Source of the DNA: Halobacterium sp. CBA1132
Lineage (GTDB): Archaea; Halobacteriota; Halobacteria; Halobacteriales; Halobacteriaceae
Direction of reading: 5' to 3'
Length of the DNA: 64,000 bases
NCBI RefSeq assembly: GCF_001485535.1
Contig: NZ_BCMZ01000001.1
Location: forward strand, 1,116,001 to 1,180,000
Below the pieces are notes generated by a model, which worked only from the letters and a program-made list of their open reading frames with translations, was not told where the DNA came from and made no database searches. Positions within the stretch are counted from its first letter, which is position 1, and each line of letters starts with the position of its first letter. Position numbers and translations under genes: made by a program. Positions 1 to 64,000 of this stretch are shown in pieces.

Positions 1-3000
1 GCGCGTGCAGGCGTGGGATAGTTTCACGCAGAACGGCGACGTGTATTTCTCCGGGAACGACGCGTACTACCACTTCCGGGAAGTGATGTACACGGTCCAG
101 CACTGGCCGTCGACGATGCCGTTCGACGTCTGGACGAACTTCCCGAACGGGACCAGTGTCGGCCAGTTCGGGACGCTGTTCGACCAGATTGTCGCTACCG
201 CTGCGCTCCTCGTCGGACTCGGAAGTCCGTCCCAGGAGACGATCTCGATGACGCTACTGTTCGCGCCGGCCGTCTTCGGCGCGCTACTCACCATTCCGAC
301 GTACTTCATCGGAAAGCGTCTCGGTGGTCGGCTCGGTGGCGTGTTCGCGGCAGTCGTTCTCGGTCTCCTCCCGGGCTACTTCCTCTCGCGGAGCCTCGTC
401 GGCGCCGCGGACCACAACGGCGCGGAGCCGTTGTTCATGTCACTGGCAGTGCTCGCGACGATGGTCGCGCTCACCGTCGCGGAACGCGAGAAGCCGGTCT
501 ACGAGCAGTTCCTCGACCGCGACGTCGCGGGTCTCCGAAGCGTCGTCGGATGGAGTGTTCTCGCGGGCGCCGCCACCGCGGCATACATGTGGATGTGGCC
601 GCCCGGTGTTCTCCTCGTCGGTATTTTCGGCGTGTTCTACCTCGTGAAGCTGACCAGCGACTACTACAGCGGCACGAGCCCCGACCACGTCGCCGTCGTC
701 GGTGCCGTCAGCTCGGTGACGACCGGCCTGCTGATGTTAGTTCCGCTGTCGACGCTTTCCTTCTCCCCCTCGAACTTCTCCATCCTCCAGCCGGCATTCT
801 CTATTGCGGTCGGCGTCGGCGCCGTGTTCCTCGCGTGGCTCGCCCGCGAATGGGACAACCGCGAACTCGACGCAACCTCGTACCCGCTCGCCGTATTCGG
901 CATTCTCGTCGTCGCACTCGGTGCGACGACAGTCGTCCTCCCCGAATTCTGGGGAATGCTTCAGGGGAACCTTCTGCGCTTCGTCGGCTTCAGCGCAGGC
1001 GCAGCCACTCGGACTATCGGTGAGGCCCAGCCGTTCCTCTCTCGGACGAGCACGTACGGACTCGGGATGTTCGGCGTCATTTTCCTCGAATACGGGCTCG
1101 CGTTCTTCACGGCCCTCCTGGGCGCGGCGTGGATTCTGCTCCGCCCGCACTTCCGCAGCGGCAACCCACGGCGCATGGGTGGCGCGGCGGTCGCCGTTGT
1201 CGTGGTTGGGCTCGTGTTCGTGGCGCCGGGCATTGGTGATGCGGTCGGTACGCTGCTCGGCGTGGACGGCCAGGTCGGTTCGCTGGCTATCGTCGGCATC
1301 ACGCTCCTTGCAGTCACGGTGACTGGCGACTACGACGCGGAGAAACTGCTCGTGGTCGTCTGGGGCGCGTTCATCACCTCGGCGGCGTTCACGCAGGTGC
1401 GGTTCAACTACTACCTCGTCGTGCCGGTCGTCGTGCTGAACGCATACGTGCTGAAGGTCGTGCTCGGCTTCGTGAGCCTCGACAAGCCGGCCGCACAGAT
1501 CGAGGACGTTGACTGGTACCAGGTCGGCACGGTCGTCGCCGTCGTGTTGGTCGTGCTCGTCCCCATCGCGGCCCCCGTTGCCGCGTCCGCGACTGGTGAC
1601 GGTGCTAGCCCGGTGCGGTTGACGAACAATCAGGGCCAGCAGGTGCCGCTGCAGTCGGCGACGACCGTCGGCGCGTCGAACAGCCCCGGTGCGGTGACGG
1701 TGTGGGACGACGCGATGGAGTGGATGAATACGAACACGCCCGAACAGGGCAACTTCGGCGGCGCGGACAACGCCGACCAATTGGACTACTACGGGACGTA
1801 CAGCCAGACCGACGACTACGACTACCCCGACGGCGCGTACGGCGTGATGTCGTGGTGGGACTACGGCCACTGGATGACCGTCGAGGGCCAGACGATCCCG
1901 GTCGCGAACCCGTTCCAGCAACACGCCACGCAGGCGGCGAACTTCCTGCTCGCGCAGAACGAGACCGAGGCCGCGAACGCGCTCGCCGTCGTCAACGAGG
2001 ACGACGCGAAGACGCGCTACGTCGCGGTGGACTCCCAGATGGTCTCGCCCCAGCAGAAGTTCGGCGCGCCGACCATCTTCTACGACGGCCCGCGGAACTT
2101 CACCACGGGGACGTTCTACACGCAGAACATCCTCTCGCAGTACCAGGAGGGCCAGATCACGAACTACCGGTCGTTCAGCCAGCTCCCGACGCTGAACCAC
2201 CAGGCGTACTACGAGTCGCTGATGGTGCGGCTCTACAAGTACCACGGCAGCGCACAGCAGGCCCAGCCAATCGTCGTCGACTGGCGGGACACGCTGCAGA
2301 CGACGACCGGCGGGGACCTGTACAGCTTCGACCAGTCGGCGTCCCCGATTCGGCAGTTCGACAACATGACCGCGGCCGAGCAGTACGTCGCCAACGACAC
2401 CACCGCCCAGATTGGCGGGTTCAACGGGGTTCCCTCGGAGTACGTCGAAGCCCTCCAGCACTACCGGTTCATCGGGTCGAGTGACAACACGGGCGTGAAG
2501 CTCTTCGAGCGCGTCGAGGGAGCGACCGTCACGGGGACCGGCCCCGCGAACACGACGGTGACCGCGTCGGTCACGCTGAACATGACCCATCTCTCGGCGG
2601 GCAACCAGACGCCGCAGTTCACGTACACGCAGCGCGCGGAGACCGGGGCTGACGGCGAGTTCACGATGACGCTCCCGTACTCATCGACCGGCTACGACGA
2701 GTACGGCCCCGAGAACGGCTACACGAACACGTCCGTTCGCGCCGCGGACGCCTACGAGTTCACGACCGGTGCCCTCACGTCGGAGAACCTGACGACCGTC
2801 GAGTGGAACGCGACGGCCGACGTCACTGAAGGCCAGGTCATCGGCGAGACCGAGTCCGCGACCGAGGTCGAGTTGGAGCGCCACGTCGTCGACCGTCCGG
2901 AGGGCGCCGAGCAGAACGACACGACCAACGAGACGCAGTCGCTGGCATCCCCAGACTCGGTGGCTATCGAATCGTCGACAACGACCGATTCGACGAGTAG

Positions 3001-3087
3001 CGGGCCACTCGGCCTGCAGTCGTCGTTCGGCGCGGCCGCACTCGCTGTGCCCGCGGTCGCCGGCGCGCTCGGGCGGCGCTACGCATA

Positions 3088-3088
<1 letters not shown>
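1..3088 (+). CDS. aglB: Oligosaccharyltransferase AglB (STT3 family), 5' end cut by the window
   Basis: Transfers the lipid-linked glycan from dolichol phosphate to Asn of S-layer and other surface proteins, on the outer face of the membrane. The frame is open from base 2. The visible protein starts inside the family, just before the first luminal loop with the SGNDAYYH motif, so the true start and first membrane segment lie upstream. Many hydrophobic segments fill the first 540 visible residues. The catalytic WWDYGHW motif sits near visible residue 617. A soluble outer domain follows and a last hydrophobic segment precedes GRRYA. The TAA stop shares its last A with the ATG of the DUF368 gene, so the two are translationally coupled. 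Family assignment is certain; only the N-terminus is missing. Confidence 0.96.
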
Positions 3089-4023
<935 letters not shown>

Positions 4024-4082
4024 CCCTGTCAGTTCCCGCCGCTGGAGGTGGTGTTTTGCCCATCGATTCCGAACCGATAGCC

Positions 4083-4439
4083 ATGCTTCCGTTCGACGAC
4101 GAGATCCTCGAACGCGTCGCCACAGACAGCGGCGTCACCGAGACGGCGCTCCGCGAGGCCGCCGCGTCCGTGCAGGCGACGCTCGCCGGCCACCCCGGCT
4201 TGACCGTCGACGGCCTCGTCTACGAGTGGCGGCAGGCGTTCCGCGACGACCCGCTGGTCGAGCGTCGACCCGACGCGTGGATACTGCGGGTTCCAGAACG
4301 CGTGTGGGCGGACGTCCGCGACCGCGCCGCCGTTCCCGAGAACGTCGAGGACGCGCTCACGGCGTTACACGCGACGGAAGTGAACGGCGAGCAGAGCAGC
4401 GAGCGCGACGGTGTCGTGCTCGTCGTTGCGCGGGAGTGA
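4083..4439 (+). CDS. Conserved haloarchaeal protein of unknown function
   Basis: 118 residues from the ATG at 4083, beginning MLPFDDEILERV. The frame stays open further upstream, but that part is Arg-rich, overlaps the DUF368 gene and looks non-coding. No signal peptide or membrane segment. The N-terminal third looks helical; the middle has a WRQAFRDDPLVERRPDAWIL stretch with aromatic and charged residues that may form a small DNA- or protein-binding fold, but I recognise no family. It follows DUF368 after 59 bases and may be read with it. It faces the HTH gene ending at 4453. Confidence 0.75.
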   Translation: MLPFDDEILERVATDSGVTETALREAAASVQATLAGHPGLTVDGLVYEWRQAFRDDPLVERRPDAWILRVPERVWADVRDRAAVPENVEDALTALHATEVNGEQSSERDGVVLVVARE

Positions 4440-4452
4440 GAAGCAGTCGCAG

Positions 4453-4899
4453 TTAGAAGTCGCGGTCGGGGTCCGGGCCGGGGTCGAGGCCGCCCTCGGG
4501 TTCCGGTTCGGGCTCGGGTTCCGGCTCGGGGTCGGTGTCGATCTGGTCCTCGTACGCGAGGTTCATGATCCACTGGGAGAAGGCGTCGCTCTGCCCGTCG
4601 ACTTCCTCCTCGCCGACGAACGGCGACAGCATCTCGCCGGCCATCAGCAGCGAGAAGTCGAGTTTGCGCTCGTCGATGAGGGGCGTGATGAGGAACGTCG
4701 TGTTCCCGTTGTGGACGCTCTCCTCGCGCTCGACGAATCCCTTCTCTTCGAGTTTCGACGCGATGCGGCTCCCCTTCCGCGAGGAGACGTCCAGTTCCTT
4801 CCAGAACTCGCTCTGGTAGACGCCCCGCGTCTCTCGAACGAGTTCCAGCCCGCGTCGCTCGTCCTCCGAGAGGTCCGACTCGGTGGCTTCGGCGCTCAT
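4453..4899 (-). CDS. Winged-helix transcriptional regulator with Pro-Glu repeat tail
   Basis: 148 residues. Residues 15-65 form a winged helix (LVRETRGVYQSEFWKEL, then a recognition helix around SSRKGSRIASKL and an EEKGFVERE wing), resembling the MarR/Lrp-like haloarchaeal regulators that read short repeats of this kind. The middle (residues 65-115) is a conserved partner or ligand region. The tail is a run of PE dipeptides encoded by a GGTTCG/GGCTCG-type DNA repeat at about 4497-4532, then an Asp-Pro-Gly-rich end. The target is unknown. It is divergent from nothing: the next gene upstream is also on the minus strand. Confidence 0.82.
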   Translation of the reverse strand: MSAEATESDLSEDERRGLELVRETRGVYQSEFWKELDVSSRKGSRIASKLEEKGFVEREESVHNGNTTFLITPLIDERKLDFSLLMAGEMLSPFVGEEEVDGQSDAFSQWIMNLAYEDQIDTDPEPEPEPEPEPEGGLDPGPDPDRDF

Positions 4900-4924
4900 G
4901 TACGAACAACCGGGTGCGCGCGGT

Positions 4925-5614
4925 TTAAAGCTGACCGTCTACACGCCGGTAGTCGGTCTCGCAGGGCGGGCCGTCAGCGAACTCGTACTCGACTTCGCCG
5001 TCCGCGCGAATCGTCACGAGCGACGACGACCGCGTGCCGTAGCCGTCGCCGTGGATGCACGCGCCGGTGTCGTGGTCGGCGAGCGCGCTGCGGGCCGCCT
5101 CGCGCCACGCATCCGGAGTGTCGTGGCCGCGCAGTGCGTCACGAATTGCGCGCGACTTCGCCGTCCCGCCGTCGTAGCCGGCGTTCACGAGGACGTGCGT
5201 CCCGGGGTCGAGCGCGTGCGTCCGCAGCACGCCGTCCCACTCCAAGAGCACGCACTCGTGTTCGTCCGCGATGACGAGGTTGAAGCCCGCGTACTCGCGG
5301 GCGGCGACCTCGCGTTCGACCGTCTCGATGGCGCCGTCGGCGGACCCGGCGGCGAGCGTGTCAGTGACGAGGCGGCCGCGGGAGCGCTCGCCCTCGATGT
5401 CCGCATCTCGATTCGTCACGGCGACGAACACGCGGTGCTCGTTCACGCCGATCCACGTCCCGCCGGCTTCCTCGTCCCTGGGCATCAGTACCGCAGGATT
5501 TGTCCCGCGGACGGCGGGCGGCGAGGATGGCCGGCCGGCTGCTTCGTCTCGGTTCGCACCGACGACCAACGGCGCGTCGTCGTAGGCCTGCCACGCGAAT
5601 GCCAGCGTACACAC
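4925..5614 (-). CDS. NRDE family protein (TANGO2-like, DUF833)
   Basis: 229 residues from a GTG start at 5614, giving MCTLAFAW. Cys2 next to the initiator and the NRDE tetrad near residue 20 (VGANRDEAAGRPS) define the family, which has an Ntn-hydrolase-like fold where the processed Cys would be the nucleophile. Further family features are GGTWIGVN near residue 51 and VAVTNRD near residue 64. Length is usual for archaeal members. The biochemical role of the family is unsettled; eukaryotic TANGO2 has been linked to lipid or heme handling. It stands alone on the minus strand between the HTH gene and the two-gene module. Confidence 0.9.
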   Translation of the reverse strand: MCTLAFAWQAYDDAPLVVGANRDEAAGRPSSPPAVRGTNPAVLMPRDEEAGGTWIGVNEHRVFVAVTNRDADIEGERSRGRLVTDTLAAGSADGAIETVEREVAAREYAGFNLVIADEHECVLLEWDGVLRTHALDPGTHVLVNAGYDGGTAKSRAIRDALRGHDTPDAWREAARSALADHDTGACIHGDGYGTRSSSLVTIRADGEVEYEFADGPPCETDYRRVDGQL

Positions 5615-5669
5615 GCCCCGGGCTACGACCCGCGCGCACTTAGTTCTCGTCGGCGTTCGTCAAGGCGAT

Positions 5670-6125
5670 TTACCGGTTCCAGGTAATCTCCGAGAGTTGG
5701 TCCGGAATGCTGGTCAGGCGACGTTCGAAGGTGGAATACGGATGCTCGTCTTCGATGTGGTCGGCAGACCGTCGCTCGGTCGTTCCATCCGCGTACTCGA
5801 CCTGGAGATGCACAGGACCATACTCCGGTTCTGTCTCGTCAGCGTGCCACCCAAACCCACGACCTGATTCCGGCTCCCACCATTGAATCCAGGAGTGTGG
5901 GCGCTCCCCCTCGAGGTCGAATTCGACCCGGAGACGGACGTTCGAAGCCGAGTAATCTCGTTCGAGGAACGCGACGGGGTCGATCTCTGCGACGACTTCG
6001 TTGGCGTCCCGTTGGGACGGTTCGTACCAGACAGTCAGACAGCCGCCTGTCCGTGAGAGGCGGTCGTGAACACGGCGAAGGAGCTTCGGCTCGACGGGGC
6101 GCCACACACCGAAAATCGGGGCCAC
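5670..6125 (-). CDS. Unknown protein, second gene of an HTH-linked pair
   Basis: 151 residues, acidic, no signal peptide or membrane span. It carries several conserved-looking aromatic clusters (FGVWRPVEP, SWIQWWEPESGRGFGWHAD) and a C-terminal PYSTFERRLT segment. The gene starts 6 bases after the end of the HTH regulator gene, so the two form an operon. I recall that such proteins recur next to DUF7342-type HTH proteins in haloarchaea, but cannot give it a function. The small size, tight pairing and operator upstream recall a toxin-antitoxin or stress module; this is inference only. Confidence 0.72.
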   Translation of the reverse strand: MAPIFGVWRPVEPKLLRRVHDRLSRTGGCLTVWYEPSQRDANEVVAEIDPVAFLERDYSASNVRLRVEFDLEGERPHSWIQWWEPESGRGFGWHADETEPEYGPVHLQVEYADGTTERRSADHIEDEHPYSTFERRLTSIPDQLSEITWNR

Positions 6126-6131
6126 GACGAG

Positions 6132-6653
6132 TTACCTCGCGCCTTCGAGACGGACGTTCGCAGGGACGTCGTCAGTGAGTGACTGGATGTCGTCGTAGAG
6201 CTGGAGCGCGGTTTGGATGGTATCGCGCGACCGAAGGCTGTTCTCCCAGCGACGGAGCGCCTGTCGCCGTTCGCGAATCTCGTCGGCAGGCAGGTCGTCT
6301 CCGAGCGTCGCTTCGAGGTCCTCCGGAGCGTCCACCTCGTACGTCGTTTTCCAGTCTTCGATTCGGTCGGCGATGGCTTCGAGTTCCCCCCGGAGTTCCG
6401 CTCGGTCGTTGGTCAGGATGAGTTCCCGAAGGTGGTCGAAGTAGGCCCGGGTCGGGTCCGGGACGTACGTGTCGTCCTCAGTCACCAGGAGGACGCCCGA
6501 CTCGGCGAGGTTGTCGAGGTGCTTCTTCGCGGTGTCCCACTTGACGTCTGCCTGCTCCGCGATCCAGTTCGCGGTTCGTGGCTCCGAGAGCGTCGTCGCA
6601 ATCGTCTCGACGCGCTCCCGGGCCGTCATCGACTCGGTCCACGATTCGACCAT
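6132..6653 (-). CDS. HTH regulator of the DUF7342 type, probably autoregulatory
   Basis: 173 residues from the ATG at 6653. The frame extends upstream, but the promoter lies there, so 6653 is preferred. Residues 9-60 are a winged helix (ARERVETIATTLSEP, ADVKWDTAKKHLDNL, then a wing ending DDTYVPD). The rest is a long helical region with heptad-like spacing (RAELRGELEAIADRIEDW, IRERRQALRRWENSLRSR), likely for dimerisation. A TATA-like GTATAT lies 25-30 bases before the ATG, as for a leaderless mRNA, and two CCCA...TGGG dyads cover and precede it. The downstream partner gene starts after 6 bases. Confidence 0.83.
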   Translation of the reverse strand: MVESWTESMTARERVETIATTLSEPRTANWIAEQADVKWDTAKKHLDNLAESGVLLVTEDDTYVPDPTRAYFDHLRELILTNDRAELRGELEAIADRIEDWKTTYEVDAPEDLEATLGDDLPADEIRERRQALRRWENSLRSRDTIQTALQLYDDIQSLTDDVPANVRLEGAR

Positions 6654-6675
6654 GATAGCGGATACGAAGCAGAAG

Positions 6676-6711
6676 CCCATATACTCTGGGGACGAACCCA
6701 ATATATTGGGT
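6676..6711 (-). promoter_or_regulatory. Promoter with two CCCA-TGGG dyads (operator pair) of the DUF7342-type module
   Basis: ACCCAATATATTGGGT at 6696-6711 is a perfect 16-bp palindrome. A second, looser dyad CCCATATACTCTGGG lies at 6676-6690 and overlaps the TATA-like element of the minus-strand gene starting at 6653. Both have the arms CCCA and TGGG, 6 and 7 bases apart. The A+T-rich palindrome stands out against the G+C-rich surroundings. Two similar dyads 20 bp apart on one promoter suggest cooperative repressor binding, probably by the HTH protein itself (inference). Confidence 0.75.
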
Positions 6712-6797
6712 GGATACTGTTGTGAGCGATCGGGAAGTCGGCTCGACGTGGCAACCACCCGGGTACGAGTCGCTCGCATACTGCGAGTCAGTCTCGC

Positions 6798-8255
6798 CTA
6801 CTCGGTCTCGAGTTCGCGCCGCACCGCCTCGCGGTCGACGGTCCCAGAGGCGGTTCGCGGCACCGTCTCGGCGAACGCAATCGTCCGGGGGTGCTTGTAG
6901 CGTGCGAGTCGGTCCCCGCAGAACGCGCGGAGGTCGTCGGCAGTCACGCCCTCCGCGACGACGATCGCGGCGACGCGCTCACCCCACTCCTCGTCGGGGA
7001 CGCCGATGACGGCAACGTCTTCGACGGCCGGGTGGTCGCGGAGGACGGCCGCGACCTCCTCGGGGTGGACGTTCTCGCCGCCCGTGACAATCTGGTCGGT
7101 CTGTCGCCCGCCGACGTGGAGGAATCCCGCAGAATCCACGAACCCGAAGTCGCCCGTACGGAGGCCGTGCTCGCAGAATTTATCGGTATTTGCGTCCGCG
7201 GAGAGGTAGCCGGGCGTGACCGTCGGCCCGGAGACGACGAGTTCACCCGTCTCGCCCGCCGGTAGCACGTCGCCGTCCTCGTCGAGGACCGTCACGTCGG
7301 TCCCGAGCAGCGGCCGCCCCGAACTGTCCGGGCGGTCGCGGGCTTCCGTCGCGTGCAGGGTTGCGACCTGTGAGGCGGTCTCGGTCATTCCGAACGTCGG
7401 ACAGACGGGGACACCCGCGTTGAGCGCGCGTTCGACGAGTTCCGGTGGGGTCGGCGCGCCCCCGACGAGCGCGAACCGCAGACTGTCGGGGAGGCTGCCG
7501 GCGTCGAGCAGTCGGTCGAGCATCGTCGGGACCAGCGAGACGCCCGTGCAGTCGTGGGTCGCAAGCGCGCTGCGCACGCCGTCGGCGTCGAACCCGCGCG
7601 TGAGCACGGCCGTCGTCCCGTACAGCGCCGACCGGAGGACGACCGAGAGCCCGCCCATGTGGTACAGGGAGAGCGGGCACAGCCAGCTGTCCTCGGGGAG
7701 CACGCCGAGGCGGAACGAGGAGGCGACGGCGCTCGCGGCGACGTTCGCGTACGTCAAGCGGACGGCTTTCGGGTCGCCCGTGGTCCCCGACGTGAACATC
7801 ACGGCGCGCGTGTCCGTCCACGACAGGGCTGCGGGCTCGAAGCGCTTCGGCGAGCGCGCGCCCAAGTGCTCGATGTCTCCCTCAGCATCCACGCTCACGG
7901 CCGGCACCGGGAGGGCGCGCGCTGCGTCCGCGGTGTCGGCTTCGCAGACGACCAGCGCGGGGCCGACGCGCTCGGCTTGCGCGCTGAGTTCCGGCGTCGC
8001 GAGCCGCGCGTTCAGCGGCACGAGCACCGCACCGAGGCGAGCGCACGCGAACACGAGCCGGACGAACGCCGGGCGATTCTCCATCAGGACCGCCACGCGG
8101 TCGCCGCGCTGGACGCCGCAGGCGGCGAGCCGTCCCGCCATTTCCTCGATGTCGGCGTCGAGGTCGCGGAACGTCCACGTCGCGTCGGTGGCGGCGTCGA
8201 CGAGCGCGGTCGCGTCGGGGTTGCTGCGCGTCTGCAGCGCGACGGCGTCACGCAT
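6798..8255 (-). CDS. menE: o-Succinylbenzoate-CoA ligase
   Basis: Activates o-succinylbenzoate to its CoA ester with ATP in menaquinone synthesis. 485 residues of the acyl-CoA synthetase (ANL) superfamily. The phosphate-binding loop TSGTTGDPK is at residues 155-163, the PTFGMTETAS motif follows near 290, and the C-terminal domain carries GGENVHPEEV and ends with the family Lys region (ARYKHPRTIAF). The start overlaps the end of menC by 8 bases, so it is the last gene of menA-menC-menE. The ANL family is broad, but the menC overlap settles the substrate. Confidence 0.94.
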   Translation of the reverse strand: MRDAVALQTRSNPDATALVDAATDATWTFRDLDADIEEMAGRLAACGVQRGDRVAVLMENRPAFVRLVFACARLGAVLVPLNARLATPELSAQAERVGPALVVCEADTADAARALPVPAVSVDAEGDIEHLGARSPKRFEPAALSWTDTRAVMFTSGTTGDPKAVRLTYANVAASAVASSFRLGVLPEDSWLCPLSLYHMGGLSVVLRSALYGTTAVLTRGFDADGVRSALATHDCTGVSLVPTMLDRLLDAGSLPDSLRFALVGGAPTPPELVERALNAGVPVCPTFGMTETASQVATLHATEARDRPDSSGRPLLGTDVTVLDEDGDVLPAGETGELVVSGPTVTPGYLSADANTDKFCEHGLRTGDFGFVDSAGFLHVGGRQTDQIVTGGENVHPEEVAAVLRDHPAVEDVAVIGVPDEEWGERVAAIVVAEGVTADDLRAFCGDRLARYKHPRTIAFAETVPRTASGTVDREAVRRELETE

Positions 8256-9255
8256 CTGCGTTCACCTCCGCGAGGTCGACACTGACGCCGTGGCCGGGCG
8301 CCTCGGGCACGCGAACCCGTCCGTCTTCGACGGGCGCCGGGTCGGCCGCGAGGTCGTCGGCGAGTCGGTCGGCCGTCGCGAGGCCGCACGCCGACACGTC
8401 GGGAATCGCGGCGGCGAGGTGGACGGCGGCGGTGCGCGCGACGACGGCGTCGACGGTCGTCGTCACGACGGGGTCGACGCCCGCTCCGCGAGCGTCGGTC
8501 GCGGCGTCGAGCGCGCGGTCTACGCCGCCGAGCGCCATCGGCTTTAGAATCACACAATCCGCGGCGTCGAGCACGTCGGCGAGCGCGTGCTCGGTCAGCG
8601 ACTCGTCGAGCGCGACGCCCACGTCGCCGCCACGGAGGCCACGGTGCCCCGCGAGGTCCTCGGCCGACAGCGGCTGTTCGACGTAGTCGACGCCGAGGTC
8701 GGTGAACGCGTCGAACGCCTCGCGGGCCTGCTGGCGGGTCCACGCTCCGTTCGCGTCCGCGCGCAGCGTCGCGTCCGTCACCTCGCGGACTGCCCGGAGC
8801 CGTTCGACGTCCGCCGCGACGGAGCGCGCGCCGACTTTCACTTTCAGCGTCTCGAAGCCGCGCTCGGTCGCAGCGCGCGCTTCACGAGTGGTCTGCTCGG
8901 GCGTGCCGTCGCCGACCGTGGCGTTCACGCGGATGGAGTCTGCGGGGTCGTCGCAGAGGTGGCGGGCGAGCGAGACGGTCGCGTCGCGGGCCTCGGCGTC
9001 GAGTTTCGCCAACGAGACGGCGTGACGCGCGGCCGGCGCGCCCTCGCAAGCGGCGAGCGCGTCCTCCCAGTCCGCAGCAGCGTCGGCGGTTTCGAGCCCG
9101 CGCTCGCAGGCCGCTCGGGATTCGGTCCAGTCCGGGAGTGGCGTGGCTTCGCCGACGCCGCCCTCGCGCGCGAACAGGAAGCCGCGGCGCTCGTCGATAG
9201 TCCCGCTGGCGGTCCCGAGCGGGCGCGAGAGTGGGAGAGAGAACGCGCGAATCAT
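8248..9255 (-). CDS. menC: o-Succinylbenzoate synthase
   Basis: Dehydrates SHCHC to o-succinylbenzoate. 335 residues of the enolase superfamily. The Lys of LKVKVG (about residue 140), the metal-ligand stretch LRADANGAW, the YVEQPL Glu and the ALDESL Asp are in the expected order, as is the later CVILKP Lys. Its ATG overlaps the menA stop (ATGA) by 4 bases and its end overlaps menE by 8, so the three are one operon. Related dipeptide epimerases share these motifs; the operon argues for MenC. Confidence 0.94.
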   Translation of the reverse strand: MIRAFSLPLSRPLGTASGTIDERRGFLFAREGGVGEATPLPDWTESRAACERGLETADAAADWEDALAACEGAPAARHAVSLAKLDAEARDATVSLARHLCDDPADSIRVNATVGDGTPEQTTREARAATERGFETLKVKVGARSVAADVERLRAVREVTDATLRADANGAWTRQQAREAFDAFTDLGVDYVEQPLSAEDLAGHRGLRGGDVGVALDESLTEHALADVLDAADCVILKPMALGGVDRALDAATDARGAGVDPVVTTTVDAVVARTAAVHLAAAIPDVSACGLATADRLADDLAADPAPVEDGRVRVPEAPGHGVSVDLAEVNADA

Positions 9256-10184
9256 ACCACGAGGCCGACGCCGAACAGGAGGGCGTACAGCGCGAGCAGT
9301 TGTCCGGTGCGCGTGAGCGCGGGGTTGAGGGCGTCGCCGTCGGTCCGCGTGAAGACGGTCTTCGTGACGCTGACGGCCAGCGGCGCGGAGAGGTACGGGA
9401 GGAACACCGCCGGCTCGCCGGTCTTAGCGAAGAACCACACCGGGACGGCGTACGCCAGCACGAACATCGCCGCGAACTGGCCGCGCGAGAACGCGTCCCC
9501 GAAGCGCACCGCGAGCGTGCGCTTGCCGGTCTTCTCGTCCTCCTCGCGGTCGCGGACGTTGTTCACGACGAGGATGTTCGTCGCGATGGCGGCGACGGGG
9601 AGGCTGGCGACGAACGCCGCCAGCGTCACCGTGCCTTCGGGGAGGCCGACCGGGACGCCGGCGACGAAACTGGCGGCCTGCACGTAGTAGGCGCCCGTGA
9701 CAGCGACGACGCCGAAGAACACGAACACGAAGATGTCGCCGAGGCCGTGGTAGCCCAGCGGGTACGGGCCGCCCGTGTACGCGATGCCGGACGCGACGCT
9801 GACGAGTCCGACGACGAGAATCGGGACGCCACCGATCCAGACGAGGTACGTGCCGACGAGAACGGCGGCGGCGAACGTGAGGTACATCGCGCGCTTCACT
9901 TCGCGGGGTTCGATGAGGCCGCCCGCGGTGACGCGCGTGAACCCCTCGCGCTCCTCGGTGTCGGCGCCCTGCACGGCGTCGTAGTAGTCGTTCGCGAAGT
10001 TCGTGCCGATCTGGATGAGTGCGGCGCCGACGAACGCGGCGAATGCCGGCAGCGGCGCGAACACGCCGTCGCGGACCGCCAGCCCCGCCGCGACCAGGAT
10101 GGGGGCGGCCGCGACGGGCAGCGTGTGCGGGCGCGCGGCGATGAGCCACGCTTCCCGCCGGGAGACGTCTGCCGTATCGGTCAT
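9252..10184 (-). CDS. menA: 1,4-Dihydroxy-2-naphthoate polyprenyltransferase
   Basis: Attaches the isoprenoid side chain to 1,4-dihydroxy-2-naphthoate in the membrane, giving demethylmenaquinone. 310 residues from the ATG at 10184 (an in-frame ATG at 10211 is possible). UbiA-family signature NDYYDAVQGAD is at residues 65-75 and a second Asp-rich site NNVRDREEDEKTGKRT lies near residue 205. About nine hydrophobic segments. First gene of menA-menC-menE. No strong TATA box is obvious upstream. Confidence 0.95.
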   Translation of the reverse strand: MTDTADVSRREAWLIAARPHTLPVAAAPILVAAGLAVRDGVFAPLPAFAAFVGAALIQIGTNFANDYYDAVQGADTEEREGFTRVTAGGLIEPREVKRAMYLTFAAAVLVGTYLVWIGGVPILVVGLVSVASGIAYTGGPYPLGYHGLGDIFVFVFFGVVAVTGAYYVQAASFVAGVPVGLPEGTVTLAAFVASLPVAAIATNILVVNNVRDREEDEKTGKRTLAVRFGDAFSRGQFAAMFVLAYAVPVWFFAKTGEPAVFLPYLSAPLAVSVTKTVFTRTDGDALNPALTRTGQLLALYALLFGVGLVV

Positions 10185-10299
10185 GCCCCGGAATTGGGCG
10201 AGCGCGCCCATAGCGGTGGCGGTCCCGGCGCTCGGCCGCGTCCGCCGAAGCCCGCCGCTAGCCGCACGTATAAGTCGCTGAAGCGATGTTTTCGAGTAC

Positions 10300-11955
10300 A
10301 TGGCGTTAGCGAATTCGCTGACCTTCCTCGCGTACGTCGCCGTGTTCGGCGCCGCCGTCGTGGGGTGTGCGGTCGGCTTGCGGCGCGCGCTCGGCGTCGC
10401 GGACGCCGACACGCGGCGCGGACTCGCGGGCGTGGTGGCGGGCAGCGGCGGGTGGGCGCTGTTCGAACTGGCGTTCCTCGTCGCGCCCTCGACGTTCCTG
10501 AAGTACGTCGCGTACGACTTCAGTCTCGTCGTCGGTCTCTCGACGGTTGGGGCGTGGCTGTACTTCTGCTCGGCGTACACCGGGCGGTCGTTCCACCGCA
10601 ACACGCGGTACCGCCGAGCCGCCGTCGCGACGTACGCCGGCATCGTCGCGGTGAAACTCACCAACCACGTCCACGGCCTCTACTTCACGACGAGGGCCGT
10701 CGACGCGCCGTTCCCGCACCTCGCCGTCCAGCACGGCACCCTCCACTGGCTCGTCGCGGGGCTGTCGTACGCGCTGGTCGCCGTCGGCTTCTTCATGCTG
10801 TTCGAGCTGTTCCTCGAAGCCGACTACGACACGCGGCCGCTCGGCGTGCTCGTCGCCGTGACCGGTCTCCCGGTCGTGCTCGACGTCGTCGGGTTCGCGA
10901 CGCCGCTGCTCGTGGACATCAACTACGAACCGCTGGGCGTGGCGGCGTTCGCTATCGGCGTGCTGTACGTCTACGAGGAGGAGTTCCTCGCCGTCCAGCT
11001 CACCGACGGCGTCGACGACGCGGTCGTCTACCTCGACGGCGCGGACCGCGTCAGGGAGTACAACGGTCGCGCACGGGCGGTCTTCGACGCGCTCGATGGC
11101 GCGACCGGCAAGCGATTCGACGACGTGGTCCCCGAAGTCGCGGCGACGCTGGGCGACGACCACCCGGTCCTAGCGCGCGCCGTCGACGGGGAGACTCGCT
11201 ACTTCCTCGTGAGCGACACGTCGTTCTCGCTGGGGCAGTCGGACATCGGCCGCATGGTCGTGTTCACCGACGTCACGCGCACCGAGCGCAAGCGCCGCGA
11301 ACTCGAACGGCACAACGACCAACTCGAAGGATTCGCGGCGGCCATCCGCCACGAACTGCTGAACACGCTCCAGATTGTCGGCGGGCGCGTGACCGTCGCC
11401 GGGAACGCCCTCGACCGCGGCGACGTCGAGGGCGCCCGTGAGTCCCTGCGGACGGCCTCCCAGTCCAGCGACCGGATGGCGGGCATCGTCGAGGACCTCT
11501 CGGTGCTCGCGCGCCACGGCAAGACCATCGAAACCACCGAGCGCGTGGACTTCGCGGACGCCGTCGCGGACGCGTGGGCGGACGCGGACGTCGAGGGCGT
11601 ATCGCTGTCCGAGGAGGGTGACGGCGACGTCGTGGCGGACCCGACGCGGCTCCGCGAACTGCTGGCGAGCGCCTTCGAGTTCGCCGCGCACAACGGCGCC
11701 AGCGAGGTGACTGTCGAGCGCGGCGACGACTGGTTCGCCGTCACGGGCGACGGCCGACCGCCGGGCGGCGCCGACCCCGAGGCGTTCTTCGAGTACGGGA
11801 GCGCCGTCCCGGACTCGAAGGCGGGCATCCTGTTGCCGAACGTGCGGATGCTGGCGGCCGTCCACGGCTGGTCGGCGGCCCTCGACACGGACTACGAGGA
11901 CGGCGTGCGCGTAGTCGTCACCGAAACGGGGCGCTCGACGTCCTCTCCTCCCTGA
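10300..11955 (+). CDS. Membrane sensor histidine kinase with 7TM N-terminus and degenerate ATPase domain
   Basis: 551 residues. Seven hydrophobic segments fill residues 1-235 (the histidine-kinase N-terminal 7TM type common in haloarchaea), a PAS-like domain follows at about 236-330, then the dimerisation helix with His351 in IRHELLN. In the ATPase domain the usual N-box Asn, DDGPGI and GLGL motifs are replaced by ASAFEFAAHNG, TGDGRPPGG and AGILLP, so ATP binding is doubtful. A TATA element (GTATAAG, about 10267) lies some 28 bases before the ATG. No receiver protein is nearby. It sits divergent to menA. Confidence 0.87.
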   Translation: MALANSLTFLAYVAVFGAAVVGCAVGLRRALGVADADTRRGLAGVVAGSGGWALFELAFLVAPSTFLKYVAYDFSLVVGLSTVGAWLYFCSAYTGRSFHRNTRYRRAAVATYAGIVAVKLTNHVHGLYFTTRAVDAPFPHLAVQHGTLHWLVAGLSYALVAVGFFMLFELFLEADYDTRPLGVLVAVTGLPVVLDVVGFATPLLVDINYEPLGVAAFAIGVLYVYEEEFLAVQLTDGVDDAVVYLDGADRVREYNGRARAVFDALDGATGKRFDDVVPEVAATLGDDHPVLARAVDGETRYFLVSDTSFSLGQSDIGRMVVFTDVTRTERKRRELERHNDQLEGFAAAIRHELLNTLQIVGGRVTVAGNALDRGDVEGARESLRTASQSSDRMAGIVEDLSVLARHGKTIETTERVDFADAVADAWADADVEGVSLSEEGDGDVVADPTRLRELLASAFEFAAHNGASEVTVERGDDWFAVTGDGRPPGGADPEAFFEYGSAVPDSKAGILLPNVRMLAAVHGWSAALDTDYEDGVRVVVTETGRSTSSPP

Positions 11956-12116
11956 AGGGGTGGGCGTCCGCTCGCTACGTGTCACTGAAACATTCGTCGT
12001 CCCGGCCGGCTACCGGAAGCCGATGACCCGACGTTCGGTCGCCGTAGGCGGCCGTCAGTGGACAGAATTGAGAGAACCGGAAGTTTATCACCCGCTGGAC
12101 TCGTTCGTTCAGCGGA

Positions 12117-13328
12117 ATGAGCGGGCTGTCGCTTCGGCGCTTGCGCTCGGCTCCCGGGCGACTGCGCGCGTTGAGTGCCGTCTTGGTGTTGTCTATCGTC
12201 ATCGAAGCCGCCGTTCGGCTGGGAGCTTCCGGGTTGGCGTCCGAAGTCGTGTTCACTGCCGACTTCCTCGTGGGCGTCTTGACGATGGCACCCGCCGTCT
12301 TCGGCGTCCTGTACGTCACTCACTGGCTCGAACACGGCAGAATCGAGCCGGACCGCCACCCCCGGGTCTGGTGGTGGGTGGTCGCCGGTGCAGTGGGTTC
12401 GATTCTCCTGAACGTCGTGTTGATGACCGTGCTCCCGGTCGACTCGCTGATGCAGGTGGTGGCGTGGCTCCGGTGGTCCGCGGGCATGGGCGCGGGGGTC
12501 GGCGCGGCCATCGGCGTGACGGAGGCGCGGGCCATCCAGCAGGCCGCGGAAGTCGAGCGCAGCACGGTCCGCGCCGAACACCTCGAAATCCAGCGGGACT
12601 TGCTGGACTACCTCAACAGCCTGCTGCGCCACGAGGTGCTGAACGCCTCGAACGTCATCTCCGGCTACGCGGAACTCCTCCAGGACGAACACGAGGAGGG
12701 CACGTCGGGCTACGAGTACAGTCGGACGATACACCGCAAGAGCGAGGAAGTCACCGGCGTGGTGCAGGACGTGCGCGTGCTGTTGCACGCGACGGAGGAG
12801 CGCACGAACTTCGAGCGAGTCGACGTGGCCGCCGTCGTCCGCGAGGAGGTGGCGAAGCTCCCTGACCTCGACGAGGACGTCGTCGTGGAGACGGACCTGC
12901 CGGACTCGGCGTTCGTCTACGCCGACGCGCTGCTGCCGCGCGTGTTCGGGAATCTGCTCGCGAACGCCGTCGAACACAACGACAGCGACCCACCGAGAGT
13001 GTGGGTGCGCGGTAGCGTCGGCACCGAGACGGTCACCGTCGAAATCGAGGACGACGGCCCGGGCGTCGACAGCGAGACCGCCGAGCAGCTCTTCGAGCGG
13101 CCGTCCCGCCGGGCCGCCGACCACGGCCTGGGCCTCTACTTGGTCGCGCGCCTCGTCGAGCACTACTGCGGCACCGTCGACCTCCTCGAAACCGGCGCGG
13201 ACGGGTCGACGTTCCGCGTCGTGCTGCCGCGGGAGCGGCCCGCGGAGACCACCGCGTCACCGTTCGTCGGCCGCGCCGACGAGGGCGACTCGGACGGCCT
13301 CGCGGCCACCGACGGCGCCGGTCAGTAG
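12117..13328 (+). CDS. Membrane sensor histidine kinase
   Basis: 403 residues. Four to five hydrophobic segments in residues 15-135, a linker coil, then the dimerisation helix with His172 in LLRHEVLNASN. The ATPase domain is complete: NLLANAVEHN, DDGPGV and HGLGLYLV. No PAS domain or receiver is attached, so the partner must be elsewhere. A TTTATC element some 27 bases before the ATG fits leaderless transcription. Its 3' end overlaps the end of convergent menB by 7 bases. With the kinase at 10300 it separates the two men groups. Confidence 0.92.
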   Translation: MSGLSLRRLRSAPGRLRALSAVLVLSIVIEAAVRLGASGLASEVVFTADFLVGVLTMAPAVFGVLYVTHWLEHGRIEPDRHPRVWWWVVAGAVGSILLNVVLMTVLPVDSLMQVVAWLRWSAGMGAGVGAAIGVTEARAIQQAAEVERSTVRAEHLEIQRDLLDYLNSLLRHEVLNASNVISGYAELLQDEHEEGTSGYEYSRTIHRKSEEVTGVVQDVRVLLHATEERTNFERVDVAAVVREEVAKLPDLDEDVVVETDLPDSAFVYADALLPRVFGNLLANAVEHNDSDPPRVWVRGSVGTETVTVEIEDDGPGVDSETAEQLFERPSRRAADHGLGLYLVARLVEHYCGTVDLLETGADGSTFRVVLPRERPAETTASPFVGRADEGDSDGLAATDGAGQ

Positions 13329-14236
13329 TACCAGGGGTAATCCGAGAAGTCGGGGTCGCGACCCTCCATGAACGCCTCGCGTCCCTCCTTCGCTTCGTCG
13401 GTCATGTAGCCGAGGCGGGTGGCTTCCCCGGCGAACACCTGCTGGTCGACGAGACCGTCGTCGGCCATGTTGAACGCGTACTTCAGCATCCGCATCGCCG
13501 TCGGGGACTTCGACGCCATCTCGTCGGCCCACTCCAAGGCGACGTCCTCCAAGTCCTCGTGGGGGACGACCTCGTTGACCATCCCCATGTCCTCGGCCTC
13601 CTCGGCGGAGTACGTCTTCCCGCGGAAGAATATCTCGCGCGCCTTCTTCTGCCCGACCTGCTTGGCGAGGTACGCCGACCCGAACCCGGCGTCGAAGGAC
13701 GCCACGTCGGGGTCCGTCTGGAGGAACTTCGCGTGCTCGTCGCTGGCCAGCGTCATGTCGCAGACGACGTGCAGCGAGTGCCCGCCGCCGACCGCCCACC
13801 CCGGGACGACGGCGACCACGGGCTTGGGCATGAACCGAATCGCGCGCTGGACTTCGAGGATGTGGAGGCGGCCAGCCTTCGCCTTCCGCACGTTCTCGTC
13901 CTCCTCGGTGGCGGCCTCGTCGTCGCCGCGGTACTCGTAGCCCGACTCCCCGCGGACGGACTGGTCGCCGCCCGAGCAGAACGCCCAGCCGTCGTCCTTC
14001 GGGCTCGGGCCGTTCCCCGTGAGGAGCACACACCCGACGTCCGTCTGGCGTTTCGCGTGGTCGAGCGCCTCGTGGAGTTCGTCGACGGTGCCCGGGCGGA
14101 ACGCGTTCCGGACCTCGGGGCGGTCGAACGCGATGCGGACCGCGTCCACGTCCGTCCCGCGGTGGTAGGTGATGTCCTCGAAGTCGCAGTCCGCGACCGG
14201 CTCCCACCGGTCGGCGTCGAAGATGTCCGAGACCAT
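13322..14236 (-). CDS. menB: 1,4-Dihydroxy-2-naphthoyl-CoA synthase
   Basis: Closes the second ring of the naphthoquinone from o-succinylbenzoyl-CoA. Crotonase fold, 304 residues from ATG 14236, beginning MVSDIFDADRWEPV. The CoA/oxyanion loop shows FCSGGDQSVRG near residue 90, then PGWAVGGGHSLH near 150 and a TDPDVASFDAGFGSAYLA stretch. The C-terminal end (DFSDYPWYY) is typical of MenB. It ends the menF-menD-membrane protein-menB run; a T-rich element 25-29 bases before the ATG (14261-14265) may give it a promoter of its own. Confidence 0.96.
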   Translation of the reverse strand: MVSDIFDADRWEPVADCDFEDITYHRGTDVDAVRIAFDRPEVRNAFRPGTVDELHEALDHAKRQTDVGCVLLTGNGPSPKDDGWAFCSGGDQSVRGESGYEYRGDDEAATEEDENVRKAKAGRLHILEVQRAIRFMPKPVVAVVPGWAVGGGHSLHVVCDMTLASDEHAKFLQTDPDVASFDAGFGSAYLAKQVGQKKAREIFFRGKTYSAEEAEDMGMVNEVVPHEDLEDVALEWADEMASKSPTAMRMLKYAFNMADDGLVDQQVFAGEATRLGYMTDEAKEGREAFMEGRDPDFSDYPWYY

Positions 14237-14272
14237 GCCCGAGAACGGGCGCGGACGGCGCAAAAAGGTTCC

Positions 14273-14653
14273 TTACTCGGCGGGCTCGCCGTCCGCGTCC
14301 GCGTCCGCTGACTCGTCGTCGAGGACGCGCTCGGAGATGATTGCGGGCGGCGTCGCGTCGAAGGGACCGTCCTCGTCGGTGACCCACAGCGTCAGGTAGA
14401 CGACGCAGGCCGCGACGACCGCGGCCGGGAACTGGAGCGTGAACACGCCGTAGACGACGCACGCGCCCATCGTCACGGCGGCGACGGTCTCGCGGTTCGT
14501 CCCGCCCGCGTACAGGAGGACGGCGACGACCGCGAACCCGAGCGCGACCGCGAGGCCGACGACGATTTCGTTGGCGATTGCGCCGACGTACAGCAGTCCG
14601 AGCACGCCGGCGAGCGCGGCGATGACGGCGAGTTGCGTCGTGGTGGAGGGCAT
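14273..14653 (-). CDS. Small membrane protein between menD and menB
   Basis: 126 residues with about four hydrophobic segments (residues 8-25, 28-50, 55-72, 75-92) and an acidic C-terminal tail. No family recognised. It starts 26 bases after menD and ends 36 bases before the menB start on the same strand, so it is probably co-transcribed. It lacks any hydrolase motif and cannot be MenH. A role at the membrane step of quinone synthesis is possible but unsupported. Confidence 0.78.
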   Translation of the reverse strand: MPSTTTQLAVIAALAGVLGLLYVGAIANEIVVGLAVALGFAVVAVLLYAGGTNRETVAAVTMGACVVYGVFTLQFPAAVVAACVVYLTLWVTDEDGPFDATPPAIISERVLDDESADADADGEPAE

Positions 14654-14679
14654 CGAACCGACGTGCTGCGTCGAGTTCC

Positions 14680-16437
14680 TTAGTCGTTGAGGTCTCGCTC
14701 GACGACGGCGGCGAGGCGCTCGCGCTCCCGGTGGCTGGCCTCGCTGTCCGTCCGAACCTCCACGACCTGCGTCCCCTCGCTCTCGACGGACTCCCGGTAG
14801 GCGTCCCGGAATCCCTCGAGCGTCTCCACGCGCGCGAACTCGAAGCCGTAGATGTCGCCCAGTGGTTCGAAGTCGAGGCCGTGGGGCGTCTTGAACTGGC
14901 TCGTGAACGGCGGGTCGAACGCCTCGATGGGGAGCATGTGGAAGATGCCGCCGCCGTCGTTGTTCACGAGGACAATCGTGGCGTCCACCTCGCAGCGGTC
15001 GAGCGCGAGCAGGCCGTTGGCGTCGTGGTAGTACGCGACGTCACCCGTGAGCACGACCAGCGGGTCGTCGGTCGCGCTCCCCGCGCCCAGTCCGGTCGAC
15101 GTGATACCGTCGATGCCCGAGGCGCCGCGGTTCCCGAGCACAGTCAACTCCGCACCCCGGGGCCGCGCGAACCGGTCGAGATCGCGGACGGGCATGCTGT
15201 TCGAGACCATGATTGTGGCGGGGTCTGGCGCGTTGTCGGCGGCCGTAGCAATTACGTCGCCCTCCAGCAGCGCCTCGCGCTCGTAGGCGTCGACGGCGTT
15301 CCAGTAGTCCGCTTCGAGTGCCACAACGCGGTCGGCCCAGTCGCTCGCGGAGCGGTCCACGCGCTCGGCGAGCGCGCGCGCCGTCTCGGTCGGGTCCGCG
15401 ACGACGAGGTCCGACGCCGTGAACGTGGCTTCGCGCCACCCGCCCGCGGGGTCGACGAGAAACTGGCGCGCGTCGCTGTCCCGGAGGTAGTTGCGCAGCG
15501 GCTTCGACGTCGGCGACGCGCCGAAGCGAACGACCACGTCCGGCTCGGGGAGGGGTGCGTCGGCCGCGGCGAGGAAGCCGTCGTAGCCGCCGACGACGCG
15601 ACTCCCGCTGGCGTGCGCGCCGAATCGAAGCCCCGAGAGCGGGTCCGCGAACACCGGGAAGCCGGTCGCGTCGGCCAGCGCCGCGGCCGCGTCCGCAGCG
15701 AGGCCGTGAGCGTCCTCGGGCCCGACGACGACGAGCCCGCGGTCTGCGGCTTCGGCTGCCTCCGCAAGCGCGTCGAGGGTCGCGTCGTCAGGGGCTGCGG
15801 GACTCTGATTGACGTTGACGAACGGTCCCTCGCGTCCCTCAGCGGCGAGTAGGTTGTCCGCGGCGAAGTCCTCGGGCACGTCGCCCGGAACCTCGACGGG
15901 TTCGAGCGGCTTCTCGAACGGGACGTTCACGTGGACGGGCCCGGGGTTCGCGCCGATCGTCGCGCCGACCGCGCGACAGACCGACGTTCTGAGCGAGCGG
16001 AGTTTCCGCGCGTCGGCCGCCGGCTCGGGGAGTTCCCGAAAGTGGCGGACGGCGTCGCCGTAGAGCTTCGTCTGGTCGACGGTCTGATTCGCGCCCGAGT
16101 CCCGGAGTTCCGGCGGACGGTCCGCGGTGAGGACGAGCAGCGGGACGCGCGCCTGACTGGCCTCCATCACCGCGGGATGGAAGTTCGCCGTTGCGGTGCC
16201 CGACGTGGAGACGACGGGCGTGGGGTTCCCGGTGCGTTTCGCGCGACCGAGTGCGAAGAACGCCGCCGAGCGCTCGTCGAGGTGCGAGAACACTCGTACG
16301 TCGTCGTGTTCGGCGAGCGCGACGGTCAGCGGCGTCGAACGGCTCCCCGGACAGACGCAGGCCGCCTCGACGCCCGCGCGGACGAGTTCCTCGACGACGG
16401 CGCGCGCCCACAGCGTGTTGCGGTTCGGCGCGCTCAT
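14680..16437 (-). CDS. menD: 2-Succinyl-5-enolpyruvyl-6-hydroxy-3-cyclohexene-1-carboxylate synthase
   Basis: Thiamine-diphosphate enzyme joining isochorismate and 2-oxoglutarate. 585 residues, usual length. The N-terminal domain has PGSRSTPLT and LDERSAAFF (activating Glu); the C-terminal domain has the ThDP-binding GDVAYYHDANG ... VLVNNDGGGIFH motif near residues 480-515. Its start overlaps the end of menF by 4 bases (ATGA). Confidence 0.96.
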   Translation of the reverse strand: MSAPNRNTLWARAVVEELVRAGVEAACVCPGSRSTPLTVALAEHDDVRVFSHLDERSAAFFALGRAKRTGNPTPVVSTSGTATANFHPAVMEASQARVPLLVLTADRPPELRDSGANQTVDQTKLYGDAVRHFRELPEPAADARKLRSLRTSVCRAVGATIGANPGPVHVNVPFEKPLEPVEVPGDVPEDFAADNLLAAEGREGPFVNVNQSPAAPDDATLDALAEAAEAADRGLVVVGPEDAHGLAADAAAALADATGFPVFADPLSGLRFGAHASGSRVVGGYDGFLAAADAPLPEPDVVVRFGASPTSKPLRNYLRDSDARQFLVDPAGGWREATFTASDLVVADPTETARALAERVDRSASDWADRVVALEADYWNAVDAYEREALLEGDVIATAADNAPDPATIMVSNSMPVRDLDRFARPRGAELTVLGNRGASGIDGITSTGLGAGSATDDPLVVLTGDVAYYHDANGLLALDRCEVDATIVLVNNDGGGIFHMLPIEAFDPPFTSQFKTPHGLDFEPLGDIYGFEFARVETLEGFRDAYRESVESEGTQVVEVRTDSEASHRERERLAAVVERDLND

Positions 16438-17762
16438 GAGCGGAGCTCGTCCAGAATCGGCTGGTACTTGAGCTGGACCTCCTCGTACTCCTCGCTGGGG
16501 TCGCTGTCCGCGACGATGCCGTTGCCCGCGAACATCGTCACCGTGCGGTCCCGGGCGACCGCCGACCGCAGGCCGACCGCGAACGTGCCGTCGCCGTCGC
16601 CGTCGACCCAGCCGACGGGCGCGGCGTACCAGCCGCGGTCGAACGTTTCGGTCTCCCGAATCACGTCGAGTGCGGCGTCCGGCGGCAGCCCGCCGACAGC
16701 GGGCGTCGGGTGCAGCGCTTCGGCAACGTCGAGCACGTGCGTGTCGGCGCTCACGTCGGCGGTAATCGGCGTGCTCAAGTGCTGGATGTTCGAGAGCTTG
16801 CGGACGCTGCGCTCGCCCACAGTGACGTCGCCGAACTCTTCGAGTTTGGCGGCGATGGTGTCCGTGACGAGGCGCTGCTCGTGGCGGAGCTTCTCGCTGT
16901 CGCGGAGTCGCGCGGCGAGTTCGGCGTCCTCCTCGGGCGTGTCACCGCGGCCGACCGAGCCGGCCAGTCCGACCGTCTCGACGCCGTCGTCGTCGAGTGT
17001 CACGAGGCGCTCGGGGGTCGCGCCGAGGAACGCGGCGTCGCCGGTCGGCTCGACAAGGAACCGGAAACACGAGGGGTACGACTGTCGCAGGCGCTCCAGC
17101 AGGTCGCGGGGGTCGAGGTCGGCTTCGAGGTCTGCGCGCAGCGCCGTCGCCAGGACGACTTTTCGGAGGTCGCCGGCTTCGATGCGCTCGACGGCGCGCG
17201 CGACCTGTTCGCGCCACGACGCCTCGTCGCTGGTCGGCGTCGTCGACTGGACGCCGGGACGGGGGCCGCTGGGCTGCATCGCGGGCAGCGACTCGATGTC
17301 CTCGCGGGCGTCGGCGAGCGCCGCGTCGACATCGGTGGGGTCGACGTCCTCCCCCGCTCGCGTGACGGTCAGCCACGTCTCCTCGCCCGCGCTCGCCAGC
17401 TGGACTTCGGGGAGCACGAACTGCGCGGCCGGGAACCCGCGCCACGTCCCGCTGGGACTGTGGTCGTCGTGGAACGCGAACCCGCCCAGCAGTCGGGGGC
17501 GGGCGACGTGGGGGCCGTCGTGGTTGGTGTCGTCGAACAGCGCGGACGCCCACTCGCGGACGGCGTCGAAGCGGTCGCTCCCGGCCGCCGTCACGGTGGC
17601 GGCGGTGCCGACCCCGGACAGTTCGAGGCCGTCCGGGTCCGCCCAGTGGATGCGGGGCGCGTCCCGGGCCGCCAGGAACGCCCGATAGGAGACGTCGGCC
17701 ACCCGGCAGCTCCTGCTCACGACCGCCCCGCGGGCGGCCGCTTCGCCGGACAGAGAACTCAT
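16434..17762 (-). CDS. menF: Isochorismate synthase
   Basis: Converts chorismate to isochorismate, the entry to menaquinone. 442 residues, anthranilate synthase component I/chorismate-binding fold. Typical C-terminal motifs are in order: KVVLATAL, FLGATPERLV, TVGLAGSVGRG, SEKLRHEQRLV, HPTPAVGG and a final FAGNGIVADSDPSEEYEE. First gene of the menF-menD run. A TATA element (GCTATTTAGTC on the coding strand, 17784-17794) centred 27 bases before the ATG fits a leaderless transcript. Confidence 0.94.
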   Translation of the reverse strand: MSSLSGEAAARGAVVSRSCRVADVSYRAFLAARDAPRIHWADPDGLELSGVGTAATVTAAGSDRFDAVREWASALFDDTNHDGPHVARPRLLGGFAFHDDHSPSGTWRGFPAAQFVLPEVQLASAGEETWLTVTRAGEDVDPTDVDAALADAREDIESLPAMQPSGPRPGVQSTTPTSDEASWREQVARAVERIEAGDLRKVVLATALRADLEADLDPRDLLERLRQSYPSCFRFLVEPTGDAAFLGATPERLVTLDDDGVETVGLAGSVGRGDTPEEDAELAARLRDSEKLRHEQRLVTDTIAAKLEEFGDVTVGERSVRKLSNIQHLSTPITADVSADTHVLDVAEALHPTPAVGGLPPDAALDVIRETETFDRGWYAAPVGWVDGDGDGTFAVGLRSAVARDRTVTMFAGNGIVADSDPSEEYEEVQLKYQPILDELRS

Positions 17763-17818
17763 TGTTCGTCGTTCGGGACGCTGCGACTAAATAGCCTATC
17801 CTTCGGCAGCGACGGCCG

Positions 17819-18415
17819 CTAGCTGTACCGCTGTTCGGCCCACGGGTCGGCGGTGTTCGAGTAGCCGCGCTTCTCCCAGTACCCGCGCTCGGGCTCGGTG
17901 AGGAACTCCACGCCGTCGACCCACTTCGCGCCCTTGTAGGCGTACTTGTGGGGCGTGACGACGCGCAGCGGGCCGCCGTGCTCGCGGGGGAGGTCCTCGC
18001 CGTCGAATTCCCACGTGAACAGGACTTCGTTGCGCAGGCAATCCTCCAGCGGGAGGTTCGTCGTGTAGCCGTCGAGGGCGTGGAACATCACCGTCGTCAC
18101 GTCGTCGTGGACGCCCGCGAGGTCCGCGAGGTGCGGGAACGTCACGCCCGTGAACTCGCAGTCGAACTTCGACCAGCCGGTGACGCAGTGGAAGTCCTGT
18201 CGCTGCGTGACGCTGTCGAGACCCCTGAATTCGTCGTAGGACAGGGAGAGTTCATTCTCGACGGCGCCCGTGACGGTGAACGTCCAGTCGTCGCGGTCCC
18301 AGTTCGGCGTCCCGCCCTTCGACAGCACGGGGAACTTCGACGTCTCGCGCTGGCCGGGCGGCAGTCGGTCGCCGCCGAACTCCTCGTAGAGGTCCGTGAC
18401 GTCCACGACAGTCAT
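17819..18415 (-). CDS. Sulfite-oxidase-like molybdopterin oxidoreductase
   Basis: 198 residues, the short soluble form of the sulfite oxidase/MsrP molybdopterin domain. The Mo-ligand Cys is in FHCVTGWSKFD near residue 76. Conserved LPLEDCL, GGPLRVVTPHKYAYKGAKWV and a YWEKRGYSNTADPW end follow. No signal peptide, so it acts in the cytoplasm, unlike E. coli MsrP. Substrate unknown. GGAATACG about 27 bases before the start is a likely TATA box. Confidence 0.9.
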   Translation of the reverse strand: MTVVDVTDLYEEFGGDRLPPGQRETSKFPVLSKGGTPNWDRDDWTFTVTGAVENELSLSYDEFRGLDSVTQRQDFHCVTGWSKFDCEFTGVTFPHLADLAGVHDDVTTVMFHALDGYTTNLPLEDCLRNEVLFTWEFDGEDLPREHGGPLRVVTPHKYAYKGAKWVDGVEFLTEPERGYWEKRGYSNTADPWAEQRYS

Positions 18416-18574
18416 AGCTCCGTGTAGGGGTCGCGGCCACGTATTCCTACCGACTCGGGGTCGAACCGCCGGTTTCGGGAATCGAAGGCGTACGCGGGCT
18501 CAGCCCGGAAAACGCTCCCGAATCCGCCCCCCGTCAGGCTTAAGAACGGTGGCGGCGAAGCCCCGCCCAGAACG

Positions 18575-18793
18575 ATGCCCCAAATCGAAGTCAACATCCC
18601 GGACCAGATCGAGATGCAGATCGCCCAGCTCGTCGAACAGGGGGAGTTCGTCAGCCGCGAGGAAGCCGTCGAACAGCTGCTGTCGTCGGGAATTCGCGCG
18701 TACAAGACCAGCGGCCCCTCCGACGAAGAGGACGGCGCCGGCCTCGAGAGCGAGGGCGGCATGATGGGCCACGAAGACGAGTACGTCTTCTAA
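18575..18793 (+). CDS. Ribbon-helix-helix-like small protein (DUF7120 type)
   Basis: 72 residues. An N-terminal strand (PQIEVNIPDQIEMQI) followed by two helices (AQLVEQGEFVSREEAVEQLL) has the layout of a CopG-type DNA-binding domain. The tail is acidic, has Met-Met-Gly-His, and ends DEYVF. I recall this as a conserved haloarchaeal family; its target is unknown. No toxin gene lies downstream: the next gene is the UPF0058 gene. Confidence 0.82.
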   Translation: MPQIEVNIPDQIEMQIAQLVEQGEFVSREEAVEQLLSSGIRAYKTSGPSDEEDGAGLESEGGMMGHEDEYVF

Positions 18794-18901
18794 GCCCGCG
18801 CGCCCGCTTTCGCTCCCGCTCCGTCGTGTCGTCTCCGTGAGGGGCGTGGTACGCTGTCGCGGACAACGCTTAAACGCCCGAATTCCCTACCCTAACCAAC
18901 G

Positions 18902-19180
18902 ATGCACAAGGACGAGCTCCTCGACCTCCACGAACAGATGGTGCAGATCAAAGACCAGTTCCTCCAGTTCGACAACGTCGACGACGACGCCTTCGCGGCG
19001 TACGAGGAACTGGAGGTCGAGCCCTCTCACGTCCACAAGTCCAAGAGCGAGCACAAGCACGCCGTCTTCCTGCTCGGGAACGCGCTCGCGGCGGCGATGA
19101 GCGAGGACGAGTTTTCGAACGCCGGCCGACTCAGCAAGCGCATGAAGGAACTCGCCGACGACGCGTCCGGCAAACTGTAG
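18902..19180 (+). CDS. UPF0058 family protein
   Basis: 92 residues, all helical. The family core is seen in MHKDELLDLHEQMVQIKDQF and in VHKSKSEHKHAVFLLGNALA, a His-rich stretch that could bind metal. Function of the family is unknown. A GCTTAAAC element about 30 bases before the ATG is a likely TATA box. It stands alone between the RHH-like gene and the large DUF7527-type gene. Confidence 0.9.
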   Translation: MHKDELLDLHEQMVQIKDQFLQFDNVDDDAFAAYEELEVEPSHVHKSKSEHKHAVFLLGNALAAAMSEDEFSNAGRLSKRMKELADDASGKL

Positions 19181-19270
19181 GCTGTTCTTTCGGGCTCGTC
19201 GCCGTCAGACGCGCGTAGGGCGCTCGTCCGCCCGGAAAGTCTTATACGCGCCCCTTGCCTTCCAGTGGGT

Positions 19271-21400
19271 ATGCAGGCACACACGGTCGAGCGGGTGGAG
19301 TCCTGGGACTCCCGGCCGTTCTCGGGTGGATTCCGCGAGCTCCACGACCTCGCGGACCGGGAGTTCTCGGGAGCGGTCGTCGCCGACGACACGTGGTTGT
19401 TCATGTTGAACGGCCGCGTGGTCGGCATCTTCGAGGGTGACCTCGAGGACTTCGAGGACGCCTCCGGGACGGTGTACGAGGCGCCCCATCCGAGCCTCGC
19501 GCTGCTGTTCTCGATGCAGGAGCGCGGCGGCGAGACGCAGGCGAAGTACTACACGAACGACACGCCGCTGTCGGAGGCAGCGGACACGCTCGCGGACGCG
19601 AGTTTCACGGGCTACATCGAACTCTCCGAGAACGTCCTCTCGGGGGACTACTACGTCGTCTACTACGGCGGGCGCTCGATGAACGCGGCGTTCGTCGGCG
19701 CCAGCGAGGAACTCGTCACGGGCGACGAGGCCTTCGAGCGCGCCGACGACGAGGTGGGCGTCTACGAGGTCAAGAAGTCGCCGGTGAACGTCACGGCGCT
19801 CCCCGAAATCGAGGACGACGAGGAAGACGCGGACGCTGCCGCCGGCGCAGCCAGTCCGACCGGAGCAGCGGCAGCGGCCAGCGCGGGGTCCGACGAACCC
19901 GAGGCCGACGATAGCGAGGAGCCAGTCGACGACAGCGACGAATCGGTGTCGGCCGAACAACGGAACTCTCCAGCCAGCGACACGGCCGAAGCCGCGCCCG
20001 GTCCGTCGTCCTCGGAGGCCGACGAAGAGCGCGCGGAACCCGAGCAGTCGCCGACGGAGCCGACGGCGGACGCCGAGACCGAAGCGGCCGACGCCGAAGC
20101 GTCGCCGGAGCCGAAGTCGGGCGCGTCGACCCGAGCGGACGCCGCTCGAACTGACGAACCGAGTGGCGGCAGTGCGACTCGCGCCAAGGCAACCGAGAGC
20201 GACGCGACCGGTGACGAGGCTGACGCCGCGAAGCCGGGCGAGGAGGGCGTCTTCGACCAAGAGGAAGAGTGGCGCAACGCGCGCTCCGTGCCCACCATCG
20301 ACCCCGAGAAGAGCGAGTCGACCGACGGCGGCGCGACGCGCTCGCAGTCGTCGTCCAAGACGTCGAGCGCCGGCCAGCAGTCGAAATCGAAGTCCACGGC
20401 TTCGAAGCGCAAGTCCACGTCGAGTAGCGGGTCCAGCGGCGGGAAGCCGCGTTCGACCGTCGACAAGCTCAAGCGCGCGGTCAAGCAGCGCGACGCGAAA
20501 CTCGAAGAGGCCGCCGAGCGCATCGACGACCTGCAGGCCGAGCGGTCGGACCTCCGCGAGCGCGTGGAGGTGCTGGAAGCCGAGCGCGACGACCTGCAGG
20601 CGGAACGCGACGACCTACAGGCTCGCGCGGACGAACTCGAAGCGCAACTGGAAGCCGCCGGCGGCGAGGAAGCGGCGTCCGAGACCGACCTCACGCCGGC
20701 GGCGGCGCTGTCGGGCACGAACCTCTTCGTGCGCTACGACTCGAAGGGCAAGCCGACGCTGGACGACCTCGGCCCCGGCACCGACCTCGACGCGGTGAAC
20801 CAGAACCTCCGCATCGACCACCACACGCAGTTCGAGGCGGCGGACGCGACCGTCGACGGCGAGGACTACGAGTCGTTCCTCGAAGCGTCGGCGGCCTACC
20901 GCTTCGTCTCGTGGGTGGTCCGAGAGCTCCCGTTCGAGATTCGGGACGCCGGCCACACGGACGGCCTCGCGGACCTCTACCGGGCGCTCCCGGACGTCGA
21001 CCGCGCGGAACTGGACGGCACCGTCGCCGTCGACACGGAGGACGGCGCGACCTCGCGGACCTTCGACGTGGTGTTGCGGGACCGCATGGGCGACCCGCTG
21101 GTCGTCGCGGAGTTGAACGCCGAACGCGAACCCGTGACCGGCGAGGAGATGGGCGCGCTCGTCGACGACGCGACCGCGGTGCGGGAGGGCGTCGACGAAC
21201 TCAGCGCGGCGATGTACGTCACGTCGTCGTTCTTCGAGCCGGCGGCACTAGAAACTGCGAGCGAGGAGACGGGGGGCGGCGGCTTCCTCAGCCGCAGCGA
21301 CAAAGCGAGTTTCGTGAAGGTGGGCCGGAAATCCGGCTACCACCTCTGTCTAATCGAGGACCGCAACGACGCGTTCCACCTGACCGTCCCAGAGCTGTAG
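19271..21400 (+). CDS. Large acidic multidomain protein (DUF7527 type): sensor-like head, disordered linker, coiled coil, nuclease-like tail
   Basis: 709 residues from ATG 19271 (a GTG two codons upstream is less likely; TATA-like CTTATAC lies about 28 bases before the ATG). Residues 1-180 form a globular head with WLFMLNGRVVGIFEGDLEDF, like PATAN/DUF4388-type domains. Residues 185-390 are a low-complexity Asp/Glu/Ala/Ser linker. Residues 395-470 are a coiled coil (LEEAAERIDDLQAERSDL and repeats of RDDLQAE). The last 230 residues are a folded domain with FDVVLRD ... LVVAELNAE, which resembles a PD-(D/E)XK core. No function is known. Confidence 0.85.
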   Translation: MQAHTVERVESWDSRPFSGGFRELHDLADREFSGAVVADDTWLFMLNGRVVGIFEGDLEDFEDASGTVYEAPHPSLALLFSMQERGGETQAKYYTNDTPLSEAADTLADASFTGYIELSENVLSGDYYVVYYGGRSMNAAFVGASEELVTGDEAFERADDEVGVYEVKKSPVNVTALPEIEDDEEDADAAAGAASPTGAAAAASAGSDEPEADDSEEPVDDSDESVSAEQRNSPASDTAEAAPGPSSSEADEERAEPEQSPTEPTADAETEAADAEASPEPKSGASTRADAARTDEPSGGSATRAKATESDATGDEADAAKPGEEGVFDQEEEWRNARSVPTIDPEKSESTDGGATRSQSSSKTSSAGQQSKSKSTASKRKSTSSSGSSGGKPRSTVDKLKRAVKQRDAKLEEAAERIDDLQAERSDLRERVEVLEAERDDLQAERDDLQARADELEAQLEAAGGEEAASETDLTPAAALSGTNLFVRYDSKGKPTLDDLGPGTDLDAVNQNLRIDHHTQFEAADATVDGEDYESFLEASAAYRFVSWVVRELPFEIRDAGHTDGLADLYRALPDVDRAELDGTVAVDTEDGATSRTFDVVLRDRMGDPLVVAELNAEREPVTGEEMGALVDDATAVREGVDELSAAMYVTSSFFEPAALETASEETGGGGFLSRSDKASFVKVGRKSGYHLCLIEDRNDAFHLTVPEL

Positions 21401-21421
21401 GCGGGACGAGCGAACTCGGCG

Positions 21422-21724
21422 TTACTCGGCTTCGGCGGCGGCGTCGATTTTCATCGCTTCCATCTTGTCGACGAGGTCGTCGACTTTGCCGTCGAGTTCG
21501 TCGACGAACTCGCTGGTGCGCTCGGTCGTGATGGCTCCCTGCGACGACGGCTCGATGAGGTTCTCCTCCTCGAGCACGCGCAGCGAGTACCGGACCTTGT
21601 GGTGTGGGTAACCGGTCTCGTTGGACATCTTCACGATACCGATGGGTTCGTTCTCGATGACCATGCGGAGGACCTGCAGATGGCGCTCCAGCATATCGAC
21701 TTCCTTCTCAAGCCGGTCTATCAT
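21422..21724 (-). CDS. Small HTH protein
   Basis: 100 residues from ATG 21724. A leading helix (IDRLEKEVDMLERHLQVL) precedes a winged helix (IGIVKMSNETGYPHHKVRYSL, then EEENLIEP) and a C-terminal helical tail (FVDELDGKVDDLVDKMEAM). A TTTAAA element about 30 bases upstream supports this start over the longer frame reaching 21811. I recall close relatives across haloarchaea annotated only as transcriptional regulators. Divergent from purA, so it may act on that promoter region; not shown. Confidence 0.85.
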   Translation of the reverse strand: MIDRLEKEVDMLERHLQVLRMVIENEPIGIVKMSNETGYPHHKVRYSLRVLEEENLIEPSSQGAITTERTSEFVDELDGKVDDLVDKMEAMKIDAAAEAE

Positions 21725-21962
21725 GGCATTTGTTAACTTGTCTTGGCGGGGGTTTAAAGGTTGTCGTAGGCTTCGGGCGAGAAAGCGACAGTATCCGCTT
21801 TCGAGTGCCAACAGTTAACGCTTGCGTCCGGCGTCGTCGGCGCCCCTATCATGTCCGTTCGTCCAACTTACTCGCGCATTTCTGCGATTGGTGTGCGAGT
21901 CCATGCATACTTCCGGCGACGAGACCGTAACCTGTTTGACGACGCTGGTGGAAGTGCCGGGT

Positions 21963-23288
21963 ATGACCGTCACCATCGTCGGCTCGCAACTCGGCGACGA
22001 AGGCAAAGGCGGCGTCGTCGACCTGTTCGGCGACGCGGCCGACGTCATCGCCCGCTATCAGGGCGGAGACAACGCTGGCCACACCGTCGTCGTCGACGGC
22101 GACGAGTACAAGCTCTCGCTGGTCCCGTCCGGGGCCGTCCGCGGGAAGACCGGCGTCCTCGGGAACGGCTGTGTCGTCAACCCCGAGACGCTGTTCGACG
22201 AAATCGACGCGCTCCGCGAGCGCGGCCTCGACCCCGACGTCCGGGTCGCCCGCCGCGCCCACGTCATTCTCCCGTACCACCGCGTGCTCGACGGCATCGA
22301 GGAGGACGTCAAGTCCGACTCGGACCTCGACGCCGGGACCACGGGCCGCGGCATCGGCCCCACCTACGAGGACAAGGCCGGCCGCCGCGGCGTCCGCGTC
22401 GGCGACCTGCTGGACCCCGAGGTGCTCCGTGACCGCCTCGAGTACGCCGTCCCGCAGAAGCGCGCGCTCTACGAGGACGTCTACGGCGGCGACGCCGGCG
22501 ACGAGTTCGACGTCGACGCGCTGTTCGAGCAGTACCGCGCGTTCGGCGAGCGCATCCAGAACGAGGGGATGGACGTCAACGCCGGCGACTACCTCGCCGA
22601 CCGCATCGACGACGGCGACAGCGTGATGCTGGAGGGCGCGCAGGGCACGAGCCTCGACATCGACCACGGCGTCTACCCCTACGTCACGTCCTCGAACCCG
22701 ACCGCGGGCTACGCCGCCACCGGCACCGGCCTCGGTCCGACCACCGTCGGGCAGGGTGAGGTCGTCGGCGTCGTGAAGGCGTACCTCTCCCGCGTCGGCA
22801 CCGGCCCGCTCCCCACGGAACTCACGGGCGACGACGAGGACCTCGCGGAGTACATCCGCGAGGAGGGCGGCGAGTACGGCACCGTCACCGGGCGCCCGCG
22901 CCGCGTCGGCTGGCTCGACCTTCCGATGCTGCGCCACGCCGCCCGCGCGAACGGCTTCACCGGCCTCGCCATCAACCACCTCGACGTGCTCGCCGGCCTC
23001 GACGAAGTGAAAGTCGGCCACGCCTACGAACTCGAGGGGGAGACCATCTACTCGATGCCCGCGACGACCGAGCGCTGGGGCGACTGCGAGCCCGTCTTCC
23101 GGAGTTTCGACGGCTGGCCGGAGTTCGACCCCGAGGCCGTCGCCGCAGAAGGCTACGACGCGCTCCCCGAACAGGCCCGCGAGTACGTCGAGTACGTCGA
23201 AGACGAACTCGACACGCCCGCGTACGCGCTCGGCGTCGGTCCCGGCCGCGAGGAGACCGTAATCCAGCAGAATCCCTTCGGGCAGTAG
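21963..23288 (+). CDS. purA: Adenylosuccinate synthetase
   Basis: Joins IMP and Asp with GTP, first step to AMP. 441 residues from ATG 21963, beginning MTVTIVGSQLGDEGKGG, which holds the catalytic Asp and the GTP loop. GDNAGHTV, ILPYHRVLDG, TTGRGIGPTYEDKAGR and EGAQGTSLDIDHG follow in family order. The C-terminal part is slightly acidic. The frame continues open upstream to 21822, but conservation starts at 21963. A CTGCCG-ATT-CGGCAG hairpin 44 bases past the stop may end transcription. Confidence 0.97.
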   Translation: MTVTIVGSQLGDEGKGGVVDLFGDAADVIARYQGGDNAGHTVVVDGDEYKLSLVPSGAVRGKTGVLGNGCVVNPETLFDEIDALRERGLDPDVRVARRAHVILPYHRVLDGIEEDVKSDSDLDAGTTGRGIGPTYEDKAGRRGVRVGDLLDPEVLRDRLEYAVPQKRALYEDVYGGDAGDEFDVDALFEQYRAFGERIQNEGMDVNAGDYLADRIDDGDSVMLEGAQGTSLDIDHGVYPYVTSSNPTAGYAATGTGLGPTTVGQGEVVGVVKAYLSRVGTGPLPTELTGDDEDLAEYIREEGGEYGTVTGRPRRVGWLDLPMLRHAARANGFTGLAINHLDVLAGLDEVKVGHAYELEGETIYSMPATTERWGDCEPVFRSFDGWPEFDPEAVAAEGYDALPEQAREYVEYVEDELDTPAYALGVGPGREETVIQQNPFGQ

Positions 23289-23331
23289 CGTCGTTCCCCA
23301 GTAGCTGCTTCTTCGACGACCACCGCTGTTT

Positions 23332-23346
23332 CTGCCGATTCGGCAG
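23332..23346 (+). terminator. Hairpin after purA
   Basis: CTGCCG and CGGCAG (6-bp stem, ATT loop) begin 44 bases after the purA stop. No T-run follows directly, so a terminator role is only possible. Confidence 0.35.
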
Positions 23347-23372
23347 CCGAAACCTGGTGGATCGAAAGAGCG

Positions 23373-23468
23373 CGGACGGTTCCGGTCCCGCGGCTCGCTG
23401 TGCGCCTCGTCGCTCGCGATGCTCGCTCCTGCGGTGCTTGCGTTCGCCGGGGTTCCCGGAACCGTCCG
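23373..23468. repeat. 96-bp element bounded by 13-bp perfect inverted repeats
   Basis: CGGACGGTTCCGG (23373-23385) and CCGGAACCGTCCG (23456-23468) are exact reverse complements enclosing 70 bases rich in CTCGC and TGCGGTGCTTGC-type runs. No reading frame of note lies inside. It looks like a small non-autonomous palindromic repeat in the purA-trm112 gap (23289-23544), which otherwise holds only the promoter of the zinc-protein gene. Confidence 0.7.
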
Positions 23469-23544
23469 AGGGCTTTCAGGAGAAAACGACTGTTTTGCCT
23501 ACCGAACCCGCACGCTTTTTGTCCGCGCCGTCCTCGGTTCGACC

Positions 23545-23739
23545 ATGAAAGACGACCTCGTGGACATCGTCTGCTGTCCGCTCGACAAACACGACCTCGA
23601 CCTCGACGTCGAGGAGCGCGAGGACGACGAAATCCTCTCGGGCACGCTCACCTGTACGGAGTGCGGCGAACGCTACCCCATCGAGGACGGCATTCCGAAC
23701 CTTCTGCCGCCGGACATGCGCGAGGAAGCCCCCGCTTGA
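23545..23739 (+). CDS. Trm112-type methyltransferase activator, zinc protein
   Basis: 64 residues from ATG 23545. Zinc ligands: Cys10-Cys11 (DIVCCPLDKHDL) and Cys37/Cys40 (LTCTECGERYP). The C-terminal YPIEDGIPNLLP is the Trm112/YcaR signature. Archaeal Trm112 stabilises and activates several RNA and protein methyltransferases; the Haloferax protein is known to have many partners. Two class I methyltransferases are encoded in this window (37036, 60012), but no partnership can be read from sequence. A longer frame upstream (from 23419) runs through the repeat element and is not coding. Confidence 0.9.
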   Translation: MKDDLVDIVCCPLDKHDLDLDVEEREDDEILSGTLTCTECGERYPIEDGIPNLLPPDMREEAPA

Positions 23740-23783
23740 CATCCTCGGGAAGCTTTTTCTAACCACGCGACAATTCATCGACC

Positions 23784-24344
23784 GTGCCCGAACGGCTGTC
23801 CGTCCACCTCAACCGCGACCACCCCCGCGACCTCCAGCCAGAAGCGGCGACGCTGGAGACGGACCGCTCGTTCGTCCTCGTCTTCGAGAACCATGGCGGC
23901 CCCATCCACGTCCACCTGCGTCTCGACGACGGGCTGGCCGCGATCGCGGAGCCTGCCGCGACCCAAGTGTACGTCGAGGACGACCAGACCCGCGGCGTCG
24001 AAATCTCGATTCCCTCGGACCACCCACCGACGAAGGGCTACGTCGAACTCTCGACCGGCTACGGCGCCGAGAAGGCGCGCGTGAACGTCACCGTCACCAC
24101 AGAACGGAAGGACGGCGGCCCGGACGTCGCCGTCGACGACTCGCTCGCAGAGAAGTCCGAACCGGACGAGGACGAAGACTCGGTCGCGCTCGCGGACGTC
24201 GCCCTCCCAGCGGCCGCGGCGACCGCAGTCGTGGTGGTCGCCGCCGCGCTCACCGCCTCGATTTCGGACTCCGTGGCGGTGCTCGTCGGCGTGCTCGCGC
24301 TTCTCGGCGGCATCGGCGTCGCCGCCTACGTGTTGTCGTCGTGA
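23784..24344 (+). CDS. Membrane-anchored haloarchaeal protein (DUF7524 type)
   Basis: 186 residues from a GTG start at 23784. Residues 1-110 form a beta-rich domain (SFVLVFENHGGPIHVHLRLDD) like an Ig or CARDB-type fold. An acidic linker follows (EPDEDEDS), then two hydrophobic segments at about 135-160 and 163-185 that anchor the C-terminus. No signal peptide, so the soluble part may lie inside the cell. I recall a haloarchaea-only family of this shape; function unknown. It ends just before the convergent DR2241 gene. Confidence 0.82.
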   Translation: MPERLSVHLNRDHPRDLQPEAATLETDRSFVLVFENHGGPIHVHLRLDDGLAAIAEPAATQVYVEDDQTRGVEISIPSDHPPTKGYVELSTGYGAEKARVNVTVTTERKDGGPDVAVDDSLAEKSEPDEDEDSVALADVALPAAAATAVVVVAAALTASISDSVAVLVGVLALLGGIGVAAYVLSS

Positions 24345-24345
24345 C

Positions 24346-25485
24346 CTACTCGTGGTCCTCGGGGTACGTCGGCGTTCCCGAGAGGCCGTGTTCGTCCATG
24401 CGTTTCGCGCGCAGGAACCGAGCGCGGTAGCGGTTCGCGCCCTCGTAGACGTCCGCCTCCCGAATCTCGTCGGTGCGGCCGTCCGCCACAGCGTCGACGA
24501 TGTCTTCGACTTGTTCTTTCTCTGCGGGCGTCAACTCGAACGTGTACTCGCGGGTCTCCTCGCGTTCGAGCGTCGTGAACTTCCGGGCGGCCGCGATGAA
24601 CAGCGAGCACGGCTCCCGGCACGGGAATTCGCCGTCGCCCCGCGGCACGTCGAGTTCCTCCTCGTCGTTCTCGTCCCACTCGCGGCGCTTCAGGCACTGC
24701 GAGTCCACGCAGCAGGCCTCAGCCGCCCATTCGAGCGCGTCGTCGTCGAGCTGCTCGACGATGCTGTAGATGCCCGACTGGCGCTCTGCGACGTCGTCCC
24801 AGTGGTCGATGTCGAGGGAGCCCTCGCGGCTCGCGGCTCCGTCGTCGCCGCTCGCTCCATTCGTCGGCTCGCTGCGCTCGCCGACGCGCTCCCGGTGCCA
24901 GTTCGACACCGTCGCGGGGTAGACGTAGTCGACGGTCTGCACGAGGTCGCTGCCGTCGAGGTCGACGAACGCCCAGCCGTGCGGGAGCGACGGCGCGGTC
25001 GACAGCGGCCGGTAGCGGCCGTCGTCGTCGTGTTTCACGAGGTGGCGGGCTTCCAGCGGGTCCGTGTAGGCATCCACGTTTTCACCCAGGTCGTCCTCGT
25101 GGCGGACCTCGTAGCGGCGCCGGCCGCCCTCGCTGAGGACCGCGGTGACCGCGAGTTCGCCCCACGAACTCGTGTGACCGCCGCGGAGTTCGTCGTAGCG
25201 CTCGGGGACCGACAGGTCGTCGGCCCCTTCGAGCCATCGCAGGAACGCGCGCCGGGGCGTGTCGTGGCCCTCGACGACGTGCTCCCAGTAGTACCAGTTA
25301 GTCGCGTACGGGTCGTCGGCGCGCTCCCGGAGCGCGTCCTCGCCGACCGTCTTCTGTTCGTCGGGCGTCTCCCAGTGGTAGCCGCCGTCGGTCGGTTCGA
25401 CGACGAGGCCGTCGAAGTCGATGCCGTCCTCGGCGTGCTCGACGAGCGCCGCCTCGACGCTGCTGAGGGTGTCGGCTGCCGACAT
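24346..25485 (-). CDS. DR2241 family iron-sulfur protein, partner of CbiX
   Basis: 379 residues. The C-terminal part carries the Cys set ACCVDSQCLKRREW ... FPCREPCSLF (near residues 250-300), which in the family binds a 4Fe-4S cluster. The protein goes with CbiX in haloarchaeal cobalamin loci, and here its ATG overlaps the cbiX stop by one base. Odd point: around residues 200-225 the chain has an insert (VGERSEPTNGASGDDGAASR) encoded by a palindromic repeat (24813-24886). The core before and after looks intact, so the protein is probably functional. Confidence 0.9.
   Translation of the reverse strand: MSAADTLSSVEAALVEHAEDGIDFDGLVVEPTDGGYHWETPDEQKTVGEDALRERADDPYATNWYYWEHVVEGHDTPRRAFLRWLEGADDLSVPERYDELRGGHTSSWGELAVTAVLSEGGRRRYEVRHEDDLGENVDAYTDPLEARHLVKHDDDGRYRPLSTAPSLPHGWAFVDLDGSDLVQTVDYVYPATVSNWHRERVGERSEPTNGASGDDGAASREGSLDIDHWDDVAERQSGIYSIVEQLDDDALEWAAEACCVDSQCLKRREWDENDEEELDVPRGDGEFPCREPCSLFIAAARKFTTLEREETREYTFELTPAEKEQVEDIVDAVADGRTDEIREADVYEGANRYRARFLRAKRMDEHGLSGTPTYPEDHE
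24813..24886 (-). repeat. Palindromic repeat inside the DR2241-type gene, in frame
   Basis: Two hairpins. CGTCGGC/GCCGACG (24862-24868, 24880-24886) is a 7-bp stem with the 11-nt loop TCGCTGCGCTC. CGAGGG/CCCTCG (24813-24818, 24821-24826) is a 6-bp stem. The same order and the same loop (as complement, GAGCGYAGCGA) occur in the trm5-type gene at 42724, where the peptide is likewise ERSE ... AS ... EG. Confidence 0.7.
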
Positions 25486-26366
25486 CAGTCCCCCGCGCTC
25501 GCGGCGCTGTCGCCCTCGGTCTGCCGGCGCACGCGTTCGATGGCGTCCGCGAGGTCAGCGCCCGCGTCGTCGGCGCGTTCGAGGATGACGTCCGCGACCA
25601 GCGGCTCGGTGCCGACGGCGCCCGAGTACCAGATGCGGTGGCCGTCGACCTCTGTGGGGACGTCGTATCCCGTCCGGTAGTCGTCGGTCAGTCCCATGTC
25701 CTCGGGAATGTCTTCCTGCGTGTGGAAGCCGTCCGCGACGAACAGCGGGACGACGACGATGTCCTCGGCTTCGAAGAACTCCGTGACGTCGTCGACCTCG
25801 GGGTCCTCGTCCATGAAGACCGCTTTCACCTCCTCGAAGCGGCCGGTGTCGCGGATGCGGTCGGCGTGGTAGTGGATTGCCTTCGCGGAGTTCTCGTTGC
25901 GCTCGGTGCCGTGGCCGACCACGGCGAGTCCGAAGCCCTCCCCCACGTCGGGGTCGTCGGTGATGGACTTCGCGCGCTCGACGATGACGTCGCTCATCGA
26001 GTCGTGGGTGCCGACCGGCCCGCAGTAGTGGACGGTCTTGTCCACGTCCTCTGCGCGCAGGGTGACGTGGTCGGCGTCCGTGCCGTCCGAGTCCCAGTCC
26101 TCGGGGTCCCAGTCGTCGAGGCGGAGTTCGCGCGGGATGACCTGCTCGGTGAAGTAGCCCTCGGAGATGAACAGCGGCACGACGTACACCTCCTCGGATT
26201 CGAGGGTACGAAGCACCTCTCGGAACGACGGCTCCTCCTTCCAGAACGCCTCCCGGACCTCGTCGAAGGCGCCCGACGCGCGGATGGTGTCCGCGTGCGA
26301 GAACGCCGGGTCCGACGAACCCGGATTGAGGTGTGAACCGTGACCGACGATGACCAGCGCTTGCAT
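25485..26366 (-). CDS. cbiX: Sirohydrochlorin cobaltochelatase, two-domain CbiX
   Basis: Inserts Co into sirohydrochlorin in the early-cobalt (anaerobic) cobalamin route. 293 residues with two CbiX repeats: IVGHGSHLNPGSS at residues 6-18 and VVGHGTERNENSA near 150. Each has its metal-binding His and a later VVPLF(I/V) strand. It precedes the DR2241 gene with a one-base overlap, making a chelatase/iron-sulfur pair. The long CbiX form carries both halves on one chain, unlike the small homodimeric CbiX-S. Confidence 0.94.
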   Translation of the reverse strand: MQALVIVGHGSHLNPGSSDPAFSHADTIRASGAFDEVREAFWKEEPSFREVLRTLESEEVYVVPLFISEGYFTEQVIPRELRLDDWDPEDWDSDGTDADHVTLRAEDVDKTVHYCGPVGTHDSMSDVIVERAKSITDDPDVGEGFGLAVVGHGTERNENSAKAIHYHADRIRDTGRFEEVKAVFMDEDPEVDDVTEFFEAEDIVVVPLFVADGFHTQEDIPEDMGLTDDYRTGYDVPTEVDGHRIWYSGAVGTEPLVADVILERADDAGADLADAIERVRRQTEGDSAASAGD

Positions 26367-26479
26367 GCTCGCCTGTAGGGGAGATGCGTCCTTAGTGGCT
26401 TCGCAAGCGGCCTTCAGCCCCGCGAATAGCGGAGAAGTTCGCCCCTTTTATCGTGGAGTAGAATAATCAGGTCATAGAC

Positions 26480-27649
26480 ATGGGGCGACAGACGCTGTTG
26501 GCGGTCGCGGTCGCCGCCCTCCTCGTCACGAGCGGCTGTAGCGGTCTCGATGTCCTCGCGGACGACGCGGAGACGCCGCCCGATGTCGATGTCGCCCAGC
26601 GGTACAAATCCCTCGACACTCTCGAAGCGACGCGCGTTCGGACTGTTGACACCGGCAACGACACCACCGAGACGCGCGCACTCGTCCGCGACGACGTCTC
26701 CACCGACCAACGCCGACAGTACCGCCGAATCCTCGCGCCCGAGTCCCGCGCGGGCGACGTGACTGTCGTCGACGAGTCCGGATTACTGATGTACGACGCC
26801 AGCGAGAACGCGGTGACCCATCTCCCGTGGTCGGGCCGTCGGCACGACGGGAACCGTTCGGCGTACCTCCAGCGGGTCGTCTCGGCGGCGCGCGACGGCG
26901 GCGATGTCGCGGAACCCTCCGACGGCGTCTCCCCACTTCCCGTCGTTCCCACGACCGGAGCGAGCGCCTCGATTCCCGAGGACGCCATCGAGGGGTTCGA
27001 AGTCGAGTACCTCGGGACGCGGACTGTTGCTGGTCGAACCGCCCACGGCTTCGAACTGACGGCGGTCTCGGAGGCGGCGCTGACCGTCGAGCAGACGCTG
27101 TGGCTGGACAGCCAGTACTACTACCCGCTGCACACGACCCACCGACTTGACTACCGCAACCGGACCATCGAGACGTCGACGCGACTGGAGAACGTCACCT
27201 TCGACGCCGGCCTCCCCGACGACGCCTTCGAGTTCGACGTGCCCGAGAACGCGACGGTGGAGACGCTGAACGTCTCCACGGAGTCCTTCGACTCAGTGAG
27301 CGCGCTCCGCGAGCGCGTGGACTTCTCGGTTCCCGACCCCGCGGTGCCCGACGGCTACGAGTTCGCGGAGGCGCGGTACGTCGGCGGGAACGTGACGCAA
27401 GCCAGCCTCCAGTACGTCACCGCCGACGACCACCGGCTCACGGTCACCAAGACGACTTCGTCGTCGAACGCGGGCGGGTTCACGTCTGGGGAGAACGTCA
27501 CCGTCGCGGGCCGAGACGGCCAATATCTTACGACGCCGCGAACCAAGTTCGTGACGTGGTCGTGTGGGGACACTCGGTACGCCGTGGTCGGAACCAACCT
27601 CGACAAAACGGCGTTACTGGCCGTCGCGGACTCCGTGGGCTGCGAGTAG
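26480..27649 (+). CDS. LolA-like surface lipoprotein
   Basis: 389 residues. Signal peptide with lipobox LVTSGCSG (Cys near residue 18), so it is lipid-anchored on the outer face. Residues 40-250 read as a LolA/MucB-like beta half-barrel (TLEATRVRTVDT, GLLMYDASENAVTHL, AGRTAHGFELT, VEQTLWLDSQYYYPLH). A second domain of about 120 residues ends in a WSCGDTRYAVVG ... SVGCE stretch with two Cys that may pair. TTTTATC some 30 bases upstream is the likely TATA box. Cargo unknown. Confidence 0.85.
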   Translation: MGRQTLLAVAVAALLVTSGCSGLDVLADDAETPPDVDVAQRYKSLDTLEATRVRTVDTGNDTTETRALVRDDVSTDQRRQYRRILAPESRAGDVTVVDESGLLMYDASENAVTHLPWSGRRHDGNRSAYLQRVVSAARDGGDVAEPSDGVSPLPVVPTTGASASIPEDAIEGFEVEYLGTRTVAGRTAHGFELTAVSEAALTVEQTLWLDSQYYYPLHTTHRLDYRNRTIETSTRLENVTFDAGLPDDAFEFDVPENATVETLNVSTESFDSVSALRERVDFSVPDPAVPDGYEFAEARYVGGNVTQASLQYVTADDHRLTVTKTTSSSNAGGFTSGENVTVAGRDGQYLTTPRTKFVTWSCGDTRYAVVGTNLDKTALLAVADSVGCE

Positions 27650-27955
27650 CTACGACGACGGCCGCCGGTACAGCGAGTACGCGATACACAGCAGCCCCGC
27701 GAGCTGGAGCATCCGGACGACGAGCCTGAACGGCGCCTCCAGGGCAGCGTCGAGGACGCCGTACCGGAGCATCGCGGAGCCGACGAACGTGGCGGTGTAG
27801 GTCACGGCGGTCAGGAGAATCAGCCCCGCCGAGAGGTACCGCATCGCCGTGCTCTGGTGGCGCCGGAACCCCCGGTAGGCGTGGTAGCCGATGAACAGCC
27901 CGACGGCGGTCGCGGCGAACGACGCGGCGACGTTGACGACGTAGAGTGCGTTCAT
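27650..27955 (-). CDS. Small membrane protein (DUF7521 type) paired with an HTH regulator
   Basis: 101 residues with three hydrophobic segments (about 5-25, 38-60, 72-92). The stop of the upstream HTH gene overlaps its ATG by one base (TAATG), so both are translated together. Such HTH plus three-span pairs recur in haloarchaea; function unknown. The 3' end abuts the convergent lipoprotein gene with no gap. Confidence 0.85.
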   Translation of the reverse strand: MNALYVVNVAASFAATAVGLFIGYHAYRGFRRHQSTAMRYLSAGLILLTAVTYTATFVGSAMLRYGVLDAALEAPFRLVVRMLQLAGLLCIAYSLYRRPSS

Positions 27956-28299
27956 TACAGTCCCTCCCACATTCTCGTGAAGCGGTCGGCGACGTCCTCG
28001 GACTCGCACTCGACCTCGGTGGTGAACTCGCCGTCGTCGAGTTCGAGCGTGAACCGCCGGAACGTCGCGCGGTAGACGCGGTGGTGGTTGCCGTCCGACC
28101 GGACGTTGATGGATTCCTCGAGCAGGTCGTGGTCGGTCAGGTCGTCGATTCGCCGGTACACAGTCGCGGTCGACGCGTCACAGGCCTCGCTCAGTTGGCT
28201 GGCGGACATGGGTTCCGTACTCGCCGCTGCGAGGATGGCGCGTGCGTGCTCGTCGTCGAGCAACGAGAGCACCGAAGTCGGGTCGCTGTCCTCGCTCAC
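27955..28299 (-). CDS. ArsR-like winged-helix regulator
   Basis: 114 residues from a GTG at 28299. A TTTTAAA element centred 26 bases before it fixes this leaderless start over the longer frame. Core winged helix: SVLSLLDDEHARAILAAAS, MSASQLSEACDASTATVYRRIDDL, then the wing DLLEESINVRSDGNHHRVYRA. A C-terminal beta region (FTLELDDGEFTTEV) and an amphipathic end follow. Likely regulates its own operon with the membrane protein (inference). Confidence 0.9.
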   Translation of the reverse strand: MSEDSDPTSVLSLLDDEHARAILAAASTEPMSASQLSEACDASTATVYRRIDDLTDHDLLEESINVRSDGNHHRVYRATFRRFTLELDDGEFTTEVECESEDVADRFTRMWEGL

Positions 28300-28386
28300 G
28301 GGGCGTCGTACTCGCCACGGGGGTTTAAAATGGCGGAGTGCTCGCAGTCGCTGAGACTTATGCTCCCCCGGCGCCGAAATCGTGGT

Positions 28387-28863
28387 ATGACTCAGGCGGC
28401 GGCGACGCGCGAAGCGGTCGACGAACACCCGTTCCTGCGGCGAGCGCTCCGCGCGGGCGTCGTGAACCACGCGGCGGCCGCGCGCTTCCTCGACGTGGAC
28501 GGCGACGAGGACGCGGTCGCGGCGGCGATTCGGCGGTACAGCGAGGAGCTACCGGGATTCGAGACCGACTCGCGGGACGCGCGCGTCTCGATGCGGTCGG
28601 GGCTCGGCGCCAGCGACGCCGGCCTGCTGGTCGTCGCGGGCTGCGGCTTCGAACCCGGCGAGGGGGAGTTGACGGCGCTGCTCGCGACCGGGGACGTGGA
28701 CACGCGGACGCTCGCCGCGGCGCTCGAACGACTCCACGCCGCAGCTGTCGACCCGGTGGCCGCGGGCGTCGCCGAGGACACGCTCGCAGTGGTCGTCGAA
28801 CGGCGGGACGGTGCGGACGCCCTGCGCATCGTCGAGAACGCGCTCGCCGCCGTTCCCGCCTGA
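28387..28863 (+). CDS. Conserved haloarchaeal protein (DUF7523 type)
   Basis: 158 residues. The N-terminal 60 residues are helical (EHPFLRRALRAGVVNHAAAARFL), like a small HTH. The C-terminal part has an ACT-like alternation of strand and helix (GLLVVAGCGFEPGEGELTAL, DTLAVVVERRDGADALRIVE), suggesting a ligand-sensing domain; this is my reading, not an established fact. TATA-like ACTTATGC lies about 28 bases before the ATG. It precedes cysS by 56 bases. Confidence 0.8.
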   Translation: MTQAAATREAVDEHPFLRRALRAGVVNHAAAARFLDVDGDEDAVAAAIRRYSEELPGFETDSRDARVSMRSGLGASDAGLLVVAGCGFEPGEGELTALLATGDVDTRTLAAALERLHAAAVDPVAAGVAEDTLAVVVERRDGADALRIVENALAAVPA

Positions 28864-28919
28864 CTGGGTCGCCGTCGGTTCCGACGCTTTGAAACGCCGG
28901 CGCGCGTACGTTCGGCTGT

Positions 28920-30401
28920 ATGACTCTCTACGTGTCGAACACCCTCTCCGGCGAGCGGGAGGCGTTCGAGCCACACGACCCCGAGGACGTCCTCGTGTAC
29001 ACGTGCGGGCTCACCGTCTCCGACGACTCCCACCTCGGGCACGCTCGCCTATGGGTGCAGTCGGACGTGATGGCGCGGTGGCTCTCCCACGTCGGCTACG
29101 ACGTCCGCCACGTCCAGAACTTCACGGACGTCAACGAGAAAATCGTCGCACGCGCCGGCGAGGACGGCCTCGGTGACACCGAGGCTGCGGTCGCGCGCCA
29201 CTACATCGACTCCGTCATCGAGGACATGCGCGGCCTCAACCTCCAGCGAGCGGAAGTGTACCCGCGTGTCTCCGAGCACGTCCCCGAAATCATCGACCTC
29301 GTGGAGACGCTCGTCGAGGGGGGGTACGCCTACGAGGCCAACGGCTCCGTCTACTTCGACGTCACCGCCTTCGAGGACTACGGGAAGCTCTCCGGGCAGC
29401 GCGTCGAGGAGATGGAAGCCCAAGGCCCCGACTCCGAGCAGTCCGAGAAGCGCCACCCCTCGGACTTCGCGCTCTGGAAGGCGGGCGCAGTCGACCCGGC
29501 TGACGCCAACGAGCACCGCAGCGACGACCTACCGCCGCTTGAGGAACCCGCGGGTCAGACGTGGGAGTCGCCGTGGAGCGAGGGGCGGCCGGGCTGGCAC
29601 ATCGAGTGCTCGGCGATGAGCATGGCCCACCTCGACGACAACATCGACATCCACGTTGGCGGACAGGACCTCGTCTTCCCCCACCACGAGAACGAGGTCG
29701 CACAGAGCGAGGCCGCGGCGGGCGGCCAGTTCGCCAAGTACTGGATGCACGTCCGCCTGCTGGAGACCGGCGGCGAGAAGATGTCCTCCAGTCTCGGGAA
29801 CTTCTTCACGACGAAGAACGCCATCGAGGCGTTCGGCCCGAACGTCGTGCGGATGTTCCTCGTGTCGACGTCGTACACGCAGCGACAGACGTACTCCGAG
29901 GAGACCATCCAAGAGGCCCAGCAGCGCTGGGAGCGCCTCGAACGCGCCTACGAACGCGCGACCGAGGCGGCGGACAGCCCGGACGCGTACGCGAAAGTCG
30001 AAGACGACGACCTCCGGGCGGCCGTCGCGGACGCCCGCGAGGACTTCGAGGCCGCGATGAACGACGACTTCAACACGCGCGCAGCGGTGAGCGCGCTGCT
30101 GGAACTCGCGTCCGCGGTCCACCGCTACGTCGACGAGGCCGAACGCTACGACTACCGCGCGCTCGTCGACGCCATCGAGACCTTCGAAGAACTGGGCGGC
30201 GGCGTGCTCGGCTTCCAGTTCGGGAGCGTCGACGGCGGCGACGTCGAAGTCGCCGGCGACCTCGTCGAACTCGTCTTGGACATCCGAGAGGAAGCCCGCG
30301 AGGACGGCGACTACGAGCGCGCCGACGAACTCCGCGACCGCCTCGAATCGCTGGGTGTCACCGTCGAAGACACCGACGACGGCGCGACCTACCGGCTCTG
30401 A
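28920..30401 (+). CDS. cysS: Cysteinyl-tRNA synthetase
   Basis: Charges tRNA-Cys. 493 residues, class I. HIGH-type motif SHLGHARLW is near residue 38, zinc and substrate residues appear in YTCGLTVSD and HIECSAMSM, and the KMSKS-type loop is EKMSSSLGN near residue 285. The C-terminal domain is acidic and ends with ELRDRLESLGVTVEDT. GCTTTGAAAC about 30 bases before the ATG is the likely promoter element. Confidence 0.97.
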   Translation: MTLYVSNTLSGEREAFEPHDPEDVLVYTCGLTVSDDSHLGHARLWVQSDVMARWLSHVGYDVRHVQNFTDVNEKIVARAGEDGLGDTEAAVARHYIDSVIEDMRGLNLQRAEVYPRVSEHVPEIIDLVETLVEGGYAYEANGSVYFDVTAFEDYGKLSGQRVEEMEAQGPDSEQSEKRHPSDFALWKAGAVDPADANEHRSDDLPPLEEPAGQTWESPWSEGRPGWHIECSAMSMAHLDDNIDIHVGGQDLVFPHHENEVAQSEAAAGGQFAKYWMHVRLLETGGEKMSSSLGNFFTTKNAIEAFGPNVVRMFLVSTSYTQRQTYSEETIQEAQQRWERLERAYERATEAADSPDAYAKVEDDDLRAAVADAREDFEAAMNDDFNTRAAVSALLELASAVHRYVDEAERYDYRALVDAIETFEELGGGVLGFQFGSVDGGDVEVAGDLVELVLDIREEAREDGDYERADELRDRLESLGVTVEDTDDGATYRL

Positions 30402-30477
30402 CACCGCACCGGAACAACTTTGAATAGCTGACACGAGAGCCACCAAGCTTATCCTCGGCGACCGGCTCCTCACACCT

Positions 30478-31110
30478 ATGCAACGACGAACGGCGGTCGC
30501 CGTAGCGCTGGCCGCACTCATCGCGACCAGCGGCTGTCTCGGTATCCTCGGCGGGGACGGACTGTCCTTCTCCGCATCCCAAGCCACGGTCTCCGAGGAC
30601 GCGCTCCAAGAGACCGGCTACGAGGAAGCGAGCGTGAACGAATCGGTAATTACGCGCGAGTTCTCCGCGGCCGGCCAGTCGCGGAACGTCACCGTCACCA
30701 ACTGGGTGGCGATGTACGAGCGCACCGTCGACGTACCCGTTCTCGGCGAGCAGCGAGCCGCCGTCTTCGGCGCGTTCTCCAGCCCCGAAGTGAGCGTCGT
30801 CGGGCAGTCGTTCAACCCAATCGACGACTACTCTGAGAAGGACCTCGCCCAACTCGCCCAACAGCAGTACGACGGCCTCTCTGTCGGACAGACCGCGAGC
30901 ACCCGCGACGTGACCGTGCTCAACAAGTCCACGACGGTCACGAAGTTCGAGGGAACCGCAGATATTAGCGGGCAGTCCGTGGACGTCTTCATCCACGTCA
31001 CGAAGGTCAAACACGACGGCGACTACGTCGTTGCGGTCGCTATCTACCCGCAGGACCTCGACGGCGAGCAGGAAAACGTCGACGAGCTGCTGGCCGGCCT
31101 CGAACACTGA
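30478..31110 (+). CDS. Secreted lipoprotein, DUF6517 family
   Basis: 210 residues. Signal peptide with lipobox ATSGCLG (Cys near residue 20). The mature part is a single beta-rich domain (RNVTVTNWVAMYERTV, AAVFGAFSSPEVSVVGQSFNP, SVDVFIHVTKVKHDGDYVV) as in the haloarchaeal DUF6517 lipoproteins. Function unknown. GCTTATCC about 28 bases upstream is the TATA box. A relatively A+T-rich spacer (31111-31326) follows with no gene visible. Confidence 0.88.
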   Translation: MQRRTAVAVALAALIATSGCLGILGGDGLSFSASQATVSEDALQETGYEEASVNESVITREFSAAGQSRNVTVTNWVAMYERTVDVPVLGEQRAAVFGAFSSPEVSVVGQSFNPIDDYSEKDLAQLAQQQYDGLSVGQTASTRDVTVLNKSTTVTKFEGTADISGQSVDVFIHVTKVKHDGDYVVAVAIYPQDLDGEQENVDELLAGLEH

Positions 31111-31326
31111 CGCAGTTCGCTTCGCCCCCGCAGACGCGCCCGAAGTAGGACGCGCGTCCACTCATCGCACTCCACCTTCTCGAAAACCAGACGTTGTGAT
31201 TATTCTATTGCGCTTTAGCAGTTGGGTGTTTGATTCTGGTCGTTTTGGAGTGAAATACTAGCAATAACGATGCCCTAAATCAGTATTATGGTCACACTTA
31301 CCACTGGTTGTGTGATACCGATACGC

Positions 31327-31473
31327 ATGGTCCGAATGGATTCGTACACGCCCCCGTCGACGAGCCGCTACGAGTGCACCGGCTGTCTGAGCCGCTTCGA
31401 GCGCGACTCCCACATCGTGGCGTGCCCGGAGTGTGGCGAGCCAGTACGGAACGTAACAGTTCCCCGAGAGTAG
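31327..31473 (+). CDS. Small rubrerythrin-like zinc-ribbon protein
   Basis: 48 residues with two Cys pairs: ECTGCLSRF and VACPECGEPV, a one-domain zinc ribbon like the tail of rubrerythrin. The frame is open further upstream to 31288 (GCVIPIR), and a start at 31336 (MDSYTPP) is also possible. Haloarchaea encode many such short proteins; they likely bind Zn or act as interaction modules. Role unknown. Confidence 0.75.
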   Translation: MVRMDSYTPPSTSRYECTGCLSRFERDSHIVACPECGEPVRNVTVPRE

Positions 31474-31551
31474 CGCCAGTCCGGCCAATTTCGCGCGCGG
31501 CGAGTCAGACCGGCGAGTGGGTTTTTATACCTAGTCTGTGATTCGTCGTAC

Positions 31552-33054
31552 ATGTCAACTCCAGACAGCGGGGACGGAGTACTGGGCTTCTACGAACGAC
31601 AGATCGGACGAGCCCAGACCGCCGACGAGGTGTACGGCTACCTCGTGTTCGTCGCTGGGCTGGTGCTCGGAATCGTCGGCATCCTGCTGTTCTTACCCAG
31701 CGAGTCCGCCAGCTCGCTGCGCGAGTACAGCGTCGCCGTCGGCGCCGCCGGGTTCGCGCTGCTCATCGCCGGCTCTGTCATCCGGCTCCCGCTCCAGCGA
31801 GCCGCGACGATAGCCGTCTACCTCGGCGCGCTGCTGTGCGCCGCCGCCATCGCGTGGTTCTTCGTCGTGTTCCCCGGCGAGTGGCAGGTCGCGACCGGTC
31901 ACCAGGGCGTCATCGCGCTCTACGTCGTCGGCATCGCAATCATCGGTGCCGGCGGCGTGCTCGTTCCGCTGCTCACGACGACGCGAACAACCGAAGCGAC
32001 GGCGGCCGCACGCGCCGAAACCGCGGAGCGCGACCAGCGCATCGAGGACGTCGAGAGCGAACTCGAAGCCGCCGAGCGCGCCCGCGACGAACTCGACGGC
32101 GAAATCGAGTCCCTCCGCACGAGCCAAGCGCAGTTCGAACTGTACGAGGACAAGGCCGGCGAGTTCCGGTGGCGGCTCCGCCACCGCAACGGCAACGTCG
32201 TCGCGGACAGCGGGCAGGGCTACACGCAGAAGCACAACGCCCAGAAGGGCATGCAGAGCGTGCGCCGGAACGCGCTCGGTGCGGGCACGATTCACGCGGT
32301 TTCGGAACCCGTTGAGGACGAAACCAAACTCGACGACCTGCCGATGCTCCCGGACGCCGCCGAGGAGAGCCAAGCGACCATCGAAGTGTACGAGGACAAC
32401 GGCGGCGAATACCGCTGGCGACTCGTCCACGACAACGGGAACATCATCGCGGACAGCGGCGAGGGCTACACGCGCCGCCGCGACGCCGAGCGCGCCGTCG
32501 AGGGCGTGCGGCGAAACGCCGGCCCCGCGTCGTACCTCACGTTCGACCCGACGTCGTTCGAAATCTACCGCGACGTCGCCGGCGAGTGGCGATGGCGGCT
32601 CGTCCACAAGAACGGAAACATCCTCGCGGACAGCGGTGAGGGTTACTCCCGCCGCCGCGACGCCCGTCGCGCGGTCGACCGCCTGCAGGACCGCGTCGCC
32701 GACGCCGACTTCGACGTCTACGAGGACGCGGACGGCGACTACCGCTGGCGGCTCCGCGCGGAGAACGGCAACGTCGTCGCCGACAGCGGCGAGGGCTACA
32801 CGCGGCGCGGCGAAGCCGAGGACGCCGTCGAGCGCGTCCGCAACTACGCGCCGGACGCCGACGCGCTGGACGTCGGGTTCGCGGCGTTCGAAGTGTACGA
32901 GGACAACGGCGGCGAGTGGCGGTGGCGGCTCCGCCACCGCAACGGGAACATCATCGCCGACGGCGGCGAGGGCTACAGTTCCCGGACGAAGACCCACGAC
33001 GCCATCGAGAGCGTGAAGCGCGACGCGCCCGGCGCGGACGTCGAAACCAAGTAA
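31552..33054 (+). CDS. Membrane protein with coiled coil and five DUF1508 (YegP) repeats
   Basis: 500 residues. Four hydrophobic segments (about 30-50, 60-80, 85-105, 118-140), a coiled coil (145-195, with ERDQRIEDVESELEAAERA), then five repeats of about 47 residues starting near 196, 281, 343, 396 and 450. Each has the pattern xYED..GE(W/Y/F)RWRL.(H)(R/K)NGN(V/I)(V/I)ADSGEGY. DUF1508 domains are usually one or two per protein (YegP, HVO_2922). TTTTTATAC at 31522-31530 lies about 27 bases before the ATG, the strongest TATA box in the window. Function unknown. Confidence 0.92.
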   Translation: MSTPDSGDGVLGFYERQIGRAQTADEVYGYLVFVAGLVLGIVGILLFLPSESASSLREYSVAVGAAGFALLIAGSVIRLPLQRAATIAVYLGALLCAAAIAWFFVVFPGEWQVATGHQGVIALYVVGIAIIGAGGVLVPLLTTTRTTEATAAARAETAERDQRIEDVESELEAAERARDELDGEIESLRTSQAQFELYEDKAGEFRWRLRHRNGNVVADSGQGYTQKHNAQKGMQSVRRNALGAGTIHAVSEPVEDETKLDDLPMLPDAAEESQATIEVYEDNGGEYRWRLVHDNGNIIADSGEGYTRRRDAERAVEGVRRNAGPASYLTFDPTSFEIYRDVAGEWRWRLVHKNGNILADSGEGYSRRRDARRAVDRLQDRVADADFDVYEDADGDYRWRLRAENGNVVADSGEGYTRRGEAEDAVERVRNYAPDADALDVGFAAFEVYEDNGGEWRWRLRHRNGNIIADGGEGYSSRTKTHDAIESVKRDAPGADVETK

Positions 33055-33121
33055 GCCGACCTACTTCTTTTGCGAACGTGTTCGCCCGAGACGTTTGGGT
33101 CTCGCCGTGCGAACTACGGAC

Positions 33122-33442
33122 GTGACCGACGACACGCCAGCCGTCGAACTCGCGGACGTCGACGCACTGACCGAGGCGCCCCACGCAGAGGTGTTCGAAA
33201 CGCGGACTCCCCGAACCGTACGACTCGCACTCGACGAGGGCGAGTCCGTCCCCGCCCACCAACACCCCGACTCGATGGTCGTCCTCTACGTTCGCTCGGG
33301 CGCGCTCGAACTCGCGCTCGGTGACGACATCTACGACCTCGAACCCGGGGACGCCGTCCGGTTCGACGGCGCACAGGACGTTTCCCCGCGAGCCGTCGAG
33401 ACGGCCGAGGCGCTGGCCGTCTTCGCGCCGAAAACCGACTAG
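33122..33442 (+). CDS. Cupin-domain protein
   Basis: 106 residues from GTG 33122 (an in-frame GTG at 33107 is also possible). Small single-barrel cupin: GESVPAHQHPDSMVVLYVRSG holds the metal-binding His pair and Glu-like position, and DIYDLEPGDAVRFDG is the second motif. No catalytic identity can be read. Its TAG stop overlaps the TAG stop of the convergent permease gene in a shared CTAG. Confidence 0.87.
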   Translation: MTDDTPAVELADVDALTEAPHAEVFETRTPRTVRLALDEGESVPAHQHPDSMVVLYVRSGALELALGDDIYDLEPGDAVRFDGAQDVSPRAVETAEALAVFAPKTD

Positions 33443-34674
33443 CCGAGCGCCAGTGGCACGAGCAAGACGGCCATCAGGTGGACGCGGCGCGCGCCGAACT
33501 GCGGCGGAATCAGGCCGACGAGCGTCGCCACGCCGAGCAGTGCGACGCCGACCCAGCCCGCTAACACCCACGCGAGCACGACCAGTAGCGCGCAGACGCC
33601 AGCAGTGAGTCGCCGGTGGTTCAGCCGGCGCACGAGACGAAAGTAGCGGTCGCCCAACACGGGCACGAGGACGGCGCCGGCGCACGCCGCGAGCGCGACG
33701 CTGGCAAGCAACAGCGGGAGCGTCCGCGGGAGCGACGCGCGCTCGAACGCGACGAGCACGCCGGTGTGGGGAGCACCGAGCGCGAACAACGCGTACAGCG
33801 CAAAGACGGTATTTGCCGTGTTGACGCCGGAGAGCGCCGCGACGAACGCCCGGTCGCCCTCGGCGCGCGCCGCCTCGACAGCGAACACTGCGGCGATGGC
33901 GCCGGAGACGCCGGGGACGTACGCGACTGCGGCGCCCGCGAGACTGCCCGCCAGTCCCGGGCCAGCAACAGAACGCGGACCGTCCGCAACAGCCGGGTCG
34001 TCCTGTTCGGGGACGCCGACCCCGCGGTAGGCTTCGATGAGGACGGGTGCGCCGAACAGGCCGGCGAACAGCGGCGCGAGTACGCCACCCGTCGGCAGCA
34101 CGCCGTCCACCTGCATCGGGAGCGCGATGACGCCGAGCGCGCCGCTCGCGGCGACTGCGAGACACGCTCCGAACCGGGCGCGTCGCGTCGGTTCGCGGGC
34201 GAGCAGGACGATTATGAGCGCGGTGACGACGACGGCGAGGTGTTCGTAGACGAGCGGCGCGACGACGGTGGCGGCGAGGGTGACGGGGACGCCGAGGACG
34301 AACGCGACTGCGACTGCGACGCCACTGCCGAGCGCGGAGACGCGTAGCGCCTCCCGGCCGCGCCCGCCCATCACGAGGCGGTGGCCGGGGAGCGCGCTCA
34401 CCGCCATCGCGGGGTCCGGCACTCCGAGCGCCAGCGTCGGCACCACGTCGAGAAATGAGTGGGTCACGCCCGCCGCGAGCATCGCCGCGCCGACGAGCTG
34501 TGGCGGCCCCGGAACGGATGGCGCCGCGGCAGCCAAAAGCAGTGCGAGGGTGTTGACGTGTAGTCCGGGGACGAGTCCTGAACACGTCCCCAGCAGGACG
34601 CCCGCGGTGACCGCGGCCAGCGCCGCCGCTGACGCATTGGGAGAGACGAGTACGCGCACGCCGGCGACGTCCAT
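33439..34674 (-). CDS. TctA/DUF112-type permease, archaeal short form
   Basis: 411 residues, about ten to eleven hydrophobic segments. The N-terminal GTCSGLVPGLHVNTLALLL and the mid-chain VAYVPGVSGAIAAVFAVEAA are the paired Gly-Pro motifs of the TctA family, in which they line the substrate site. Bacterial TctA works with a binding protein (TctC) and a small subunit (TctB); neither is encoded nearby, as usual for archaeal members. Substrate unknown. Confidence 0.85.
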   Translation of the reverse strand: MDVAGVRVLVSPNASAAALAAVTAGVLLGTCSGLVPGLHVNTLALLLAAAAPSVPGPPQLVGAAMLAAGVTHSFLDVVPTLALGVPDPAMAVSALPGHRLVMGGRGREALRVSALGSGVAVAVAFVLGVPVTLAATVVAPLVYEHLAVVVTALIIVLLAREPTRRARFGACLAVAASGALGVIALPMQVDGVLPTGGVLAPLFAGLFGAPVLIEAYRGVGVPEQDDPAVADGPRSVAGPGLAGSLAGAAVAYVPGVSGAIAAVFAVEAARAEGDRAFVAALSGVNTANTVFALYALFALGAPHTGVLVAFERASLPRTLPLLLASVALAACAGAVLVPVLGDRYFRLVRRLNHRRLTAGVCALLVVLAWVLAGWVGVALLGVATLVGLIPPQFGARRVHLMAVLLVPLALG

Positions 34675-34778
34675 CGCGGTGAGTTGGTCGTGCTCTCGTA
34701 CTTCAAGCTACGGGCGAGCGGTGAGCCGTCGGCTGGTCGGCGTCGCGTCGAAAGAAAACGGGCAGTCGTGGAACCGGA

Positions 34779-35117
34779 TTACCCGAAGAGGTCGCCGAGA
34801 CCTTCGCCGCTGGCCTCTTCGTCCTCGTCGTCGCCGGCTTCCTCTTCTTCCTCGGCCTCGGCCGCTTCCTCGGCCTCGTCCTCGGACTCCTCGGCTTCCT
34901 CGTCACCGCTGGAGGCGCCCGCGGCGGGCGCAGCAGGAGCGGCAGCCGCTTCGGCGACGGCTTCCTCGATGTCGACGTCTTCGAGGGCCGCGACGAGCGC
35001 CTTGACGCGGGATTCCTCGACGTCGACGCCGGCGGCCTCGAGGACGCCGGTGATGTTGTCTTCGTTGATCTCTTCGCCAGATTCGTTCAGGATGAGTGCT
35101 GCGTAAACGTACTCCAT
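34779..35117 (-). CDS. rpl12: Ribosomal protein P1 (archaeal L12)
   Basis: Stalk protein recruiting elongation factors. 112 residues: N-terminal helical dimer domain ([14 protein letters not shown]), Ala-rich hinge ([14 protein letters not shown]), long Glu/Asp run and the terminal GLGDLFG that contacts factors. It starts 2 bases after rpl10 and is the last gene of the rpl1-rpl10-rpl12 operon. Confidence 0.98.
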
Positions 35118-35119
35118 TG

Positions 35120-36166
35120 TTAACCAAACATCTCCCCGAGGCCTTCGGCGCCGTCGCCTCCGTCTTCGTCGTCGTCGGAGTCGTCGGCGTCTGCCTCGGA
35201 TTCAGGTTCTTGTTCGTCGCTCTGTTCGTCCTCGCTGTCCTCGTCCGGCTCCGCCGCCGCTGCGGCGGGCGCCTCGACGTCGCGGAGCTCCTCGGGGAGC
35301 GCGTCCTCGTCGTCGATCTGGGCGGCGAGCGCACGAACCTGTGCGTCCGCTTTGCTGACGAGGTCGTCCGCGAGGTCCGGGCTCTCGATGGACGCCTGCA
35401 GGCCGAGGCTCTTGGCCTCGCCCTGTGCCTTCCGGATGAGCGTCGGCGCGGTCTGGGTCGTCGGGTACTCCGCGTTCACGGAGAGGTTCCGTGCGGACGC
35501 GGCCGCGGACTGGATGTCCGCGCGGTACTCCTCGACGTCGATTTCGAGTTCGTCCGGGGTGAACAGGACGCCCTCGGAGTAGACGCCGCGGAGGTCCAGG
35601 CCGACTTCCTTCGGCTCGATGCCGAGCTCGGTCAGGACGTTCGCGACGTCCGTGGAGACCGTGTCGCCTTCCTCGACGACGACGGAGTCCTCCATGACCT
35701 TGATGGAGCCTTCCTGGATGCGCGCGTTCGCACCAATCTGCTGAAGTTCGCCGACGAACGGACCCGGGTCGATGCCGGTGTCGCCCTCGGGAACGACGAT
35801 GTCGTTGGGCGCGACCTCGCCCGCGTTGATGGGCGCGGGCGTCTTCGACTCTTCGAGCTGCTGGAACAGCCCGAACGGGTTGTCGTTCGTCGCGACGAGG
35901 CCGACCTCACCGGAGATGTACTGGGTGAGGTCTTCGAGGCCGTCGTCGACCTCTTCGAGCGCGCGAACGAGGAGCGTGTTCCGGCTCATGCGGAGCGCGG
36001 CGCTGCCGTGCAGGCCGCGGCGCATGTCCTGGAGCTGCTTGCTCGGGATGCCGGTGACACTCACGACGCCGACGCTGTCGTAGGTCTCCAGCAGGTCGAC
36101 GAGCTCGTCGACTTCCTGGCGCTTCCACTCGGGGATAGTGTCAGTCGTGCGTTCTTCAGCGGACAT
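35120..36166 (-). CDS. rpl10: Ribosomal protein P0 (L10)
   Basis: Stalk base protein carrying P1/L12 dimers. 348 residues: an L10 domain ([36 protein letters not shown]), the archaeal insertion domain, helical spine for P1 binding, then an acidic hinge and the tail EGLGEMFG that mirrors the L12 end. The gene directly abuts rpl1 (no bases between) and precedes rpl12 by 2 bases. Confidence 0.98.
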
Positions 36167-36805
36167 CTAAGCCACCTCCACGGCGGGCCCCATCGTCGTC
36201 TTCACGTAGACGGCGTCGATGTTGAGCGGGCCCTTTTCGAGGTCCGCGTGCAGGCGGCGCAGAATGACGTCGATGTTGTCCGCGATGTTCTCGGCGGACA
36301 TGTCCTCCGCGCCGACGCGCGTGTGGAACGTGCGCCGGTCGCGGCTGCGAAGCTGCACGGTGTTTTTCATTCGGTCGACTGTCTCGACGACGTCGTCGTC
36401 GGGCTGGAGCGGCGTCGGCATCTTGCCGCGCGGACCGAGCACTTGACCGAGCGCACCCGCGATGTCTTGCATCATGGATGCTTCGGCCACGAAGAAGTCC
36501 GTCGCGTCAGCGAGGTCCTTCGCGGCGTCGGTGTCGTCGGCGAGGTCGGCGACTTCGTCGCCACCGTAGACCTCGTCCGCGACTTCCTCGGCTCGAACTG
36601 CGGTCTCGCCTTCTGCGAAGACCACAATCTGTGTCTCCTGTCCGGTGCCCGACGGCAGTACGACGCCCTCGTCGACACGATTCGACGGGTCGTTGAGGTC
36701 GAGGTCGCGCAGGTTGATCGCGAGGTCCACCGTCTCACGGAAATTCCGCTCTGGGGCCTCCTCGAGTGCGCGAGCTACGGCCTCTTCAATATCGTTGTCT
36801 GCCAT
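36167..36805 (-). CDS. rpl1: Ribosomal protein L1
   Basis: Binds the L1 stalk of 23S rRNA and, in archaea studied, its own mRNA as a repressor. 212 residues with the usual two-domain pattern ([18 protein letters not shown] at the start, [17 protein letters not shown] in the middle, [21 protein letters not shown] at the end). A strong Shine-Dalgarno GGAGGT (36811-36816, coding strand minus) lies 5 bases before the ATG, which is rare in this window, and the leader holds an L1-site-like fold. Confidence 0.98.
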
Positions 36806-36912
36806 CTTTCACCTCCGTAGTGCATTGACCCTGTGAAGGTCGGATCTCCTACGGGTCAGTGAAACAGGCGAAGCCTGTCTCGCTTCGAGAGAGGGGCATC
36901 GCGCCCTTAAAA
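36806..36912 (-). promoter_or_regulatory. Leader of the rpl1-rpl10-rpl12 mRNA with L1-type binding fold
   Basis: On the minus strand a TTTTAAG TATA element (about 36905-36911) is followed by a leader of about 75 bases. It can form two GAA/TTC-type hairpins (36864-36878 and 36878-36890). Then TGACCC and GGGTCA (outer stem, 36853-36858 and 36826-36831) enclose a 21-base irregular loop with GTAGGAG and GACC, close to the L1 site of 23S rRNA. A leader site of this kind was described for Halobacterium. Translation control by L1 is inferred. Confidence 0.7.
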
Positions 36913-37035
36913 CCGTCGAACCACCCCGAGTAGCCGCGTGAACTGTCCACACGGCCGTTTCGGGCGACCGAGAGCCAGCCAGCACCCCCCGGAGCGACAC
37001 CGTAATGCGCCCGCGCCCCGAGACGAGACCCACGA

Positions 37036-37836
37036 ATGGCGCCACCGAGCGAGGACACCGACAACGGGACAGCGCCCAACGACTGGGACAGCGACGCGTA
37101 CGACGGCAGCCACTCGTTCGTCTTCGAGTACGGCGAGGGTGTCGTCGGCCTCCTCGACCCGCAGCCGAGCGACCGCGTCCTCGACCTCGGCTGCGGCACC
37201 GGCCACCTGACCGCGGCCATCGCGGACACAGGCGCGCGCGTCGTCGGCGTGGACCGCGCGGCGACGATGCTCGCGGACGCGCGAACGAACTACCCGAGCC
37301 TGGCGTTCGTCCGCGGGGACGCCCGCGAACTTCCATTCGCGGCGCCGTTCGACGCCGTGTTCTCGAACGCCGCGCTCCACTGGATTCCCGGCGACGACCA
37401 CGGCGACGTGCTGGATTCAGTTTCCGGTGCGCTCCGCCCCGGCGGTCGGTTTGTCGCCGAACTCGGCGGCGCGGGCAACGTCTCGGCCATCGTGGACGCG
37501 GTCAGCCGAGAACTCGAATCTCGCGGGCGCGAGGTCGAGAACCCGTGGTACTTCCCGACCGTCGGCGAGTACGCCAGCCGACTGGAAGCCCGCGGCTTCG
37601 AAGTCAGGTACGCCGCGCACTTCGACCGGCCGACCGAGCTGGACGGCGGCGACGACGGCCTCGTCGAGTGGCTGGGGATGTTCGGGGACAGCCTGCTCGC
37701 GGATGTCCCCGAAGGAGAACACGACGACGTTCTCGCCGCCGTTGCCGATGACCTCCGAGATGAGTTGTACGAGGACGGTACGTGGACCGCTGACTACCGG
37801 CGGCTCCGCTTCGAGGCAGTCAGAACGGACGCGTAA
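37036..37836 (+). CDS. Class I SAM-dependent methyltransferase
   Basis: 266 residues. SAM site VLDLGCGTGHLTAAI near residue 50, VVGVDRAATML (acidic ribose ligand), RGDARELPF and FSNAALHWI motif IV, then LRPGGRFVAELGG. The pattern resembles trans-aconitate and UbiE-type small-molecule methyltransferases (ALHWIPGDDH). Substrate unknown. It faces rpl11 and is divergent from the rpl1 operon. Confidence 0.9.
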   Translation: MAPPSEDTDNGTAPNDWDSDAYDGSHSFVFEYGEGVVGLLDPQPSDRVLDLGCGTGHLTAAIADTGARVVGVDRAATMLADARTNYPSLAFVRGDARELPFAAPFDAVFSNAALHWIPGDDHGDVLDSVSGALRPGGRFVAELGGAGNVSAIVDAVSRELESRGREVENPWYFPTVGEYASRLEARGFEVRYAAHFDRPTELDGGDDGLVEWLGMFGDSLLADVPEGEHDDVLAAVADDLRDELYEDGTWTADYRRLRFEAVRTDA

Positions 37837-37860
37837 CGGGAATCGAGAGGAGAGTCGAAC

Positions 37861-37957
37861 TGCGGCTTACGCCGCCGCTTCCTCAGCGCCAAGAACACCG
37901 CGGAGCGAAGCTCCGCGAGCCCTCGACGCGTCGATTTGCGGCTTACGCCGCTGCTTA
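37861..37957 (-). repeat. Duplicated 3' end of rpl11 flanking a strong hairpin
   Basis: The bases at 37867-37896 encode, on the minus strand, VLGAEEAAA plus stop, exactly the last nine residues and stop of L11, whose true end is at 37955. The 15-mer TGCGGCTTACGCCGC occurs in both copies (37861 and 37938). Between them lies CGCGGAGC-GAA-GCTCCGCG (37899-37917), an 8-bp stem. The copies differ by silent changes, so the duplication is not recent. Confidence 0.75.
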
Positions 37958-38446
37958 CGCTGCCGCTTCTTCCGCGCCGAGAACTTCGTCGTACTCGCCG
38001 GACGCGACGCGCTCGTTGAACGTCCGCGCGTCCTCGCCCTCGATGGTGACGCCCATGGAAGCGCAGGTGCCCGCGACTTCCTTCGCGGCGTTACGGGTGT
38101 CGTACGCCAGCAGGTCGGGCTTCTTCTGCTCGGCGATGGTCTTCAGCTGCTCGATGGAGAGGTCCGCGACGAACTCCTCGTTGGGCTCGCCGGAACCGGT
38201 CTCGAAGCCGGCCTCGTCCTTCACGAGGGCGGCCGTCGGCGGGACACCGACTTCGATGGTGAACGAGCCGTCCTCCTCGTACTCGATGGTGACCGGGACC
38301 TCCGTACCGTCGAAGGCGGCGGTCTGCTCGTTGATTTCCTGTACGACTGCCTGCACGTCGACGGGCGTCGGTCCGAGCTCGGGACCGAGCGGCGGGCCGG
38401 GGTCGGCCTGGCCGCCTGCCACGAGCACTTCGATAGTCTCAGCCAT
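37955..38446 (-). CDS. rpl11: Ribosomal protein L11
   Basis: Binds the GTPase-centre rRNA. 163 residues. N-terminal domain with GGQADPGPPLGPELGPTPVDV (the thiostrepton-site Pro-rich part), C-terminal rRNA-binding domain with KKPDLLAYDTRNAAKEVAGTC. TTTAAT centred about 27 bases before the ATG (38471-38476) is the TATA box. It is a separate unit from the rpl1 operon and lies convergent to the methyltransferase gene. Confidence 0.97.
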   Translation of the reverse strand: MAETIEVLVAGGQADPGPPLGPELGPTPVDVQAVVQEINEQTAAFDGTEVPVTIEYEEDGSFTIEVGVPPTAALVKDEAGFETGSGEPNEEFVADLSIEQLKTIAEQKKPDLLAYDTRNAAKEVAGTCASMGVTIEGEDARTFNERVASGEYDEVLGAEEAAA

Positions 38447-38515
38447 ACCCGAACGAACCGTCGCCGCGGCTTTAATCCTTTCTTTCTCCGGAGCGCCAGT
38501 CGGTCGCCGAGCCGG

Positions 38516-38716
38516 CTACGGGAGGCTCACGCCCTGCCGAGCGAGGTACTCGCTGACGTTCTTGATGACGACGGGGCTGCCGATGATGCGCACCGTCTCC
38601 TCGCGTTCGAGAAAACTCACCGTGAACTCCTCGTCGATGTCCTCGCGGTACCCCTCCAGCGTCGAGGCGGGCAACACGATCTGCGTGCTGTCGCGCAGGT
38701 TGGAGGGGTCCGGCAT
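38516..38716 (-). CDS. VNG_1110C family protein
   Basis: 66 residues from ATG 38716. An ATG at 38725 also exists, but a TTCATACTTC TATA-like element lies 26 bases before 38716 and only 17 before 38725. The chain has QIVLPASTLEGYREDIDEEF and SFLEREETVRIIGSPVVIKNV, an alpha/beta pattern without membrane span. The neighbourhood (rpl11 on one side, DRG GTPase divergent on the other) matches the Halobacterium VNG_1110C locus as I remember it. Function unknown. Confidence 0.87.
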   Translation of the reverse strand: MPDPSNLRDSTQIVLPASTLEGYREDIDEEFTVSFLEREETVRIIGSPVVIKNVSEYLARQGVSLP

Positions 38717-38816
38717 CACCGGCATTCTCTTGAGACGAAGTATGAACGTGTCGAAAACAATCCCTGTCGGGCGGGAGGGAAAGCGCTTTTCGGCGGCAGT
38801 AGCCTACTGCAGAGTA

Positions 38817-39929
38817 ATGGGTCTGGAGGAGGAAATCGAACAGCTCGAAGAAGAAATCTCGGAGACGCCGTACAACAAGTCCACGGAGGCGCACATCGGC
38901 CGCCTGAAGGCGAAGCTCGCCGAGAAGAAGGAGAAACTCGAGAAACAGCAGTCCGGCGGCAGCGGCGGCGGCGGGTACGCCGTCGAACAGCACGGCGACG
39001 CCACAGTCGCGCTCGTCGGGTTCCCCTCTGTCGGGAAGTCCTCGCTCATCAACGCGATGACGAACGCCGACAGCGAGGTCGGCTCCTACGAGTTCACCAC
39101 GCTCGATGTCAACCCCGGGATGCTGGAGTACCGCGGCGCGAACATCCAACTGCTGGACGTGCCGGGGCTCATCGAGGGCGCGGCCGGCGGCCGCGGCGGC
39201 GGGAAAGAAATTCTGTCCGTGATTCGGGCGGCGGACCTCGTCATCTTCATGCTGTCCCCGTTCGAAATCGAGCAGTACGACCGGCTCTCTGAGGAGCTCT
39301 ACAACGTCAACATTCGCGTCGACGAGGAGCCGCCGTCGGTGACCGTCCGCCGGAAGGGCAAGGACGGCATCGACGTGAACACCTCGGGTGACCTCGAACT
39401 CGACCACGACACCGTCAAGGAGATTCTCCGCGAGCGCGGGTTCATCAACGCCAACGTCACCATCCGCAGGAACCCCTCCGTGGACAAACTCATCGACGGC
39501 ATCATGGACAACCGCGTCTACATGCCGTCGCTCGTCGCGGTGAACAAGGTCGACCTCATCGAACCGTCCTACGCGGAGACGATGAAGGAGAACCTCCGCG
39601 AGCACGGCATCGACCCCGACGACGCCATCTTCATCTCCGCGGAGAAGGGGAAAGGGCTGGACTCCCTCAAGGAACGAATGTGGGAGGAGCTCGGGCTCAT
39701 CCGCATCTACATGGACAAGCCCGGCCGCGGCGTCGACTACGAGGAGCCGCTGGTCATCCGGCGGGGAGAGACCGTCGACGACGCCCTCCAGAAGCTCGGC
39801 GGCACGCTCGACGAGCGCTTCCGGTTCGCGCGCGTTTCGGGGCCGTCCGCGCAACACGACGACCAGCAGGTCGGCCGCGACCACGTGCTCGAAGACGAGG
39901 ACGTCCTGCGCGTCATCGCGCGGCGGTAG
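38817..39929 (+). CDS. DRG family GTP-binding protein (OBG/DRG type)
   Basis: 370 residues. An N-terminal coiled coil (LEEEIEQLEEEISE, AKLAEKKEKLEKQQ) with a Gly/Ser linker precedes the G domain: G1 GFPSVGKSSL, G2 YEFTTLDVNPG, G3 DVPGLIEGA, G4 NKVDLIEP, G5 SAEKG. A TGS domain closes the chain (IRIYMDKPGRGVDYEEPLVIRRGETV). DRG proteins act with ribosomes. An S5D2L-like insert is present between G3 and G4 as in eukaryotic DRGs. Next gene starts 1 base after its stop. Confidence 0.95.
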   Translation: MGLEEEIEQLEEEISETPYNKSTEAHIGRLKAKLAEKKEKLEKQQSGGSGGGGYAVEQHGDATVALVGFPSVGKSSLINAMTNADSEVGSYEFTTLDVNPGMLEYRGANIQLLDVPGLIEGAAGGRGGGKEILSVIRAADLVIFMLSPFEIEQYDRLSEELYNVNIRVDEEPPSVTVRRKGKDGIDVNTSGDLELDHDTVKEILRERGFINANVTIRRNPSVDKLIDGIMDNRVYMPSLVAVNKVDLIEPSYAETMKENLREHGIDPDDAIFISAEKGKGLDSLKERMWEELGLIRIYMDKPGRGVDYEEPLVIRRGETVDDALQKLGGTLDERFRFARVSGPSAQHDDQQVGRDHVLEDEDVLRVIARR

Positions 39930-39930
39930 C

Positions 39931-40350
39931 GTGACGAGCACCTGGCAGCGCCTCGCAGCAGTCGTGCTCGCGGGCGTGCTGCCGTGGGTGGTCGTCACGT
40001 TCGACGGCGGCTGGTATTCGGTCTTCTCCGTCGGCTTCCTCCACCTCGACCCGTTCTCGTTCACGTCCCTGCCGGAGTACGTCGCTCACGTCGGAAGCGT
40101 GCCGCCGCGCCTGTCCGCGTGGCCGACCGCGGTGTTGCTGTACGGGGCCGCACTTGCGACGGCAGTCGTCGATGACGCCGTCGGACTGGACTCGCGGATT
40201 CCCGCCGGCTTGCTGTTCCTCGCGGGCGTCGATGTCGGCTTTCTCGCGCTCTCGCTGTCCCGTCAGTCCACGATTCTCGCGTTCCCCGTGGGCGCGCTGT
40301 GGCTGTGGGCGGCCGTCTGGGTGGGGTACGGCGACGAACTGCTGGACTGA
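39931..40350 (+). CDS. TIGR04206-type membrane protein
   Basis: 139 residues from GTG 39931, one base past the DRG stop. Four hydrophobic segments (about 5-23, 50-75, 88-105, 113-130). The YVAHVG and LLFLAGVDVGFLALSLSRQ stretches match a haloarchaeal family TIGR04206 as I remember it. No known function. Co-transcription with the DRG gene is likely. Confidence 0.82.
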   Translation: MTSTWQRLAAVVLAGVLPWVVVTFDGGWYSVFSVGFLHLDPFSFTSLPEYVAHVGSVPPRLSAWPTAVLLYGAALATAVVDDAVGLDSRIPAGLLFLAGVDVGFLALSLSRQSTILAFPVGALWLWAAVWVGYGDELLD

Positions 40351-40410
40351 GCGGGTGCGGTCGCTTCCGCGTTCGGTACGCTTTTCGACGCGCCGCGTCA
40401 TCCCCCGGAC

Positions 40411-41196
40411 ATGAGCGAGTTCGTACTCGACCACGTGATGATGCGCGTCGGCGACCTCGACGCGAGCCTCGACTGGTACAAGACCCACCTCGACTACGTC
40501 GAATACGGCCGCTGGGAGGCCGACACGTTCGACATCGTCTACCTCGGCCCCGAGGACGTCCACGAGGAGGGCGCGCTGCTGGAGCTCACGTACAACCACG
40601 ACACCGACGAGTACGACGTCGGCGACGCGTGGGGCCACATCGCCGTGCGCGTCGAGGACGTCTACGACGCCTACGAGCAACTCATGGACGAGGGTGTCGA
40701 GGACTACCGCGACCCCGACTCCTGCGGCGGGTCGTACGCGTTCGTGAAGGATCCGGACGGCCACGAGGTCGAAATCGTCGAGCGCGACCACGGCGCGAAG
40801 TGGAGCCTCGACCACACGATGGTGCGCGTCGAGGACGCCGACGAACACCTCGGCTTCTGGACGCGGAAGTTCGAGTACGAGCACACGGGCCGCTGGGAGT
40901 CCGACACGTTCGCGAACTACTTCGCGAAGCCCGAGGGCGCCGCCGATGAGGCGATGGCGGTCGAACTCACGTACAACTACGACGGCCGTACCTACGACTT
41001 CGGCGACGCGTGGGGCCACCTCGCGATTCGCACCGATGACCTCGTCGACGACTGGGAGACCCTGATGGAGCGCGAGGCGGAGGACTACCGCGACCCCGAG
41101 TCCTGCGACTACAACTACGCGTTCACGGAGGACCCGGACGGCCACGAAATCGAGATTCTGAACCCCGCGGAGTCGCCGGTCGACCGCGAGGACTGA
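40411..41196 (+). CDS. Two-domain VOC (glyoxalase-like) protein
   Basis: 261 residues: two tandem VOC domains, residues 1-128 and 130-255. Metal ligands are in the expected places: LDHVMMRVGD (His) and LLELTYNHD (Glu) in the first; WGHIAVRVEDV (His) and GHEVEIVE (Glu); then LDHTMVRVED, WGHLAIRTDDL and GHEIEILNP in the second. The pattern is that of lactoylglutathione lyase-like enzymes, but haloarchaea use no glutathione, so the true substrate may be another thiol or aldehyde adduct. Confidence 0.9.
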   Translation: MSEFVLDHVMMRVGDLDASLDWYKTHLDYVEYGRWEADTFDIVYLGPEDVHEEGALLELTYNHDTDEYDVGDAWGHIAVRVEDVYDAYEQLMDEGVEDYRDPDSCGGSYAFVKDPDGHEVEIVERDHGAKWSLDHTMVRVEDADEHLGFWTRKFEYEHTGRWESDTFANYFAKPEGAADEAMAVELTYNYDGRTYDFGDAWGHLAIRTDDLVDDWETLMEREAEDYRDPESCDYNYAFTEDPDGHEIEILNPAESPVDRED

Positions 41197-41257
41197 CGTT
41201 CCCACATCGCGGGTTCGTGCCCGCCTGTTTTTCTCGGCGCGTTCGGTAGCCGCCAGT

Positions 41258-41323
41258 ATGGAGTGTACGCCCATCGGCCGCGTCGAGACGCCGTTCGCGT
41301 CCCGCGACGACGCGCCGTCCTAG
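41258..41323 (+). pseudogene. Remnant of a trmO-like gene (first 21 codons)
   Basis: ATG 41258 opens a 21-codon frame ending at TAG 41321-41323: MECTPIGRVETPFASRDDAPS. The pattern PIG(R/V)V.TPF.S..DAP is the N-terminus of TrmO, the tRNA t6A37 methyltransferase, where DAP is followed by RQG. The reading stops where dphB ends on the other strand, in a shared CTAG. I see nothing of the rest of trmO downstream. Most likely a rearrangement joined the trmO start to the dphB end. A real micropeptide cannot be excluded. Confidence 0.6.
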
Positions 41324-42120
41324 TCGCTTCGGAATTCTTCGAGCACGTCGGCTGGCGCGTCCGCAAGACCCGCGAGCGCGTCCGCTTCGACGTGGTGGAG
41401 GTCCCCCGGAATCACGAGCAAGTGCAGCGGGTCGCCGAAGTCCATCTCGGCGAGTGTGTCGAGACGGTCCGCGCGAACGGTGGCGTCGGGGGCGCCGGCG
41501 CGCGCGACGACGACGCCGAGCGCGTCCGGGTTCCAGTTGTCCGCGAGCAGGCCGGCGGCGTGGCTCGCGGTCATGTACTCGTCGCCGTCGACGCGCGGGT
41601 GGTCGACCTTGATGTCCAGATAACAGAGCGTGTGGAGGCCGCGCTCGCGGTTCGCCTCGACGGTTTCGACGACCGAACTCGGCACGCCGTCGGCGCCGTG
41701 CGCCCACTCGAAGGGCAGCGTCGTCGCTTTCCCGAAGCGGTAGTTCTGCAGGCCCGTGAGACTGGACGCCGCGGACTCAGCGGTGGGAGCGTGGACCACG
41801 CGCGTGTCGATGCCGCGCTCTTCGGCGCGCAACCGCAGGTCGACGTGCGTCGTCGAAATCATCGTGTCGCCCGCCGTGAGGAACACGCAGTCCCCGGACT
41901 CAGCCGCGTCGAGAATCGGCTCGGGATCCTGTTCGACGCCCGCGCGCTCCCGCACCTCGATGTCGGTGTCGTGGTAGGCTTCGAGGTCGGCGACGTCGGC
42001 GCCGACGAGCTTGCTGGTGTAGAACTCCGCGAACGCGCGGTCGGCGTCGGCGATGGCGTCGGCGCCAGCCACCGTGACCGAGCGCTCGTCGTAGAGACCG
42101 AGGCCGACGAACGTGAGCAT
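41320..42120 (-). CDS. dphB: Diphthine synthase
   Basis: Methylates the modified His of elongation factor 2 on the way to diphthamide. 266 residues, tetrapyrrole methylase-like fold. LTFVGLGLYDERSVT at the N-terminus, YTSKLVGAD, LTAGDTMISTTHVDLRLRA, SSLTGLQNYRFGK and YMTASHAAGLL are DphB motifs. Full length. Its C-terminus (EEFRSD) overlaps the end of the trmO-like remnant by 4 bases. Divergent to the trm5-type gene. Confidence 0.95.
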   Translation of the reverse strand: MLTFVGLGLYDERSVTVAGADAIADADRAFAEFYTSKLVGADVADLEAYHDTDIEVRERAGVEQDPEPILDAAESGDCVFLTAGDTMISTTHVDLRLRAEERGIDTRVVHAPTAESAASSLTGLQNYRFGKATTLPFEWAHGADGVPSSVVETVEANRERGLHTLCYLDIKVDHPRVDGDEYMTASHAAGLLADNWNPDALGVVVARAGAPDATVRADRLDTLAEMDFGDPLHLLVIPGDLHHVEADALAGLADAPADVLEEFRSD

Positions 42121-42202
42121 ACGTCCCGTAGCCGGCGGACCGCCCTATGGGTTTCGAGACGCAAGCGACACGGGTAAGGCCGCGCCCGCCCGACTCTCGG
42201 CC

Positions 42203-43300
42203 ATGTCAGTGCCGTGCGTCCGCGTCCCGACGGACGAGGGCGAAGCCACGCGCCGCCGGCTCGCGGACGAGAACTTGGTGGTCGACGAGTACGCCATCAC
42301 GGCCAGCGACGGCGACCTCTACATTCCCGTCAGCGACGCCGAGGCAGTCCCCGAGGACCTCGAAGTCGTAGAGTTCGACGTTCCCGAGCGCGAGACGCCG
42401 ACGACACCTGCAGAAATACTCGGATTCGAGCCGAGCTACGAGCGCCTCGGTGACGTCGTCATCATCGACGAGGACGACACCGAGCGCGCCCGCGAAATCG
42501 CCGACGCCGTGATGAAGTCGGACGTTCGTGCGAAGACGGTCGTCAACCGCGCGTCGAAGGTGAAGGGAACCGAGCGCGTCCGCGACTGGGACGTCGTCGC
42601 CGGGAACGGGACCGAGACGGTTCATACGGAGTACGGCTGCGAGTTCGAACTGGACCTCGCGACGGTGTACTTCTCGCCGCGCCTCGCGACCGAGCGCCAC
42701 CGCGTCGTCGAACAAGTCGAGCGCGCGGCCGAGCGTAGCGAGGCCGCGGAACGGGCGAGTAGCGAGGGACAGAGTCCCTCGGACCGTTCGAGCGGGCGAA
42801 GCCCGCGAGAAAACGGGGAGGGACGACCCGAGAGCCATGGCGAGCACGCCTTCGACATGTTCGCGGGCGTCGGTCCGTACGCCGTCCCGATGGCGGAGGC
42901 GGGCGCTGAGGTCGTCGCAACGGACATCAACGAGGACGCCGTCGACTACCTCCGGCGCAACGCCGAGCGGAATGGGGTGAGCGAGCGCGTGACCGCCATC
43001 GCGGGGAACGTCCGAGACGTCGCTGGCGAGTACGAGAACTGGGCGGACCGCATCGTGATGAACCTCCCCCACACCGCCGACGAGTTCCTCGACACCGCCG
43101 TCGCGCTCGCCGGCGACGACTGTGTGATTCACTTCTACGACTTCCAGCACGAGGACGACCTGTACACGCCCTGTGAGGCCGCGATTCGCGAGGCCGCCGA
43201 ACCCGAGTACGACGTCACAATCGAGAACGAGCGCACCGTGCGGTCGTACGCGCCCCACGAACTCAACGTCGTCGTGGACGCCCGACTGACGCGCCGGTGA
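42203..43300 (+). CDS. tRNA (guanine37-N1)-methyltransferase, Trm5 type, with repeat-coded insert
   Basis: 365 residues from ATG 42203. N-terminal substrate domain (SVPCVRVPTDEGEATRRRL), middle with VNRASKVKGTERVRDW and the ELDLATVYFSPRLATER motif, then the SAM domain: FDMFAGVGPYAVPMA, VVATDINEDAV, IVMNLPHTADEFL. Between YFSPRL and the SAM loop sits an Arg/Ser/Glu-rich insert of about 35 residues (residues 172-210) coded by palindromes at 42724-42806. It lies in a surface loop by position, so activity is probably kept. Trm5a/b/c class not decided. Confidence 0.9.
   Translation: MSVPCVRVPTDEGEATRRRLADENLVVDEYAITASDGDLYIPVSDAEAVPEDLEVVEFDVPERETPTTPAEILGFEPSYERLGDVVIIDEDDTERAREIADAVMKSDVRAKTVVNRASKVKGTERVRDWDVVAGNGTETVHTEYGCEFELDLATVYFSPRLATERHRVVEQVERAAERSEAAERASSEGQSPSDRSSGRSPRENGEGRPESHGEHAFDMFAGVGPYAVPMAEAGAEVVATDINEDAVDYLRRNAERNGVSERVTAIAGNVRDVAGEYENWADRIVMNLPHTADEFLDTAVALAGDDCVIHFYDFQHEDDLYTPCEAAIREAAEPEYDVTIENERTVRSYAPHELNVVVDARLTRR
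42724..42806 (+). repeat. Triple-hairpin palindromic repeat, in frame within the trm5-type gene
   Basis: Three perfect stems in a row: CGCGGCC/GGCCGCG with the 11-nt loop GAGCGTAGCGA (42724-42748); GAGGGAC/GTCCCTC with loop AGA (42764-42780); GCGGGC/GCCCGC with loop GAA (42792-42806). They encode a hydrophilic peptide with AERSEAAERASSEGQS. The first two correspond in order and loop to the repeat in the DR2241-type gene. Confidence 0.75.
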
Positions 43301-43408
43301 TTCGCAAGGCTTATTTCTTGAATCCGGTTACGGAGAAATGCACGAAGCGTGCCGGTGTCCTGCCGAGTGCAGCGAGGCAGGGTTCGGGACACGAGTGAAA
43401 CGGTGTGT
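43301..43408 (+). promoter_or_regulatory. Leader region of tRNA-Thr with hairpins
   Basis: GCTTATTTC (about 43309-43317) may be the promoter TATA element. The stretch to the tRNA folds into GCACG-AAG-CGTGC (43340-43352) and CCTGCC/GGCAGG with the 11-nt loop GAGTGCAGCGA (43359-43381), a member of the repeat family seen in two coding genes. A 5' tRNA leader with this fold would have to be removed by RNase P. Confidence 0.5.
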
Positions 43409-43482
43409 GCCGGTATAGCTCAGACTGGTAGAGCGATTCCTTCGTAAGGAATAGGCCAAGGGTTCAAATCCCTTTACCGGCT
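43409..43482 (+). tRNA. tRNA-Thr (anticodon CGT)
   Basis: 74 bases fold as a full cloverleaf: acceptor GCCGGTA / TACCGGC with discriminator T, D-arm GCTC...GAGC with GGTAGA, anticodon stem ATTCC/GGAAT around loop TTCGTAA (anticodon CGT, reading ACG), T-arm AAGGG-TTCAAAT-CCCTT. No intron, and CCA is not encoded. A GCAGG-TTCGAAG-CCTGC hairpin follows at 43490-43506. Confidence 0.95.
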
Positions 43483-43489
43483 CTACGCC

Positions 43490-43506
43490 GCAGGTTCGAA
43501 GCCTGC
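43490..43506 (+). terminator. Hairpin just after tRNA-Thr, T-arm-like
   Basis: GCAGG/CCTGC with the 7-base loop TTCGAAG starts 8 bases after the tRNA. It could be a processing or termination hairpin. The loop also fits a tRNA T-loop (TTCGA), so a leftover 3' tRNA fragment is an alternative. Confidence 0.35.
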
Positions 43507-43692
43507 ACCCACGTTCTCTGATTTCTACTCTCCGAGCGTCAGCGTCGTCCAACTTGGGTCGTTCGTCGGACCGGAACCCGGATAGCGGCCGCGCGACTAT
43601 CGGAGAGTCGTGTACACGACCGTTTCCTGGAGCACTTCGGGTTGGGCGGATTCTCGGGACCGACAGTTCGGTGACCCTCGGGGAGTCCACCA

Positions 43693-44097
43693 GTGAACAA
43701 CAAGCGCCACCACGACGAGTACGGTGGCCGGAAGGACCTCCAGAACGCCGGCTGGCAAATCCACAAACGCGACGCCGTGGCGTTCAACTCCGGGAGCGAG
43801 ACGGACAGACACCTCGTCGCGAAGGCGCTGGTCGCGAAGGTGCTGCGTGACCGCGGCTACCGCGTCGACACCGAGGTCGTCAAGGAGGGTGTCGGGGAAA
43901 TCGACGTCGTCGCGTACGGGCTGGACGAGCCGCCGTTCGCGGTCGAAGTCGAGACGAACCCCACGAAGGCAGTCGTCTCGGACAAGGTCAGTCGGTACTA
44001 TCGCGGGGAGCCGTTCTGCGAGTGTTACGTGCTCGACGTCGACGACCTGCCGGATTCGATTGCGGACGCTCGCGAGTGGGTGGAAGCCCAAATCTGA
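43693..44097 (+). CDS. PD-(D/E)XK-nuclease-like haloarchaeal protein
   Basis: 134 residues from GTG 43693. The core GEIDVVAYG (Asp71) followed 14 residues later by FAVEVETN (Glu85, Glu87) has the spacing of the PD-(D/E)XK fold, with E-V-E in place of E-X-K; Lys92 close by may substitute. An N-terminal helix holds GSETDRHLVAKALVAKVL. No methylase or helicase partner is nearby. It lies 210 bases past tRNA-Thr, a usual place for integrated DNA. Function unknown; nuclease assignment is from motif spacing only. Confidence 0.7.
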   Translation: MNNKRHHDEYGGRKDLQNAGWQIHKRDAVAFNSGSETDRHLVAKALVAKVLRDRGYRVDTEVVKEGVGEIDVVAYGLDEPPFAVEVETNPTKAVVSDKVSRYYRGEPFCECYVLDVDDLPDSIADAREWVEAQI

Positions 44098-44246
44098 GGG
44101 CCGCTCCGCGAGATTTCACTGACTCGAGACGCACCTCGAACGCATCACTTCGGAAACTCCGCTCACCGTCGATAGCGTCGGCAAGGGCGAGCCGTGAACT
44201 GGACGCCGCCACCAGTTCCTAAAGCGTCGAGGCACGAGGTGTGGGC

Positions 44247-44966
44247 ATGTCCGTCGCTGGTCTCCTGCACTCGATAGAGGAAGCGCTCGCGCCGGCTCGT
44301 GATGTCGTCCGGCCGGTGCTCTCGGACCATCGCGTGCTCGCCGCGTGGGCGGTGCTGGTCGCGGTGTCGGTGGGCGTGCTGTGGTGGGATTTGCGGCGGC
44401 ACAACGAGGCGATACCGTCGCTGATGCGGGCGGTCTGGTCGCTGGTGGTGTTGTACTCGGGCCCGGCGGGGCTGGCGCTGTACTGGTACGCGGGCCGGAC
44501 GCAGATAGCCCACGATTCGCTGTGGCGGCGCGGAGTGCGTTCGACCGCGCACTGCTACTCGGGCTGTGGCGCCGGCGAAGTGACGGGCGTCGTCCTGCTG
44601 GTGGGCGTGCTCGCCATCGAGAACACGGTCGCGACCACGCTCGGAACGTTTGCGTTCGCGTACGCGTTCGGATACGGGTTGACCGTCGGGCCGCTGCTCC
44701 AAGACGGGGAGGCGCTCGGCACCGCGGTCGCGGACGCGTTCTACACGGAGACGCCGTCGATTACCGTGATGGAGGTCACCGCCATCGGTACCGACCTGCT
44801 GCTGGCGGGCGGCGCGACTATCGGCCAACCGCTGTTCTGGGGCGCACTCGCGTTCTCGCTGTCCGTCGGATTCGTCGCGGCGTTCCCCGTGAACGTGGCG
44901 CTCATTCGCGTCGGGGTCAAGGAGGGCATGGCGAACCCAGCGGAGATGGGCGACGGGGGAGCGTGA
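44247..44966 (+). CDS. DUF4396 membrane protein
   Basis: 239 residues from ATG 44247 (GTG 44241 also possible). Six or so hydrophobic segments. The family motif is seen in STAHCYSGCGAGEVTGVVL (His, Cys pair and Glu, perhaps a metal site) and VMEVTAIGTDLLLAGGATIGQPLFW. DUF4396 proteins have no established role; the conserved His/Cys in a membrane helix suggests metal or copper handling (inference). Its end faces the MOSC gene with 3 bases between. Confidence 0.88.
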   Translation: MSVAGLLHSIEEALAPARDVVRPVLSDHRVLAAWAVLVAVSVGVLWWDLRRHNEAIPSLMRAVWSLVVLYSGPAGLALYWYAGRTQIAHDSLWRRGVRSTAHCYSGCGAGEVTGVVLLVGVLAIENTVATTLGTFAFAYAFGYGLTVGPLLQDGEALGTAVADAFYTETPSITVMEVTAIGTDLLLAGGATIGQPLFWGALAFSLSVGFVAAFPVNVALIRVGVKEGMANPAEMGDGGA

Positions 44967-44969
44967 CAG

Positions 44970-45737
44970 TCAGATTGTCCGCACTTCGTCGCCGACGTGT
45001 AGCGTCCGCCCGCGGTTCGCGTCGGGGACGTCTGCGATGAGCATGAGCGTGTAGAAGTGGTCGAAGGCCTCGGGGTCGGCGAACTCGGGGAAGGTTTCCT
45101 CGCGTTTCTGAACAAACGTCTCGCGGAAGTCCGGCGTGGGTTCGCCGGTGTCGGGGTCGCGGCTGGGGACGACGCAGCGCCCGCACGGGGTGATGCCCTC
45201 GAAGCGGACGCCGCCCGCCTCGAAGGCGGGGGCGTCGGCGCCGACGAAGCGGTCCTCCCAGAACGCGGGGACGCCGGCGACTTCGACGTTCGCGCGGAGG
45301 CGGCGGCGCACGCTGTCGACAGTGAGGTTGTCGAACCACGACGCGACCTCGCGGAGCGTGGCGGTGCTGACGACCGACGGCCCCATCTCGCGGCGGTCGA
45401 CGTAACCGAGTTCGCCGTCGCGTTCGAGCGCGAGCGCCTCGTCGAAGAACTCGGAGAACCACGCCTCCGCCTCGCCGGGGTCGTCGTCGAGGTGGAAGCG
45501 TTCGGTCTCGCCGTCCCGAGTCTCGACGACGAGTTCGCGGGCGTCGCGGTCGAAGTCGGTGTCGAGGTCGTGGACGCGGGCGGTGCGCTTGCCGTTGAGT
45601 ACGTCGCCGTCGTCGTCGAAGAAGGCGTACGTGCGGTCGTCGGCGAGCGTTCCGCCCTCCGTGACGTCGGCGGCGTCGACCTCGGTGCCGTCCAGCCCCT
45701 TGACGGGGTAGACGCGCAATCGGTCGATTCGTGGCAT
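44970..45737 (-). CDS. MOSC-domain protein (mARC-like)
   Basis: 255 residues from ATG 45737. N-terminal beta barrel (RIDRLRVYPVKGLDGTEV, DDRTYAFFD) and C-terminal MOSC domain with the Mo-cofactor Cys in ITPCGRCVVPSRDPDTGE. This is the YcbX/mARC layout, molybdenum enzymes that reduce N-hydroxylated compounds with an electron donor. No ferredoxin domain is fused. With the sulfite-oxidase-like protein at 17819 it is one of two molybdopterin proteins in the window. Confidence 0.9.
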   Translation of the reverse strand: MPRIDRLRVYPVKGLDGTEVDAADVTEGGTLADDRTYAFFDDDGDVLNGKRTARVHDLDTDFDRDARELVVETRDGETERFHLDDDPGEAEAWFSEFFDEALALERDGELGYVDRREMGPSVVSTATLREVASWFDNLTVDSVRRRLRANVEVAGVPAFWEDRFVGADAPAFEAGGVRFEGITPCGRCVVPSRDPDTGEPTPDFRETFVQKREETFPEFADPEAFDHFYTLMLIADVPDANRGRTLHVGDEVRTI

Positions 45738-45838
45738 CACCCGGGTCGACGAGCGGCCGGCTCTTAGGTGTTCGTCCGAACGCGCTCGACTCCGCGTGCC
45801 GTCGAACGTCGTGGTTCGCGTATGCTTGCGCGGGTCGC

Positions 45839-45930
45839 CTGTGTCGAAGCGGACACAGAAGGGCGCTCACAGGTCAGTGGCGTCGTCCCGGACGTACAAT
45901 CTCCCTTATATCCCTTACATTTATTATACT
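45839..45930 (+). promoter_or_regulatory. Promoter region of the fatty acid transporter gene
   Basis: TTTATTATACT (45920-45930) is centred about 28 bases before the ATG at 45954, as for a leaderless mRNA. The stretch 45898-45930 is unusually A+T-rich. Some 70 bases upstream CTGTGTC/GACACAG with loop GAAGCG (45839-45858) forms a 7-bp dyad, a possible operator. Confidence 0.6.
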
Positions 45931-45953
45931 CCTCTGGTGTGGTTGCTCCCGGT

Positions 45954-47381
45954 ATGTCATCACGAGACGCGGAACCACAGTCGGGCGGCAACGCCTTCGA
46001 GCGAATGGGCCACCGGCTCGCCGGCGTCGTCGAGCGCTGGATGCCGAGCCCGTTCCTGTTCGCAATCCTGTTGAGTTACGTCGTCTTCGCCGCGGGCGTG
46101 CTCGTCGAGGGGTCCGGTCCCGGCGAGATGGTGGGCTTCTGGTTCGACGGCTTCTGGGCGTTCCTGAGCTTCGCGATGCAGATGACGCTCATCCTCATGA
46201 CCGGATTCGTCATCGCGTACCACCCGCGCGTGAACGCGCTCCTCCAACGGCTCACGGAACTGCCGCGTACGCCCGGACAGGCCGCCGCGCTCGTCGGCGT
46301 GTTCTCGATGGGTATCGCGTGGGTACACTGGGGATTCAGCCTCATCCTCGGCGCCATCTTCGCCCGCGAGATGGGCAAGACCGCCCACGAGAAGGGCATC
46401 GACGTCCACTACCCGCTGCTGGCGGTCGCGGGGTACATGGGTCTCGGGCTGACGTGGCACTGGGGGCTGTCGGGGTCCGCCCCGCTCGCGCTCGCGACGC
46501 CCGGTAACGACTTCATCGAAGCCGGCGTCGTCGACGGCGTCGTTCCGACGACACAGACCATCTTCAGTTCGTACGCGCTCTCGCTGACCGTCCTCTCCAT
46601 CGTGTTCGCGGCGGCGATGCTCTACCTGCTGTCGCCGTCCCCGAAGCGCGCTCGCCCCATCACTGACTACGTCGACGAGAGTGCCCTATCGGACTCGACC
46701 ACGGGCGGGCGGGAGGGGTCCGCCGACCCCACCCCCGACGGCGGCACGCTGACGCCCGCCGAGCGCATCGACAACAGCCGACTCCTCGGCGGTCTCATCG
46801 CGCTCACGGGCGTCGGGTACGTCGCGTACCTGTTCGCGACCGACGGCCTCGACGCGCTCACGCTGAACGTCGTGAACTTCGGGTTCCTGTTCGCCGGCCT
46901 CGCCATCTACACGCGCCCGACGCTGTACCGCGAGCGCTTCGGGGAGGCCGCCCAGTCCGCCGCGGGCATCATCCTCCTGTTCCCGTTCTTCGCGGGCATC
47001 CAGGGCATGATGAACGCCTCCGGGCTCTCGGAGACGTTCGCGCAGACGCTGCTGGACGTCTCCACGCAGGCGACGTTCCCCGTCGTCGCGTGGCTCGTCG
47101 GCTCCGCGGTCAACCTCTTCGTGCCCTCGGGCGGCGGCGAGTGGATTGTCCTCGGCCCGTCGATTATCGCGGCAGCGAACGACCTCGGCGTGCCCGTCGG
47201 CAAAGCCACCATCGCGTACGCCGTCGGTGACGCACACACGAATCTCCTGAACCCGTTCTGGGCGCTCCCGCTGCTCGCCATCACGGGCGTGAAAGCCCGC
47301 GAGATGTTCGGGTACGCGGTCGCGATGCTGTTGCTGCTGGTGCCGTTCCTCGGCGTCGCGCTGTACGCCATCCCCTACTAG
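45954..47381 (+). CDS. Short-chain fatty acid transporter (AtoE/TIGR00366 type)
   Basis: 475 residues, about twelve hydrophobic segments. Family motifs are ERMGHRLAGVVERWMPSPFLFAI at the N-terminus, MGIAWVHWGFSLILGAI, GLTWHWGLSGSAPLALATPG, LFPFFAGIQGMMNASG and NLFVPSGGGEWIVLGPSI. It likely brings short-chain fatty acids into the cell. Its TAG stop overlaps the stop of the convergent HTTM gene in a CTAG. The start is set by the TATA box. Confidence 0.92.
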   Translation: MSSRDAEPQSGGNAFERMGHRLAGVVERWMPSPFLFAILLSYVVFAAGVLVEGSGPGEMVGFWFDGFWAFLSFAMQMTLILMTGFVIAYHPRVNALLQRLTELPRTPGQAAALVGVFSMGIAWVHWGFSLILGAIFAREMGKTAHEKGIDVHYPLLAVAGYMGLGLTWHWGLSGSAPLALATPGNDFIEAGVVDGVVPTTQTIFSSYALSLTVLSIVFAAAMLYLLSPSPKRARPITDYVDESALSDSTTGGREGSADPTPDGGTLTPAERIDNSRLLGGLIALTGVGYVAYLFATDGLDALTLNVVNFGFLFAGLAIYTRPTLYRERFGEAAQSAAGIILLFPFFAGIQGMMNASGLSETFAQTLLDVSTQATFPVVAWLVGSAVNLFVPSGGGEWIVLGPSIIAAANDLGVPVGKATIAYAVGDAHTNLLNPFWALPLLAITGVKAREMFGYAVAMLLLLVPFLGVALYAIPY

Positions 47382-48838
47382 GCCGAGCAGTTCTTCGCTG
47401 CGAGCCTGACGCGCTCGGCCGGGTCCGGGCCGTCCAAGCGAACCTCCTGCTCGACGATGAACAGTTCGACTGCCGAGATGTCGTCACTGTGCCGGCGGTT
47501 CCACCGAGTGCAGAGGTAGCCCGCGAACTCGTCTGCGACCGCGGGTTCGGCGCCGCGCACGTTCGCGACGTACTTCCGCCAGCGTGAACTCGGATAGCGC
47601 TCCGCTACGTCGGGCGGTTCGTCCCACGTCACCGGCCCGCCGCGGAACGCGTCGACGCTGCCGCCGCCCTCCAGCGTCGCGGGCGCGACGACCCAGAAGT
47701 CGGTGGTCAGCGGCGTCGGTGCGAACATCGACCAGCGCGGTTCCGGCTGTTCGTCTATCGGGCCGGCCTCGACGACGCCCGCAGGTGCGACCGTCGCCGC
47801 GTTCCAGACGAGCACGACGACGAGCACTACCCCGAGCAGGGCGGGGACGACGCGGTTCTTCCACCGAACCACGACAGGAGGAAGCGACGGCACGGCAAGA
47901 ACTGGGAGCGCGCGTTCGACGCGGCGGGCGTACTCTGCGAGCGGTAGGTCGCGGAGTCCGGGCACCTCGCGCCACCCGGGGAGCCGGTCCCAGAACACCG
48001 GCGGGAGGAACGGCAGCAGCGCCGCAATCGAGACGAGCGGGAACACCGCGAGCTGCATCGACGCGAGCATCCCGGCGTGCATCGCGGCGAACAGCGCGGC
48101 GAAGCCGGCGCGCAGCCAGCCGGTGAGGACGACGAGCAGCACGGACGCGGTCAGCGCGGCCAGCCAGACCCGGTCGAACGCGACGACGAGCGCGGGGAAC
48201 TTGGCGAGTGTCTCGCCGAGCAGCACGGTGAACATGTCGAGTTCGAGCACCTGCCGGACGGCCTCGCCGGACAGCCACACGCCACCGCGAAGCTTCAGCA
48301 CGGCGTTCGTGGCGTACACCACGACCACTTGGGCGAGCAGGCCAGTCGTCGCGACACCGAGAACGCGGGCCCGCGGCTCGCGGTCGGCTCTGCGCGCGTC
48401 CACCGACCACCGCTCGCCGAGGGGTGCGAAGACGGCCCAGAGGAACAGCATCCGGAGGAGGAGGTCGCCGCTGTTCAACACGAGCGGATTCCGGACGTGC
48501 AGCGACGCGACGAGCAGCCCGGTCACCAGCGTCGCCAGCGTCGTCCGGTAGCCCACGAGCATCGCCAGCGCGGCCACTGCAGTCACGGCGAAGAGCACGC
48601 CCTGCACCCACGCCGCTCCGGAGAGCGTGTGGACGGAGAGCCGCGCGAGTTCGCCGTACTGGTCGACGAGCAGCGACCGCGGGTAGACGCCGGCGTCCGT
48701 GTAGAACGCCCGGAGGAATCGAGCGCGCAGCGCGAGGTCCGCGAGCACGATTGCCGCGAGCGCGACGCGGAGCGAGGCGAGCGCGCGCGTGTCGACGGCG
48801 AGTCGACGCGCGACGGCGGCACGGAGGCGTCCCGTCAC
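47378..48838 (-). CDS. HTTM-domain membrane protein
   Basis: 486 residues from GTG 48838. About nine hydrophobic segments. The HTTM core is seen in VDTRALASLRVALAAIVLADLALR near the N-terminus, DQYGELARLSVH, LRMLFLWAVFAPLGERWSVDARR and LKLRGGVWLSGEAVRQVLELD. HTTM proteins resemble the membrane part of vitamin K-dependent gamma-carboxylase. The C-terminal 120 residues form a soluble outer domain (RWSMFAPTPLTTDFWVVAPA). Activity unknown. The frame upstream of 48838 is Arg/Thr-rich and overlaps the nuclease gene, so it is not coding. Confidence 0.88.
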   Translation of the reverse strand: MTGRLRAAVARRLAVDTRALASLRVALAAIVLADLALRARFLRAFYTDAGVYPRSLLVDQYGELARLSVHTLSGAAWVQGVLFAVTAVAALAMLVGYRTTLATLVTGLLVASLHVRNPLVLNSGDLLLRMLFLWAVFAPLGERWSVDARRADREPRARVLGVATTGLLAQVVVVYATNAVLKLRGGVWLSGEAVRQVLELDMFTVLLGETLAKFPALVVAFDRVWLAALTASVLLVVLTGWLRAGFAALFAAMHAGMLASMQLAVFPLVSIAALLPFLPPVFWDRLPGWREVPGLRDLPLAEYARRVERALPVLAVPSLPPVVVRWKNRVVPALLGVVLVVVLVWNAATVAPAGVVEAGPIDEQPEPRWSMFAPTPLTTDFWVVAPATLEGGGSVDAFRGGPVTWDEPPDVAERYPSSRWRKYVANVRGAEPAVADEFAGYLCTRWNRRHSDDISAVELFIVEQEVRLDGPDPAERVRLAAKNCSA

Positions 48839-48887
48839 GTTCGGGACTGCCGGCGGACGGCGAATAAGCCTTCCGTGGTTTCGGGGG

Positions 48888-49433
48888 TCAGCCGGCGCAC
48901 GCCCAGAGGCCGGTCGTGTTCTCGCGCGCCCGCCGTTCGACGGCCGCGTAGTCGTCGCGCTGCGTGAACTCGCTGTCGTAGAGGCGCGCGTAGCCGTCTG
49001 CGAGCAGCGCGCGGTTGAACGACTCATTCCCAACGACGACGTACGCCAGCAGCCGGTCGTATCCGCCGCGCCGGTCGCTCTCGGCGTCGAACTCGACGGT
49101 CACGGATTCGCCGGCGAGCCGGTCGATGGCGTACTCGCTGGCGCGCTCTCCCCACGACCGCAGGCACGACCGCCCGGCTTCCGTGTCGGGCACGCCCTCG
49201 AACTCGCCGGGCGAGACATCGGTGTGGACTTCGGGTGTATCCACACCGAGCAAGCGGACGCGCTCCTCGCTGCCGTCCGCGAACCGCACGTCGACGGTGT
49301 CGCCGTCGACGACGTGGACGACCGTTGCGTTCCGGCTCTCCGCTGGCTGCTGGTCGGTCGTGAGCGCGCCGATACAGCCGGCGCTGGCGGCGAGCGCGAC
49401 GACGGCGAGCACGAGGAGTGCGCGTCGGGTCAC
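48888..49433 (-). CDS. Secreted thermonuclease-family lipoprotein
   Basis: 181 residues from GTG 49433. Signal peptide with lipobox AASAGCIG. Staphylococcal-nuclease fold: VVHVVDGDTVDVRF, ERVRLLGVDTPEVH (catalytic Arg/Asp/Glu area), DRRGGYDRLLAYVVV and NRALLADGYARLYD. Likely degrades nucleic acid at the cell surface. Two Cys (SCLRSW and WACAG) may form a disulfide. Confidence 0.93.
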   Translation of the reverse strand: MTRRALLVLAVVALAASAGCIGALTTDQQPAESRNATVVHVVDGDTVDVRFADGSEERVRLLGVDTPEVHTDVSPGEFEGVPDTEAGRSCLRSWGERASEYAIDRLAGESVTVEFDAESDRRGGYDRLLAYVVVGNESFNRALLADGYARLYDSEFTQRDDYAAVERRARENTTGLWACAG

Positions 49434-49499
49434 AGGTGGCGTTCACGCCGCGGCGTGTTAAGGCTACGCAGTCGGACGAAAAGAGGTGTCTGGGAGTCG

Positions 49500-50645
49500 T
49501 TACAGCCGGCGACGCGAGGACGCGAGCAGGGCGGCACCGAGCGCGGCGACGACGGCGGTGGAGATGCCGAATCCGGGGATGGTCGTGCCCGAAGTCTCAG
49601 TCGCGGCGTCCGTCGGCGCGGTGGTTTCGGTCTGGGTCGCCGTCGGCTCCTGCGTGGTGGTCGTCGTGGTGTTCGCGTCGGCGTACGCCTCGGGGTGGAA
49701 CGCCTCCGCCATCTGCGTCATCGGCTCGACGACGCGGGGCGCGGGCTGGCTGATGTGGTTGGCGTTGACGACGACGATGTTCCCCTCCTCGAAGGCGGTC
49801 GTGTTCCGGAGAACAGACCCCTCAGCGACGTACGAGCGACTGTCGTTACCGAGTTGTTCGGGGAGCGCGCTCACGACGAGGAACTCGGGGTCCTGCTCGA
49901 CGATGAACTCCGCGGAGAGCTGGGGGTACGCCCGACTGGCGTTCGCGTCGGCCGCGATGTTGTGACCGCCAGCGCGGTCGATAATCTGACCGATGAAGGT
50001 GTTCGGGCCGGCAGTTCGGCGGTCGCCCATGTCGTAGAAGACGCTGGGCTGCTCCGCGCCGTCGACGGCCGCTTCGACGGTCTCGACGCGGTCGCGCATC
50101 TCGGAGACCGTGGTTTCGGCGCCGCTGCACGCGCCGGTGAGCCGACCGATGGTCTCGGTCTTGTTGTAGATGTCCTCGATGGAGGCGGCCGCTTCGAAGC
50201 GGTAGACGGTGACGTTGGCGTCCCGGAGCTGGTCGACCGTCTCGTTCTTGATGGTGTTGGGCGCGAGCACGAGGTCGGGGTCGAGGCTGATGACCTTCTC
50301 GACGTTCACCGACGACGGGAAGCCGGCGGTCACGACCTCCCGCTCGCCGGCGCCGTCGAGGAAGCCGGCGAACTGGGAGACGCCGACGACCTTCTCGCGG
50401 GCGCCGATTTCCCACATGGTCTGGGCGGCGCTGGGGTTGAGCGTGACGACGCGCTCGGGTTCTTCGGAGACGGTGACGTTGTGGCCGCTCGCGTCACTCA
50501 TCGTGACCGGGAACGAGCACTCGGCCGCCTGTGTGTCGGCGTTCGCGGCGGCGTCGCTGCCTGTCGGGGCGGCGACGCCGGCGGCCGGCGCGACGGCGGA
50601 CAACAGCAGTAGTACAACTCCAACTGCGGCTAAGGACTGTCGCAT
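49500..50645 (-). CDS. btuF: Corrinoid ABC transporter binding protein with PGF-CTERM anchor
   Basis: 381 residues from ATG 50645. Sec signal peptide, then a class III binding-protein fold: [69 protein letters not shown] Thr-rich stalk ([20 protein letters not shown]) leads to [18 protein letters not shown] and a basic end, the PGF-CTERM sorting signal cut and lipidated by archaeosortase. Divergent from btuC through a shared promoter. Iron-siderophore binding is the alternative substrate, but the btuCD homologues favour B12. Confidence 0.9.
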
Positions 50646-50665
50646 GTGCGGACGACGGAGCCAAC

Positions 50666-50680
50666 GCAATAAATATTTGC
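50666..50680. promoter_or_regulatory. Shared symmetric TATA element between btuF and btuC
   Basis: GCAATAAATATTTGC holds the palindrome AAATATTT (50671-50678), centred at 50674.5. The btuC ATG (50704) and the btuF ATG (50645) each lie 29.5 bases away. One palindromic TATA box could therefore serve both leaderless transcripts. The outer arms GCAA/TTGC extend the dyad. Confidence 0.75.
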
Positions 50681-50703
50681 CTAAAGAAACTACGGTTGTC
50701 AAG

Positions 50704-51807
50704 ATGCGTGCCTCCACACGGGCGAGTGCATGGACCACCGGGACGTTCCTCGCGCTCGTCGCCGTCATGCTCACCAGCGCCACCATCGGCCCCGTCGACA
50801 TCCCCGTCCACCGGGTCGCGCTCGCGGCGCTGGACGCCTTCGCAGTCCCCACCGCCGCCACGTTCTACGGCGCGTCCGTCGCGCTCCCCGTCGTCGGCGA
50901 CCTGCCGTGGCTCTCCGTCGACCTCGTCTACACCTCGCCGCTGGACTTCGCTGTGCCCGCCCAACAGCAACTCATCGTCGGCGAAATTCGACTCCCCCGC
51001 ATCGTGCTCGGCGCCGTCGTCGGCGCCGCGCTCGCTGTCGCCGGCACGGTCATGCAGGGGTTCTTCCGGAACCCGATGGCCGACCCCTCCATCATCGGCG
51101 TCTCCTCGGGCGCAGCGGTCGGCGCTGTCACCGCCATCGCGTTCCCCCTCCTGCTCCCGTTCGGCATCCAGGTGTCGGCGTTCGCGGGAGCGCTTATCGC
51201 CGCGTTCGGCGTCTACCTCCTCGCCACCGAGGGCGGTCACACGCCCGTCGCGACGCTCCTGCTGGCTGGTGTCGCCGTCCAGACGTTCCTCGGCGCCATC
51301 ACCTCCTACGTCATCGTCCACTCCGGGGACAGCATCCGCGAGGCGATGTACTGGCTGATGGGCCACCTCCACCTCGCGAACTGGTCGGACGTCGAACTCA
51401 CGCTCCCCGTCGTCGCCGTCGGGAGCGCCGTCCTGCTGGCGTACGCCCGCGACCTGAACGTCCTGCTCGCCGGCGAGGAAGACGCCCACACGCTCGGCGT
51501 CGAAGTCGAACGCACCAAGCGCGTGCTGCTCGCGGTGTCGAGTGTCGTCACCGCCGCCGCCGTCTCCGTCGCCGGCGTCATCGGGTTCGTCGGCCTCGTC
51601 GTCCCGCACGTGATGCGCCTGCTCGTCGGCCCCGACCACCGCATCCTCCTCCCCACGTCGGCGTTCGCGGGCGGCGCGTTCCTCGTCGCCGCGGACACGT
51701 TCGCGCGCGCCGGCCCCGCCGAACTCCCGGTGGGCATCGTCACGGCGTTCGTCGGCGCGCCGTTCTTCCTCTACCTGCTCCGGAACCGGGAGGTGCGCGC
51801 GCTGTGA
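50704..51807 (+). CDS. btuC: Corrinoid ABC transporter permease
   Basis: 367 residues from ATG 50704. FecCD/BtuC family with about ten membrane segments: [49 protein letters not shown] (coupling motifs), [32 protein letters not shown] near the end. Its TGA overlaps the GTG of btuD (GTGA). Works with BtuF outside and BtuD inside. Confidence 0.94.
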
Positions 51808-53021
51808 CCCTCGACGTCCGCGACGTGGACGTGGAACTCGGCGGCACGCAGATTCTGGACGCCGTCAGTGCGGGCGTCGAGGACGGCCGCCTCGTCGGCG
51901 TCGTCGGGCCGAACGGCGCCGGGAAGTCGACGCTCCTGCGCGCGATGAACGGCGTCGTCGAACCCGCCGCCGGCACCGTCCTCGTCGACGACGAAGCCGT
52001 CCACGAACTCGCGTCGAAGGCGGCGAGCCGGCGCATCGCCACCGTCCCGCAGGACACCGGCCTCGGCTTCGAGTTCACGGTCCGCGAGACCGTCGAGATG
52101 GGGCGCCACGCTCACGTCCCGCGGTTCGGCTCCGACCCCGACCCGGAGGCGGTCGAACGCGCGATGGAGCGCGCGGAGGTTGCGCGCTTCGCGGAGCGCG
52201 ACGTCACCTCGCTGTCCGGCGGCGAGAAACAGCGCGTCCTGCTGGCGCGCGCGCTCGCCCAGCAGACGCCCGTCCTCCTGCTAGACGAACCGACCGCGAG
52301 CCTCGACGTGAACCACCAAGTGCGCACGCTCGAGCTGGTTCGCGGCCTCGCCGACGACGCCGACCGAGCGGTCGTCGCGGCCATCCACGACCTCGACTTG
52401 GCGGCGCGCTACTGCGACGAACTCGTGCTCGTCGCGGACGGCCGCGTCCTCGACTCGGGCCGCCCCGAGGACGTGCTCACGCCCGAGTGCGTGCGGGAGG
52501 CCTTCGACGCCCGCGTCGCGGTCGGCACCGACCCGGCGACCGGCGACCCGACGGTCACGCCGCTACCGGACGCCGACGGCGACCGCGACGAGCGCGTCCA
52601 CGTGCTCGGCGGCGGCGACGCCGCGACCCCCGTCCTCCGCGAACTCGCGGACGCCGGCGTGGCCGCGACCGTCGGCCCAGTCAGTGAGGGGTCGCTGGAC
52701 CACGAGACTGCGACTCGGTTCGGGTTCGACGTCGTCACCGTCCCGCCGTTCGCGACGCCCGACCACGACGCAGTCGCTCGCGCTCGCGACCTCGTCACTG
52801 CTGCGGACGCTGTCGTCGTCGCGGGCGACGCGGCCTCGTGGGGAGCGAACGCCGAACTCCGAGACGCCGCCGACGCAGCCATCGTCGTCGGCGACACTGG
52901 GTCGCGGCGGCCCGTCGGCGCGCGCGTCGAACTCGACGGCGTCGTGGACGCGCTCGCGGCGCTCGACGCCGAGTCCGAAGCGTTCGCGGTCGCCGACGGC
53001 GGCGACGTGGCGGACAACTGA
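51804..53021 (+). CDS. btuD: Corrinoid ABC transporter ATPase with C-terminal extra domain
   Basis: 405 residues from GTG 51804, overlapping the btuC stop. Walker [10 protein letters not shown] (residues 35-43), signature [16 protein letters not shown] (near 135), Walker [13 protein letters not shown], and switch His in AAIHDLDLA. The family needs about 255 residues; here some 150 follow. That part starts [18 protein letters not shown] and has alternating strands and helices, [22 protein letters not shown] near its middle, like a nucleotide- or corrinoid-binding Rossmann-type fold. I recall similar long BtuD forms in other haloarchaea; the tail has no known role. Confidence 0.92.
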
Positions 53022-53068
53022 CACCAGTAGCCACGTGGCCTTTGTGTGTCGACGCCACAGTCCTACGC

Positions 53069-55065
53069 ATGAGACGTGTCGTCGCCGTGCTCGCCGTCGT
53101 CCTCCTCGCGACACAGGCTGTCGGCGCTGCCGCCGTACAGGGACCAGTCGACGCGGACGCGCAGCCGTCGAACGTGCACGTCGCGACCGAGCCCGCCCGC
53201 GGGACGGTCGACGACGCGACGGTGCAGACATCGACGATTCGCAAGGACATCGACCTCCACCTCACGCCGTCGGAACCCGGCGCCATCGACGTCGTGGTGA
53301 CGTACGACGTGCCCGACGCCGTGACCGCGCTCCGGACAACACTCCCGTCAGGGGCCGAACACGTCGAGTCGGACTCGTTCACGCGGACGCCCGACGACTA
53401 CGAGTGGGACGGCACGACCGACCCCGCGACCATACGATTCACGCTGCCCGCGAACCAGACCGCCAGCGGGTCGCGCGGCCCGTCAGTGCAGGCCAGCGGT
53501 GACTACTCGTTCGTCGACACCGGCGAGTGGGCGTTGGTCACGGTCCCGCAACTCCGCACGGGCTGGAACTACCGGGGGAGGAGGGGTCGGTGACCATCAC
53601 CGAGGACGTCACCGTCGACGGCGAGGGGTCGACGGGCGGCGAAATCGCGTACCTCGGCCCCGTCGAGGAGCACACGCGCACGGCCAACGGCCAGCAGTTC
53701 ACGCTCGTCGTCCCCGAACACGCCTCGATGGCCGAATCGCCGGACGACGTGCTGGACGCGCTCGGCGCCGCGTCGAATCGGCTCCACGTCGGCGCCCGCG
53801 ACGACGACGTCTGGTTCGTCGCCGCGCCGACGAGCACGGACTGGGGCGTCCGCGGCGTCGAGTACGGCGGCAACGACGCGTGGGTGCTCGCGGACTCACG
53901 CCTCGACACCGCCGGCAACGTCTGGTTCCACGAGTACGTCCACACCAGACAGGCGTTCAACACGGCCGAGAGCGGCCGGTGGACGATGGAAGCCGGTGCC
54001 GAATACTACGCCGGCCTGCTGGCGCTCCGGACCGACTACGCGTCATTCGACGGCTTCCAGTCGCTGCTCTCGCGCGGCGAGCGCTCCCCGTGGCGGGACG
54101 CGATCCTCTCGCAGCCTTCGACGTGGGATTCGGGTGCGAACTACCTCAAGGGAAGCCTCGTGTGGGGGGAAATCGACCGACGAGTCCGCCTCGCGACGAA
54201 CCGCACGGAGACGATGGCGGACGTCCTCTACCAGTTGAACCAGCACCCCGACCGCGTGACGAACGCGGACGTGCTGGCGGCGGTGCTGGACGCGTCCTCG
54301 CCGGCCGTCGAGGAGCGCGCGAACCGCTACACGAACACCCGCGAGGTCCCGGAAATGTGGACGCGCAGACAGCACGCCGCCGCGTTCAGCACGGAACCCG
54401 CGCGCATGGAGTTCGAGGTGCGCGAGTACCGAATCAGCGGGCCGTTCCGCAACGAGACGTTCGCGGAGCCGCCGACGCTGTACGTCGGTGAGACCGTCAC
54501 CGTCGCCGCCTCCGTGACCAACGACGGCGGCCGCTCCGGCGAGTACGTCGCCACCATCGAGTTCGAGGGCGACGTACTCGCAGAAGCGCGCGGCGACCTC
54601 GCGGCCGGCGAAACCGTCGACGTCACGCTCGACGAAGCGGTCGACGCCGCCGGCACGTACAACGTGACCGGCGGCCGGACCACCGCGACGCTAGATGTGC
54701 GAGAGCCAGCGACCGTCTCCGTGAGCGACCTCGCCGTCGACGAGTCCCGAGTCCAGCCCGGAAACGACGTGACCGCGACGGTCACGCTCTCGAACCCCAG
54801 TGACGTGCCCGCGACTGGACCGATCACCGTGACCCTCGACGGCGAACAGGTCGCCACCGTCGACGCGGCGCTCCTACCCGGCGAGAGTGCGTCTCGAACA
54901 GTCACCGTCACTCTCCCGGAAGCCGGACAGTACGAACTCGCCGCCGGCGACGCATCGGTGACGGTGTCCGCCGGCGGCATCGCCACGGGCATCCCCGGAT
55001 TCGGCATCCCCGCCGCGCTCGCGGCGCTGCTCGCCGTCGCGCTGCTCTCCCGGCGTTCGGAGTAG
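53069..55065 (+). pseudogene. Secreted HExxH metallopeptidase with PGF-CTERM anchor, disrupted by a frameshift
   Basis: Two frames make one protein. The first runs 53069-53593 (signal peptide, then a beta domain with DIDLHLTPSEPGAIDVVVTYD). The second, frame -1, continues from about 53575 to 55065: FTLVVPEHASMAE, the zinc motif HEYVH (VWFHEYVHTRQAF) with a later Glu in MEAGAEYYAG, two CARDB-like domains, and [14 protein letters not shown] at the end. The break falls in GGGGG at 53574-53578; six G would restore one frame reading YRGEEGSVTIT. A sequence error or a true mutation both fit. With one added G the protein would be about 665 residues. Confidence 0.8.
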
Positions 55066-55333
55066 CGCCAGCGCGTCGCTCGCGGGTCGCTCTGTTTTGG
55101 TCGAGCACGCGGCTCGCGGTTCACTCCGTTCACCGCTCGCTCGTTTCGTGGCCTCCCTGCGGTCGGCCACGCGGCTCACGCATCGCTTCGCTCCGCGTTC
55201 GCCATCACGTGCCCTCGCGTCGCGAGGGCACGCGGCTCACGGCTCCCGCTGGTCGCCGTTCACTCCAACGTGCTCTCCCTGCGGTCGAGCACGCGTCCGA
55301 TACCGTTTAACGGCGCGACCTGCTACCCGGCGT
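55066..55333. repeat. Cluster of hairpin repeats with 11-nt loops, no gene
   Basis: At least four perfect stems lie in 268 bases. GCGGT/ACCGC, loop TCACTCCGTTC (55116-55136). CGTGGCC/GGCCACG, loop TCCCTGCGGTC (55147-55171). An 11-bp stem CGTGCCCTCGC/GCGAGGGCACG, loop GTC (55208-55232). CGTGCTC/GAGCACG, loop TCCCTGCGGTC (55269-55293). GCGGCTC recurs between them. No reading frame of note. The last part holds the srp19 promoter. Confidence 0.8.
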
Positions 55334-55615
55334 ATGGTCGAGAACGTCATCTGGCCCGCGTACTTCGACGCGACGCTGTCGCGCCGCGAGGGCCGCCGCG
55401 TCCCCGAATCTCTCTCCGTCGACGAACCGACGGTCGACGAGGTCGCGACCGCCGTCCAGCAGGTCGGCTACGACGCGGTCGTCGAACGCGACGTCGCGTA
55501 CCCGCGCCAGCACTGGGAGGACTCCGGTCGCATCCTCGTGAAGGACGCCGACGACGCCGGGAAGTCCGACCTCCTGCAGGCCGTTGGCGCCTACGTGACG
55601 GCGCTGCGCGAATAA
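55334..55615 (+). CDS. srp19: Signal recognition particle protein SRP19
   Basis: 93 residues from ATG 55334. [26 protein letters not shown] is the SRP19 core (NVIWP-Y-D and the GRRVP motif), and the C-terminal [20 protein letters not shown] completes it. It binds the tips of helices 6 and 8 of SRP RNA and helps SRP54 bind. TAA overlaps the gar1 ATG by one base. CCGTTTAACG about 28 bases upstream is the likely TATA box. Confidence 0.96.
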
Positions 55616-55842
55616 TGGAGCGCGCCGGCGACGTCGTCCGCACCGCTCAGAACGTCGCAGTCGTGCGCTGCGAGAGCGACGCCCACCCCGACATCGGGGA
55701 CAGCGTCGTCGACCAGAACCTCGACGAAGTCGGGCGTGTCGTCGACGTCTTCGGGCCGGTCGAACGCCCGTACCTCTCGGTCACGCCGAAGGGCGGCGTC
55801 CACCTCCCGGCGCTGGTCGGCCAGACGCTGTACGTCCGCTAA
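55615..55842 (+). CDS. gar1: H/ACA RNP protein Gar1
   Basis: 75 residues from ATG 55615. Single RNA-guided pseudouridylase accessory domain: DIGDSVVDQNLDEVGRVVDVFGPVERPYLSV is the Gar1/Naf1 signature. Works with Cbf5 (encoded elsewhere). Overlaps srp19 by one base, a gene order found in other haloarchaea as I recall. Confidence 0.94.
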   Translation: MERAGDVVRTAQNVAVVRCESDAHPDIGDSVVDQNLDEVGRVVDVFGPVERPYLSVTPKGGVHLPALVGQTLYVR

Positions 55843-55881
55843 GTCGCAAAGCCAAAGCACGGGCGGACCGACGCCACGAGC

Positions 55882-56856
55882 ATGAAGAACTCCCGCGCCC
55901 TCCCGGTACTCGTGGGCGTCGTCGCGTTGTTTCTCGTCGTGCAGTTCGGCGCGCTCGCGCTCCTCGAACCGTTCGAGAGCGCCGGCCTCCAGTCCACCGA
56001 GAACCCACAGAATCCCCTGAACAGCATCTTCTACGTGGCGTTCCTGCTGGTCGCGACGGCGGGCATCCTGCTCGTCATCAAGTACGACCAGCAGTGGATT
56101 CTGCGCGCGTTCATCCTGTTCACGAGCGGGTTCATCGCGACGTACGTCTTCGGGGTCGTGTTCCCGACGGTCGACGTCGCGGGCGTCAACGCCGCCGCCT
56201 ACGTGCCCGCTGCGGCGCTCGTCGTCGCGCTGTACGCCTATCCCGAGTGGTGGGTCATCGACAGCGCGGGCGCCATCCTCGGGATGGGCGCGGCGGCGCT
56301 GTTCGGCATCAGTTTCGGGATTCTGCCGGCGCTCGTCCTGCTGTCGGCGCTCGCCGTCTACGACGCCATCAGCGTCTACGGCACCGAACACATGCTCACG
56401 CTCGCGGAGGGCGTGATGGAACTCCGACTCCCCATCGTGTTGGTGGTGCCGGCGACGCGCGGCTACTCGTTCCTCGAAGAGGCCGATAGCGACCACCAAC
56501 AAGACGAAGCCGAGGCTGACGACGACGCGGACGAGCGCCAACTCGACGGCGTCGACGAGGAGGACCGCGGGGCGTACTTCATCGGCCTCGGGGACGCCGT
56601 GATGCCGACGATTCTCGTCGCGAGCGCGGCGCACTTCCTCGACACGCCGGCGGTGTTCGGCGTGGAACTGGCGGCGCTGACCGCGATGGTCGGCACTCTC
56701 GTTGGCCTGCTCGTGTTGATGCGGATGGTGTTCGCGGGTCGTGCGCACGCCGGCCTCCCGCTGCTGAACGGCGGCGCCATCGCGGGCTACTTGGCCGGCG
56801 CGCTCGCGGCGGGCATCCCGCTCGTGGAGGCGCTCGGACTCGCACCCTACGTGTAA
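55882..56856 (+). CDS. Presenilin-type intramembrane aspartyl protease
   Basis: 324 residues, nine hydrophobic segments. Catalytic Asp161 in AVYDAISVYG and Asp238 in GLGDAVMP are in the YD and GxGD order of presenilin/signal peptide peptidase. The PAL motif position reads GLPLLNGG (291-298), with PLL for PAL. A loop of about 35 acidic residues (200-232) separates the two catalytic helices, as in archaeal homologues such as PSH. Cuts membrane proteins; targets unknown here. Confidence 0.93.
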   Translation: MKNSRALPVLVGVVALFLVVQFGALALLEPFESAGLQSTENPQNPLNSIFYVAFLLVATAGILLVIKYDQQWILRAFILFTSGFIATYVFGVVFPTVDVAGVNAAAYVPAAALVVALYAYPEWWVIDSAGAILGMGAAALFGISFGILPALVLLSALAVYDAISVYGTEHMLTLAEGVMELRLPIVLVVPATRGYSFLEEADSDHQQDEAEADDDADERQLDGVDEEDRGAYFIGLGDAVMPTILVASAAHFLDTPAVFGVELAALTAMVGTLVGLLVLMRMVFAGRAHAGLPLLNGGAIAGYLAGALAAGIPLVEALGLAPYV

Positions 56857-56887
56857 GAGGCTGGGCGAACAGGCGGCGAAACAGCGT

Positions 56888-56926
56888 CGCGGAGCGGGCC
56901 GCCGCGCTCCCGCAGACCGCTCCGCG
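56888..56926. terminator. Strong hairpin between convergent genes
   Basis: CGCGGAGCGG (56888-56897) and CCGCTCCGCG (56917-56926) form a 10-bp perfect stem with a 19-base loop. It sits between the ends of the presenilin-type gene and the ornithine cyclodeaminase-type gene and may stop transcription from both sides. No T-run follows. Confidence 0.45.
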
Positions 56927-56981
56927 CGACTCGTCAGGTCACGGGGCGGCGTGGTCCCGCTCTCGCACTTCAATTTTCGCG

Positions 56982-57980
56982 CTACTCGCCGGTGAGCGCG
57001 TCGCTCGCCGCGGCGAACTCGATTTCGGTGCCGAGGCCGCGGTCGCTCGCGCGCTCGTAGAGCATGTATGCGGCCGCTGCGGTCTCGATGCCCGTGCCGC
57101 CGCTGTCGAAGACCGTGACGTCGTCGGGCGACTGGCGGCCGGGTGCGTTCCCGGCGACGACGTCGCCGAGTTCGGCGTGGACGTGGTCCTCGGTGACGAC
57201 GCCCTCGTCGAGCGCGTGGATGAACGACCCGGCGTCCTGCGTGACGCGGTCGCGGAGGTCCGGTACGTAGACCGCGCGCTCGACGGTTTCGGCGTCGAGT
57301 TCGTGCTTCTCGGGGTCGTACTGCCCCATGGCGGTGACGTGCGCGCCGTCCGCGAGGTCGTCGCTGTCGAAGACGGGTTCGCTGGCGTTCGTCGCGGTAA
57401 CGACGACGTCGGCGCCCTCGACGGCCGCAGTGCTGGAGGGGACGGCCTCGATGTCGGCGTCGAGCCAGTCGTCGGCGTCCGCGGCGAACGACTCGCGGTT
57501 GGCCTCGGTGGGCGAGAACACGCGCACGTCGTCGAAGTCGCGGACCGTCGCGGTCGCGCGGAGCTGGCCGCGGGCCTGCGCGCCGCTCCCGATGATTGCA
57601 AGCGTGCTGGCGTCCTCGCGGGCGAGCGCGTCCACGCCGACCGCGCCCGCGGCGCCGGTCTTGAACGGATTCATGCGCGCGCCGTCGATGATGGCGAGCG
57701 GTTCGCCGGTGTCGGCGTCGAACAGCGGCGTGATGAACCACGCGTCGGCGTCCGCGAACCCCGCGCTGTACATGTAGCCGCCCATCGCGCCGGTTTCGGG
57801 GAGGACGGCGGCGTAGGCGGTGAACATGCCGGGCGGCGACTCGTTGAGCAGTTTCGTGCGCGGTTCGGCGGGCGCGCCCTCGCCTCGCTGTCGGTACGCG
57901 TCGCGGACGGCCTCGACGTAGTCGGCGGGGTCGGCGAGCCCCGCAACGTCGTCGTCGGAGAGGAACAGGGTCTCGGTCAC
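56982..57980 (-). CDS. Ornithine cyclodeaminase/mu-crystallin family protein
   Basis: 332 residues from GTG 57980. The N-terminal part has KLLNESPPGMFTAY-type substrate residues (Lys near 60) and AIIDGARMNPFKTGAAGAVG; the NAD domain has STLAIIGSGAQARGQLRA near residue 128 and ADVVVTATNASEPVF. Such proteins act as cyclodeaminases, alanine dehydrogenases (Archaeoglobus) or ketimine reductases. Alanine dehydrogenase is possible in an archaeon, not proven. Confidence 0.9.
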   Translation of the reverse strand: MTETLFLSDDDVAGLADPADYVEAVRDAYRQRGEGAPAEPRTKLLNESPPGMFTAYAAVLPETGAMGGYMYSAGFADADAWFITPLFDADTGEPLAIIDGARMNPFKTGAAGAVGVDALAREDASTLAIIGSGAQARGQLRATATVRDFDDVRVFSPTEANRESFAADADDWLDADIEAVPSSTAAVEGADVVVTATNASEPVFDSDDLADGAHVTAMGQYDPEKHELDAETVERAVYVPDLRDRVTQDAGSFIHALDEGVVTEDHVHAELGDVVAGNAPGRQSPDDVTVFDSGGTGIETAAAAYMLYERASDRGLGTEIEFAAASDALTGE

Positions 57981-58019
57981 ACGCGTAGTTGGCGGGGCGC
58001 GTGGAAAAGACTCGGGGAG

Positions 58020-58226
58020 TCAGTCCGCGGACTCGTAGCCGGCGCGTCGTTCTGTCGCCGACGCGGGGTCGTTGACGAACAGTCCGTGAGCCGTCAGTGC
58101 GGTCGCCGCGACGCCCCCGACCGTGAGCGCGAGCGTGGGGTCGACGCCCGCGACGGCGAGGCCGCCCGCGAGTCCGACCAGCGAGAGCGGGAGCGCCGCG
58201 AGCAGGGCGTCGTAGTAGCCGGCCAT
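58020..58226 (-). CDS. Small membrane protein
   Basis: 68 residues from ATG 58226, with two hydrophobic segments (about 5-27 and 31-48) and a charged end. A TATA-like AACTATTATG on the minus strand (about 58254-58263) sits 30 bases before this ATG and supports it over the longer frame to 58292. No family recognised. Ends 39 bases before the cyclodeaminase-type gene start, so the two may be read together. Confidence 0.7.
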   Translation of the reverse strand: MAGYYDALLAALPLSLVGLAGGLAVAGVDPTLALTVGGVAATALTAHGLFVNDPASATERRAGYESAD

Positions 58227-58304
58227 AGCTATCTGGCACGACGGCCTGCAGTCACATAATAGTTTGGCGGGGGTTCTACGTACGTTCTGCATAAGTTATA
58301 GCGT

Positions 58305-58328
58305 CGTGTGGCTGCCGGAGGCCACACG
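58305..58328 (+). promoter_or_regulatory. 8-bp inverted repeat just before the MFS TATA box
   Basis: CGTGTGGC (58305-58312) and GCCACACG (58321-58328) are exact complements 8 bases apart. CCTTTAACG, the likely TATA box of the MFS gene, begins directly after. Placement over the BRE/TFB side suits a repressor or activator site. Confidence 0.55.
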
Positions 58329-58353
58329 CCTTTAACGGTGACCGGCAATTCTG

Positions 58354-59583
58354 GTGCTGTACACCGTGAACCGGAACGACCGCTCTATCGTCGGACTCGT
58401 GGCGCTCGCACACGCCATGGTCCACACGTACGAACTCTCTATCCCGATTCTGATTCCGCTGTGGCTCGAGACGTTCCCGGTCGGGCAGGGCACTATCGGC
58501 CTCGTCGTCGCCGCCGGCTACGCGCTGTTCGGCCTCGGCGCGCTCCCCGGTGGCATCCTCTCGGACACCGTCGGGTCGCGGCGACTCATCGCAGGCTGTC
58601 TGTTCGGCATGGCCGCGTCGTTCGCCCTGCTGTCGGTCGCTCCCTCCATCGTCGTCGTTGCGCTCGCGCTCGTCTGCTGGGGAATCGCCGCCAGCGTCTA
58701 CCATCCCTCCGGGCTGTCGCTCATCTCCACGGGCGTCGAGGACCGCGGCGACGCCTTCGCGTACCACGGCATCGCCGGCAACGTCGGCACCGCCGCCGGT
58801 CCGCTGGCGGTCACGCTGCTGTTGCTCGTCGCCGACTGGCGGGTCGTCACCGGACTCCTCGCGGTGCCCGCCGTCGTCGCGGGCGTCGTCGCGCTCCGCG
58901 TGCGCTTCGACGAGCGCGCCGCCGTCACCGCCACCGACGGCGGCGACTCGAAGGCCAGCGTCGGCATCTCCTCGGTGAGCGAGTTCTTCTCCGAGTCGAA
59001 ACTGCTGCTGGTCGGCCCGTTCGCCGCCGTCTTCGTCATCGTCATGCTGAGCGGGCTCTACTACCGGGGCATCCTCACGTTCCTCCCCGACCTGCTCTCC
59101 GAGCTGCCCGCGTTCGCACCCGTCGAATTCGCCGGCCGCGAACTCGAACCGTACCGCTACGCGTACGCAGGGCTGTTGATGGTCGGCGTCGCCGGCCAGT
59201 ACACCGGCGGAAAGCTCACCGAGCGCATCCCCACCGAGCGCGGCATCGCAGTCACGTTCGGCGCGCTCGCCGTGCTCGCGGTGGTCTTCCTCCCGGCCGC
59301 GAACGCCGGCCTCGCGCCGCTGCTGGTGGTCGGCGCGCTCCTCGGGTTCACGCTGTTCGTCATCCAGCCGATGTACCAAGCGACCGTCGCCCAGTACACG
59401 CCTTCGGGGACGCGCGGGCTCTCCTACGGTTACACGTACCTCGGCGTGTTCGGCGTCGGCTCGGCCGGCTCCGCAATCGCGGGCGGCATCCTCCAGTACA
59501 CGAACGCGACCGTGCTGTTCGCGGTGCTGGCGGCGTTCGCGGTGACCGGCGCGGGCATCGCCGCCGTGCTCGCCGCGCGGTAG
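58354..59583 (+). CDS. MFS transporter
   Basis: 409 residues from GTG 58354 (GTG at 58366 is the alternative; the TATA box at 58329-58337 fits either). Twelve hydrophobic segments. LGALPGGILSDTVGSRRLIAG between segments 2 and 3 is the MFS loop motif, and a second half starts with SVSEFFSESKLLLVGPF. The YHPSGLSLISTGVEDRGDAFA stretch resembles fosmidomycin-resistance-type MFS exporters. Substrate unknown. Upstream inverted repeat suggests control by a regulator. Confidence 0.88.
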   Translation: MLYTVNRNDRSIVGLVALAHAMVHTYELSIPILIPLWLETFPVGQGTIGLVVAAGYALFGLGALPGGILSDTVGSRRLIAGCLFGMAASFALLSVAPSIVVVALALVCWGIAASVYHPSGLSLISTGVEDRGDAFAYHGIAGNVGTAAGPLAVTLLLLVADWRVVTGLLAVPAVVAGVVALRVRFDERAAVTATDGGDSKASVGISSVSEFFSESKLLLVGPFAAVFVIVMLSGLYYRGILTFLPDLLSELPAFAPVEFAGRELEPYRYAYAGLLMVGVAGQYTGGKLTERIPTERGIAVTFGALAVLAVVFLPAANAGLAPLLVVGALLGFTLFVIQPMYQATVAQYTPSGTRGLSYGYTYLGVFGVGSAGSAIAGGILQYTNATVLFAVLAAFAVTGAGIAAVLAAR

Positions 59584-59589
59584 GAACGC

Positions 59590-59988
59590 CTACCCGCGGT
59601 AGTCGACGACCACGAGCGTGACGAAGCGCGCGAGAACGAGCGCTATCGTGCCGAACACGAGCGCGACCAGGAAGAACTGCGAGTCCGCGTTCCCCGGGAA
59701 GAACGGCGTCCCGCGGAGCAACTGCGCGAGGAAGTCAGCGCCCAGCCACGACATCGCGGCGTACGCGATTGCGGCCCGCGAGGACTCGCGGACGCTAGCG
59801 TCGTAGCCGCCCGCGAACGGCGCGACGACGATCCAACCGACGACGAACGGGAGGAAGATGCCCGCGTAGCGCTGGAGCGTCAGCGTCCCGTGGGAGAGCG
59901 CGCCCACGAGCACGAACGCGGCGATGGCAAGCAAGTCACCCGGGAGGAAGCGGACGACTGCGCGCGGGTCGGCGTCGTAGAGGTCCAT
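59590..59988 (-). CDS. DUF3054 membrane protein
   Basis: 132 residues from ATG 59988. Four hydrophobic segments (about 15-35, 40-60, 70-90, 100-125). FLPGDLLAIAAFVLVGALSHG, LPFVVGWIVVAPF and a late RGTPFFPGNADSQFFLVALVF match DUF3054. Function unknown. Lies 6 bases from the end of the convergent MFS gene and 23 bases past the methyltransferase gene. Confidence 0.88.
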   Translation of the reverse strand: MDLYDADPRAVVRFLPGDLLAIAAFVLVGALSHGTLTLQRYAGIFLPFVVGWIVVAPFAGGYDASVRESSRAAIAYAAMSWLGADFLAQLLRGTPFFPGNADSQFFLVALVFGTIALVLARFVTLVVVDYRG

Positions 59989-60011
59989 ACCGTTGCCTTC
60001 GAATCGAGGCA

Positions 60012-60605
60012 CTATGTCGGTCCCGGTTCGACGCCGACGACGGTGTACGCGAACCCCCGTTCGAGCACGCGAGCGTCCAATCCCTCTGTCTCCATCCGCG
60101 CGGCGAGGTCGTCGGGCGCGTCGAACGACGAGTGGAACGCGACGGCGTGCTCGGCGGCGACCAGCAGGCGACCGCGCAGCGTCTCGGGGTCGAAGTCGCG
60201 GACGACGAGCACGCCGCCGGGCCGGAGGACGCGCTTCGCTTCCGCGAGCGCGCCGTCTCGGTCGGGGAAGTGGTGGAGCGCGTCCACGACGACTACTGCG
60301 TCGACGCTGTCGTCGGGGAACGGGAGTTCGGCGGCGTCGCCGCGAACCGTCGGCAGCCCGCTCGCTCGCGCCTTTGCGAGCATCCGCGCGCTCGCGTCGA
60401 CGACCGTGACGTCCCATCCCGGAACTGCTTCGGTGTCCCGAGCGAGCGCACGAGCCGCGCGGCCCGTGCCGCCGCCTACGTCGAGCACGCGTTCGACGGG
60501 GCGCTCGGCCGCCGCCAGCCCCGCCGCGAGGTCGCCGCGGTCCGCGGCCGGCATCACGAGGTCGTACAGCGGCGCGAACCGCTCGAAGTACCCAACGTCG
60601 TGCAT
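60012..60605 (-). CDS. Class I SAM methyltransferase, UbiE-like
   Basis: 197 residues. FERFAPLYDLVMPAA at the N-terminus is like UbiE/MenG; RVLDVGGGTGRAARAL (motif I, near 40), VTVVDASARML (motif II), DAVVVVDALHHFPD (motif IV) and LRPGGVLVVRDFDP follow. Small-molecule methyltransferase. It could be the demethylmenaquinone methyltransferase missing from the men clusters, but it is 42 kb away, so this is only a candidate. Upstream of DUF3054 on the same strand. Confidence 0.88.
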   Translation of the reverse strand: MHDVGYFERFAPLYDLVMPAADRGDLAAGLAAAERPVERVLDVGGGTGRAARALARDTEAVPGWDVTVVDASARMLAKARASGLPTVRGDAAELPFPDDSVDAVVVVDALHHFPDRDGALAEAKRVLRPGGVLVVRDFDPETLRGRLLVAAEHAVAFHSSFDAPDDLAARMETEGLDARVLERGFAYTVVGVEPGPT

Positions 60606-60664
60606 ACGCCCGCCTTCGACTCGCAGACACGCAACTCTTTGCCCTCGGCGTCCAATCGACGCGC

Positions 60665-61243
60665 GTGCAGTACGCGGTGCTCGGCGGCCCCGACGACGGG
60701 CCGACGCTCCGACTCGACTGGCGCGCGTTCAGCTACGCCGGGAAGTTCGTGATGTCCAACACCGGGAAGGCAATCGCCTTCGAGGGCGCGCCGTTGGCGG
60801 CGCGCGGCGACTGGCCGCCCGCTGCCCGCGAGGCCGACGACACGCTCTCGGACGTCGTGGGTGCCGTCTCGTTCAACGACGACCGAACCGACGACCAGAC
60901 GGCGTGGCTGCGGTACGTCACCGTCCGGGAGGACCGCCGCGGCGACAGCGTCGGCGCGCGCCTCTGCGCGTTCGCGACCGCCCACTTGCTCGCCGACCAC
61001 GAGCGCGTCAGAATCGCGGTGAACAACCCCTTCGCGTACGAGGCGCTCCACAAGGCCGGCTTCGGGTTCACGGGCGAGGAGACCGGTATCGCGGAGTTAG
61101 TATTGGAGCGGCCGTGTCGGGACCGCGCGGCGCGCTATCAGGACGGCCTCGACGTCTACCGCGAGCGCGACCTCTCCGAGGAAGAAGCGGCGTTCCTCGA
61201 CCGGAAGGCCGGCAGCGGGCCGCCAGCGCGACTGGACTGGTAG
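60665..61243 (+). CDS. GNAT-family N-acetyltransferase
   Basis: 192 residues from GTG 60665. The acetyl-CoA region reads LRYVTVREDRRGDSVGARLCAF (near residues 82-105, with the R/Q-x-x-G-x-G/A-type loop as RRGDSVGA) and VNNPFAYEALHKAGFGFTGEE as the late helix. The first 60 residues are variable. Target unknown. Divergent from the methyltransferase gene. Confidence 0.87.
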   Translation: MQYAVLGGPDDGPTLRLDWRAFSYAGKFVMSNTGKAIAFEGAPLAARGDWPPAAREADDTLSDVVGAVSFNDDRTDDQTAWLRYVTVREDRRGDSVGARLCAFATAHLLADHERVRIAVNNPFAYEALHKAGFGFTGEETGIAELVLERPCRDRAARYQDGLDVYRERDLSEEEAAFLDRKAGSGPPARLDW

Positions 61244-61298
61244 CTGCTTCACTGCGGCGCCGGGACGCGCCGCCACTTTCTTCTGTCAACAACGTCAA

Positions 61299-61316
61299 CG
61301 TACCCGTATGGGTACG
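61299..61316 (+). promoter_or_regulatory. Inverted repeat over the vapB start codon
   Basis: CGTACCC (61299-61305) and GGGTACG (61310-61316) flank GTAT and include the ATG (61308). A 7-bp dyad on the start of an antitoxin gene fits an autoregulatory site bound by VapB or VapBC, which would block initiation on a leaderless transcript. Confidence 0.6.
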
Positions 61317-61544
61317 AAGCAGGTCCGGGTGAGCGAACGGCTGTACGCCCGCGTCGAGGCCGAGAAACGCGAGGGCGAGTCGTTCAGCGAGGCGCTCGAA
61401 CGGATGGTCGGCGGGTACGGCCTGCTCGACTTCGCGGACGACGTCGAAGACGCCAGCGACGCGTGGGACACCGGAGCTCTCGAAGCCGACTTCGAGACCG
61501 ATGACGAGGCGAACCGTCGGGCACTCGACGAGGAACTCCCGTGA
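61308..61544 (+). CDS. vapB: VapB-type antitoxin
   Basis: 78 residues. The N-terminus TKQVRVSERLYARVEAEKREGESFSEAL is a ribbon-helix-helix/AbrB-like short DNA-binding domain of haloarchaeal VapB (DUF7557-like). The C-terminal part (DVEDASDAWDTGALEADFETDDE) is acidic and probably wraps the toxin. Overlaps vapC by 4 bases (GTGA). The start codon lies in an inverted repeat. Confidence 0.88.
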   Translation: MGTKQVRVSERLYARVEAEKREGESFSEALERMVGGYGLLDFADDVEDASDAWDTGALEADFETDDEANRRALDEELP

Positions 61545-61942
61545 TTCTGGACACGCAGTTCCTCGGGAGCCTCGTCGAGCAGACGCCGGCGGCGAAGCGG
61601 AAAGCGGGAGAGTTGGACGCAACCGGCGTTCCCGCTCGAATTCCAGCGATGGTCTCCTGGGAGGTCCACTACGGCATCGCGAAGGCACCAGAGTCGAAAC
61701 GGCAGACCCTCGAAACCGCCTACGAGAAGCTATTTCAGTCGTTTCCGGTCGTCGAGTTCGACGACACCCTCGCACGAAAGGCAGGACGCCTGCGGGGCGC
61801 ACACGCTAGTTCGGACTCGCTGCCTGCTCTCGACGGTGCGGACTCGGCCGTCGCGGCGACGGCGCTGGCCTTCGACGAACCGGTCGTCAGCAACGACGCG
61901 GATTTCGAGGGCGTAGCTGGGCTGCGTGTCGAGACGTACTGA
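61541..61942 (+). CDS. vapC: VapC PIN-domain ribonuclease toxin
   Basis: 133 residues from GTG 61541. PIN acidic residues: Asp4 (MILDTQFL), Glu41 (SWEVHYG), Asp98 or Asp101 ([13 protein letters not shown]) and Asp119 (NDADF). All four sites are kept, so it should be active. VapC toxins cut tRNA or rRNA. Complete TA pair; a fen gene follows on the same strand but has its own spacing (88 bases). Confidence 0.92.
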
Positions 61943-62030
61943 CGCGAGGCCCGCCGCCACCCGATTGCGCGGTGGCTGCACCGACGGCGTGTCTGAACCG
62001 TTAAACCCCCGGACTGCCTACGGGAGCGTA

Positions 62031-63014
62031 ATGGGTAACGCGGACCTCCGGCAGCTCGCGGTCATCGAGGAGGTCCCCTTCGACGAACTGGAGGGGGACG
62101 TGGTGGCCGTGGACGCGCACAACTGGCTGTACAAGTACCTCACGACGACGGTCCAGTGGACCAGCGAGGACATCTACACCACCAGCGACGGCGTCGAGGT
62201 GGCGAACCTCGTCGGCATCGTGCAGGGACTCCCGAAGTTCTTCGAGCACGACCTCACGCCGATTTTCGTCTGGGACGGCGGCGTCACGGAACTCAAAGAC
62301 GAGGAGGTCGAGGCGCGCCGCGAGCAGCGCGAGCGCTACGAGGAGCAACTGGAGGAAGCGAAAGAAGCGGGCGAGGCGATCGAGGCGGCGCGCCTCGAAG
62401 CCCGCACGCAGCGACTCACGGAGACCATCCACGAGACATCCCGGGAACTACTGGACCTACTGGACGTGCCCCAAGTCGAGGCGCCCGCGGAGGGCGAGGC
62501 GCAGGCCGCGCACATGGCGCGCGTCGACGACGACGTCGACTACGCGGGCAGCGACGACTACGACTGCCTGCTGCTCGGCGCGCCCGTGACGCTGCGCCAA
62601 CTCACCAGCAAGGGCGCGCCCGAGCGCATGGACTTTGAGGCGACGCTCGACGAGCACGACCTCACGTGGGAGCAACTCGTCGACGTCGGCATCCTCTGTG
62701 GCACCGACTTCAATCCCGGTATCGACGGCTTCGGGCCGAAGACCGCGCTGAAAGCCATCCGCGAACACGGCGACCTCTGGAGCGTCCTCGACGCCGAGGG
62801 CGAGCACGTCGAGTACGCCGACCGCATCCGCGAACTGTTCTTGAACCCCGACGTCACGGACGACTACGACCTCGAGTTGGACCCGTCGCCGGACATCGAC
62901 GCCGCCCGCGAGTACGCCGTCGACGAGTGGGGCGTCGACGCGGCGGAACTCGAACGCGGGTTCGACCGCATCGAGGAGAGCGTCGTCCAGACCGGCCTCG
63001 ACCAGTGGACGTGA
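62031..63014 (+). CDS. fen: Flap endonuclease 1
   Basis: Cuts 5' flaps in Okazaki-fragment maturation and repair. 327 residues from ATG 62031. MGNADLRQL (family start GN-D-R-L; Gly2 becomes the N-terminal residue in FEN-1), [14 protein letters not shown] and FVWDGG (acid residues), [27 protein letters not shown] (XPG-I region) and [20 protein letters not shown] (helix-hairpin-helix). The tail VQTGLDQWT resembles a PCNA-binding PIP box (Q..LD.W). TTAAACC about 27 bases upstream is the TATA box. Confidence 0.96.
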
Positions 63015-63060
63015 CGCCGGGACCCACGGGCTTTTCTCGCCGGCTCACCGAATGAAGGGT

Positions 63061-63318
63061 ATGGACCTGACGTTCGCGGACATCGAAGCCATCATCGAGG
63101 ACGAGATTCCGGACGCCGAGGCGACGATCTCGCGGATGCGCGGCGAAACCGACGACGACCACCTCGCCGCGACGGTCGTCTCCCCCGCCTTCGAGGGCGA
63201 GCGCCTCGTCCAGCAACACCAACTCGTCTACGACGCGCTGGACGAACACATGACCGAGGAGATTCACGCGCTGGAGCTGTCGACGTACACGCCCGAGGAG
63301 TACGAAGCGCAGAACTGA
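63061..63318 (+). CDS. BolA family protein
   Basis: 85 residues from ATG 63061 (ATG 63052 three codons upstream is also possible). BolA/IbaG fold with IEAIIEDEIPDAEATIS, a variable loop, HLAATVVSPAFEGERLVQQHQLVYDAL (the conserved stretch) and ALELSTYTPEEY at the end. BolA proteins bind iron-sulfur clusters with monothiol glutaredoxins, or DNA; no glutaredoxin is nearby. Confidence 0.9.
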   Translation: MDLTFADIEAIIEDEIPDAEATISRMRGETDDDHLAATVVSPAFEGERLVQQHQLVYDALDEHMTEEIHALELSTYTPEEYEAQN

Positions 63319-63395
63319 ACCGGCTCTTCGGACAGAAAACGAGCGGTTTGGTGCCGTGGCGGGACGACGCCACCAGCGGTCGCTGACTCCGCGAC

Positions 63396-64000
63396 CTACT
63401 GGTCGAGGAGGACGCCGTCGGCTTCGGCGTCGCGGTTGTGCAGCGCTTCGCCGGAGTCGTCGTCGAAGACGTGCACCGTCGACTCGGGGAGGCGCGCGGT
63501 GACCGACTCGCCGGCGGACAGCGGCGTGGTCGCTTCCACGACCGCCGTGAACGTCGTGTCGGTGTCGTCGGCGTCGAACTGGAGGTAGACGTTGTTCTCG
63601 TTGCCCAGCGGTTCGACGACGTCGACGGTCGCCGCGAAGTCGTTGTCGCCGGTAGCTTCGGGGACGATTTCGATGTCCTCGGGGCGGATGCCGAGCGTGA
63701 CGTCGGTCTCGCCGTCGAGGTCCGCGAGCGTCGCCTCGGAGAGCGAGTACTCGAACTGGTCGGTGACGAGCGTGCTGTCCTCGACGTGGGCGTCGAAGAA
63801 GTTCATCGACGGGTCGCCGATGAAGCCCGCGACGAACTCGTTTGCGGGCTCGTGGTAGGCTTCCAGCGGCGTCGCGACCTGCTGGAGGCGGCCGTCGTTG
63901 AGGATGGCGATTCGGTCGCCCATGGTCATCGCTTCGGTCTGGTCGTGGGTGACGTAGACCGTCGTCACGCCGAGTTCCTCCTGGATGCGCTGGAGTTCCG
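63396..64000 (-). CDS. ABC transporter ATPase, MalK/UgpC type, 3' part only
   Basis: The frame runs off the window end, so only about 200 C-terminal residues are seen. They hold the switch His in TTVYVTHDQTEAMTMGDRIAIL, then the Q/D region and a TOBE-containing tail (TDVTLGIRPEDIEIV, VVEPLGNENNVYLQ, VTARLPESTVHVFDDDSGEAL). This is the ATPase of a CUT1-type sugar or glycerol-phosphate importer; its permeases should lie past the window on the same strand. Confidence 0.93.
   Translation of the reverse strand, partial: ELQRIQEELGVTTVYVTHDQTEAMTMGDRIAILNDGRLQQVATPLEAYHEPANEFVAGFIGDPSMNFFDAHVEDSTLVTDQFEYSLSEATLADLDGETDVTLGIRPEDIEIVPEATGDNDFAATVDVVEPLGNENNVYLQFDADDTDTTFTAVVEATTPLSAGESVTARLPESTVHVFDDDSGEALHNRDAEADGVLLDQ

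Follow-up and report, generated by a model that had tools for sequence, protein, structure and literature searches.

Tandem-GA/GNA hairpins of haloarchaeal chromosomes suggest a structure-based mobile DNA family

The chromosome of Halobacterium sp. CBA1132 (G000) carries short hairpins whose stems differ in sequence while what appears to be an 11-base loop is shared by all of them, which raises the question of what is being kept at these sites: a copied sequence, a folded RNA or a folded DNA. The original prediction placed six such hairpins, at 24862, 42724, 43359, 55116, 55147 and 55269, in a window of 64 kb taken from the 3.01-Mb genome (G000:C1:1116001-1180000), and all six were found at these places. 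They were studied here together with 800 kb of G000, a 400-kb portion of the genome of a sister species (G066) and loci taken from another 12 Halobacterium genomes. The hairpins are probably units of short palindromic mobile DNA elements, found throughout haloarchaea, that act as folded single-stranded DNA, a reading to which a probability of about 0.6 is given.

Architecture and abundance of the hairpins

The shared motif is real, whereas the 11-base loop turned out not to be open. On the other strand TCNCTNCGNTC reads as GANCGNAGNGA, and this other-strand motif has the form GA-X-C(GNA)G-Y-GA, in which X and Y are always complementary. Since positions 3 and 9 are complementary and positions 4 and 8 form a C-G pair, the motif amounts to stem - GA/GA - XC(GNA)GY - stem; the presumed loop therefore consists of two base pairs, a GNA triloop and a tandem G.A mismatch, and the outer stem that completes the unit is variable in sequence. 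Core positions 3 and 9 covary and core position 6 is free. Of the six reported hairpins, five fit GANCGNAGNGA and have complementary bases at positions 3 and 9, and in the one at 43359 (GAGTGCAGCGA) a G.T pair replaces C-G. An open loop of 11 nucleotides was thus rejected because of the 3/9 and 4/8 pairs, and the covariation of positions 3 and 9, together with the lack of UNCG enrichment, led to the rejection of a UNCG tetraloop for the TC strand. Many hairpins have two tandem-GA levels when extended outward, for example GT-ga-ACGGC-ga-CC(gca)GG-ga-GCCGT-ga-AC. The pair outside the tandem GA was C-G in 54 cases, T-A in 7, G-C in 4 and A-T in none (n = 65), and the base 5' of GA was C or T in 61 of the 65. 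This pyrimidine-5' context is that of sheared tandem G.A pairs and, judging from the sequence, the hairpins would combine PyGAPu with the C(GNA)G loop. In DNA, d(C-GNA-G) loops have an unusual stability, as do 5'-PyGAPu tandem G.A pairs; a C(GNA)G loop is the established preference of DNA mini-hairpins, and a pyrimidine 5' of GA that of sheared tandem G.A pairs.

The excess over chance that the original prediction implied was confirmed, since the hairpins are not equally frequent in shuffled sequence and both mutated-core and Markov controls gave far lower counts. In 800 kb of G000 the core with paired positions 3 and 9 occurs 86 times, and 47 of these cores carry an outer stem that is perfect and no shorter than 4 bp; with positions 3 and 9 unpaired, only 1 of 33 cores has an outer stem of that length, and 17 permuted or mutated control cores yielded 0-3 stemmed cases each. 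A survey blind to the motif, covering all 2x2 internal loops in hairpins, ranked GA/GA (TC/TC on the other strand) first: GA/GA plus TC/TC loops numbered 65 against 4 in fifth-order Markov sequence, and their inner stem was nearly always 2 bp. Structures fitting the full architecture numbered 81 in 800 kb of G000 against 2 in the reversed sequence, which by extrapolation corresponds to about 300 per genome. The reversed-sequence null is good for G000 (2 matches) and poor for GAA-rich loci (34 vs 92, at loci chosen by a model) because the core is nearly mirror-symmetric, and for this reason the mutated-core and Markov controls were relied on. A search with a covariance model built for the simple hairpin gave matches in 239 of 242 Halobacteria genomes; as no more than about 33 candidates were scored in each genome, the counts saturate. 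The same model gave 1-3 weak matches per genome in other classes of the phylum, which are taken as chance, except possibly those of G296.

Insertions, arrays and dispersed copies

Differing stems around a kept loop had been read as a sign of structure rather than of a copied sequence. The latter part was not borne out, as the hairpins belong to dispersed, inserting repeat elements, and three of the six reported hairpins lie in inserts that are present in some genomes and absent from others (60 bp in an ORF, 114 bp in trm5 and 58 bp beside tRNA-Thr). The first is an in-frame insertion of 60 bp (20 aa) at 24826..24885 on the reverse strand, recognised by ORF length comparison and folding in the ORF at 24346-25485, also on the reverse strand. 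In G000 and G368 this ORF exceeds its counterparts in G066, G234, G369 and G093 by 60 bp; presence of the insert in G368 was judged by ORF length, the shorter gene of G066 being without it. Within the insert, on the reverse strand, are the hairpin CGTCGGC-ga-GC(gca)GC-ga-GCCGACG (24862-24886) and a second one obtained by folding, GC-ga-GCGGC-ga-C(gac)G-ga-GCCGC-ga-GC (within 24826..24885).

The second insertion, also in frame, adds a net 114 bp (38 aa) to the trm5-like gene at 42113-43300, whose product shares 70-78% identity with those of three named Halobacterium genomes. Located at 42722..42838 on the forward strand by empty-site comparison, it is found in G000 and G066, and the site is cleanly empty in 11 further Halobacterium genomes and at loci L049-L052. 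It contains four hairpins, among them a 62-bp core that is dispersed across Halobacteria. On the forward strand, hairpin A reads CGCGGCC-ga-GC(gta)GC-ga-GGCCGCG (42724..42748), hairpin C reads TTC-ga-GCGGGC(gaa)GCCCGC-ga-GAA (42787..42811), with a stem that is nearly invariant in 27 copies, and hairpin D, with a core of the one-base-pair type, reads CGGG-ga-G(gga)C-ga-CCCG (42814..42830). The hairpin A site of the sister genome reads GAACGCAGTGA, a compensatory change from G-C to A-T. The third insertion, seen by genome comparison, is intergenic (58 bp; 43349..43406, forward strand), lies between trm5 and tRNA-Thr and holds the hairpin CCTGCC-ga-GT(gca)GC-ga-GGCAGG (43359-43381, forward strand). 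It is found in G000 and G093 and is missing from G066, G234 and G368. An 8-bp direct repeat, GTGCCGGT, flanks it at 43349-43356 and 43407-43414; such a flank was seen at this site only, with no obvious duplication at the other insertions.

The reported hairpins at 55116, 55147 and 55269 are members of an array of about seven hairpins (55066..55293, reverse strand), delimited by sequence and folding between the ORF at 53527-55065 and a gene starting at 55335 that was labelled SRP19-like by eye from its translation. The array lies upstream of this gene, directly before its promoter-like GATACCGTTTAA. All three are on the reverse strand: GC-ga-GCGGT-ga-AC(gga)GT-ga-ACCGC-ga-GC (55112..55140), which has two tandem-GA levels, CGTGGCC-ga-CC(gca)GG-ga-GGCCACG (55147..55171), which is found again at G000:C1 379885, 379946, 380007 and 752997, and CGTGCTC-ga-CC(gca)GG-ga-GAGCACG (55269..55293), next to the promoter-like sequence. 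At the site of the last, other species show the stems CGTGCTC/GAGCACG or CGTGGCC/GGCCACG and three loop variants. The array varies among six genomes, its length differing in G066, G369, G093, G234 and G368; it is missing from G012 and G003, and array sequence is found again across all 13 genomes.

A simple scan of 30 clean indels between G000 and G066 detected C(GNA)G hairpins, with stems of 4 bp or longer, in 13, and several further short indels are visibly hairpin pairs. Hairpin insertions are seen in both directions, and for most insertions that fall in predicted coding regions the length difference is divisible by three. No mobilising enzyme is encoded by the elements examined. A query with one 106-bp insert returned more than 25 copies in the genus Halobacterium, and when these copies are aligned the first hairpin varies, whereas the core after it is almost the same in all. 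The stems of hairpin A are far more variable than the hairpin B and C stems of the same element, and simple drift with compensation does not account for a hypervariable hairpin A beside a constant core. The 62-bp core of the trm5 insert was found in 122 of 232 Halobacteria genomes, representing 47 of 72 genera. A short palindromic repeat is thus dispersed over many loci and, in trm5 and the ORF at 24346-25485, inserted in frame into conserved genes with empty sites in relatives.

Within genes, the GA strand is the sense strand and encodes a hydrophilic peptide (ERSE..., ASSEGRSPSDRSSGRSPREDG); the core inside genes reads as ASSEGRSPSDRSSGRSPREDG in the same frame in other genera. One reading frame appears favoured, the ASSEGRSPSDRSSGRSPREDG frame being open for at least 160 codons in 24 of 26 copies, a count to be read with the fact that antisense frames are often open too in GC-rich DNA, so that openness alone is not decisive. 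The core with ASSEGRSPSDRSSGRSPREDG also occurs in another family (L215, L216), in an ORF with flanks that by eye are isoleucyl-tRNA synthetase-like. Insertions are found even well inside essential protein genes, which they leave intact. A 20-aa halophilic insertion is known in CysRS, for which no gene was found in the stretches of DNA analysed here.

Selection on structure, and the choice between DNA and RNA

The proposal of a selected structure is supported by paired positions that change together, both in dispersed copies selected by sequence and at orthologous sites. In 27 copies picked by sequence similarity only and scored for a fixed structure, 413 cells were unchanged, 13 were double-compensatory, 3 were single changes that keep pairing and 3 were broken. 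The covariation score observed was not matched in any of 500 shuffles and was far above the scores of structures slid out of register. A further 32 hairpins selected by their stems were left out of this evidence, as their use would be circular. In hairpins orthologous between G000 and G066, the tandem GA was changed at 0 of 72 positions, as against 8 of 14 for the central base of the GNA loop (each figure counts the comparison in both directions), changes at paired sites being mostly pairwise; compensatory changes were also seen in homologous copies.

Two explanations would produce such stems without selection on folding. Halophilic peptide insertions are already known (PMC3787623), and if the repeats were kept because they encode salt-adapted flexible loops, covariation would reflect codon constraints (GAN CGN AGN GAN), in agreement with the variable positions being third codon positions in the ERSE frame. 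However, most hairpins are intergenic, the third common pair type (C-G) would alter the peptide, and stems outside the GAN CGN AGN GAN motif covary too, which leaves protein-level selection a very slender chance of being the explanation. It is also quite improbable that the hairpins are a mutational by-product, made and perfected by replication template switching (quasi-palindrome correction). Such a process would fit perfect stems of varied sequence and the hypervariability of hairpin A next to an almost constant core, yet it should turn tandem GA mismatches into pairs, which is at odds with their complete conservation between orthologues; the dispersal of near-identical multi-hairpin cores in 47 genera also speaks against it.

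Stable RNA fragments, which the original prediction suggested, are not favoured by the loops themselves. Among perfect hairpins of at least 7 bp, the DNA-type C(GNA)G loop is enriched 8-fold (65 vs 8.3 expected), whereas the RNA-type loops are not enriched, neither GNRA or its complement (11 vs 12.0 expected) nor C(UNCG)G (2 vs 2.2 expected). Elements working at the RNA level, kept as RNA hairpins because they stabilise 3' ends, terminate transcripts or mark processing sites, and spread by recombination, would agree with the strong RNA folds of the hairpin sequences (z-scores -3 to -4.5). A DNA energy model in turn gives the GA strand only a slight advantage over the TC strand (-6.2 vs -5.8); folding programs back structure for DNA and RNA alike and so leave the choice between the two undecided. 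Most hairpins are intergenic, and their somewhat higher density in convergent than in divergent gaps would suit RNA-level elements, but they show no significant orientation relative to transcription (16 vs 8 gaps, p 0.15), the bias that was strong on raw counts losing significance when counted per gap. In addition, some insertions lie inside coding sequence, and the only Rfam match in the 64-kb window was the tRNA, the hairpins themselves matching no described RNA family. Together with the loop preferences, these observations make an RNA-level origin unlikely, and selection for structure might act partly at the RNA level. The stability of C(GNA)G loops and PyGAPu pairs in DNA, with RNA tetraloops not favoured, points instead to hairpins folded as DNA.

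Mobility and relation to known systems

Hairpins of single-stranded DNA are the substrate of the Y1 (HUH) class of transposases, and the present ones resemble IS200/IS605 or RAYT ends, which brings up the possibility that they are archaeal REP/BIME or PATE elements and that a Y1 single-strand transposase like those of IS200/IS605 or RAYT moves them. Bacterial REP/BIME are likewise intergenic hairpins that form arrays and are denser between convergent genes. Unlike REPs, which are tied to RAYT (Y1) transposases, the haloarchaeal hairpins are not correlated with Y1: no Y1_Tnp (PF01797) match was found in eight hairpin-rich genomes (G072, G198, G231, G135, G085, G023, G093 and G126), 3-10 matches were found in the hairpin-poor G014, G053, G074 and G021, and no GA/GNA hairpins are listed at the locus with the three Y1 copies of G000 (L107). 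G128 and, within Halobacterium, G018 are hairpin-poor as well. With Y1 absent from the eight hairpin-rich genomes and common in hairpin-poor ones, the REP/RAYT and PATE routes are disfavoured and a Y1-driven origin is rather improbable. Haloquadratum PATEs, which derive from IS605 ends, and small mobile repeats (SMRs, about 80-110 bp) are likewise short mobile palindromes that haloarchaea carry and that have no transposase of their own; they leave no target duplications, of which a single candidate was seen here. They differ in that PATEs carry IS605 terminal palindromes, whereas the hairpins do not follow the presence of Y1 transposase, and SMRs have inverted terminal repeats (PMC3119063).

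Read as mobile elements acting as folded single-stranded DNA, the repeats measure about 45-130 bp and occur singly or in arrays, their unit being a C(GNA)G-capped hairpin interrupted by tandem G.A mismatches. Their insertions lie in gaps between genes and also, with the reading frame kept, within protein genes, and they would be recognised, copied or maintained in the folded single-stranded form; a copying or insertion step is presumed, and copies in coding sequence may persist where the peptide is tolerated. A more far-reaching version, possible yet doubtful, is that the family is class-wide, is recognised as an extruded DNA hairpin, with its C(GNA)G cap and sheared tandem G.A steps, and not by its sequence, is moved by a structure-specific non-Y1 enzyme that the elements do not encode, and is a continuing source of flexible 'halophilic peptide insertions' in essential proteins.

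By analogy, the way of life of these elements resembles that of the Rickettsia palindromic elements (RPE), and their architecture that of Streptomyces telomere and N4 hairpins. To our knowledge, no RPE has modular GA/GNA hairpins, units of 45-60 bp or a class-wide archaeal range, and RPE are set apart here by description. Coding palindromic repeats of an archaeon, reportedly Methanocaldococcus jannaschii, offer another likeness. As far as the citing papers describe them, RPE (Ogata, 2000, 2002, cited in PMC10969869 and PMC2229807) are palindromic repeats of about 100-150 bp that are, like the haloarchaeal elements, both intergenic and in frame within conserved protein genes, with one favoured frame and variation between sister species. 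The archaeal repeats (Suyama, 2005, as cited in PMC2229807) share open reading frames fused into protein genes and differ in organism, a likeness drawn from that description alone. Streptomyces telomere palindromes have GNA loops and sheared pairing (PMC7205883, where Chou, 1997 is cited), and N4 promoter hairpins have a 3-base loop with a sheared G:A and extrude in vivo (PMC4496689). Telomere and N4 virion RNA polymerase promoter hairpins have in common 3-base loops closed by sheared G.A and variable paired stems, features that the haloarchaeal hairpins would share on sequence grounds; the former sit at chromosome ends and phage promoters, whereas the latter are dispersed through chromosomes.

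In-frame short palindromic repeats were thus already known from Rickettsia, a few bacteria and one archaeal precedent, and what seems new is the tandem-GA/GNA architecture in nearly every haloarchaeal genome sampled. No earlier description in haloarchaea of in-frame palindromic repeats or of the modular tandem-GA/GNA architecture was found in the open-access literature searched, which lacks most subscription papers, so that priority is not certain. Most GA/GNA hairpins would escape a survey of inverted repeats from 2026, in which arms were counted only if they were perfect and exceeded 9 bp (PMC13155455). Taken together, the hairpins suggest a structure-based mobile DNA family that is kept foldable by natural selection. 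If the DNA-hairpin reading is true, it would imply a structure-specific recombination activity not yet recognised, give a concrete mechanism for the extra loops in halophilic enzymes and offer a natural setting in which to study how hairpins extrude at multimolar salt.

Copies of the element within protein-coding genes and stem variation among dispersed copies

A second, distant Trm5-like protein of Halobacterium genome G368 also carries the dispersed hairpin element (locus L193, G368:C1:61203-61272), and the insertion lies in the equivalent loop, ahead of the D-MFAG motif, as if this loop of Trm5 had repeatedly accepted insertions. In another haloarchaeal family, the core element is found in frame at about position 1533 within an ORF (L215 and L216) that looks like an isoleucyl-tRNA synthetase, and here a connection to the published 'halophilic peptide insertions' is worth making. 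Across copies L166-L195 of the dispersed element, the stem of the first hairpin is hypervariable with its pairing kept, and the adjoining hairpins hold to nearly one sequence.

Sequences adjoining the GA/GNA hairpins

Next to many GA/GNA hairpins of the CBA1132 genome (G000) there is a second repeat, TTTTTAGCGTAGCTTTTTGC ... GCAAAAAGGTAC, whose arms are AT-rich and which may be a terminator or a further hairpin element (G000:C1 179347, 274777, 446208-446381 and 514211; loci L017, L022, L031 and L034). At several sites (G000:C1 183074, 225378, 234159-234386, 589868 and 650483), the hairpins are flanked by inverted sequences resembling the tRNA T-arm, GGATTTGAAC ... GTTCAAATCC.

Distribution outside the class and within the genus

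Outside Halobacteria, G296 (same phylum, family f28) gave 8 matches to the covariance model of the simple hairpin (best E 4.9e-4). In the 4.1-Mb genome of the non-haloarchaeal G358 (same phylum, family f13), GAGCGNAGCGA occurs 85 times and the reversed control 5 times; despite these copies it was not among the covariance-model matches listed, and the repeat is either unrelated or a relative. Within the genus, Halobacterium genome G018 has few hairpins (4 covariance-model matches; 21 cores against 13 for the control), which makes it a natural contrast genome in the search for a mobilising gene.
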